Under the pieces are notes generated by a model that was given only the letters and a program-made list of their open reading frames with translations, was not told the DNA's origin and made no database searches. From positions 1 to 35,702 of the forward strand of contig JAIBBI010000042.1 in NCBI GenBank assembly GCA_019694755.1: a stretch of 35,702 bases of DNA, given 5' to 3'. Every line of letters begins with the position of its first letter. Positions within the stretch are counted from its first letter, which is position 1. The stretch comes from Gemmataceae bacterium. GTDB lineage: Bacteria > Planctomycetota > Planctomycetia > Gemmatales > Gemmataceae. Shown here piece by piece: positions 1-35,702 of this stretch. The position numbers were made by a program, and so were the translations under genes.

Positions 1-396
1 GGCGGCGTGGTCAGTTGGCTGGTGGCCGTCGGTATCGAGATGCTGGTATACTTCCGGGCGATCATCCAGGAAGTCGCCGAAGGCCGCGCGGTCGGCGGCG
101 GTTCGTTGGAGTCCGGTCTCCGCATCGTCACCAACTCCAACATCATTTCACCGCTCGACAACACGCCCGGCGCGGTGGCGGCCCAGACGCTGGATGTCGG
201 TATCCAGAAGGTTTACGCTCGGATTCTCTCGGCCATCCCCGATGTCGACCGGTTTGACTGGAGTGCCTATGTCGCCGGCGGCTTCAATATCCCCGGGGTG
301 GAAATGGCGCTCGCCGCTCTCGTGCTCGCGGGCTACCTGATCCCGTGGCTGGTGCTGGCGTATTACCTGCTCAAGGCCCGCGAAGTGGCGAACTGA
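1..396 (+). CDS. ABC-2 type transporter permease, C-terminal part (partial)
   Basis: This is the 3' end of a gene that begins before the window; the frame is open from base 1 and ends with TGA at 394-396. About 131 codons are visible. The protein has a hydrophobic start (SWLVAVGIEMLVYF), a soluble stretch, and a final strong membrane segment (ALAALVLAGYLIPWLVLAYYLL) followed by a short 'KAREVAN' tail. This resembles the end of the membrane subunits of ABC-2 exporters, which form the inner-membrane channel driven by a separate ATPase. A good ribosome-binding site for the next gene follows after only a few bases, so the two are probably co-transcribed. The family call is inferred from hydropathy and gene style; the N-terminal half, which would settle it, is missing. 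Confidence 0.55.
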   Translation, partial: GGVVSWLVAVGIEMLVYFRAIIQEVAEGRAVGGGSLESGLRIVTNSNIISPLDNTPGAVAAQTLDVGIQKVYARILSAIPDVDRFDWSAYVAGGFNIPGVEMALAALVLAGYLIPWLVLAYYLLKAREVAN

Positions 397-409
397 CGGA
401 GGAATCGGC

Positions 410-2389
410 ATGTCCGCAGCTACCGCGCCGGCGACCCGACGAAAGCTCACTTACTTCGTCCTCGGGCTGGCGATCCTTTCGGTCAACACTTTCCTATGGC
501 GTGGCGTCGCCTCGCCGCTGACGGGCAACGTCCCGCCGTCGTGGAGCGTCGCGGCCCGGGCCAACACCTTGGAATTGACCGATCTCGCGGCCGGCCAGGC
601 CGACCTGACCGGCAGCACCGCGCGGCTGATGCTTACCGGTTCCCGCGGCCTCGCGCTGGCAATTCTCTGGTACCAATCCGACGAGAAGAAGAAAAAGCAC
701 GAGTGGAACAAGCTCGAGCTTCTGGTGGAAACGATTACCAAGCTCCAGCCACACTCGCCGGCCCCATGGACGTACCAAAGCTGGAACATCGCTTACAACG
801 TCTCCGTCGAATCCGACCGCGTCCGGGACAAGTTCTTCTACATCGCCAAGGGGATCGACCTGCTGGCCCGAGGTGTCAGGCTGAACAAGGATCAGCCCGA
901 CATGCGGTACATGCTCGGGTTCTATTACCAGAACAAGTTTGGCGTTGCCGACGAGACGAACTACTTTCGCTCGCTCTTCCAAATGGCCTGCATCGACCCA
1001 CGCGACCGCGACCCCGCCAAACTGCGAAGTGGTGACACAGTAGATCCTGTCGAGTTCGAAAAATTCGTTCGGGCGAATCCGCAACTCGTAAGGCGACTGA
1101 AAGACAAGCTGAGCGTCTCAACCCCGGACGCGGTCGTCAACTTCCTGCGCGACAACAGAAACATACCGAGCCGCTATTACGATCCGGAGGCCGACGGCGG
1201 GAAAACCGGACCGAAGCCGGTGGGGGAGTCGCAGTTTCCGACATTGCCGCTGGAAGCCAAGCCGCCGTTCAACACGGTCCACACCGAGGATTCGCCTCTG
1301 GCGGACGACTTCGACAATTACCTGGCCGCCCGGGCCTGGTTTGGCTACGCCCAGGCGCCGCTGCCCCCGCCAGAGCCGCAAATTGAAATCCGCGAGCGAG
1401 TCGCCATCGCCCGCGATACCGGTAAGCGTGTCCCGCGCGCGCCGGCCCTGATCATTTTCCGCCATCTGCCGATCCGGGCCCAGGCGTTCGTCGGCGAGCG
1501 GCTCGAAAAAGAAGGCTGGTTCGACGACTCGCCGTGGAAGATCGACGAAGACCGCAGCGGTCCCGAACGTTGGTTCCCGGAAAAGTCCGTCGAGGTCGGG
1601 GGCGGAACCAACTTCAACGACGCTGCTTGGGCAAAGGCGTTTACCGAGTTCGAGCAGCACGGCCAGCAGAACGGCATGTTCTACGATGCCGCTGCCCTGA
1701 ACCGCCTGGAAGAACGGTCCAAGCTGTACCGGGACAAATACAAACTCGTCTTTGACGACTACGGCCCGGACCTCTCCGACCCTTCCATCGACGCCGACCT
1801 GAAGGCCAGCTATCGGGCCCATCGGCTGTTGTTCTTCTACCGCGTTAATCGCGACATGAGCAACTTCCCCCACCACTATCACACGACCGATGCCGAGCGG
1901 CACCCGGAAACGATCCGTGCCCGAAAGTTCTTCTTTGATGCCGCGCGATTGAACAAGCTGGCCGAGCCGGAAAGGGCGATGGACCAGTACGAACGTGGCT
2001 TTGCCCTGTGGCAGAAAGTCCTCGCCCGATTCCCGGAGTACCGGGCCGATGCCGGACTCCAGGACGACATATACGTCCTTCAGATTGCGTACACGGACCT
2101 GGTGGAGGCCAATCGCGGCTCGGCGGTCCGAGCAGTGACCTCGGCAGCCGGGGTACTGTCCGGTGCGCTTAACGGTCCCCTTGGGGTCGCTTCGGGTACG
2201 GTCTTTTCGCTCCCGCTGGGAGGTAAGCCGCTCCCGATTCCCGTGGTGGGCCCGTTGGACCAGATTGCTCCGGACGGGAAGCCGTGGCTCGACCCCCTCA
2301 TCGGAGTGACCGCGCGAAACCGGGCCGGCCGCGATGAACCCGAAACGCCGCCAGCGACCGGTTCGCCTCGGGAAAAAGAATCAAAATGA
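410..2389 (+). CDS. membrane-anchored helical (TPR-like) protein of unknown function
   Basis: 659 residues. The start is supported by GGAGGAA at 398-404, about 5 bases before ATG. One N-terminal membrane segment lies near residues 12-31 (LTYFVLGLAILSVNTFLW), so most of the protein probably faces the periplasm. Residues about 80-200 are rich in aromatic residues and helix formers (WYQSDEKKKKHEWNKLELL, PAPWTYQSWNIAYN), in the manner of tetratricopeptide-like solenoids; a second helical block lies near 510-570 (ERAMDQYERGFALWQKVLARFPEY). The C-terminus is rich in Gly and Pro. Nothing catalytic is recognisable. It follows an ABC-2 permease gene and overlaps the next gene by 4 bases (ATGA), so it may be an accessory part of that transport locus. 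Proteins of this style occur in planctomycetes, but I cannot assign a function. Confidence 0.8.
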   Translation: MSAATAPATRRKLTYFVLGLAILSVNTFLWRGVASPLTGNVPPSWSVAARANTLELTDLAAGQADLTGSTARLMLTGSRGLALAILWYQSDEKKKKHEWNKLELLVETITKLQPHSPAPWTYQSWNIAYNVSVESDRVRDKFFYIAKGIDLLARGVRLNKDQPDMRYMLGFYYQNKFGVADETNYFRSLFQMACIDPRDRDPAKLRSGDTVDPVEFEKFVRANPQLVRRLKDKLSVSTPDAVVNFLRDNRNIPSRYYDPEADGGKTGPKPVGESQFPTLPLEAKPPFNTVHTEDSPLADDFDNYLAARAWFGYAQAPLPPPEPQIEIRERVAIARDTGKRVPRAPALIIFRHLPIRAQAFVGERLEKEGWFDDSPWKIDEDRSGPERWFPEKSVEVGGGTNFNDAAWAKAFTEFEQHGQQNGMFYDAAALNRLEERSKLYRDKYKLVFDDYGPDLSDPSIDADLKASYRAHRLLFFYRVNRDMSNFPHHYHTTDAERHPETIRARKFFFDAARLNKLAEPERAMDQYERGFALWQKVLARFPEYRADAGLQDDIYVLQIAYTDLVEANRGSAVRAVTSAAGVLSGALNGPLGVASGTVFSLPLGGKPLPIPVVGPLDQIAPDGKPWLDPLIGVTARNRAGRDEPETPPATGSPREKESK

Positions 2390-3132
2390 CCCGAGTCGCC
2401 CTCGCACTTATGGCGCATCCCGACGACGCTGAGATTCTCTGCGGTGGCACGCTTCTTCTGCTCGTACGTCGCGGCTGGTCAGTGCATATCGCCACGATGA
2501 CGGCCGGCGATTGCGGCTCAGCAGAGCACACCGCCGATGAGATCAGCCGGATTCGTCGCCGGGAGGCGGCCGATGCCGCGACGCTGCTCGGCGGCACTTA
2601 CCACTGCCTCGATGTCGGCGACCTCAACGTGTTCTTCAATGCCGAGCAGCAGGCCCTCGTCACCCGCTTGTTCCGCCAAGTGCGCCCGAATCTCGTGTTG
2701 ACCCATAGCCCCGACGATTATCATCTCGACCACGAAGGCACGAGCCGGCTCGCACGGGCGGCTTGTTTCGCTGCCCCGGTACCGCTTTATCGACCCGACG
2801 AGTTATTGCCGCTGGAGAATGTCCCGGCCCTGTATTATTGCGATCCGATCGAAGGCAAAGATTCGATGGGCTACGAAGTTCTGCCGACGACCGTTGTCGA
2901 TGTGTCGGCAGTAATCGATGCAAAGACGGAGTTGCTCGCCTGCCACGAAAGCCAGCGCAACTGGTTGCTGAAGCATCATGGCGTCGACGAATACCTGCGT
3001 GCCATGCGTGACTGGTCGGCGGCCCGCGGCAAACAGTTCGGCCTAGCCTTCGGCGAGGGTTTCCGCCAGCACCGCGGCCACGGCTTCCCGCAAACCGACG
3101 TACTCCGGTCCGAGCTGGCGATCCGCTCGTAG
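2386..3132 (+). CDS. PIG-L family zinc-dependent deacetylase
   Basis: 248 residues, starting inside the stop codon of the upstream gene (ATGA, 2386-2389), which indicates translational coupling. PIG-L/LmbE enzymes remove N-acetyl groups from sugar amides such as GlcNAc-malate in bacillithiol synthesis or GlcNAc-inositol in mycothiol synthesis. The family's first metal motif is AHPDDAE at residues 10-16. The second is present as THSPDDYHLDHEGTSRLA near residues 105-122, with the HxDH that completes the zinc site. The length matches the family. BshB1 (bacillithiol) is one possible identity, but no other bacillithiol gene is visible, so the substrate is open. There is no signal peptide, so it should act in the cytoplasm. 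Confidence 0.9.
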   Translation: MTRVALALMAHPDDAEILCGGTLLLLVRRGWSVHIATMTAGDCGSAEHTADEISRIRRREAADAATLLGGTYHCLDVGDLNVFFNAEQQALVTRLFRQVRPNLVLTHSPDDYHLDHEGTSRLARAACFAAPVPLYRPDELLPLENVPALYYCDPIEGKDSMGYEVLPTTVVDVSAVIDAKTELLACHESQRNWLLKHHGVDEYLRAMRDWSAARGKQFGLAFGEGFRQHRGHGFPQTDVLRSELAIRS

Positions 3133-3456
3133 CTCCCATTTCCAGTAACCCAATCACTTTCGCGAAGCCGGCGCAAGCTGTCAAACTGGCGAAACTCTGC
3201 CGATTGCGCCGAGCGTAAGGAAGCGGGCGATTGGGGATATCTCGCGGATTCTGGCGGGATTCTCATGCGGCGGTAGATTCCGTGCCGATGTAAGGGGCGT
3301 AACAACCCGAAGCCCCGGAACTACCGGGCCGACTGGCGCGACCAGCATCACCGGCCCGATCCGACCGCCACAACCCTCGGGGGGGAAGGGCGGGTCTTGG
3401 CGGGCAAAGGATCACCGCGTGGCTCCGAAGGGCCGCGCCTGTTTCAGGAGCGGACG
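3133..3456 (+). other. intergenic region upstream of the BBP7 gene
   Basis: The only gene-free stretch longer than 300 bases. I see no RNA gene and no convincing small ORF. It contains one short inverted repeat (CGGCGCAA at 3169-3176 against TTGCGCCG at 3204-3211) and a weak 5-bp CCCGG/CCGGG hairpin near 3315-3330. It probably holds the promoter and leader of the BBP7 gene, but I could not pick out a convincing -35/-10 pair. The ribosome-binding site AGGAG (3446-3450) lies at its end. Confidence 0.5.
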
Positions 3457-4872
3457 ATGAAAAAGCGCATGCTCGCCACGGTCGCGGCACTGGCGACTGG
3501 TGCCGGCCTCGCCTGGGGGCAGGGGCAGGCTCCCGCAGTTGCTGATCCGGCGGCCGTACCGATTCCGGGCGTCCCCGGGGCGGGCGGTGTGACGCCTGTC
3601 GCCGGCCACGAGCCTCTTTATCTTCAGGGCGGCCCGGAAGACCCCTACGCGGCCTACCGCAATTGGCCTTACGCGGGTGGCGACCCCGGCCGCGGCTGCC
3701 CCCCGCACGGGTGCGGCAAGGACGGTTGCGGCTCCGGCTGCAACCACGGCTGGTTCGCGTGCGGCGACGGCTCCGCGCAGATCCATAAAGCGGCCGGCGG
3801 ACCCGACTGCTTTTATTTCGACCTAGAGTTGCTGTACCTCTACGGCCGCTCGATGCCGATCGCCGCTCCTCTGATCTCGTCCGGCCCGATCGGCTCAACC
3901 GGCCGGCCCGGGATCGAAGACGGCGTCAAGGTCCTGTTCGGCGACCGCAACGTCGACTTCGGACCCCAAGCGGCCATGCGTGGCACGATCGGCATCTGGG
4001 ACAAGAATCGGTGTTGGGGCATGGAAGCCGTCGGCTTCCTGACTGAACAACGTGCCGAGGTCAACCGTTGGGAAGGCCCGATCACCGGCCGCACCGTTCT
4101 CGCCCGACCGAATTTCAACGTCCTTACCGGGGTCCAAGACTCCATCCTGGTCGCCTCGCCCCCGAACTTCGGCGGCTCGGCCGGAACTTACACCAACACC
4201 CGGGCCGGCGGCGCGGAATTCAACTTCCTCCGAAGCTGGGCCTATTACGACAAGTTCAAGTTCAACACTCTGGCCGGCTTCCGCTGGTTCAGCCTGAACG
4301 AGCAGCTCCGCGTCGACAGCCACTCTGTGCTGACCGACCAGAATCCGGCCGACCCGCCGGTCACCGACATCACCGACCTGTTCACGACCCGGAACAATTT
4401 CTACGGTCTGAACTTCGGCTTCCAGAGTGAATGGCGGTGGAACCGGGTGTTCGTCGACCAGACCTTCAAGGTCGGCGTCGGCTTCACCCACGAGAAACTG
4501 GAGACCTCGGGCCAGACCCGGTTCGTTAACGCCGGCATCGAGACCCTCGTGCCATTCGGTGCCTCCGTCCTCGAGCCGAACAGCGGCAGCTTCAGCCACA
4601 AGCAGTTCTCGTTCCTGCCCGAGTACAACCTGAAGCTCGGCTATCAGTGGACGCAGCGACTGAGTACCTACATCGGCTACGACGTGTTCTACCTGAGCAA
4701 GGTCGTCCGACCGGGTGACCAGGTCAACCCGAACATTAACCCGACGCTTCTGCCGGTGTCGCAAGTGTTCAACCCGCAGTTCCCGTTCGGGCCGGCTCAG
4801 CCGAGCATGCCGTTCGACAAGAGTGACTTCTGGATGCAGGGCTTCCAATTCGGGATGAGCCTGCGTTACTAA
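3457..4872 (+). CDS. BBP7-family outer membrane beta-barrel protein
   Basis: 471 residues from the ATG at 3457, which has AGGAG six bases upstream and opens a clear signal peptide (MKKRMLATVAALATGAGLAWG). An in-frame TTG at 3397 would put a charged leader before the signal and is rejected. After a Pro/Gly-rich segment there is a cysteine-rich patch (near residues 75-100, with CPPHGCGKDGCGSGCNHGW), then a long region of alternating aromatic and polar strands. It ends in GFQFGMSLRY, a typical final outer-membrane strand with a terminal aromatic residue. Domain layout and ending match the planctomycete BBP7 family (putative beta-barrel porins). It is expected in the outer membrane, as a porin or structural protein. 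A strong terminator follows, so it is probably transcribed alone. Confidence 0.85.
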   Translation: MKKRMLATVAALATGAGLAWGQGQAPAVADPAAVPIPGVPGAGGVTPVAGHEPLYLQGGPEDPYAAYRNWPYAGGDPGRGCPPHGCGKDGCGSGCNHGWFACGDGSAQIHKAAGGPDCFYFDLELLYLYGRSMPIAAPLISSGPIGSTGRPGIEDGVKVLFGDRNVDFGPQAAMRGTIGIWDKNRCWGMEAVGFLTEQRAEVNRWEGPITGRTVLARPNFNVLTGVQDSILVASPPNFGGSAGTYTNTRAGGAEFNFLRSWAYYDKFKFNTLAGFRWFSLNEQLRVDSHSVLTDQNPADPPVTDITDLFTTRNNFYGLNFGFQSEWRWNRVFVDQTFKVGVGFTHEKLETSGQTRFVNAGIETLVPFGASVLEPNSGSFSHKQFSFLPEYNLKLGYQWTQRLSTYIGYDVFYLSKVVRPGDQVNPNINPTLLPVSQVFNPQFPFGPAQPSMPFDKSDFWMQGFQFGMSLRY

Positions 4873-4901
4873 CCGACCCCCCTTCGCCCTTCGCCCAAAC
4901 A

Positions 4902-4960
4902 ACATCCCGTCGCCGGGCCGGCTCCCCCCGCCGCCCCCGGTCGACGGGATGTCTGTTTTT
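4902..4960 (+). terminator. rho-independent terminator of the BBP7 gene
   Basis: An 11-bp perfect stem (ACATCCCGTCG at 4902-4912 with CGACGGGATGT at 4942-4952) continues after a one-base bulge into CCGGG/CCCGG, and is followed by CTGTTTTT (T run 4956-4960). It lies 30 bases after the BBP7 stop codon. It is the best terminator in the window. Confidence 0.9.
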
Positions 4961-5094
4961 ATGGCACGTCATCCGCACGACCCGTCCAATACTCACATCT
5001 TTCCTGATCGATCATCTTTCCCCGGCCGTCGCGGCCAGTTACCATAAGGTCAGAATCGCAACCCTTCCGCGACCTGTTCCCGGGGCTCTCCAAC

Positions 5095-7806
5095 ATGTGG
5101 TTCCGCCAAAACGCCCGTCGGCGTACCGCCCGGCTGTGGTGCCGCGCACTCGAAAATCGCGTTGTTCCCACTGTCAACCTCATCCTCGATTTCGACGGCG
5201 GCACGCTCCAGCAGAACGCCGGCTACACCGTCGACACCAACTGGACCGGGATCGCGCTCGCTCCGTTCGGCGGATACGACGTCCAGAGCTTCGACGGGAA
5301 ATTCGACCGCACCGAACAGGTGCTACAGATCGTCTCCGGCGTCCGAATGGACTACGCCGACTTCGATGTAAACGTTGTTTGGGACGATCGCGGGGTCGCA
5401 TCCCCGCTCTACACGACCGGGTCCCAGGTCATCATGGTCATCGACAACTTCGACTCCGATGTCGGCGTGTCGGGGGCCCTCGGCATCACGGCCGTCTCCG
5501 GCAACCCGAGCGCCCGCAACGTCGGCTTGGTGTTCGAGAAGAACCACGAGGACTCGTTCTTCTCCACCACCCGCCGGATGCGCGAGACGATCGACACCAC
5601 ATCGCACGAGGCGGGTCACGCGTTCCGGCTCAGCCATTCGGTGCAGTCCGACCCGGAAGAGCGGCAACTGGTCACCGTGGCGTTCCAGAACGGCGACCTG
5701 GACTCCCGGTTCTCGTCCACCGCGCTTCCGACCGATAACGGCGACTTTTACGCCGAGCGGAACCGTTTGTTCTCCAACGTCGGAGCAGCGAAAGTCGGCA
5801 AGAACCTCGGATCGAACGAACTTTTCACCAATCAGACTCTTCCTTTTGATACGCCCGTCATCTCGCTCGACACCCAGGACGTGGGCCTGTTCACGACTAC
5901 GATCCCCTACGGCTCGACGACCGTCCCGCTCTCGATCGAATACGCCGGCGACCGCGATTCGTTCCAGGTCTTCCTCGAAAGTGGAAAGACCTATGCCATC
6001 CGCGAACGGGCGGCGGGTTCGAGCATTGACCCCATCCTGAGTATCTGGAATTCCGAAGGCGACTGGATCGCGACTGGCAGTCAGGGAGCGGTCGGGGGAG
6101 TCAGCCTTCTGAACTTCACGCCGACCCTCTCCGGGTTCTTCTTCATCGTGGCCGGAACGGGCTTCGACCGCGGGCTGAGCCAATCGACCAAGACGGCCAG
6201 TCGCGGCACGTATCACCTTGAAATCACCCCGACTTGGCTCGAAGTCAACACAGTGAGCCAGGCGGTCATCGTGTCGGGTTCGACGGCCGCCGACACGTTT
6301 GAGGCCCACATTGCCGGCTCCGACCTCAGTGTGACGCGCAACGCACTGTCGATCCTGATTCCGAATACGTTTGCCACCGCCGTGCAGTTTGCCGGGATCG
6401 GCGGCGACGACACCTACACCATAGATTTCTCGACAGGCCTGTTCGACGCCAGCATCAACGACGCGATCGGAAACGACCGTCTGACTGTAAACGGGACTCC
6501 GGCCGCGGACATTTTCGCCATTTCGCCCATGCTGATCTCCCGCACCGGCGGTGGCAAAATCACGCTTTCGGGCATCGACACTGTCACGATCAACGGAGGC
6601 GAAGGCAACGACTCATTCCAGGTGACGCCTGGCAAGCAGTCGATCGTCGTCCACGGCGGCAACCCTCCGAGCCCGATCACTCCCGGCGATACGCTTTCCA
6701 TCGTGGCGAGCGACGGCATTCGTGTCCCGCAGAATCCGTCCGACGGCCAGTACGTGTTCCCAACGGCCCAACCGGTCATCTACACCGGGATCGAGACATT
6801 TGAAGATGTCATCGTCCCGCCGCCGCCGGGTCCCCAGCAGCCGAAAACGAGCTTCGCCATCGGAGTCGGCGCGGGGGCCATCCCGGTCGTGGACTTTTAC
6901 CGCGAAGGCCGGTCCAGCCCAACTTATTCGGTGACAGCGTACGACCCCGGATTCCGCGGCGGCGTCCGCGTAGCCACGGCCGACGTGGACGGCGACGGCT
7001 ACGCCGACCTCATCACCGGCGCGGGCCCCCGTGGCGGCCCGCACGTTCAGGTGTTTTCCGGACTCGGGCCGTTCCCGATCGACGGCCCGATCAGCTCATT
7101 CTTTGCCTACGACGCGTCGTTCACTGGTGGTGTCTGGGTGGCCGCCGGAGACGTGACCGGCGACGGCCGGGCGGACATCATCACCGGAGCGGACGCGGGC
7201 GGAGGCAGTCACGTCCGGATTTTCGACGGGGTCACCCGCGACATCGTCCGCGAGTTCTTCGCCTTTATTCCCGAGTTCCGGGGTGGCGTCCGCGTCGCGG
7301 CCGGCGACATCACCGGCGACAGCCTGGCCGACATCGTCTGTGCGGCCGGGCCGGGCGGCGGACCGCATGTCATCGTCTATGACGGGAAAACCGGGCAGGT
7401 CGCCCTGCAGTACTTCGCCTACGAGGCGACGTTTCGTGGCGGCGTCTTTGTCTCGGCTGGCGACGTAACCGGTGACGGGCGGGCCGACGTGGTCACCGGG
7501 GCCGGCGAAGGCGGAGGGCCGATCATAACCATCCGCAACGGCGCGACCGGCGAACTCCTCAGCCGGGTCAACGCCTACGCCTCGGCCGCCAGTTCGTCAC
7601 TCTTCACCGGCGATTCGCAGTGGGCCAGCGGCCTGCGCGTGGCTTTGGCCGACACCGACCTCGACGGCGAACTGGAGCTCTACGTCTCGCCCGGCCGGGG
7701 CAAGACCGGGCAGGTCAAAGGGATCTCCCTGTCCACGATCACGGACATCTGGGTCCGTTCGCCGGGCGATCCGACCTTTCTCGGCGGGATCTTCGTCGGA
7801 AGCTGA
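5095..7806 (+). CDS. secreted metzincin-like metalloprotease with PPC-like domain and FG-GAP repeats
   Basis: 903 residues. The N-terminus (MWFRQNARRRTARLWCRALENRVVPT) is the basic 'LExR-xxP' leader seen on large planctomycete surface proteins, not an ordinary signal peptide. Residues 171-181 read HEAGHAFRLSH, the HExxHxxxxxH zinc motif of metzincin-type proteases (His171, Glu172, His175, His181), but Arg replaces the usual Gly of HExxHxxGxxH. Residues about 270-380 resemble a bacterial pre-peptidase C-terminal (PPC) beta-domain (DRDSFQVFLESGKTYAIRE, then SGFFFIVAGTG). The last third carries about five FG-GAP/VCBS-type repeats starting near residues 623, 679, 731, 783 and 846, with calcium-loop signatures such as DVDGDGYADL and DVTGDGRADI. 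This suggests an extracellular, calcium-stabilised protein. Activity is inferred only; the substrate is unknown. Confidence 0.8.
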   Translation: MWFRQNARRRTARLWCRALENRVVPTVNLILDFDGGTLQQNAGYTVDTNWTGIALAPFGGYDVQSFDGKFDRTEQVLQIVSGVRMDYADFDVNVVWDDRGVASPLYTTGSQVIMVIDNFDSDVGVSGALGITAVSGNPSARNVGLVFEKNHEDSFFSTTRRMRETIDTTSHEAGHAFRLSHSVQSDPEERQLVTVAFQNGDLDSRFSSTALPTDNGDFYAERNRLFSNVGAAKVGKNLGSNELFTNQTLPFDTPVISLDTQDVGLFTTTIPYGSTTVPLSIEYAGDRDSFQVFLESGKTYAIRERAAGSSIDPILSIWNSEGDWIATGSQGAVGGVSLLNFTPTLSGFFFIVAGTGFDRGLSQSTKTASRGTYHLEITPTWLEVNTVSQAVIVSGSTAADTFEAHIAGSDLSVTRNALSILIPNTFATAVQFAGIGGDDTYTIDFSTGLFDASINDAIGNDRLTVNGTPAADIFAISPMLISRTGGGKITLSGIDTVTINGGEGNDSFQVTPGKQSIVVHGGNPPSPITPGDTLSIVASDGIRVPQNPSDGQYVFPTAQPVIYTGIETFEDVIVPPPPGPQQPKTSFAIGVGAGAIPVVDFYREGRSSPTYSVTAYDPGFRGGVRVATADVDGDGYADLITGAGPRGGPHVQVFSGLGPFPIDGPISSFFAYDASFTGGVWVAAGDVTGDGRADIITGADAGGGSHVRIFDGVTRDIVREFFAFIPEFRGGVRVAAGDITGDSLADIVCAAGPGGGPHVIVYDGKTGQVALQYFAYEATFRGGVFVSAGDVTGDGRADVVTGAGEGGGPIITIRNGATGELLSRVNAYASAASSSLFTGDSQWASGLRVALADTDLDGELELYVSPGRGKTGQVKGISLSTITDIWVRSPGDPTFLGGIFVGS

Positions 7807-7829
7807 TCTGAAAACCCGGCTAGCTTTCC

Positions 7830-7859
7830 TTGACCTGACTAGACCGCTCAGTCTATCAT
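7830..7859 (+). promoter_or_regulatory. sigma70-type promoter of the TetR/efflux operon
   Basis: TTGACC (7830-7835) and TATCAT (7854-7859) are each one base from the -35 and -10 consensus and are 18 bases apart. The -10 element lies inside the palindromic operator, so a bound repressor would block polymerase. The start codon of the TetR gene is 32 bases downstream. Confidence 0.6.
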
Positions 7860-7882
7860 TAGACTGTCCGGTCTAGTCAGGT
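7833..7882. promoter_or_regulatory. nested palindromic operator, two TetR-type sites
   Basis: A 50-base inverted repeat centred at 7857/7858. The outer arms are 14 bp perfect (ACCTGACTAGACCG at 7833-7846, CGGTCTAGTCAGGT at 7869-7882); the inner arms are 7 bp perfect (CAGTCTA at 7849-7855, TAGACTG at 7860-7866). It can also be read as two 16-bp operators of the form TAGAC-N6-GTCTA (7840-7855 and 7860-7875), offset by 20 bp, about two helical turns. This arrangement suits two repressor dimers on one face of the DNA. TAGAC...GTCTA half-sites are common for TetR-family repressors of efflux genes. The likely ligand is the TetR protein encoded just downstream (autoregulation). Confidence 0.85.
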
Positions 7883-7891
7883 TAACTGTTC

Positions 7892-8554
7892 ATGCCGCGG
7901 ACCTCTCCCGCACCTTCGGCCAGTCGCACGACGCCCGCCCGGCGTCGCCGGACGACCGTCGCGCCCCTCCGCCGGGAAGAGATCATCGATGCCGCGACCG
8001 CCATCATTGCCGATGAGGGGATTCAAAACCTGTCACTCAGCGAGATCGAATCGCGGACCGGCATGAGCCGGGGGCAACTGACCTATTACTTCCCGGAGAA
8101 GGAGCAGATCCTTCTGGCAGTGTTCGATCGCATGGTGGAGCAGATGCGCCAGCGCGGCCGCGACACCGGGCGGGACCGCCCCACGAAAACCGCGGTCGCC
8201 GTCCGGCGGAAGATGAAGGCGATCAGTTCGCTGGTCTTGGCCCGCCCCGCGCCGGACGAATTCGTCGGCATCCAGTACACCTTTCTCGCACAAATGCGGC
8301 ACCGGGCCGACTTCCGCGAGCGGCTGGCCGGACTGTACGAAGAGTGGCGCACACGGCTGACGGACGATTTTCAAGCGATCGGCCGGCGGCCGGTCAGGGA
8401 ACGGCGGGCCATCGCCTGTATCTTCCAGGCGATCCTGCACGGTCTCGTGATGCAAAGTGAAGTCGACCCGACCGCCTTCGACGCCCGGACAATGAACACT
8501 GTTTTGAACCGGGTCATGAAACAACTGACAGACGTGCGAGGAACACGCCGATGA
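7892..8554 (+). CDS. TetR/AcrR family transcriptional repressor
   Basis: 220 residues. After an Arg/Thr/Pro-rich N-terminal tail (about 25 residues), residues 29-75 form the TetR helix-turn-helix: RREEIIDAATAIIADEG, then LSLSEIESRTGMSRGQLTYYF, with the typical final YYFPEKEQIL. The rest is the helical ligand-binding domain. Such proteins repress neighbouring efflux genes until a toxic ligand binds. The gene opens the efflux operon and overlaps the membrane-fusion gene by 4 bases (ATGA), so repressor and pump are made from one message. The large palindrome ends 9 bases before the ATG, strongly suggesting that it controls its own operon. No strong ribosome-binding site is visible. The ligand cannot be told from sequence. 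Confidence 0.92.
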   Translation: MPRTSPAPSASRTTPARRRRTTVAPLRREEIIDAATAIIADEGIQNLSLSEIESRTGMSRGQLTYYFPEKEQILLAVFDRMVEQMRQRGRDTGRDRPTKTAVAVRRKMKAISSLVLARPAPDEFVGIQYTFLAQMRHRADFRERLAGLYEEWRTRLTDDFQAIGRRPVRERRAIACIFQAILHGLVMQSEVDPTAFDARTMNTVLNRVMKQLTDVRGTRR

Positions 8555-9732
8555 GCGAACCCGCCAATCTGACGATGCGCGACCGCGTCGCCATGCTCCG
8601 CCTGCCGGCAACGACGGAAGCAACGGGCTCCGGGCAACGCGTGCCCTGGCTTCCCTGGACACTGTGCTTGCTTTCCGCGTTCGCGGCCTTGAGTCTGGCG
8701 ACCCGGAAAGGGAACTCCGCGCCGGCGGAGTCGCCGCAGACCGTCGCCAGCCGCGACGCGGCTGCTCCCAAACCATCGCCGAGTCCTGATACTCTCCCGA
8801 CCTCCGCATCGCCCGCAATTGCAACTGGAGCGACCGTCCTCGAATCCAAGGGTTACATCATCCCGGCCCATCAGATTCAGGTCAGCCCCATCGAGGTGAG
8901 CGGGCAGATTCTCGAACTCAATATCGAGGAAGGCAAACTGTTTCGCAAAGGCGAAGTCCTTGCCGTACTCGACCGGTCGAGTTTCGAGGCGCAACTCATG
9001 GAGGCGAAGGCCAACCTCGTCGCATCGCAGGCCCGGCTGACGGAGTTGAAAAACGGCAGCCGGCCCGAGGAGATCCAGCAGGCCGCGGCCGAACTCCGCG
9101 AAGCGGAAGAGTCGCTCAAGCAGGCCAAGCTGAAGTTCGAGCGCAACAAGATCATCGCCTCCGGGGCGTTGTCGGCCGAGGAGTTTGAGCAGGCGCAGTA
9201 CGCCTACACGTCTCTGGTCCAGAAAGTCGCCCGTCTTGAGCGGTCGCTCCGTCTCGCGGAACTTGGCCCGCGGCAGGAGCGAATCGATGTGGCTGCCGCC
9301 GAGGTCAAACTCGCCGAGGCCCGGCTGAAGCGGGCCCAGTGGCAGTTCGACAACTGCATCCTTCGAGCGCCGATTACCGGAATCATCCTCAAGAAAAGCG
9401 CTGAGATCGGTGGGCTCGTCAGCCCGCTTTCGTTCAATGTCGCGGCGAGCGTGTGCGAAATGGCGGACCTGAATGACCTCGAGGTCGACCTCGAAATCCC
9501 TGAGCGGGATATCAGCAAGGTCATCAAGGGCATGCCGTGCTCGATTTCGACCGACGCCTATCCCACGCGGTTCTATAAGGGAGTCGTCGACAGGATCATG
9601 CCGACGGCCCTGCAAAACAAGGCGGCCGTACAGGTCCGGGTCAAAGTCGAAGTGCCTCCCGGGGAAGAGCAGGGGGCCTTCCTCAAGCCCGGGATGAATG
9701 CCCGCGTGACCTTCCTCCAACCGTCCCGGTAG
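8551..9732 (+). CDS. HlyD-family efflux periplasmic adaptor (membrane fusion protein)
   Basis: 393 residues. One N-terminal membrane segment (about residues 33-50, WLPWTLCLLSAFAALSLAT) anchors it in the inner membrane. It is followed by a Pro/Ala-rich spacer and the split lipoyl-type domain (YIIPAHQIQVSPIEVSG, then APITGIILKKSAEIGGLV). Between the two lipoyl halves is a long helical hairpin rich in Ala, Glu and Lys (about residues 145-265). The C-terminal beta-barrel ends with FLKPGMNARVTFL. Such adaptors connect an inner-membrane pump to an outer-membrane channel. The partners are the ATPase and two permeases encoded next; no TolC-like gene lies in the operon, so that channel must come from elsewhere. 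Confidence 0.92.
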   Translation: MSEPANLTMRDRVAMLRLPATTEATGSGQRVPWLPWTLCLLSAFAALSLATRKGNSAPAESPQTVASRDAAAPKPSPSPDTLPTSASPAIATGATVLESKGYIIPAHQIQVSPIEVSGQILELNIEEGKLFRKGEVLAVLDRSSFEAQLMEAKANLVASQARLTELKNGSRPEEIQQAAAELREAEESLKQAKLKFERNKIIASGALSAEEFEQAQYAYTSLVQKVARLERSLRLAELGPRQERIDVAAAEVKLAEARLKRAQWQFDNCILRAPITGIILKKSAEIGGLVSPLSFNVAASVCEMADLNDLEVDLEIPERDISKVIKGMPCSISTDAYPTRFYKGVVDRIMPTALQNKAAVQVRVKVEVPPGEEQGAFLKPGMNARVTFLQPSR

Positions 9733-9752
9733 AGCCCACCCGGAGTTGCAAC

Positions 9753-10478
9753 ATGACAAACAAGCCGATCGTTCAGGTCCGCGACCTGTACAAATCATTC
9801 ACCCGCGGTGCGGAGAAGATCGAGGTCCTGACCGACCTGAACGTCGACGTTGCCGAAGGCGAGTTTCTCGCACTCATGGGCCCGTCCGGGTCCGGCAAGA
9901 CGACGCTGCTCAACCTGATCGCCGGGCTGGACCAACCGACCTCCGGGAAGATTCTGGTCGGCGACCAGGAAATCTCCGCGATGACAGAGAGCCAGCTTGC
10001 CCGCTGGCGGACCCGGCACGTCGGTTTCGTGTTTCAGTTCTATCACTTGCTCCCGGTACTCACGGCCTACGAAAACGTCGAGTTGCCGCTGCTCCTGATG
10101 CCACTGACCGCAGCCGAACGCAAGCGGCAGGTACTCAATGCCCTGGAACTCGTGCAACTCTCCAACCGGCTCAGCCACCGGCCCGGCATGCTGTCCGGCG
10201 GCCAGCAGCAGCGCGTGGGCATCGCCCGCGCGATCGTGACCGATCCGACGCTCATCGTCGCCGACGAGCCGACCGGGGATCTGGATTCCAAGAGTGCGAA
10301 CGAAATCCTGAGCCTGCTTGACCTGCTCCGCGAGAGCCTGAACAAGACGATCATCATGGTCACGCACGACCCGCATGCCGCCGAGCGGGCCCAGCGCCTG
10401 CTCCATCTGGAGAAGGGCCGGCTGGTCATGGATTCCACTCAGGGCGAGCCCCGGCCCACAGTCGCTTTTCCCCGGTGA
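9753..10478 (+). CDS. ABC transporter ATP-binding protein (MacB/LolD type)
   Basis: 241 residues; GGAG at 9741-9744 supports the start. All nucleotide-binding motifs are present: Walker [10 protein letters not shown] (43-51), Q-loop VFQFYHLLP, signature LSGGQQQR (147-154), Walker B LIVADE (167-172) followed by PTGDLDS, and the switch His in VTHD. The PTGDLDS stretch and overall size are typical of the MacB/LolD/FtsE branch, whose ATPases work with FtsX-type permeases and mechanically drive export or lipoprotein release. This fits the two FtsX-type permeases encoded immediately downstream. It should act at the cytoplasmic face of the inner membrane. Confidence 0.95.
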
Positions 10479-10486
10479 AGTGACCC

Positions 10487-11935
10487 ATGAAAATCGTACT
10501 TGTTCTGTTTCTCGTCCTCTTCGTGGGTCCATTCGTACTGCTGCTGCCGTTCTTCGGCATGCTCGGCGCGATGGAGCTTTGCGCCCGGGTGGGCGGACGG
10601 CTGTCGGAGAGCCTGACGGCGACTTTGCCGCCCAAATTCGGTGCGGCCGTTATCGCGATCCCGAAGTTCGCGATCATCATTCTCAAGAGCATCCGGCGGA
10701 ACCTGCTCCGCAGCTCGCTGAGCTATCTGGCGGTGTTCGTTATGGTGTTGGTCATCACCGGCATCTGGTCGATTCTGACGTTCCTCGACGCGGCGACCTC
10801 GGCCAAGGCGGCCAACTTCAAGGCGCTCGTCACCGACAAGTTCCAGATCCCGAGCCAGATGCCGCCGAGCTACATCGGCGAACTCACGCGGGAGGCCGCC
10901 AACCTTCCGGCCGGGATGCGAGCCGACCCGGCGAAAGACGTCATGACCTGGAGTTTCGTCGGCACGTCGCTCGATCCCGACCCGTCGAAGCGCAGCCAGG
11001 AGAACATGATCATCTTCTTCTCGATGGACCCTCGCGGGTTGCTCAACATGATGGACGACCTGGAGCAGGACCGCCTGTCCCCGGCCGACGCCAAACAGAT
11101 GCGCGAAAATGTGGCCGCCATGCAGACCAACATCAAGGGCATCGTCCTGAGCGAGGAAAAACTGCGGACGATCAACCGGAAGGTCGGCGACCGGCTCAAG
11201 GTCTACTGCTTTCCGGGCCAGTACAAGGACATCGAATTCGATGTCGAGATCGTCGGCACGTTTCCCCGCAGCGCGGGTCGATACGACGGCAGCGCGATCC
11301 TCAACCTCGAGTACCTGCAGAAATCGCTGGACGCCTACGAGCGTAAGACCGGTAAACAGCATCCGATGTCCAATCGTTACATAAATCTCTTCTGGGTCCG
11401 CGTCCCCAACGAGGACGCCATGCGGGCGCTGGCGGAATCCCTCGACAAACCCGGGAGATTCTCGACTCCGCCCGTCAAGATCGAGCGCGGGTCATCGGCC
11501 GTGTCATCGTTCCTTGACGCCTACAAGGACATCATCGCGGGTATGCGGTATCTCCTGGTCCCGGCCATTGTCGCGGTGATGATCCTGGTCATTGCCAATG
11601 CAATTTCGATCAGCGTGCGCGAACGGCGGCCGGAAATGGCCGTGCTCAAGGTGCTGGGCTTCCAGCCGTGGCAGGTGTTGATACTGATTCTCGGCGAGGC
11701 CCTGATCGTCGGCGTCCTGGCCGGCGGCCTTTGCACGACTTTGGCCTACTACGGGGTCAATGCCCGGGGCGGCATCCAGTTCCCGATCGCATTCTTCGGG
11801 AAGTTCTTCATTCCTGTGGAATCGCTGTGGTGGGGGCCGGTGCTGGGGGCTATCGCCGCCATTGCCGGCAGCGTCGTTCCCGCCTGGTCGGCCCGCAGCG
11901 TCCGGGTCTCCGAAGTCTTTGCCAAAATCGCCTGA
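10487..11935 (+). CDS. ABC transporter permease, FtsX/MacB type (first of two)
   Basis: 482 residues, starting 8 bases after the ATPase gene. There is an N-terminal membrane segment (residues 4-27) and a second near 75-97 (SYLAVFVMVLVITGIWSIL). A large periplasmic domain (about 100-355) follows, then three more membrane segments: VPAIVAVMILVIANAISISV, then VLILILGEALIVGVLAGGL, and a last one near 450-470. This is the FtsX/MacB layout. RERRPEMAVLKVLGFQPWQV after the third segment is the typical coupling-helix region of the family. It probably pairs with the second, non-identical permease downstream into a heterodimer. Confidence 0.9.
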   Translation: MKIVLVLFLVLFVGPFVLLLPFFGMLGAMELCARVGGRLSESLTATLPPKFGAAVIAIPKFAIIILKSIRRNLLRSSLSYLAVFVMVLVITGIWSILTFLDAATSAKAANFKALVTDKFQIPSQMPPSYIGELTREAANLPAGMRADPAKDVMTWSFVGTSLDPDPSKRSQENMIIFFSMDPRGLLNMMDDLEQDRLSPADAKQMRENVAAMQTNIKGIVLSEEKLRTINRKVGDRLKVYCFPGQYKDIEFDVEIVGTFPRSAGRYDGSAILNLEYLQKSLDAYERKTGKQHPMSNRYINLFWVRVPNEDAMRALAESLDKPGRFSTPPVKIERGSSAVSSFLDAYKDIIAGMRYLLVPAIVAVMILVIANAISISVRERRPEMAVLKVLGFQPWQVLILILGEALIVGVLAGGLCTTLAYYGVNARGGIQFPIAFFGKFFIPVESLWWGPVLGAIAAIAGSVVPAWSARSVRVSEVFAKIA

Positions 11936-11946
11936 GGATTCGTCGG

Positions 11947-13647
11947 ATGGCCAACGCGGAACTGACGCAGCAAGTAACAGAACCGTCGCGGCTGGCGACA
12001 TGGTTCTGGCCGGCGTTTGACTTCTCGCGACGGTTTTTCCTTACCCTCGCCAGCCTGCCGTTCATCGTGTTGCCGGCGATGCTGCCGCTGTCGTCACTGC
12101 TCTTGATGCTCCCGGCCGCCATACCCGATGAGACGATCATCACCGAGTCGCACCAGCGCGGATCTGCAATCCGCAATCTCGGTGCTCGGCTCTTCGCGCT
12201 TGGTGTCGGGCTCGCGTCGCTGGTGGCAATCCTTCTGCCATCTCATGAACTGGCGGTACGTCTCGGTCTGACGGGAATCCAGAAATGGGTTGCCATTGCA
12301 GTCACAGCATACTTGCTTGATCTCGTTATCCTGGCGGCCGTGGGAAACGTACCGCTCCGGTACAACTTTCGCAACCTCATGGTCCGCTGGCGGATCACGC
12401 TGCTGACGGCAATCGCATTCACCGTCGTGGTCGCCCTTCTAACCGTCATGCTGGCATTCGTGGTGGGGATGTACCGCGTCACGGAAGAATCCGGGCAGCC
12501 CGGCAACATTCTCATTCTCGGCGACGGATCGACGGACGAAGTCTTCAGCTTCCTGGCCTACAGCGACGTCGACAAGATCGAAGTCGAACGGTGCGTGCTC
12601 GACGAAGACGATCGACCGCTGGCCGAGCCGATCGGCGTGAAAACGATCACGCTGGGCGGTAGGCCAAGGTACATGACAAGCAAGGAGACGTACGCGATCT
12701 CCATTCAGACCGTGCCCGGCCGGGAGAAGAAGCGGTTCGTGCAGGTACGCGGCGTCGTCGAACCGGAACTTGCCGCACTCGTTCATGACCTAAAGTTGAA
12801 AACGGGCGTCTGGTTTTCCGACGCCGGCGTCCGCACGCCGCCGGGCGAGAAGCCCGGCGAACGCGATCAGGTGGAAGCCGTGCTCGGCGCAGGAGTTGCC
12901 CGGGAATTCGGTTCGACAGTCGGCAAGCCAACGCTTGAGGTCGGCGACACATTCGAACTTTCCGACCGCACCTGGGTCGTGGTCGGCATTGCCGACTCGG
13001 ACGGGACGACGTTCGGCAGCGAAGTCTGGGCGAAGCAGAGCATCGTAGCCAAGCTCTTCAGCAAGAACGGCTACAACTCGATGGTCCTCCGGATCGACGA
13101 CCGCGGGACACGGGCGGAAGTCTCGCGTCGGGCCGCAGAAATGGCATTCCACCTGCGGACGCGATTCACCAATCCCAAGATCAGCGCACAGACCGAGACC
13201 GAGTACTTCAACAAGCAGTCGGAGACGAACAAGCAATTCCTTTTCGCCATCATTTTCGTCGCCGCCATTATGGCCCTCGGCGGCGTGTTCGGCGTCATGA
13301 ACACCATGTTTGCCGCGATCGCCCAGCGGATCAAAGACATCGGCGTCATGCGCATTCTCGGCTTCAAGCGCTGGCAGATCCTCGTGTCATTCCTGCTCGA
13401 GTCGCTGGCCATCGCACTGATCGGTGGAGTCCTCGGATGCCTGCTCGGCAGCCTGAGTGACGGAGCGAGCGCGACCAGCAGCATTTCCAGCGGGCAGGGC
13501 GGCGGCAAGACCGTTATCCTCCGGCTTTCGGTCGATTCCACCGTAATCCTGACGGGGCTGCTTTTTACGCTGGTCATGGGCCGGCTCGGCGGCCTGATCC
13601 CGGCCCTCGGTGCCATGCGGCTCAAAATTCTCGAATCCCTCCGATGA
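11947..13647 (+). CDS. ABC transporter permease, FtsX/MacB type (second of two)
   Basis: 566 residues from ATG 11947, with GAGGA at 11934-11938 overlapping the stop of the previous gene. The frame is open further upstream to 11668, but that part lies inside the first permease and is rejected. Compared with the first permease, it has an N-terminal extension with several extra hydrophobic segments (about residues 30-60, 80-100, 110-135) before the family core. The core starts at RWRITLLTAIAFTVVVALL, continues with a periplasmic domain, and ends in three membrane segments with QRIKDIGVMRILGFKRWQI as the coupling region. Both permeases carry the GFxxWQ motif but differ elsewhere, so a heterodimeric pump is likely. 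It is the last gene of the operon. Confidence 0.9.
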   Translation: MANAELTQQVTEPSRLATWFWPAFDFSRRFFLTLASLPFIVLPAMLPLSSLLLMLPAAIPDETIITESHQRGSAIRNLGARLFALGVGLASLVAILLPSHELAVRLGLTGIQKWVAIAVTAYLLDLVILAAVGNVPLRYNFRNLMVRWRITLLTAIAFTVVVALLTVMLAFVVGMYRVTEESGQPGNILILGDGSTDEVFSFLAYSDVDKIEVERCVLDEDDRPLAEPIGVKTITLGGRPRYMTSKETYAISIQTVPGREKKRFVQVRGVVEPELAALVHDLKLKTGVWFSDAGVRTPPGEKPGERDQVEAVLGAGVAREFGSTVGKPTLEVGDTFELSDRTWVVVGIADSDGTTFGSEVWAKQSIVAKLFSKNGYNSMVLRIDDRGTRAEVSRRAAEMAFHLRTRFTNPKISAQTETEYFNKQSETNKQFLFAIIFVAAIMALGGVFGVMNTMFAAIAQRIKDIGVMRILGFKRWQILVSFLLESLAIALIGGVLGCLLGSLSDGASATSSISSGQGGGKTVILRLSVDSTVILTGLLFTLVMGRLGGLIPALGAMRLKILESLR

Positions 13648-13678
13648 CCCGCCAATCGCCCTGTTTGTGCAGAGTGGT

Positions 13679-13718
13679 GAAACGAAACGGGTGTGCGTGA
13701 AATGAAACGAAACGAAAC
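13679..13718. repeat. GAAAC pentanucleotide repeat
   Basis: Two GAAAC units (13679-13688), a 10-base gap, one GAAAT and three GAAAC units (13699-13718). It lies between the efflux operon and ogt, in or near the likely ogt promoter. It may be a small variable repeat or a protein-binding site. Confidence 0.7.
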
Positions 13719-13720
13719 GT

Positions 13721-13753
13721 ATCTGCCTGCCATTCTGGCAGCTTCTCGCAGAT
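13721..13753 (+). promoter_or_regulatory. nested hairpin between efflux operon and ogt
   Basis: Outer arms ATCTGC (13721-13726) and GCAGAT (13748-13753) enclose a tight inner hairpin, CTGCCA-TTC-TGGCAG (13727-13741). No T run follows. It could be a weak or rho-assisted terminator for the efflux operon or a leader structure of ogt. Confidence 0.4.
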
Positions 13754-13795
13754 GCTCCCGATTCTCGATAAATCAGCGGAGAAGGGGGCTGAGTC

Positions 13796-14389
13796 ATGGC
13801 GATCATCGTTCAAAAACTGGCTAGTCCGGTCGGCGACCTGTTCCTGGCCGCGAGCCCAGCCGGAATTGCCGCAGTCGAGTTCATGGACGACTCGTTCGAC
13901 GTGGCGAGCGCCAAACTGAAGAATTGCTTGAACCACGATGTCACTCCCGGCGAGCATCCCTTGCTTGGTCTTCTGACCGGACAATTGGATGCATACTTTC
14001 GGCGTGAGTTGCAGCAGTTTTCCGTGCCGTTAGATATCCGCGGCACGACGTTTCAACAAGACGTCTGGAAAATGCTGACCGAAATCCCGTACGGCGAGAC
14101 GCGATCATACCTCGACATCGCAAAGGCTATCGGCAATCCGAAGTCCGGGCGGGCGGTCGGGCTGGCCAACGGGGCAAATCGCATCGCCATCGTGATTCCA
14201 TGTCACCGCGTGATCAACACCGGCGGCGGCCTCGGCGGCTATGGAGGCGGATTGGACCGGAAACGGTTCCTGCTTCAATTGGAAGCGGGACGGTCGGAGT
14301 TGCAGGTGGACTCAGTCAGTTCGAGCACGCGGGCCTTCTCGTACGGCCCGGCCGACGTGTCTTCGAGACAGCCCCAACGATCGAAGTAA
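13796..14389 (+). CDS. ogt: methylated-DNA--[protein]-cysteine S-methyltransferase
   Basis: 197 residues; AAGGGGG at 13783-13789 supports the start. The enzyme repairs O6-methylguanine by moving the methyl group to its own cysteine in a suicide reaction. The active site IPCHRVI is at residues 134-140 (Cys136). The DNA-binding helix with the Arg finger (GRAVGLANGANR, Arg119) precedes it, and FQQDVWKMLTEIPYGETRSY is the family's core helix. The N-terminal domain is short, as in Ogt rather than Ada. The core ends near residue 165 (RKRFLLQLE). The last 30 residues are a low-complexity tail encoded where the gene overlaps the oppositely oriented DUF983 gene. It should act in the cytoplasm. Confidence 0.93.
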   Translation: MAIIVQKLASPVGDLFLAASPAGIAAVEFMDDSFDVASAKLKNCLNHDVTPGEHPLLGLLTGQLDAYFRRELQQFSVPLDIRGTTFQQDVWKMLTEIPYGETRSYLDIAKAIGNPKSGRAVGLANGANRIAIVIPCHRVINTGGGLGGYGGGLDRKRFLLQLEAGRSELQVDSVSSSTRAFSYGPADVSSRQPQRSK

Positions 14390-14712
14390 ATCCAGATTGC
14401 CCGCGCGTATCGGAACACCGCGGGCGTCATGAGCAGGTAAAGGAACACGACGCCGCCGATCACGGCAAAGTCGCCCGCCTGCGGAAACAGCCACTGGGCC
14501 AGAAAGAACCCGCCGCCGACCAGAATCGTCCCGATCGTATAGCTGACGTACATCGCGCCGAGAAAGTAACCTTCTTCGCGTTGCAGTATCAGACCACACA
14601 CCGGGCAGGGGTCGTTCATCGTGATCAGACCGCGGAAAAGCCGGCCGCGTTGGCACCGCGGGCAACGCTGCATCACGAGGGCGATCAACGATTGCCAGAG
14701 GCTGTGTTTCAA
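14275..14712 (-). CDS. DUF983 family membrane protein with two CxxC motifs
   Basis: 145 residues if it starts at the TTG at 14712, 7 bases after the stop of the upstream gene with GTGAG just before; an ATG at 14673 (132 residues) is the alternative. The N-terminus has two CxxC pairs, CPRC (Cys17/Cys20) and CPVC (Cys36/Cys39), likely binding zinc, with RGRLFRGLI between them. Two to three membrane segments follow (YFLGAMYVSYTIGTILVGGG, then FAVIGGVVFLYLLMTPAVF). This CxxC-CxxC-membrane layout is that of DUF983 proteins, whose function is unknown. It is the last gene of the rsgA operon. Its 3' end overlaps the convergent ogt gene by 115 bases. Confidence 0.8.
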   Translation of the reverse strand: MKHSLWQSLIALVMQRCPRCQRGRLFRGLITMNDPCPVCGLILQREEGYFLGAMYVSYTIGTILVGGGFFLAQWLFPQAGDFAVIGGVVFLYLLMTPAVFRYARAIWIYFDRWGCLEDTSAGPYEKARVLELTESTCNSDRPASN

Positions 14713-14719
14713 ACGAGAC

Positions 14720-16552
14720 TCACTTTTCGTTGATGTACTTTTCGACCTCGTCCAGCATTGTCCGTAGCCGTCCGGCCGTCTTGCGAAGCTGCTCGGTCTG
14801 CCGCGCCACGTCGTCCCCGTCGAGCCGCCGGAGTTCTTCATCGCGCCGCGCAGCCCAACCGGCCGCCTTGATCAACCCTTTGTGCAACTTCACGGGCGTA
14901 AGCTTGTCGCCCACCGATTTGCACGTGGCGAATGCCGCTTGAACCGCGTCCAGGAGCCGGGCCGCGTCATCGAGTGACTGTGCTTTCGACCATTCGCCAA
15001 ACACAAGTGCCCGAGCCTCTTTGTGGGCCGGCGACTTTACTGCCCACGCGGCAGTCAGCCGGTCGCGCCGCGCCTTGACTTCCGGCCAGTCGGCCGCCTG
15101 TCGGAGTATTTCGTCCAGCGTCGCCAGCGACTTGTCAAAGTCCGCGTCCTGGAGTTCCTGATCGGCGCGAGCCAAAAGCCCCTGGATCGCCGCCCGTTTT
15201 TGGTCGGCCTCCGGACTGTTCGCCGCGGCCACCGCCTGCTCGAGCTTTGTCCGCGCGTCCCGAAGTACTTGGAGTTGCTGCCTGAGGTCCCGCATGGTCC
15301 GGTCGACACCATCGAGGGGCGTTTGAGGCGAACGAACCCGAAACGCCGCCAGGTCACCGGTTAGTCGGGCGACATCGTCTTCGAGTCGCCGGACGATTTC
15401 GGTAACTCGCCCCAGAGCGGCACGGTTTTTACCCTGCTGCATCAGCGAACGAAGGTCGGCCGTGTCTTCACTCAGGCGGACCAACGTATCGTGGGCCCGA
15501 TTGCGGACGGCCCGACCGTCCGCATCGCCTAAGGCGGCGGACTCGCCACCCGGATCAGTCCGAACCTCGATCGTCGTCGCCTCGCTCCCCAGTACCGCCA
15601 CAGGCAGTCGGGCGATCACGCGATCTCCGACCGACACAGTTGCAAAGGCGAGCCGGTCATAGGCCGCTGTCGACAGGAACCTTCCACCGCGGGTGTCGCC
15701 CTGTTCTTTGACCGCGTCAGTGGTCGCGGACCCCGCTGCCGACAGCCGGACAGCAACCTCAGCGGGCGTGATTCCATCCGGGCCAACGACGCGAAGTTTC
15801 ACACGGTCATGGGCCGCACCAAGTCGGACGACACGAAAAACACCCGCTTCCCAGCCATTGAGCGGCTTGGCAAAGCGACTCTCAATTCGGCCGAGAATCT
15901 TGCCACCCTCGGCGGGACCGGATGCGACGAAGTAAGCGTGCGGCACTTCGGAAGCCCGGCCGCCGGTCGCTTGAACGATTGCAAACACATCACCAGGCCG
16001 GACCCAATCCCGAAGGCGGTCATCCGAGAGCCCACCCGCGATCGCAACGGACGCCGAGCGGTCACCGTCGGATCGTGCGATCGTGCCCGTCAGGCCAAAA
16101 TCGGACACAACATGATCAACGACCTGGCGGCCCACGGTGGCACGGTCGAGCGACGTCGATTCGCGGACTCGGGGACACGCCCACCCGAGGCTGCCGTCAT
16201 ATTGTCGTGACCGGATGCGAAACTGCTGACCGAGCAAATCGATCTCGACAAAATGCGTCTTGGCCCGGTCCGGCGAGGTCCATCGGTCCAATTGGCCGAG
16301 CCCCAATTTGGCCGCATGGTCCCACGCCGGAACCCGCTCCATTTCGCCGTCAAAAACTCGTACGCCCGCGATACCGGTAAGCGAAGTAATCAGGCAGGAT
16401 GCGACCTCGTCCCCGACTTTTCGCCGGAACTCGGCATCGAGCAACCGGTGCGGCGAGTATCGAACGACGACCTGAAGTTCCGTGTCAGATGCGGGGGCCT
16501 CGGCTGAACACGCCAGGACAAGCAGGCCGACCACGATCAACTTTGGATTCAT
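14720..16552 (-). CDS. secreted coiled-coil protein of unknown function
   Basis: 610 residues from ATG 16552, whose first bases overlap the rsgA stop (ATGA). This start opens a signal sequence (MNPKLIVVGLLVLACSAEAPASD); the Cys in VLAC could be a poor lipobox, otherwise cleavage is near APAS. The frame extends 40 codons further upstream, but those lie inside rsgA and look non-coding. Residues about 25-330 are a beta-rich region with no motif I recognise. Residues about 365-610 are Ala/Arg/Leu/Asp-rich helices, probably coiled coil or TPR-like (LARADQELQDADFDKSLATLDEILR). It ends EVEKYINEK. I do not recognise the family. Tight coupling to rsgA is the main clue, and may only reflect packing. 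Confidence 0.8.
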   Translation of the reverse strand: MNPKLIVVGLLVLACSAEAPASDTELQVVVRYSPHRLLDAEFRRKVGDEVASCLITSLTGIAGVRVFDGEMERVPAWDHAAKLGLGQLDRWTSPDRAKTHFVEIDLLGQQFRIRSRQYDGSLGWACPRVRESTSLDRATVGRQVVDHVVSDFGLTGTIARSDGDRSASVAIAGGLSDDRLRDWVRPGDVFAIVQATGGRASEVPHAYFVASGPAEGGKILGRIESRFAKPLNGWEAGVFRVVRLGAAHDRVKLRVVGPDGITPAEVAVRLSAAGSATTDAVKEQGDTRGGRFLSTAAYDRLAFATVSVGDRVIARLPVAVLGSEATTIEVRTDPGGESAALGDADGRAVRNRAHDTLVRLSEDTADLRSLMQQGKNRAALGRVTEIVRRLEDDVARLTGDLAAFRVRSPQTPLDGVDRTMRDLRQQLQVLRDARTKLEQAVAAANSPEADQKRAAIQGLLARADQELQDADFDKSLATLDEILRQAADWPEVKARRDRLTAAWAVKSPAHKEARALVFGEWSKAQSLDDAARLLDAVQAAFATCKSVGDKLTPVKLHKGLIKAAGWAARRDEELRRLDGDDVARQTEQLRKTAGRLRTMLDEVEKYINEK

Positions 16553-17673
16553 GACGATGACTCGCTGGCAGACTCGAACATGCCGATATAGCTCGTGTAT
16601 CGTCGAGCGCTGATCAGTCGGCGGGCCACCGCATGCTTGACGGCGCACCGCTCTTCGTGGCGATGTGTGCAATCAGGAAAGCCGCACCGCGTGACAAACG
16701 GATGGAACTCCGGAAAGAAACCTTCGACTTCGCCCGGCGCGACATTGAATAATGCAAGCGTCCGAACGCCCGGCGTGTCGATCACCCATCCGCCCGATTC
16801 GAGCTTGACCAACTCGGCTGTCGTCGTGGTATGGCGGCCTTTGCTGTTGACCGCGCTGACGGTCCGGACCCGCAGGCCCAATCCATCCTGAACCGCATTG
16901 AGCAATGATGATTTGCCGACGCCGCTCTGCCCGGAAATGACGGACGCCTTGCCGGCCAAGCGGCGTCGCAGTTCTCCGATCCCTGTCCCGGTCGACGCGC
17001 TGGTCAGGATAACCGGAATTCCGATCCGGGCGTAGCTGCCGATCAGAGGCTGCACAAGATCGTGATCGAGAAGGTCAGCCTTGTTTAGGCAGACAACCGG
17101 GGCCAATCGGCCACGGTGTGCCGCGGCCAGATATCTGTCGATGAGGTGTGGCTTCAATTCCGGTTCGAGTAGGGAAACGACGATAATGACCTGGTCCACG
17201 TTGGCGACCAGGACGTGCTCCCGACCCCGGGAATCGCGTGTCAGCACGCCGTGACGCGGCTCGATCCGCTCAATCATCCCCTCGTTGCCGGCAGGCCGAA
17301 TGTGCACGATATCCCCGGTCGCGACGACGTGACGTTCCTCCGTAGACAGCGTCTTCAGCAACCGACGGATGGCACAGCGGTAAACAGCGCCGTCGTCACC
17401 CTCGACCATGCTGTGCAATCCCTGCACTTTGAGTACCCGGCCCTTGAGAAGCCGCACCGACTCGGCTGTCGACTCGTTGCCGGGCGAATCACTCTCGGAA
17501 GGAACAACGACTGTGCGTTTCCGTGACAGGTCACCCTTCGACCGGACTCGCTCGTTGTACTCGGTCGCTTCCTCGGCGAATCCGTGGTCCTTGAAGTCGC
17601 CGGTCCATCCCTTTTCGCGGGCCGGCTTGTTCCGGTTCTTTCGAAAATCAACTCGCGTTTTTTTCTGACCCAT
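16549..17673 (-). CDS. rsgA: ribosome small-subunit-dependent GTPase A
   Basis: 374 residues. RsgA is a circularly permuted GTPase that checks late 30S subunit maturation. Its motifs appear in the permuted order: NKAD (197-200, G4), SAS (225-227, G5), GQSGVGKSS (248-256, P-loop), T in KGRHTTT (279-285, G2) and DTPG (299-302, G3). The C-terminal zinc site is Cys330, Cys335, His337 and Cys343 (in CGFPDCTHRHEERC). An OB-fold lies at about 75-140. The basic N-terminal tail of about 70 residues (MGQKKTRVDFRKNRNKPARE) is longer than in E. coli and probably binds rRNA. It is the first gene of a three-gene minus-strand operon. Start by ATG, without a convincing alternative. Confidence 0.96.
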   Translation of the reverse strand: MGQKKTRVDFRKNRNKPAREKGWTGDFKDHGFAEEATEYNERVRSKGDLSRKRTVVVPSESDSPGNESTAESVRLLKGRVLKVQGLHSMVEGDDGAVYRCAIRRLLKTLSTEERHVVATGDIVHIRPAGNEGMIERIEPRHGVLTRDSRGREHVLVANVDQVIIVVSLLEPELKPHLIDRYLAAAHRGRLAPVVCLNKADLLDHDLVQPLIGSYARIGIPVILTSASTGTGIGELRRRLAGKASVISGQSGVGKSSLLNAVQDGLGLRVRTVSAVNSKGRHTTTTAELVKLESGGWVIDTPGVRTLALFNVAPGEVEGFFPEFHPFVTRCGFPDCTHRHEERCAVKHAVARRLISARRYTSYIGMFESASESSS

Positions 17674-17716
17674 GAAACTCCATTTCGTGCGGCGTCGCCG
17701 CTCCGGACCTGCCCAT

Positions 17717-17722
17717 AGTATA
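17717..17722 (-). promoter_or_regulatory. candidate -10 element for rsgA
   Basis: On the minus strand this reads TATACT, one base from the consensus, 44 bases upstream of the rsgA ATG in the 80-base divergent intergenic region. No good -35 was found, so it is only a candidate. Confidence 0.3.
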
Positions 17723-17753
17723 TCGCCAAGCTGCCTTCACACGAGAGAGACTC

Positions 17754-18758
17754 ATGCTCCGTGCCATGTTCATCTCGATCGGGGTCCTCGGCCTGACTGC
17801 CGGCCCCGGCCACCCCGACTCGCCGACCCTGAATATTGAAAAAGTCGGAGACGAATACCGTTTCAAGGTCGGTAGCGAAATAGTTACGAAACTGCTGGCA
17901 CGACCTAGCTTGTCGAAGCCGATCCTCCACCCGCTCCGGCTGCCCGGCGGGCCTAACCTGTCCCGCGACTGGCCGATCGTCGATAGCACGCCCGGGGAAT
18001 CGCGGGACCACGTTCACCAGAAGTCAGCCTGGTTAGCACACGGTGATGTCGTGCCGGAAGGCGTCGAACTCACGACGCGGATCAAAGGGGTTCGGGGTAT
18101 CGATTTCTGGTCCGAAGTCGCGGGCCGGGGACAAATCGAGGTCAAAAGCGCTGAGGACCCGAAGATCGCGCCCGGGCAAGCCACGCTCCGATTACGAGCA
18201 GCATGGAAATCGGCCGAGGGTCGGGTCGTCCTGGATGAGGTCAGGACGCTAACAATGGTCCCGGTCGAGGCGGGTCTTTTGATCGTCGTCCGTACGCAGT
18301 TGAAGGCGAGTGCGGTGCCGGTGACATTCGCCGACACCAAAGAGGGTTTTTTCGCAGTCAGGGTCAGCGACAAGCTATGCGTCTCGAAAAACCCGGAAAG
18401 CGTGATCTCCCTTTCGACCGGTGTTCGGGGCGCGGCCGCATGTTGGGGCATCAAAGCCGACTGGTGCGACTACTCCGGCTCCATCGACGGCAAGCCGGTG
18501 GGACTTGCGATCTTCGACGATCCCAAAAACCGCAGCCGAGCATGCTGGCACGTCCGGGAAACCGGCCTGATGGCCGCTAACCCATTCGGTCGGGCGGCCT
18601 CCGGTTTCCCGGCCCAAAAGCAGAGCCCCGAGCCGCTCGTTCGACTGGCTGCGGGAGAAGAACTGAGTCTGCGCTATGCCTGTTACCTCCATAACGGCGA
18701 CGCAGCTGTCGGCAGAGTCAGTGAGGTGTTCCGCCAGTTCCGCGGCATGAAAGACTAG
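17754..18758 (+). CDS. DUF6807 (PmoA-like) secreted protein
   Basis: 334 residues, with an N-terminal hydrophobic signal (MLRAMFISIGVLGLTAGPG). DHVHQKSAWLAHGDV near residues 83-97 is the family's hallmark. It is followed by beta-rich strands with FWSE, a central GEVRVVLDEVRTLTMVP-like region, and a C-terminal RACWHVRETGLMAANPFGR stretch near residues 262-280. The family is annotated as PmoA-like or DUF6807, is common in planctomycetes, and sits near carbohydrate-active genes in many genomes. Its biochemical role is not established here and it is not the methane mono-oxygenase subunit. It is divergent from rsgA and followed, 64 bases on, by the YrdC/phosphatase fusion. Confidence 0.8.
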   Translation: MLRAMFISIGVLGLTAGPGHPDSPTLNIEKVGDEYRFKVGSEIVTKLLARPSLSKPILHPLRLPGGPNLSRDWPIVDSTPGESRDHVHQKSAWLAHGDVVPEGVELTTRIKGVRGIDFWSEVAGRGQIEVKSAEDPKIAPGQATLRLRAAWKSAEGRVVLDEVRTLTMVPVEAGLLIVVRTQLKASAVPVTFADTKEGFFAVRVSDKLCVSKNPESVISLSTGVRGAAACWGIKADWCDYSGSIDGKPVGLAIFDDPKNRSRACWHVRETGLMAANPFGRAASGFPAQKQSPEPLVRLAAGEELSLRYACYLHNGDAAVGRVSEVFRQFRGMKD

Positions 18759-18822
18759 CCCTGTCGCCCGGCAGACACGACGATAGGATGATTGGGGCAC
18801 TGCTGGCACGGGAAAATCGGTC

Positions 18823-19926
18823 ATGCCGAAGGTGATGCGCTGGAATCCGCCAGAGAAGTCGCAGGAGACGATGATCTCCGAATGCGCGACTGCGCTGAAG
18901 GCCGGCCAACTTGTCGGACTTGCTACGGAAAGCTGCTACTTCGCCGTGGCCGACCCGGCCAACAAGAATGGCATGGCCAGGCTGACCAAGTGGGTTGGCG
19001 AAGATCTGCCAATCGTCGAGGCGCTTTCTGTCACCGAGCCCACGGACAAATTCATCGCTCAAGGTAGCGCGCTGGCCCGGCGACTGGCCCGCCGGACAAT
19101 GCCAGGCCCCATCGTCCTGGTGGCGGCCAACGGCAAGAAGGAATCGCCGGTCGCACGGTATGCCCCAAACTCCGGATCCGTCAGGCAACTCATTGCTTCG
19201 TTAGGTCACAACCTTAGCATGGGGACTCGGCTGCTACCCACGGACAGGCCGCCGATCAATGCCCAGGAACTTGCCGAGGCGGGCGGTGATGCGATTTCCG
19301 TTATCCTCGATGCCGGACAATCACCGTACGGCAATTTCCCGACAGTCGTTGAGGTGGACGGGAACCAATATTCGATACCCGTCGTCGGCGTCGTCCCCCC
19401 CGAACAGTTGGTCGTCCAAACCGCTTGGCTGGTGTCCTTCGTATGTACCGGCAACACATGCCGAAGCCCGCTGGCCGAAGCGCTCTGCAATAAGATCCTG
19501 ACCGAACGGCTCGGATGTTCACAGGAAGAGTTGCTGGCCCACGGATTCCGCATTACCTCCATGGGGCTTTCGGCTTTGCCCGGTAACACGGCCACATCCG
19601 AGGCGTTAATCGTTGCCCGTGAAATGAAAGCCGATCTTTCGGGGCACCGCTCGCAGCCATTGCATCCGGAATTGCTCGAGTTGGCCGACTACGTAATCAC
19701 GATGACGGGCATTCATCGGGATTCGATCGCGGCTATACATCCCAATCTCGAAAAGGCCACGCGACTCCTCTGCGGCAAGTCCGACCTCGCCGACCCGATT
19801 GGCGGCGACCTGGAGGTGTACCGCAAGTGTGCGAAAACGATGCAGACGCATCTGGAAAAACTGGTTGATGAGATGCTCAATGCCGGCGTCCCGGAAATGG
19901 TAGACGACGACGGAGCCGAATCATGA
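18823..19926 (+). CDS. fusion of a degenerate YrdC/Sua5-like domain with a low-molecular-weight (arginine?) phosphatase
   Basis: 367 residues, two domains. Residues about 12-195 resemble YrdC/Sua5 (TsaC), which makes threonylcarbamoyl-AMP for tRNA t6A: LVGLATESCYFAVADP and ARRTMPGPIVLV match its beta-strands. The KxR motif (expected near residue 57) and the 'SxSAN' motif near 135-145 are not recognisable, so catalysis is doubtful. Residues about 203-360 are an intact LMW phosphatase: P-loop CTGNTCRSP (Cys208, Arg214) and DP loop SDLADP (Asp324). The residue equivalent to Thr11 of B. subtilis YwlE is Thr212, the residue that gives YwlE specificity for phospho-arginine. The next gene is rpiB (4-base overlap), the same order as ywlC-ywlE-ywlF in Bacillus. 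The substrate is inferred, not shown. Confidence 0.85.
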   Translation: MPKVMRWNPPEKSQETMISECATALKAGQLVGLATESCYFAVADPANKNGMARLTKWVGEDLPIVEALSVTEPTDKFIAQGSALARRLARRTMPGPIVLVAANGKKESPVARYAPNSGSVRQLIASLGHNLSMGTRLLPTDRPPINAQELAEAGGDAISVILDAGQSPYGNFPTVVEVDGNQYSIPVVGVVPPEQLVVQTAWLVSFVCTGNTCRSPLAEALCNKILTERLGCSQEELLAHGFRITSMGLSALPGNTATSEALIVAREMKADLSGHRSQPLHPELLELADYVITMTGIHRDSIAAIHPNLEKATRLLCGKSDLADPIGGDLEVYRKCAKTMQTHLEKLVDEMLNAGVPEMVDDDGAES

Positions 19927-20363
19927 AAATTGCCGTCGGCAGCGATCATCGCGGCCTCTCCGCCAAGGAGCGGGTCGTAAGTACGCTCACCCGCCTGGGG
20001 CATGAGGTCATTGATTTTGGCACCAGAGCTACGGACCCGGTGGACTATCCGGATGTCGCGTTCCCCGTCGCAACGGCGGTGGGAAACGGCGATGCGGAGC
20101 GGGGCATTCTGATTTGCGGCACCGGTCTGGGCATGAGCATTGCCGCCAACAAAGTCCGAGGCGTCCGTGCCGCGCCCTGCCACGACAGTGTGACGGCCGA
20201 GTTGAGCCGGAGCCACAACGACTCGAATGTCATGTGTCTTTCGGGCGACCTGCTCGGTGGCGAACTGATTGATCGTATGGTCCGGATCTGGCTCCAGACT
20301 CCGTTCGATGGCGGTCGGCACGCCCGCCGGGTCGACAAGATTCGAGATTTCGAGAAGAAGTAG
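19923..20363 (+). CDS. rpiB: ribose-5-phosphate isomerase B
   Basis: 146 residues, overlapping the upstream gene by 4 bases (ATGA). RpiB interconverts ribose-5-phosphate and ribulose-5-phosphate in the pentose phosphate pathway. Typical features are MKIAVGSDHRG at the start (phosphate-binding region), ICGTGLGMSIAANK with the catalytic Cys65, and the LSRSHNDSNVMCLSG segment near residues 94-108. Length is normal for the family. It makes the substrate for transketolase, encoded 8 kb away in this window. It ends 5 bases before the convergent dehydrogenase gene, with no obvious terminator between them. Confidence 0.95.
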   Translation: MKIAVGSDHRGLSAKERVVSTLTRLGHEVIDFGTRATDPVDYPDVAFPVATAVGNGDAERGILICGTGLGMSIAANKVRGVRAAPCHDSVTAELSRSHNDSNVMCLSGDLLGGELIDRMVRIWLQTPFDGGRHARRVDKIRDFEKK

Positions 20364-20368
20364 CGGCG

Positions 20369-23260
20369 TCAGGGTGTGCCCAGTGAGTCCGCAAGGATTT
20401 CCAGTGGATGCCTGGCTTTGCGTCCGGTCAGATCCTTGATCTGGTGTCGACACGACGTTCCAGTGGCGGCGATGACAGCATTCGGCTTGGCCTTAACCGC
20501 AGGCACCAGTTCCAAGTTCGCGACCTGTACGCTGACATCGAAATGTTCATAGCCGAACGATCCAGCCATTCCGCAGCAACCCGCATCCAGCACAGTAACG
20601 GACGGGTTGACCATACTCAACGCAGCAGCCGATCCCTGAACTCCGAATAGCGCCTTCTGGTGGCAATGCCCGTGGAAGACAATCTCCTGGTCCATTGGCC
20701 GAGTGTTTAAGGTCGTTTCACCCGCACCAATTCGATCTGCCAGCCAACTGTCAGCTAGCGCGGCATGACGGGAGATCGCCCGCGCGTCGTCACCGGGCAC
20801 GAGGTCCGGCCATTCGTCTGCCAGGGTCACAATGCAACTCGGTTCGACGCCAAGTATTGGCGTTCCCCGATGGGCGTGAGCCGCCAATTGCTGGACGCCG
20901 GCCCGGGCCAGTTCGCGTGCTTCTTTGAGAAACCCCTTGGAAATCAGGGATCGCCCGCAACAGATCCCGAGCGGCTTCACGCGGTAGCCCGCCGCTTCCA
21001 GGACAGTGACGGCTGACCGCCCGACACCCGGCTCGTTGTAGCTCGTGAAACAATCGTCGAGAAACAGCACTTCGCCCGACTCGCCCTTGGCGACGGGACG
21101 CGAGTCAAACCACTTCCGGAAATGTTCCCGTTGAAATCCCGGCAGGCTTCGCCGCCGATCGATCCCCGAGAGTTTTTCCATGAGCCATCGCGTGAACGGC
21201 TCTTTGCCAAAGAAGTTTACGACTGCCGGAATCATCGAGCCTATCCGGTTGATGGTCTGGTAGTTGGCCATCATCCGATGGCCGAGCGGCCGACGGTGCT
21301 CTCGGTAGTACGCTTCGAGAAACTCGGCTTTCAGCTTTGCCAGATCGACGTTGCTGGGGCATTCCGCTTTGCACGCCTTGCACATCAGGCAAAGGTCGAG
21401 CACGTCGTAAACCCAACGTTCGGCTAATGGCTTAGAGGTACTGCCCGTCGCTCCTTCCTGGATTGCCACTCTCAGGGCATTCGCCCGGCCGCGCGTGGAG
21501 TCCCTTTCATCGCGGGTCGCGCGAAACGAGGGGCACATGGTCCCGCCTTGAGTCTTGCGACATACGCCCGACCCGTTGCAAAGCTCGATCGAGCGGAAGA
21601 AACCTTCCTGACGGCTGTAATCAAACACGGTGGGCGGGTCGGATTGCGGCAATCCATGTGCCTGACGCAGGTCGTTTTCCATGGCCGGCGCGTCGACAAC
21701 CTTGCCCGGGTTGAAGAAATTGGTCGGGTCGAAGGCCCGCTTGATCTGGCGAAATGCCTCGTAGATCGTCGGGCCAAACATCTTGCGATTCCACTCGCTC
21801 CGGACGAGTCCGTCGCCGTGCTCGCCGCTGAGGCTGCCCCCGAATTCCAGCACCAGGTCCGTTACGTCCGTCATGATGCTGCGCATCCGGACGATGTCAT
21901 CCGGTAGGCGAAGATTCAGGAGCGGCCGAAGGTGCAAACAACCGACGCTGGCGTGCCCGTAGAACGCGCCGTCCGTCCCGTGAGCATGGAGGATGGCACG
22001 AAACCGGTCGGCAAACTCCGGGAGCTTGTCCGGGGCGACGGCCGGGTCTTCCACGAAGGTGACGGGCTTGCGATCACCCCGAATGCCGTACAAGAGCGGC
22101 ACGGCCGAGCTGCGAAATGCCCAGAGTTTATCCCGCTCTGTCAGGGTGGATGGAACGACGCATGCCGTCAGGCCGGGCCGGTTGGCGAGCATGGCCCGGC
22201 ACTTCTCCACGCGATCGTCCACCTCCTTTTGCGATTCGCCGGAAAACTCCACCATCAGCAGAGCGGATGGCCGGCCCTCGATCAACGCGGTAACTGACTT
22301 CAGGGCGAGGTTGGCGGCGGCCAGCGAGATCAGGAGGTCGTCCAGCAACTCGACGGCCGAGGGGCTGAGCGTCAGGCATTCGTGAACGCAATCAAGGGCG
22401 GATCGAAGGGAGCTGAAGTGAGGCACGAGGAGCCCGCGAAACTTGGGTCGCGGAACCAGATCCAGTTCCGCCTCGGCAATAAACCCAAGGGTCCCTTCGC
22501 TTCCGACAAGAAGGGGAATCAGGTTTGCATTCCCCTTCTCGATTTGGGAGAGCAGTCCTTCCAGGTTGTAACCGGAAACTCGGCGGAGTATAGCTGGAAA
22601 CTTCGACCTAATCTCGGCAGCATTTGTTCGGACTATCTCCCGAGTCGACCGGTAAATGCCGCCCTCGAGATTGGGTTGTTCGGCTTTTCGATCCCACTGT
22701 TCGCCTGTGAGCGGTTCGACCCAGCTATCCGACCCGTCGGCCCAAAGCATGTGCAGACGGCGTGTATGATCCGACGTCTTGCCGTAGACGACCGAACGCG
22801 ACCCTGCCGAGTTGTTGCCTAGCATTCCGCCCAGGTTGGCGCGACTGGATGTTGCCACGTCGGGGCCGAACCACAGCCCGTCCGGTTGTAATGAACGATT
22901 CAACTGATCCAGAATGACGCCAGGCTGTACGCGCACCCGGCGACTTGACGGGTCGTAGTCCACAACTTTGTTCAGGTATTTGGAGCAATCGACGACAATC
23001 CCCGGGCCAATCGATTGACCCGACAGGGATGTCCCACCCCCCCGAGGTACCAGCGAAACATTGGCCTCGCGGGCAATCTGAACGGTTGCTTTGAGGTCGT
23101 CACTCGTACGCGGCAAAACGACGCCGAGCGGTTCAACGTAATAGATGCTGGCGTCGGTGGCATACAATCGCCGGGCAGTGCCATCGCACCGGACCTCGGC
23201 CGTCGTATGTTGGGCGAGTTTCCTGGCGATCGTGTTCATTTCGGTTGGCAGTGGCTTCAT
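20369..23260 (-). CDS. FAD/4Fe-4S D-2-hydroxyacid dehydrogenase (YdiJ-like)
   Basis: 963 residues from ATG 23260, which overlaps the aat stop by 4 bases; a longer frame upstream is Arg-rich and runs antisense-like inside aat, so it is rejected. Order of domains: FAD-binding PCMH type (VPRGGGTSLSGQS, residues 71-83), FAD-oxidase C-terminal domain (to about 510, with SGEHGDGLVRSEW), two 4Fe-4S sites (Cys561, 567, 576; and CLMCKACKAEC at 624-634), and two CCG cysteine domains (Cys767/768, Cys895/896). This layout is that of YdiJ/GlcD-GlcF fusions, which oxidise D-lactate or D-2-hydroxyglutarate and pass electrons to the membrane chain. The substrate cannot be decided from sequence. It is the last of three coupled genes. 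Confidence 0.9.
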   Translation of the reverse strand: MKPLPTEMNTIARKLAQHTTAEVRCDGTARRLYATDASIYYVEPLGVVLPRTSDDLKATVQIAREANVSLVPRGGGTSLSGQSIGPGIVVDCSKYLNKVVDYDPSSRRVRVQPGVILDQLNRSLQPDGLWFGPDVATSSRANLGGMLGNNSAGSRSVVYGKTSDHTRRLHMLWADGSDSWVEPLTGEQWDRKAEQPNLEGGIYRSTREIVRTNAAEIRSKFPAILRRVSGYNLEGLLSQIEKGNANLIPLLVGSEGTLGFIAEAELDLVPRPKFRGLLVPHFSSLRSALDCVHECLTLSPSAVELLDDLLISLAAANLALKSVTALIEGRPSALLMVEFSGESQKEVDDRVEKCRAMLANRPGLTACVVPSTLTERDKLWAFRSSAVPLLYGIRGDRKPVTFVEDPAVAPDKLPEFADRFRAILHAHGTDGAFYGHASVGCLHLRPLLNLRLPDDIVRMRSIMTDVTDLVLEFGGSLSGEHGDGLVRSEWNRKMFGPTIYEAFRQIKRAFDPTNFFNPGKVVDAPAMENDLRQAHGLPQSDPPTVFDYSRQEGFFRSIELCNGSGVCRKTQGGTMCPSFRATRDERDSTRGRANALRVAIQEGATGSTSKPLAERWVYDVLDLCLMCKACKAECPSNVDLAKLKAEFLEAYYREHRRPLGHRMMANYQTINRIGSMIPAVVNFFGKEPFTRWLMEKLSGIDRRRSLPGFQREHFRKWFDSRPVAKGESGEVLFLDDCFTSYNEPGVGRSAVTVLEAAGYRVKPLGICCGRSLISKGFLKEARELARAGVQQLAAHAHRGTPILGVEPSCIVTLADEWPDLVPGDDARAISRHAALADSWLADRIGAGETTLNTRPMDQEIVFHGHCHQKALFGVQGSAAALSMVNPSVTVLDAGCCGMAGSFGYEHFDVSVQVANLELVPAVKAKPNAVIAATGTSCRHQIKDLTGRKARHPLEILADSLGTP

Positions 23261-23916
23261 GCGTCCACAAAGGTAGGAGTATCGGCAAGCGCCTCGGACA
23301 GTCGGCGCAGGTAATCTGATCGCGGGATCTCGATCGCTCCGAGGCTGGCGGTATGTGGCGTCACCATTTGAATGTCGAGCAATCGAAAGCCTCGCTGTTT
23401 CAGTCGGCCGACCAGTGCAGCCAAAGCGATCTTCGAAGCATCCGAAACGCGGTGAAATTTGGACTCGGCCGCGAACAGTCCGCCGATTGCGAGTCCATAG
23501 GTGCCACCGACCAATTGGGCGTCCTGCCATACTTCGACACTATGGGCATGGCCGAGTTCGAAGAGCCGGGTGTAGGCCGCAACGACGTCGTGCGTGATCC
23601 AAGTCCCTTCCTCGCGGTCGGCACAACCCAGCATGACGCCGCCAAAATCGACATTGATCGTGACCCGAAACCGGCCCGATCGGATCGTCCGGGCCAGACG
23701 CCGACTGATGTGAAAACCGTCCAATTCGATGATCGCTCGGGGGTCGGGCGACCACCAGAACATGGGCCATTCGGGATCGCAATAGGGTTCAAATCGCGTC
23801 GGGAATACGCCGCTCGCATAGGCCGCCAGGATCGTTTCCGGTTCGAGGTCCGCGCCGATACCGACCAGTCCCTGTTCGTCGGCGGATTCCGCGTCGAAGA
23901 CCCAGCCCATCCTCAT
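23257..23916 (-). CDS. aat: leucyl/phenylalanyl-tRNA--protein transferase
   Basis: 219 residues. The enzyme moves Leu or Phe from its tRNA to proteins with an N-terminal Arg or Lys, marking them for ClpS/ClpAP degradation (bacterial N-degron pathway). Family motifs: GLVGIGADLEPETILAAYASGVFP near the start, MFWWSPDPRAII (about 52-63), THDVVAAYTRLFELGHAHSVEVW (central), and the C-terminal TPHTASLGAIEIPRSDYL. It overlaps both neighbours by 4 bases (ATGA), which implies translational coupling to unrelated genes: a secretin-like small protein upstream and a dehydrogenase downstream. Confidence 0.95.
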   Translation of the reverse strand: MRMGWVFDAESADEQGLVGIGADLEPETILAAYASGVFPTRFEPYCDPEWPMFWWSPDPRAIIELDGFHISRRLARTIRSGRFRVTINVDFGGVMLGCADREEGTWITHDVVAAYTRLFELGHAHSVEVWQDAQLVGGTYGLAIGGLFAAESKFHRVSDASKIALAALVGRLKQRGFRLLDIQMVTPHTASLGAIEIPRSDYLRRLSEALADTPTFVDA

Positions 23917-24551
23917 GATCCGTTAAGCTTGTCGAGTTCTTTTTTTGCCTCCGCGGCAGCCCTTGTCTGAGGATACGACTTGATCAACTCTTCGAGTCGC
24001 TGGCGGGCCCGGTCTTTCTTGCCGTCCTTGATCAATTCCCTGGCCAAGTCAAGCTTGCCGGCCGCGGCCTTTTCTTCTTTGTCATCGCTCCCCGTAGACT
24101 TCTCAGCATCTTTTTGGGGCGACTTGGAAGTACCCTTGGGCTTCGGCTCTTCTCCAGCCGGGTAACCGCGCTCGTTGCCCTGCTTGAATTTGATCCAACC
24201 ATCATACCGGTCGCCGGGCTTGGAGATGACGACATAGCCAACGCCATTCTTCTTGCAAAGGCCATCAAGTACGTCAGCGACAGTTTGATCCTTCGCGGCA
24301 AAGGTGTACTTGGTGTTATTCGAAACACCAGCGTCGTTGACAGTACTGAGCGAACCGCCGCCCGCGTCTTCGATCTGTTTTTTCAGGTCCTTGATGATCT
24401 CGGAGAAATACTCGTCCTTGTAATCGACGCTAATCTTGATCGCGAGTTTTTTCCGTGTCGCCGTCGCAGCCTGAGTGTCCTTGTCCGCCGCCCAAAGCGC
24501 GGAAACAGCGACTATCGCCAGCATGGACGAGGCAGCAAATCTAAACACCAC
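23913..24551 (-). CDS. small secreted protein with secretin N-domain-like (STN) region
   Basis: 212 residues. It begins at GTG 24551 (a second GTG is next to it), with GAGGAGG at 24556-24562 (complement) just upstream, and opens a signal peptide (residues 1-22, FAASSMLAIVAVSALWA). Residues about 35-115 (ISVDYKDEYFSEIIKDLKKQ, then KDQTVADVLDGLCKKNGVGYVVI) have the beta-alpha-beta pattern of the short STN/secretin N-domains that bind partners in secretins and TonB receptors. A Lys/Pro/Glu/Ser-rich linker follows, and a helical C-terminus (LDLARELIKDGKKDRARQRL) that could be a single TPR-like hairpin. It is first in a three-gene operon with aat. The function is not known. Confidence 0.75.
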   Translation of the reverse strand: MVFRFAASSMLAIVAVSALWAADKDTQAATATRKKLAIKISVDYKDEYFSEIIKDLKKQIEDAGGGSLSTVNDAGVSNNTKYTFAAKDQTVADVLDGLCKKNGVGYVVISKPGDRYDGWIKFKQGNERGYPAGEEPKPKGTSKSPQKDAEKSTGSDDKEEKAAAGKLDLARELIKDGKKDRARQRLEELIKSYPQTRAAAEAKKELDKLNGS

Positions 24552-24675
24552 ATCGCCTCCTCATTCGGCTGCACATGACCGCACTCAGTCTACCACGGCG
24601 ACTCGAAAAAGACATCGGAATTGGCCCGGAATTCCCTGCCCGGAGAGGGTGAATTCACACCCCCAAATCGATAGA

Positions 24676-24701
24676 AAAAGGGGAAGGAAAAGCCCCGTTT
24701 T
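24676..24701 (+). promoter_or_regulatory. hairpin in the gyrA leader
   Basis: AAAAGGGG (24676-24683) pairs with CCCC-G-TTTT (24693-24701), with one bulged G. It ends 20 bases before the gyrA TTG. It looks like a short attenuator or terminator hairpin. It lies in the 170-base divergent intergenic region 24552-24721, where no clear -35/-10 pair was found. Confidence 0.35.
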
Positions 24702-24721
24702 ATGCGAGCGAGGATCCCGCG

Positions 24722-27409
24722 TTGGCCGCCTCCGACAACCCCTCTGATCTGCCCCCGCTTCCACCCGAAATTGCAACCGACGCGGCATCGCCTTTCGATC
24801 CGCTCGATATTGCTGACGAGCTCAAGGATAGCTACCTGACATACGCGATGAGCGTCATCGTCAGCCGGGCTTTGCCGGACGTGCGGGACGGACTCAAGCC
24901 CTCGCAGCGGCGTATTCTGGTCGCCATGCAGGACCTCGGCCTCAGCCCTAACAGTGGCACGAGCAAGTGTGCGGGTATCGTTGGCGAGACGATGAAGCGA
25001 TACCACCCCCACGGCGACGGGGCCATTTACGACACGCTCGTTCGCCTGGCGCAGGACTGGAACATGCGGTCGCGGCTGATTTCGCCGCAGGGCAACTTCG
25101 GATCGATTGCCGGGCTGCCCGCTGCCGCAATGCGGTACACGGAAGCCAAGCTTGCGGGGACGGCCGGTGAACTACTTGCCGACCTCGATCGCGACACCGT
25201 CGACTTTATTGACAATTACGACGGAAAGTATCGCGAACCACTCGTGTTGCCGGGAAAGTTCCCGAACTTGCTTGTGAACGGCTCGGGCGGCATTGCCGTC
25301 GGAATGGCGACCGAAATCCCGCCGCACAACCTCCGGGAGATCTGTCAGGGCCTGATTGCTATGATCGATCGCCCTGAGATTTCGCTTGCAGACCTGATTG
25401 CGATCATTCCCGGCCCGGACTACCCGACGGGCGGCATCATCATGGGCCGGCAGGGAATCGTAGACGGCTATCGGACCGGCCGGGGCAAGGTGACACTTCG
25501 CGCGCGAGTCGACGTGTTGGAGGAGCGCAATCGCGGCCAGTTGATCATCCGCGAAGTCCCTTATCAGGTCAGCCGAAACAAGCTGATGGAGTCGATCGGC
25601 GAGTTGGTAAAGGAAGAACGGGTCAAGGGGATCGCGGCCGTCCGCGATGAATCCAGTTCGCGGACCGGCGAACCCGTCCGCATCGTCATCGACCTGAAGA
25701 GGGATGCCGATGCCGGGCTCGTCCTGAACCAGCTTTATCAGTTCTCGCCGCTCCAGAAGACGGCGAGCATTATCCTCCTCGCCCTCGTCGACGGCCGGCC
25801 GAAAGTCCTGACACTGAAGGAAATGATGGCCGAATACCTGCGCCACCGGGTGCAGGTGATTCGTCGACGAACGGAGTACCTCCTTCGTGAGGCCAAGCGA
25901 CGGGCGCATATTCTCGAAGGGCAGCTCATCGCGATCTCGTCGCTGGATGAAGTCATCGCGATTTGCCGAGGTTCGCCGAGTCGGACTGAGGCGAAAAACC
26001 GCCTGATGGGCATGACTGTCGCCGCCGCTGTCCTGGAGCGGGCGATCGGTGCAGAGGCGTTTGCCGCACTTCAGGCAGAATTGGGCACGATGGCCGACTA
26101 CCGCATGACGGAAGTCCAGGCCGAGGCCGTTGTCAATCTCCGGCTCGGGCAGTTGGCCGCTTTGGAGCGCGACGAGATCCTTCGCGAATACTCCGGTCTC
26201 CGGACCGAGATTCGCGGTTATCAGGAACTCCTTTCGAGCGACGCCAACATTTTGGCAGTTGTCCGGAAAGACCTGGAAGAACTTCGAGACAAGTACGGTG
26301 ACGATCGACGAACGGAGATTTCCGACCAGGGGGCCGGCGTCGACCTCGAAGACCTGATCGAGGAAGAGACCCAGGCCGTCACGATCAGCCACCTCGGCTA
26401 CGTGAAACGACTGCCCCTGAATACATATCGCACGCAGCACCGAGGCGGAAAAGGTGTCAGCGGGGGCAACACGCGCGAAGACGATTTCATCGAGCACTTC
26501 TTTGTCGCCAGCACCCATGCCTATCTGCTCTGTTTCACCAATACCGGGCGCGTCTACTGGCTCAAGGTGTACGACATCCCCCAAATGAGCCGGACGAGCG
26601 CGGGTCGGGCAATTGCCAACGTCCTGTCATTGAAGCCGGACGAGAAAGTGACCAGCGTCATTCCGGTCCGCCAATTCGAAGGCGATGCCTGCCTGCTCAT
26701 GGCGACCAAGGCCGGCGTCGTCAAGAAAACCGACCTCGAACAGTACTCCCGGCCCAAACAGGGCGGGATCATCGGAATATCCCTCGACGAGGGCGACAAA
26801 CTGATGTCCGTGGTCCTGACTCGTCCCGGCGACGAGGTCGTGCTCAGTACCGCGAACGGTTATGCGATCCGGTTCAGCGAGGCGGATGCCCGCTCCATGG
26901 GGCGGAATACCCGCGGCGTGAAAGGTATCGCCATACAGGAAGGTGACGAAGTCGTCGGCCTGGTGGTGGCCGATCCCGACGGAGACCTTTTGACTTTCTG
27001 CGAGAACGGGTACGGCAAACGAACTCCGTTCGGTCCGAACACGGCCGGTGGTGAACCGACCGAGTCCGAAGTCGACGAGTCGGACGAATCCCAGGCAGCC
27101 GAGGGCGAAGAGCCACGGTCTGCCATGCGATACCGTCTGCAACGGCGGGGCGGCAAAGGAGTCATCGATATCCGTACCAGCGAACGTAATGGACGAGTGG
27201 TCGGGACGCTTGCAGTCCGCGACGGCGACGAGATCATGCTGATCACGAGTCAGGGCATGGTCAACAGAACCAAGGCGGACGAGATTCGCCAGGTCGGTCG
27301 AAACACACAAGGCGTCCGGGTCATGGGCCTCGACGAAGGCGACAAAGTCGTCTCGGCAGCCAAGATCGCACAGGTCGAACTGGAAGGGACTCAGACAGAG
27401 CCAAAATGA
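24722..27409 (+). CDS. gyrA: DNA gyrase subunit A
   Basis: 895 residues, probably from TTG 24722 with GAGG at 24710-24713; the acidic N-terminal tail precedes the first conserved block (YLTYAMSVIVSRALPDVRDGLKP). GyrA cuts and rejoins DNA within the A2B2 gyrase. The catalytic Tyr is Tyr139 (AAMRYTEAK). The quinolone-resistance region reads HPHGDGAIYD, so the E. coli Ser83 position is Gly100 and the Asp87 position is Asp104. The C-terminal wrapping domain has the GyrA-box as QHRGGKG (572-578) and a second such motif QRRGGKG (807-813), with an acidic insertion at about 778-798. The boxes identify it as gyrase rather than topoisomerase IV. gyrB is not in the window. The gene ends overlapping the convergent VOC gene by 19 bases. 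Confidence 0.95.
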   Translation: MAASDNPSDLPPLPPEIATDAASPFDPLDIADELKDSYLTYAMSVIVSRALPDVRDGLKPSQRRILVAMQDLGLSPNSGTSKCAGIVGETMKRYHPHGDGAIYDTLVRLAQDWNMRSRLISPQGNFGSIAGLPAAAMRYTEAKLAGTAGELLADLDRDTVDFIDNYDGKYREPLVLPGKFPNLLVNGSGGIAVGMATEIPPHNLREICQGLIAMIDRPEISLADLIAIIPGPDYPTGGIIMGRQGIVDGYRTGRGKVTLRARVDVLEERNRGQLIIREVPYQVSRNKLMESIGELVKEERVKGIAAVRDESSSRTGEPVRIVIDLKRDADAGLVLNQLYQFSPLQKTASIILLALVDGRPKVLTLKEMMAEYLRHRVQVIRRRTEYLLREAKRRAHILEGQLIAISSLDEVIAICRGSPSRTEAKNRLMGMTVAAAVLERAIGAEAFAALQAELGTMADYRMTEVQAEAVVNLRLGQLAALERDEILREYSGLRTEIRGYQELLSSDANILAVVRKDLEELRDKYGDDRRTEISDQGAGVDLEDLIEEETQAVTISHLGYVKRLPLNTYRTQHRGGKGVSGGNTREDDFIEHFFVASTHAYLLCFTNTGRVYWLKVYDIPQMSRTSAGRAIANVLSLKPDEKVTSVIPVRQFEGDACLLMATKAGVVKKTDLEQYSRPKQGGIIGISLDEGDKLMSVVLTRPGDEVVLSTANGYAIRFSEADARSMGRNTRGVKGIAIQEGDEVVGLVVADPDGDLLTFCENGYGKRTPFGPNTAGGEPTESEVDESDESQAAEGEEPRSAMRYRLQRRGGKGVIDIRTSERNGRVVGTLAVRDGDEIMLITSQGMVNRTKADEIRQVGRNTQGVRVMGLDEGDKVVSAAKIAQVELEGTQTEPK

Positions 27410-27816
27410 CCCGCTGCGACCCGAGGACCGATCAGATCCCACCGGTTTCCATACAGGTCGAGGAAAACCGCAACAGTACCGTAGGCTTCCTGCCGCGGTT
27501 CCTCGACAAATCGAACTCCGCGGTCGTTCATGAACGCATAATCTCGGCAAAAATCGTCCGTTCGCAAAAACAGCGACACGCGGCCGCCCGTCTGGTTGCC
27601 GATCCGCGACTCTTGATCGATGTTTACAGCGCGGGCCAGAAGTATGTCTGCGCCACCATCGCCGGGCGACATGACCACCCAACGTTTACCGTCCCCCACC
27701 GGCTCATCCTTAAGCAGGCGAAACTGGAGCGCGTCCGAGTAAAACGCGATCGCCTCGTCGTAGTCGCGTACGACAACTGTCACCATTGCCAGCGTTCGGC
27801 CCATAGGTGTAGTCAC
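27391..27816 (-). CDS. VOC superfamily (glyoxalase/bleomycin-resistance-like) protein
   Basis: 141 residues from GTG 27816; an ATG at 27804 (MGRTLAMVTVVV) is equally possible and neither has a clear ribosome-binding site. It has the beta-alpha-beta-beta-beta fold signature twice: MVTVVVRDYDEAIAFYSDALQF at the start, and VSLFLRTDDFCRDYAFMNDRGV with FLDLYGNRWDLI at the end. The latter resembles a metal-binding Glu/Asp/His arrangement of glyoxalase-type enzymes, but the substrate (methylglyoxal, antibiotic or other) cannot be told. Its last 19 bases overlap gyrA, which is transcribed the other way. Confidence 0.88.
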   Translation of the reverse strand: MTTPMGRTLAMVTVVVRDYDEAIAFYSDALQFRLLKDEPVGDGKRWVVMSPGDGGADILLARAVNIDQESRIGNQTGGRVSLFLRTDDFCRDYAFMNDRGVRFVEEPRQEAYGTVAVFLDLYGNRWDLIGPRVAAGHFGSV

Positions 27817-27832
27817 TACGGTGGAATTGTCG

Positions 27833-28288
27833 TCACTTTCCGTTCGGTGCCTGCTTCTTGAATACGATCATGATCAGCTGAGAGTCCGGCTTTGTGGCAA
27901 ACTCCTTCGGGCGGCCTTCGGTGCTGGTCGAATGCCGAAGGCAGACTTTCAGTTCGTCTCCTTTGATTTCGTAGATGCCGAGAATTCCGTTCTTCTCTTT
28001 GGGCGGTGAAAAACTCAGGTGTTTCGGCGACTCGGTTGCTTTGACAGTGAACGGGCATTCTTCCTCGCGATCGTCCTTGAAATTGCCCTTTATGAAGAGC
28101 TTGTCTCCTACGAACCGGAACCGCATGCGGCGGGCCTCTTCTGCCGGCAACGGCTTCCCGTTTGTTTCCATGGATTGTCCGTACCAGACCCCCTGAAGAG
28201 GTTTTGCTGCGTCATCCGCGGAGGCGGTACCGGGCATATTTGCCGAGACGGCGACGATGAGCAGCAGGCCGGTGACGTTCGTTTTCAT
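27833..28288 (-). CDS. planctomycete TIGR03067 domain protein
   Basis: 151 residues from ATG 28288, which opens a signal peptide (MKTNVTGLLLIVAVSANMPGTASA). The domain starts KPLQGVWYGQSMETNGKPLP, continues with MRFRFVGDKLFIKGNF and SPKHLSFSPP, then GILGIYEIKGDELKVCL, and ends SQLIMIVFKK. This matches the lipocalin-like TIGR03067 family, expanded in planctomycetes and of unknown function. It is probably secreted or periplasmic. A frame further upstream to 28372 lacks a signal peptide and is rejected. Confidence 0.85.
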   Translation of the reverse strand: MKTNVTGLLLIVAVSANMPGTASADDAAKPLQGVWYGQSMETNGKPLPAEEARRMRFRFVGDKLFIKGNFKDDREEECPFTVKATESPKHLSFSPPKEKNGILGIYEIKGDELKVCLRHSTSTEGRPKEFATKPDSQLIMIVFKKQAPNGK

Positions 28289-28451
28289 TGTGTGTCCCTC
28301 TCGAATTTTCGGGGAAGCTGGCCGAGACAGGTTAGACGATTCGGAACTGACGTAAAGCCGAGGTCGAATCACTGCGTCGGGCGTATGGTAACGTCAGCGT
28401 GACAACGCCTTCTGGTGGTTGTCGCAGGAAATTCCTCCGAGGGGCCGACCG

Positions 28452-30536
28452 ATGGCAGAAAACGAATCGCGCGACCAGGACTGGCTGTGCATCAATACGA
28501 TTCGCACGCTGGCGATGGACGCCGTCCAGGCCGCCAATTCTGGCCACCCGGGGACACCAATGGCGCTGGCGCCGGTCGCTTACAGCCTCTGGCAGCATGT
28601 TCTGCGTTACGATCCCGCCCATCCGAGCTGGCCGAACCGCGATCGATTCGTTCTGTCGGCCGGTCATGCGTCGATGCTCCTGTACTCCATTCTTCACCTG
28701 ACCGGGGTTCGGGCCGTCGACGATCGCGGTCAGCCACTCGAATCACCGGCCGTCTCGCTCGATGAGATTCGCCGGTTTCGCCAACTCGACAGCAAGTGCC
28801 CTGGTCATCCCGAGTACCATTGGACAAGCGGCGTCGAGACAACTACCGGCCCGCTCGGTCAGGGCCTGGCCAACAGCGTCGGCATGGCGATCTCCGGCCG
28901 GTGGCTGGCGGCGCAATACCACCGCCCGGGCTTCGAAGACCTCTTCGACTTCAACGTGTATTCAATCTGCGGTGACGGCTGCCTCATGGAGGGCGTTGCG
29001 GCCGAGGCGGCATCTCTGGCCGGCCACCAGAAACTCGGCAATCTTTGCTGGATCTACGACAACAACCGGATCACCATCGAAGGCAACACGTCCCTCGCAT
29101 TTTCCGAAGACGTATCTGCCCGATTCGTGAGCCTCGGATGGCACGTCGTCCATGTCGCTGATGCCAACGACCTGAATTCACTCGCTCGCGCGTATAGATC
29201 ATTCCTGGATACGCGGGATCGACCCACCCTGATAATCGTCGACAGCCATATTGCCTTCGGTTCGCCCAACAAACAGGACTCGCACTCGGCCCACGGTGAG
29301 CCACTTGGCGAAGAGGAAATCAAGCTGACCAAGCGGGCCTACGGCTGGCCTGAAGACGCCAAGTTCCTTGTCCCCGACGGAGTTTACAGGCATTTTCAAT
29401 CTGGAATTGGCGAGCGAGGACAATCGCTCCATTCCGAGTGGACGGCCCGAGTTGCCAAGTACCGTGCGGCCCATCCCGATTCGGCACGACAACTGGACCA
29501 GATGCTCGCCGGGGAACTACCGAAAGGATGGGATGACGACCTGCCGGTATTCCCGGCCGACCCGAAGGGCGTCGCAACCCGAGATGCGGGCGGGAAGGTC
29601 CTTAATGCCATTGCCAAACATGTCCCGTGGCTGATTGGCGGATCGGCAGACCTAGCGCCATCCTGCAAGACGCGGCTAACCTTTGACGGTGCAGGGGACT
29701 ATTTCGCGACCACGCCTGGCGGTAGAAATTTCCACTTTGGCATTCGCGAGCATGCGATGGCGTCGGTTCTAAACGGCATGGCATTGACAAAGATCCGGCC
29801 GTTCGGATCGACGTTTCTCATCTTCAGCGATTACGCCAAAGCCGCGATTCGGCTCAGTGCCCTGATGGAATTGCCCGTCATTTACGTCTTCACGCACGAC
29901 AGTATCGGAGTCGGCGAAGACGGTCCAACGCACCAACCAATCGAGCAACTAGCGTCCTTGAGGAGCATTCCCGGGATGATGGTGTTTCGCCCGGCCGATG
30001 CCAATGAGACGACGGAAACCTGGCGGTACATGATGACGCTCAAACATCGCCCGGCCGCCATTGCGTTGACCCGTCAGGCGGTCCCGACGATCGACCGGAG
30101 TCGGTACGCGGCCGCCGGCGGCGTCAGTCGTGGCGGCTATGTGTTGGCAGATGCTGCGAATGGCAAACCGGACGTCTTGCTTCTCGCGACCGGCAGCGAG
30201 GTATCACTTTGCCTCGACGCACGCGAACGACTGGCCGCCGACGGTATTCAGGCGCGAGTCGTCAGCATGCCCTGCTGGGAGCTGTTCGAGTCCCAGCCCG
30301 AAGGTTACCGAAACTCCGTCCTGCCACATGAAGTGGCGGCTCGGATCGCGGTCGAGCAGGCCTCGCCATTCGGATGGGCTCGTTACGTTGGGACTCAGGG
30401 GGAATGCGTGTGCATGACGACATTTGGAGCGTCCGCACCGCTGAAAGACCTTCAAAAGAAGTTTGGGTTTACGACGGACAACGTTGTCGCAGCCGCCCGA
30501 CGGCAACTCGAGAGGTCACGAAAACAGTCGGCGTAG
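28452..30536 (+). CDS. tkt: transketolase
   Basis: 694 residues from ATG 28452; GAGGGG at 28439-28444 fits, while an in-frame TTG at 28419 is not needed. Transketolase moves two-carbon units between sugar phosphates in the pentose phosphate and Calvin-type pathways, with thiamine diphosphate. Evidence: NSGHPGTPM (29-37), the ThDP motif GDG (174-176) ending in IYDNN, catalytic Glu433 in FGIREHAMAS, and GEDGPTHQPIEQLASLR (488-504). Length is normal. It is divergent from the TIGR03067 gene across a 163-base region and ends 3 bases before the convergent DoxX gene. Confidence 0.96.
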   Translation: MAENESRDQDWLCINTIRTLAMDAVQAANSGHPGTPMALAPVAYSLWQHVLRYDPAHPSWPNRDRFVLSAGHASMLLYSILHLTGVRAVDDRGQPLESPAVSLDEIRRFRQLDSKCPGHPEYHWTSGVETTTGPLGQGLANSVGMAISGRWLAAQYHRPGFEDLFDFNVYSICGDGCLMEGVAAEAASLAGHQKLGNLCWIYDNNRITIEGNTSLAFSEDVSARFVSLGWHVVHVADANDLNSLARAYRSFLDTRDRPTLIIVDSHIAFGSPNKQDSHSAHGEPLGEEEIKLTKRAYGWPEDAKFLVPDGVYRHFQSGIGERGQSLHSEWTARVAKYRAAHPDSARQLDQMLAGELPKGWDDDLPVFPADPKGVATRDAGGKVLNAIAKHVPWLIGGSADLAPSCKTRLTFDGAGDYFATTPGGRNFHFGIREHAMASVLNGMALTKIRPFGSTFLIFSDYAKAAIRLSALMELPVIYVFTHDSIGVGEDGPTHQPIEQLASLRSIPGMMVFRPADANETTETWRYMMTLKHRPAAIALTRQAVPTIDRSRYAAAGGVSRGGYVLADAANGKPDVLLLATGSEVSLCLDARERLAADGIQARVVSMPCWELFESQPEGYRNSVLPHEVAARIAVEQASPFGWARYVGTQGECVCMTTFGASAPLKDLQKKFGFTTDNVVAAARRQLERSRKQSA

Positions 30537-30539
30537 GCG

Positions 30540-30923
30540 TTACGCTCGCCGGACTGGCAACAGCTGACGAATACGCGGATCCCGGAGAAACAGGGCGAGC
30601 CACACGAGGACCCCGCCAACGGCCGCTCCGGCAAAGTTGTCGCCCGAACGCACGTGGGTTGCAATTGCGCCGCCAAAATAGCCGGTGAGCAGTACGGCTC
30701 CCAACACTGCGGTTTGTGGCACGATGAAAATCAGCACGCAGGCGAGTTCAACGACGCCAATGGTCTGCACAACCTGAGCCGGGTAGCCGTGTTTTCCGAC
30801 AAGTTCGTCGGTGACCATCGGCGAATTCTGGAGTTTCATGACCGCACTCATGGTCAACATTGCAGCCACGACCGCGGTGAGAATGCGACCCGTCCAAGTC
30901 AGGGCTTTGGATTGTTCTGCCAT
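30540..30923 (-). CDS. DoxX family membrane protein
   Basis: 127 residues with four membrane segments (about residues 10-30, 52-68, 72-90, 97-113). The pattern TGRILTAVVAAMLTMSAVMKL, GYPAQVVQTIGVVELACVLIFIV and TAVLGAVLLTGYFGGAIATHVR fits DoxX-like proteins, small inner-membrane proteins sometimes linked to redox or thiosulfate metabolism. A specific function is not evident. It shares the strand of the DinB gene upstream (55 bases away) and is convergent with tkt. Confidence 0.85.
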   Translation of the reverse strand: MAEQSKALTWTGRILTAVVAAMLTMSAVMKLQNSPMVTDELVGKHGYPAQVVQTIGVVELACVLIFIVPQTAVLGAVLLTGYFGGAIATHVRSGDNFAGAAVGGVLVWLALFLRDPRIRQLLPVRRA

Positions 30924-30978
30924 TGGCGTTCACCTCATGATCTGACTTCGGGAAGGGTAACAGGCCCGCCGGGTGTAC

Positions 30979-31488
30979 TCAAGCCGTTTCCGGCGGGAGC
31001 GTCGTTCGGCTCCAGAAAATGAAGTCGGTCATTGCCGGTTGTCCCCCGACTTGCCGGACCAACATGGCGATCTGGCCGCGATGGTATGCCGAGTGCGTAA
31101 ACAACTGGGCGAGTATGTCCTCGACCCGGCTGCAAAACCTTCCGCCATCGGTGCTGCGGTACTCGACGTCCCGCTGCAGTTCGTTGTCATCGCTGGTCGT
31201 CAGGTATTTTTCCCAGTCTGATTCGGCATGGTTCGATTCTGCAGCGACCGCCTCGAGCGAGACATTCTCGGGAAAAAGTACTGTCGGCCTGGGGTACTCG
31301 GCCGCGATCCGCGATAGCCAAAGTCGGCGGGCCGCAATGATGTGGCCCATCAGCGAAACGGCGCGGCGAAATTCCAGCCGCGTCTGGCCTTCGACTGGAA
31401 CCGCGGAAAGCGACTCCAAAGTCAACTGGTGTACATCCCGTTCATAGTCGAACCAGCGGCGGAATCGATCCGCGAGATTGTGACTCAT
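30979..31488 (-). CDS. DinB family protein
   Basis: 169 residues from ATG 31488; a TTG at 31518 would extend it but lacks support. Four-helix DinB/YfiT-like proteins bind a metal through three His: here His49 (SLMGHIIAARRLW), His132 and His136 (LFTHSAYHRGQI). GQPAMTDFIFW is the typical C-terminal part of the family. Members include DNA-damage-induced proteins and thiol-dependent transferases (bacillithiol/mycothiol). The PIG-L gene at the start of the window could be part of the same thiol chemistry, but that is only a guess. Confidence 0.88.
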   Translation of the reverse strand: MSHNLADRFRRWFDYERDVHQLTLESLSAVPVEGQTRLEFRRAVSLMGHIIAARRLWLSRIAAEYPRPTVLFPENVSLEAVAAESNHAESDWEKYLTTSDDNELQRDVEYRSTDGGRFCSRVEDILAQLFTHSAYHRGQIAMLVRQVGGQPAMTDFIFWSRTTLPPETA

Positions 31489-31524
31489 TGACACGTGACC
31501 CCAAAACCGAATTGGCAAATGAGA

Positions 31525-31558
31525 AGAACCGTGGCAGCAGGCCGCGTGCCACGGTTCT
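31525..31558 (-). terminator. hairpin terminator after tRNA-Glu
   Basis: A perfect 12-bp stem (AGAACCGTGGCA at 31525-31536, TGCCACGGTTCT at 31547-31558) with a 10-base loop, 7 bases beyond the 3' end of tRNA-Glu on its strand. On that strand it is followed by TCTCATTT, a weak T-rich tail. It probably ends the tRNA transcript before the DinB gene. Confidence 0.7.
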
Positions 31559-31564
31559 CCGGTT

Positions 31565-31637
31565 TACCCCCAAGGGGATTCGAACCCCTGTCTTAGCCTT
31601 GAGAGGGCTATGTCCTAGGCCTCTAGACGATGGGGGC
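31565..31637 (-). tRNA. tRNA-Glu (anticodon CTC)
   Basis: The minus-strand sequence folds as a 73-base cloverleaf: acceptor GCCCCCA/TGGGGGT (first pair G-U), anticodon stem TAGCC/GGCTA with loop CTCTCAA (anticodon CTC at 31601-31603), T arm GGGTTCGAATCCC, discriminator A. CCA is not encoded. It reads GAG codons. Candidate promoter 10 bases upstream. Confidence 0.95.
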
Positions 31638-31646
31638 GTTGAACAC

Positions 31647-31675
31647 AGTTTACAACAAACCTGGATCCGGGCCAA
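31647..31675 (-). promoter_or_regulatory. candidate promoter of tRNA-Glu
   Basis: On the minus strand, TTGGCC (31670-31675) and TAAACT (31647-31652) with a 17-base spacer, 10 bases from the tRNA start. Moderate match to consensus. Confidence 0.45.
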
Positions 31676-31804
31676 CACCGACCCGAAACGGGGCCGATCC
31701 CTCGTCGACCAGTCAAACTGACGGCTTCGGACCGATGAGGGTTCGCGGCGGAACCTTATTGGTACCGATTTCCGCCAGACCATCGGAAGTCGCCCGAGAG
31801 CACC

Positions 31805-31810
31805 TATAAT
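31805..31810 (+). promoter_or_regulatory. selC: -10 element of selC
   Basis: A perfect TATAAT, 10 bases before the tRNA-Sec start, at the distance expected for transcription beginning just before the mature 5' end. No good -35 lies 16-18 bases upstream (around 31781-31789). Confidence 0.6.
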
Positions 31811-31819
31811 CAGACGCAG

Positions 31820-31917
31820 GGGAGTGTTTCCACGGCTGGTGCCGGGCCTGGTCTTCAAAACCAGCGGCGGGTGGGATGACTGCTCGCAGTGGGTTCGATT
31901 CCCATACACTCCCGCCA
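31820..31917 (+). tRNA. selC: selenocysteine tRNA, tRNA-Sec (anticodon TCA)
   Basis: 98 bases including an encoded GCCA end. It has every hallmark of bacterial tRNA-Sec. The acceptor stem has 8 bp (GGGAGTGT 31820-31827 with ACACTCCC 31906-31913). The D stem has 6 positions (31831-31836 with 31841-31846, one A-G mismatch) and a 4-base loop. The anticodon stem CTGGT/ACCAG carries loop CTTCAAA, with TCA at 31855-31857 reading UGA. A long variable arm (31865-31888) folds on itself. The T stem has 5 bp around TTCGATT, and the discriminator is G. It serves UGA recoding with SelA, SelB and SelD, none of which are in the window. Confidence 0.95.
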
Positions 31918-31944
31918 TTTTCTACCGAGCCGCAGTACGGATTC

Positions 31945-33522
31945 ATGCGACATCTGTCCCGCGGACTGGAGAGTTGGCTTCTGGCGGTGGCATTCGCCGT
32001 CGCATATACGCAATCACCTCTCTACTGGTCCAACCAGAATCAATACTTCCTGCATGGTCTTGCGGCAGGGGGTGCGGGTGACCTCGCTTCCGATTGGCTT
32101 GCATGCACAACCGATCCAACCCCCGTTTTTTCGGGCCTTGTTGCCTTTGGATTCAGGCACCTGGGCCCTTGGGTGTTTCAACTGGGTTATGTGGCGATAC
32201 TCGCCTTCTATTTCCGTCAGATCGAACGGTTGCTCGACAATTGCCTCGGGATTGATCGACCGGGCCGATTGTTGTCATTGGCCTTGATCATCGTCGCGCA
32301 TTCCGCAGGCGTGCGATACGCTTCGGTCTTGCTCACTGGCAAGGATTACCCGTGGTTCATTCAGGCGGGCCTGGCCGGGCAATACTTGCTTGGGCCAGGA
32401 TTGCAGCCCTCGGTCTTCGGAGTAATGCTGCTTTCGGGATTTGTGGCTTTTTCCGAGGGTCGGCCGCTCGAGGCGGCTGCCTGGACTTCGCTCTCCACGG
32501 TCTTCCACTCCACCTACCTTCTGCCCGCGGCCCTATTCATCCTGGCCTACCAGATCACGCTGTCCCTTCGTGGAAAGTACAAGTCCGCATTTCAGACGGG
32601 GTTGATGGCGTTGGCTCTCGTGATTCCAGCAGTGGCATACGTGTCCTGGGGATTTCTCGGTGCCGACGCCGCGGTGACCGAGGAAGCTCAACGCCTCCTC
32701 GTGGACGTGCGGATCCCGCATCATTGCCACATTGAGAATGCCATCGACAAGGTGGCGTTAGTTCAAATCGGCGCGATCGTGATCGGACTCCTGGTCCTTC
32801 GAAAGTCGCCGGTCGGACAACCTCTGACGTTGGTATCGGCCGCCGCATTGACCTTGAGCGTCGTGCAACTGGTCACAGATAGTCGGCCTTTAGCCCTTCT
32901 ATTCCCGTGGCGAGTCAGCGCTGTACTCGTTCCAGTTGCGGCGGCTGCGTTGACGGCTCGTATCGCATGCGACGCTGTCAGCCGCTGCCAGGGGCTAGGG
33001 AAAATTGCTTGGGCCTACGGGCTTACAATCGCTGCTTCCGCAACCGGCACGATAATGACGGCCCGAGGGGTTGGGTTTCCGATCAACCGTGCCGAAAGCA
33101 ATTTGATCGAATTCGTCCGCCAAAACCGAAGGCCGGGCGATGTCTACCTCATCCCGGTGACCATTCCCAAACTGTCAGCCGGTCCCCGGGGCTCTGTATC
33201 CATGACCTTTGCGGTGCCGCCACCGCTCGCGCCCGGACTGATACCGCTCGACTTCCAGAGATTCCGGCTTGCGACCGGGGCCGCGATCTACGTCGATTTC
33301 AAATCCATTCCGTATCGGGCAACGGAAGTCATCGAGTGGCATCGACGCTTGGAACTAGTGGCAAACTGGTATTCGACCGGCAGTTGGGCCGTCAAGACTC
33401 CGGACCTGATACAGGCGGGAATCACTCATGTGGTTATTCCCGCCAACCACGCATCGACCGGCCCGGGCCAAAGTATCTATACGGACGAACACTACACCTT
33501 GTATCAGATCGAGCGAAATTAA
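31945..33522 (+). CDS. multi-pass membrane protein (DUF6798-like C-terminus)
   Basis: 525 residues from ATG 31945, 28 bases after tRNA-Sec; the frame is open back into the tRNA (31876), but that part is the tRNA itself. About ten hydrophobic segments fill residues 10-395 (such as SWLLAVAFAVAYTQ and VAILAFYFRQIERLL). The C-terminal 130 residues are soluble, and contain FRLATGAAIYVDFKSIPYRATEV and GITHVVIPANHAS, similar to the C-terminal domain I associate with DUF6798. The general shape resembles polytopic glycosyltransferase-like proteins, but I see no catalytic DxD motif. Function unknown. It ends 1 base before tRNA-His (opposite strand). Confidence 0.75.
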   Translation: MRHLSRGLESWLLAVAFAVAYTQSPLYWSNQNQYFLHGLAAGGAGDLASDWLACTTDPTPVFSGLVAFGFRHLGPWVFQLGYVAILAFYFRQIERLLDNCLGIDRPGRLLSLALIIVAHSAGVRYASVLLTGKDYPWFIQAGLAGQYLLGPGLQPSVFGVMLLSGFVAFSEGRPLEAAAWTSLSTVFHSTYLLPAALFILAYQITLSLRGKYKSAFQTGLMALALVIPAVAYVSWGFLGADAAVTEEAQRLLVDVRIPHHCHIENAIDKVALVQIGAIVIGLLVLRKSPVGQPLTLVSAAALTLSVVQLVTDSRPLALLFPWRVSAVLVPVAAAALTARIACDAVSRCQGLGKIAWAYGLTIAASATGTIMTARGVGFPINRAESNLIEFVRQNRRPGDVYLIPVTIPKLSAGPRGSVSMTFAVPPPLAPGLIPLDFQRFRLATGAAIYVDFKSIPYRATEVIEWHRRLELVANWYSTGSWAVKTPDLIQAGITHVVIPANHASTGPGQSIYTDEHYTLYQIERN

Positions 33523-33523
33523 G

Positions 33524-33598
33524 GGTGACCGACGGGATTTGAACCCGCGACCCCGAGATCCACAATCTCGTGCTCTAACCAACTGAGCTACGGCCACC
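33524..33598 (-). tRNA. tRNA-His (anticodon GTG)
   Basis: 75 bases. It has the tRNA-His hallmark of an extra G at position -1 (33598) facing discriminator C73 (33524). The acceptor stem has one G-U pair; the anticodon stem CGAGA/TCTCG has loop TTGTGGA, anticodon GTG at 33561-33563; the T arm is GCGGG-TTTGAAT-CCCGT. No CCA is encoded. It reads CAC and CAT. Confidence 0.95.
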
Positions 33599-33609
33599 GT
33601 CTGATACGC

Positions 33610-33637
33610 ATGATAACGGACGTTTGGCCCTCGGCAA
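33610..33637 (-). promoter_or_regulatory. candidate promoter of tRNA-His
   Basis: On the minus strand TTGCCG (33632-33637) and TATCAT (33610-33615), 16 bases apart, 11 bases from the tRNA start. The -10 is one base from consensus. Confidence 0.5.
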
Positions 33638-33741
33638 GGTTCGATCCTGACAGGTTTTTCGCCGCGGGCCTGTCCGTTGGTTCATCGGTTCCCATAATAA
33701 CAAATCTTGAGATTTCAGGACGAGTACGCGCGAGGTTCGCT

Positions 33742-34446
33742 ATGCCGCTGGGGTTAATTGGCGTCAAGGTGGGCATGACCCAGGTGTTCGACGACGAGCA
33801 AAAGTCGGCCCCGGTGACCGTTCTTCAGCTCGGTCCTTGCCCTGTGTTACAGGTCCGGACCATGGAGAAGGACGGCTACTGCGCCCTCCAACTTGGTTAC
33901 GGCGACAAAAAGCGATCTCGTGCCAATCGCGCCGAGCAGGGTCACGTCGCCAGCAAACTCGAATCGAAGCGGAAAAAGCTTCGGAAGGCGGCGGGGATCG
34001 AACCGGCCCCCAAGGCCGACTGCGAGCCTCAGAAGCACATCCGCGAAGTCCGGCTAGATGCGGCGACCGATCATACCGTCGGTCAGGTGCTCAAGGTGTC
34101 TGACGTGTTTGGCGATGTCAAATTCGTCGACGTCATCGGTACGACCAAAGGCCGGGGCTTTGCCGGCGTCATCAAGCGGCATAACTATGGCGGCCTTCGT
34201 CACACTCACGGTGTGAAAAAGGGATGGCGGCAGCGTGGTTCGTCCTCTTCCAACGCATCGAACCGCGGCTCGGGTCGTCCCAAAAAGGGCATTCGCATGG
34301 CCGGTCGGTATGGCGCGGAGCGTGTGACCGTCCGCAACCTGACTGTCATCAAGGTCGATCTCGAAAACAACCTGCTTCTGGTCAAAGGCGCGATTCCAGG
34401 TCGCAATGGCGGCCTGATCATGGTCCGACCGACGAACAAGAAGTGA
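33742..34446 (+). CDS. rplC: 50S ribosomal protein L3
   Basis: 234 residues from ATG 33742, with GAGG 6 bases upstream; a longer open frame to 33610 enters the tRNA-His promoter and is rejected. L3 helps start 50S assembly and its central loop reaches the peptidyl transferase centre. Typical parts are LIGVKVGMTQVF at the start, GTTKGRGFAGVIKRHNYGG (132-150), RMAGRYGAERVTVRNL (185-200) and the NNLLLVKGAIPG end. The loop between THG (155-157) and MAG (186-188) is 3 residues longer than in E. coli and lacks its PGSIGQ core. The gene is not followed by rplD as in the S10 operon; an Hsp70-like gene follows instead. Confidence 0.95.
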   Translation: MPLGLIGVKVGMTQVFDDEQKSAPVTVLQLGPCPVLQVRTMEKDGYCALQLGYGDKKRSRANRAEQGHVASKLESKRKKLRKAAGIEPAPKADCEPQKHIREVRLDAATDHTVGQVLKVSDVFGDVKFVDVIGTTKGRGFAGVIKRHNYGGLRHTHGVKKGWRQRGSSSSNASNRGSGRPKKGIRMAGRYGAERVTVRNLTVIKVDLENNLLLVKGAIPGRNGGLIMVRPTNKK

Positions 34447-34459
34447 CGTCACGCCAGCA

Positions 34460-34514
34460 GATTTCAGATTGAAGACTGCCAGCTTCTGACGTCTGCAATC
34501 TTCAATCTGAAATC
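34460..34514. repeat. 16-bp perfect inverted repeat before the Hsp70 gene
   Basis: GATTTCAGATTGAAGA (34460-34475) and TCTTCAATCTGAAATC (34499-34514). A few more inner bases pair after a mismatch (TGC/GCA). The arms are AT-rich (11 of 16), unlike the surrounding DNA, and read as 7-base near-repeats (CAGATTT, CAGATTG, AAGACTG). There is no T run, and it ends 4 bases before the Hsp70 ATG, where a ribosome-binding site would be expected. Confidence 0.85.
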
Positions 34515-34518
34515 GACA

Positions 34519-35702
34519 ATGCTCGGCATCGACCTGGGAACCACTTTCTCCGCAGTTGCCACGCTGGACGCGTCCGGCCGAGCCGTGACCGTCCCGAATT
34601 CCGACGGCGACATTCTTACTCCAAGCGCGATCTACCTCAACGGCTTGACGGCCGTCGTGGGGCAGGCCGCGCTCGACGTTCAGAGTGAACAACCCGAGCA
34701 CGTCGCTACACTGATCAAACGTCGGATGGGCTATCCATCATTTGGCCGACAGGTCGATGGCCGCGACTTTCGCCCGGAAACACTTTCGGCGCTCATACTT
34801 AAGAAACTCGTCAGAGACGCGTCGGCCAGAGTGAAAAATCTGGACCCGATCGTTGTCACAGTCCCGGCCTATTTTGACGATTCGCGGCGGAAAGCGACGC
34901 ACGATGCCGGGCGGATCGCGGGCATTCGCGTTGCCGATGTATTCGACGAACCGTGCGCCGCGGCCCTGACTTACACTTTCGACCAGGATGACAGAACGGA
35001 CCGCGAGAAGTTCCTGCTCGTGTACGACCTCGGTGGCGGAACTTTCGACGTTAGCATTGTTCGCGCTGCAAGGAAGCGATTTCACACAATTGCCATCGCC
35101 GGCGATGTACAACTCGGCGGGCATGATTGGGATCGGCGTCTTGTCGATTACGCGGCTGATGCGTTCGTCGCACAACATGGATCGGACCCCCGCAGCGACG
35201 CGAAGTCCCTGGCTCTTGTGGAATCTGCTGCCGAGCGTGCCAAGCGCACGCTCAGCAAACTGCCGCAGACCACGGTTACCATAAGCCACGCGGGTCACTC
35301 ACTGTCCGTCCCGATTACCCGAGCTCAGTTCGAGGCGATGACTCGGGACCTTCTGCTTCGCACCCGCATGACTGTGAACGAAGCACTCCGGCAGGCCGGC
35401 GTCGGCTGGGATCGGATCGACCGGCTGTTGCTTGTCGGCGGCTCGACGCACATGCCGATGACACGGTCGATGCTTCGTGAACTCTCGGGAAAGGATCCGG
35501 AGACAGGACTTGCCGTAAGTGAAGTGGTGGCCCGTGGGGCGGCATTGCATGCGGCAATTCGGGCGTCTCAGATGGCGGCCCGGGCCGACGATCTGGCCGA
35601 CATCGTCGAAGTTCATGTGAACGCTCACGGACTCGGCGTGGAGGTCCGCGACAAGGATAATGTCGTCAATGACATCGTCATTCCTCGAAACACCCAGCTT
35701 CC
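34519..35702 (+). CDS. Hsp70-family chaperone, N-terminal part (partial)
   Basis: The gene starts at ATG 34519 and is open to the window end (394 full codons visible). Hsp70 ATPase motifs are present: phosphate-1 MLGIDLGTTFSAV, VTVPAYFDDSRRKAT, phosphate-2 LLVYDLGGGTFDVSI, and adenosine motif LLLVGGSTHMPM. The nucleotide-binding domain is shorter and more divergent than DnaK, and no dnaJ or grpE lies nearby, so it is likely one of the extra Hsp70 paralogs common in planctomycetes rather than DnaK. The substrate-binding part is outside the window. It shares the strand of rplC, 72 bases downstream. No ribosome-binding site is seen because a palindrome occupies that place. Confidence 0.88.
   Translation, partial: MLGIDLGTTFSAVATLDASGRAVTVPNSDGDILTPSAIYLNGLTAVVGQAALDVQSEQPEHVATLIKRRMGYPSFGRQVDGRDFRPETLSALILKKLVRDASARVKNLDPIVVTVPAYFDDSRRKATHDAGRIAGIRVADVFDEPCAAALTYTFDQDDRTDREKFLLVYDLGGGTFDVSIVRAARKRFHTIAIAGDVQLGGHDWDRRLVDYAADAFVAQHGSDPRSDAKSLALVESAAERAKRTLSKLPQTTVTISHAGHSLSVPITRAQFEAMTRDLLLRTRMTVNEALRQAGVGWDRIDRLLLVGGSTHMPMTRSMLRELSGKDPETGLAVSEVVARGAALHAAIRASQMAARADDLADIVEVHVNAHGLGVEVRDKDNVVNDIVIPRNTQL

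Follow-up and report, generated by a model that had tools for sequence, protein, structure and literature searches.

A selenocysteine tRNA gene of a Gemmataceae bacterium belongs almost certainly to a complete bacterial selenocysteine system with predicted redox selenoproteins

Introduction

A gene for selenocysteine (Sec) tRNA, read from the sequence of a contig of a Gemmataceae bacterium (JAIBBI010000042.1, assembly GCA_019694755.1), raises the question of whether this organism recodes UGA and, if so, for which proteins. The original prediction held that the gene implied both UGA recoding and the synthesis of selenoproteins. Here, the window refers to the whole stretch of 35,702 nucleotides that was analysed, and the family refers to Gemmataceae.

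Full sets of Sec-insertion genes were reported for Gemmata obscuriglobus and Isosphaera pallida in 2016; the trait as such is therefore already on record. The main text of that report names no selenoproteins for either species (PMC4807772), and we found no record of the products of the Sec system of the present bacterium in the literature searched. Formate dehydrogenase alpha subunit (FdhA) and SelD are held to maintain the Sec trait, which aerobes rarely keep (PMC1794560, PMC13188914); FdhA and/or SelD occurred in every selenoproteome of the time (PMC1794560).

Results

The tRNA-Sec gene and its surroundings

ARAGORN called a tRNA-SeC (tca) on the forward strand with bounds of exactly 31820–31917, the same as those predicted for a complete tRNA-Sec. 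The Rfam model RF01852 matched 31820–31913 over its full positions 1–91 with 78.9 bits (E 8e-15); thus, the proposed covariance-model check gave a score above the gathering score of 47. Folding of the sequence gave a cloverleaf (-46.3 kcal/mol, z -2.7) that has a long variable arm, an 8-bp acceptor (GGGAGTGT/ACACTCCC), a 5-bp T stem (8+5 arrangement), a TCA anticodon, G73 and an encoded 3' GCCA (31914–31917). ARAGORN, RF01852 and the fold thereby confirmed the acceptor, variable arm, anticodon and GCCA that had been described. The D stem has six positions, as described, one of which is not paired and forms an A.G mismatch. By eye, most of the 20 family tRNA-Sec genes listed also have a mismatch at this position. 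An encoded CCA is unusual among the family's tRNA-Sec genes: GCCA was encoded in three of the 20 inspected, that of the window included, and most had other bases than CCA after G73. In itself, the tRNA gene is a typical representative of a family already known.

A TATAAT hexamer at 31805–31810 (+), read directly 9 bases 5' of the gene, may be the -10 box of a promoter belonging to the tRNA gene; a two-hexamer scan upstream of the gene found no promoter-like site, and there was no convincing -35. Downstream, 27 bases separate the tRNA from the ATG, at 31945, of a DUF6798 membrane-protein gene (31945–33522, +; Pfam PF20604), the neighbour that had been noted just behind the tRNA. We rejected this gene as part of the Sec system, since a DUF6798 match lay beside tRNA-Sec in none of the 19 relatives checked. 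The Pfam matches in the window include the BBP7 porin, DUF6807 and DUF6798, families that we take to be associated with planctomycetes, which fits the description of a Gemmata-type planctomycete. Elsewhere in the window, one open reading frame (ORF; 18823–19926, +) carries two fused domains, Sua5/YrdC and low-molecular-weight protein tyrosine phosphatase. A 1053-aa protein (20369–23530, -) with FAD-linked oxidase, 4Fe-4S and cysteine-rich (CCG) domains resembles a D-lactate/2-hydroxyglutarate dehydrogenase fusion. An 'NAD-GH' match (34738–35298, -), near the ribosomal protein L3 gene (33610–34446), falls on a likely spurious ORF.

Sec machinery in the same genome

Pfam scans of the 20 main ORFs found neither selA, selB or selD nor a selenoprotein in the window, as had been stated. 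This isolation, and the loss of the trait in some relatives, would be expected if the tRNA were a relic that had outlived the other parts of the system. However, the genome that holds the window (5.64 Mb, 335 contigs, draft, 97% complete) contains all three genes above their curated cut-offs: selA with 517.5 bits (cut-off 267.9; contig C207), selB with 374 bits when joined to the adjacent in-frame stretch (cut-off 242; C27) and selD with 363 bits (cut-off 125; C169). A Pfam scan of SelB identified the EF-Tu, SelB beta-barrel and C-terminal SelB winged-helix domains. SelD is the Cys form, its nucleophile being Cys by reading ('CAGCAAK'). The three genes lie on separate contigs; their stretches match the window in GC (0.61–0.67) and in tetranucleotide usage (correlation 0.94–0.99), which argues against contamination. 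These intact genes, together with the TGA-containing redox genes described below, which retain the sequence of their families beyond the TGA, refute the relic reading, and we consider it very improbable. The refuting check set out with the original prediction was thus carried out and left that prediction standing.

Three predicted selenoprotein genes

A genome search had been proposed for genes with an in-frame TGA and a SECIS-like hairpin; scans for redox families yielded at least three, in each of which a single TGA replaces the Cys codon of a known family and a hairpin lies downstream. A scan for AhpC/TSA proteins identified two of them and a scan for AhpD/CMD the third. The first, on the reverse strand of contig C233, encodes a SelL-related peroxiredoxin-like protein ('...VFLRHFG-U-TFCREAL...', UxxC motif; NF040769, 136.6 bits, cut-off 120), with a four-helix membrane domain, which has no Pfam match, joined in frame at its N-terminus. 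The second (C80) encodes a TlpA/ResA-like thioredoxin ('...EFWGIH-U-GPCLASMPHL...', UGPC motif) with a signal-peptide-like start and a long C-terminal extension; it fell below every specific NCBIfam cut-off. The third (C108) encodes an AhpD-like protein ('...NGCLY-U-MESH...', CLYU, a CxxU motif; TIGR01926, 158 bits, cut-off 81.8). Its stretch, only 3.2 kb long, has a lower GC (0.56) and a lower tetranucleotide similarity (0.755) to the window than the sel-gene stretches. We found no Sec-containing FdhA in this genome; the best match (287 bits) has no stop.

On the sequence evidence, the membrane-anchored, secreted and AhpD-like proteins of these genes are predicted selenoproteins. Standard annotation would end all three at the UGA, in agreement with the expectation that selenoproteins would look truncated. 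Together with selA, selB and selD, the three genes point to an organism that would recode UGA and make selenoproteins, as the original prediction proposed.

Conservation of the SelL-type gene across the family

In a fragmented draft genome, in-frame TGAs might be sequencing errors or marks of pseudogenes, such that the tRNA would serve few or no proteins; the modest stability of this genome's own hairpins is compatible with such a reading. However, a SelL-type homologue with one in-frame TGA, at one column, occurs in 55 of 95 family genomes, which were assembled separately. Among 58 extracted SelL-type sequences, 54 had TGA and four had TGC or TGT at that position, Cys being the sole alternative. 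The Sec/Cys column is invariant in an alignment of 36 SelL-type sequences, and the protein sequence after the TGA is conserved. Across the family, TGA-SelL showed no significant association with either tRNA-Sec (Fisher P 0.61) or SelA (P 0.74), because nearly all genomes carry the trait; we therefore give this comparison no weight.

The fusion to the four-helix membrane domain was found in this genome, in G030 and G031 (Sec forms) and in G074, whose Cys form makes the fusion unambiguous; we did not find this membrane-anchored variant described in the literature. When the phylum was sampled more widely, SelL-type genes occurred both with TGA and free of stops. Cys forms were also found in Acidobacteria, Bacteroidota and others in a named genome collection; the search pattern required Cys and returned only such forms, and the result is thus uninformative on the distribution of Sec.

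Covariation of the downstream hairpins

Folding energy alone gave weak evidence of SECIS elements (z about -0.9 on average, relative to synonymous shuffles); therefore, we used covariation. In the common SelL type, represented by 43 distinct TGA sequences, a G-initial triloop caps a 7-bp hairpin at positions 18–34, numbered from the T of TGA. The basal pair of this hairpin is kept in 41 of 43 sequences; permuting one side gave 20.8 on average (0 of 5000 permutations as high). Five pair types account for the 41 (C-G 22, G-C 12, U-A 4, U-G 2 and A-U 1; unpaired, 2). The basal pair links the wobble base of one codon with the first base of another, for which protein constraint offers no ready explanation. 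Over the whole hairpin, 95.3% of the alignment cells were paired, against 87.1% after shuffling (0 of 500 as high) and 37–59% when the hairpin was slid, and the covariation score was 0.227, which fell to 0.085 on shuffling and to 0.076 or less on sliding. Kinship among the sequences inflates the pair counts; nonetheless, the signal is gone one column away, and the four positions just outside the hairpin showed no pairing signal.

The SelL gene of this genome has an 8-bp hairpin (z about -1.2 to -1.6) and belongs to a sub-clade of three TGA members, which differ in sequence. In the TlpA-like gene, the TGA is shared with G044 and G047, which are of another genus and 43–44% identical over more than 320 aa. 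Its hairpin reads CCACCU-GGUC-AGGUGG both here (z -1.8) and in G044; one relative, G047, has CCACUU-GGUC-AAGUGG, a compensatory change. The hairpin is missing from three Cys homologues. The AhpD-like gene also has a downstream hairpin with a GGUC loop. Both the SelL family of the relatives and the TlpA-like gene thus retain the hairpin through compensatory change. With the TGA conserved in independent genomes, the covarying SelL hairpin and the compensatory change in the TlpA-like gene, the reading of the TGAs as errors or pseudogenes is refuted for the family, and we give it hardly any credence for the present genes.

Distribution of the Sec trait in the family

The trait had been introduced as one scattered among bacteria. 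Within this family, however, it is near-universal: tRNA-Sec was found above 60 bits in 76 of 95 genomes, SelA above its cut-off in 85 and both in 71. The remaining 19 genomes were searched again with laxer filters, and those of the resulting hits that were read with ARAGORN proved to be tRNA-Ser, tRNA-Leu and others. That the window gene is itself another UGA-reading tRNA (a suppressor or a class II tRNA-Ser or tRNA-Leu) misnamed as tRNA-Sec is the least probable reading of all: RF01852 does match tRNA-Ser and tRNA-Leu weakly in these genomes (about 30–54 bits), but the weak matches read by ARAGORN bear Ser, Leu or other anticodons, whereas the window gene has 78.9 bits, the 8+5 arrangement of acceptor and T stem, the 6-position D stem and the TCA anticodon.

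In fourteen relatives with SelA, no tRNA-Sec was detected, probably owing to draft gaps. Both were absent from five genomes. Three of these (G039, G049 and G094), each at least 95% complete, lack tRNA-Sec, SelA and TGA-SelL together, which suggests a few losses of the trait. Twelve relatives have an FdhA with one in-frame TGA, and further TGA-containing TlpA-like matches occur in several relatives (e.g., G060, G062, G069, G070, G076 and G079), indicating that selenoproteomes differ widely within the family. Among the Sec-positive genomes, 51 have TGA-SelL without TGA-FdhA and 28 have neither, few protein families having been searched.

Discussion

Taken together, the gene content argues that the tRNA-Sec of the window is almost certainly part of a complete bacterial Sec system, which would serve at least three redox selenoproteins in this organism. 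SelA would turn seryl-tRNA-Sec into selenocysteyl-tRNA-Sec, with SelD as the source of selenophosphate, and SelB would deliver the product to those UGA codons after which the mRNA forms a short hairpin, the bacterial SECIS, which SelB would read. Sec would then actually be inserted into the membrane-fused SelL-related (UxxC), the secreted TlpA/ResA-like (UGPC) and the AhpD-like (CxxU) proteins, for which redox roles are predicted.

The system resembles selA/selB/selC/selD of E. coli in the 8+5 arms of tRNA-Sec, in SelA, in the C-terminal winged helix of SelB, in SelD and in a UGA with a hairpin immediately downstream. In two of the three genes here, this hairpin has a GGUC apical loop, for which E. 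coli fdhF is the comparison. In contrast to E. coli, the sel genes here are spread over different contigs, SelD has Cys as its nucleophile and the search yielded no Sec-FdhA. The full Sec-insertion set is common to this bacterium and the planctomycetes reported earlier (PMC4807772), whereas we add candidate UGA-containing products, the hairpins of their genes and counts of the distribution across the family. The addition over prior knowledge lies in the predicted products served, which are SelL-type, TlpA-like and AhpD-like and not FdhA or SelD.

The SelL-related protein shares the RHxx[U/C]xxC motif with NF040769 and AhpC-TSA_2 (PF13911, Prx-like 2 group) and, with 136.6 bits, exceeds the NF040769 cut-off; the family profile also gives a nearly full-length match to prostamide/PGF synthase 9us9. 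It differs from NF040769 in the fused N-terminal four-helix membrane domain, a feature shared by the Cys homologue of G074 and by the proteins of G030 and G031. A 2026 review of the prokaryotic selenoproteome does not name SelL. AhpD-like TIGR01926 (CxxU) and TlpA/ResA-like thioredoxins (UxxC) are listed selenoprotein families and motifs (PMC13188914); compared with the latter, the protein found here scores below the specific NCBIfam cut-offs and has the long C-terminal extension.

Automatic annotation systematically truncates or misses selenoproteins, and concrete genes, UGA positions and hairpins are now given for checking. We tentatively propose, with a confidence just short of even, that a SelL-type selenoprotein, and not FdhA or SelD, mainly maintains the Sec trait in the family, the variant here being membrane-fused. 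A family that nearly always carries the Sec machinery, mostly without Sec-FdhA and often with a SelL-type UxxC protein, provides a testable counter-case to the view that FdhA and SelD maintain the trait.
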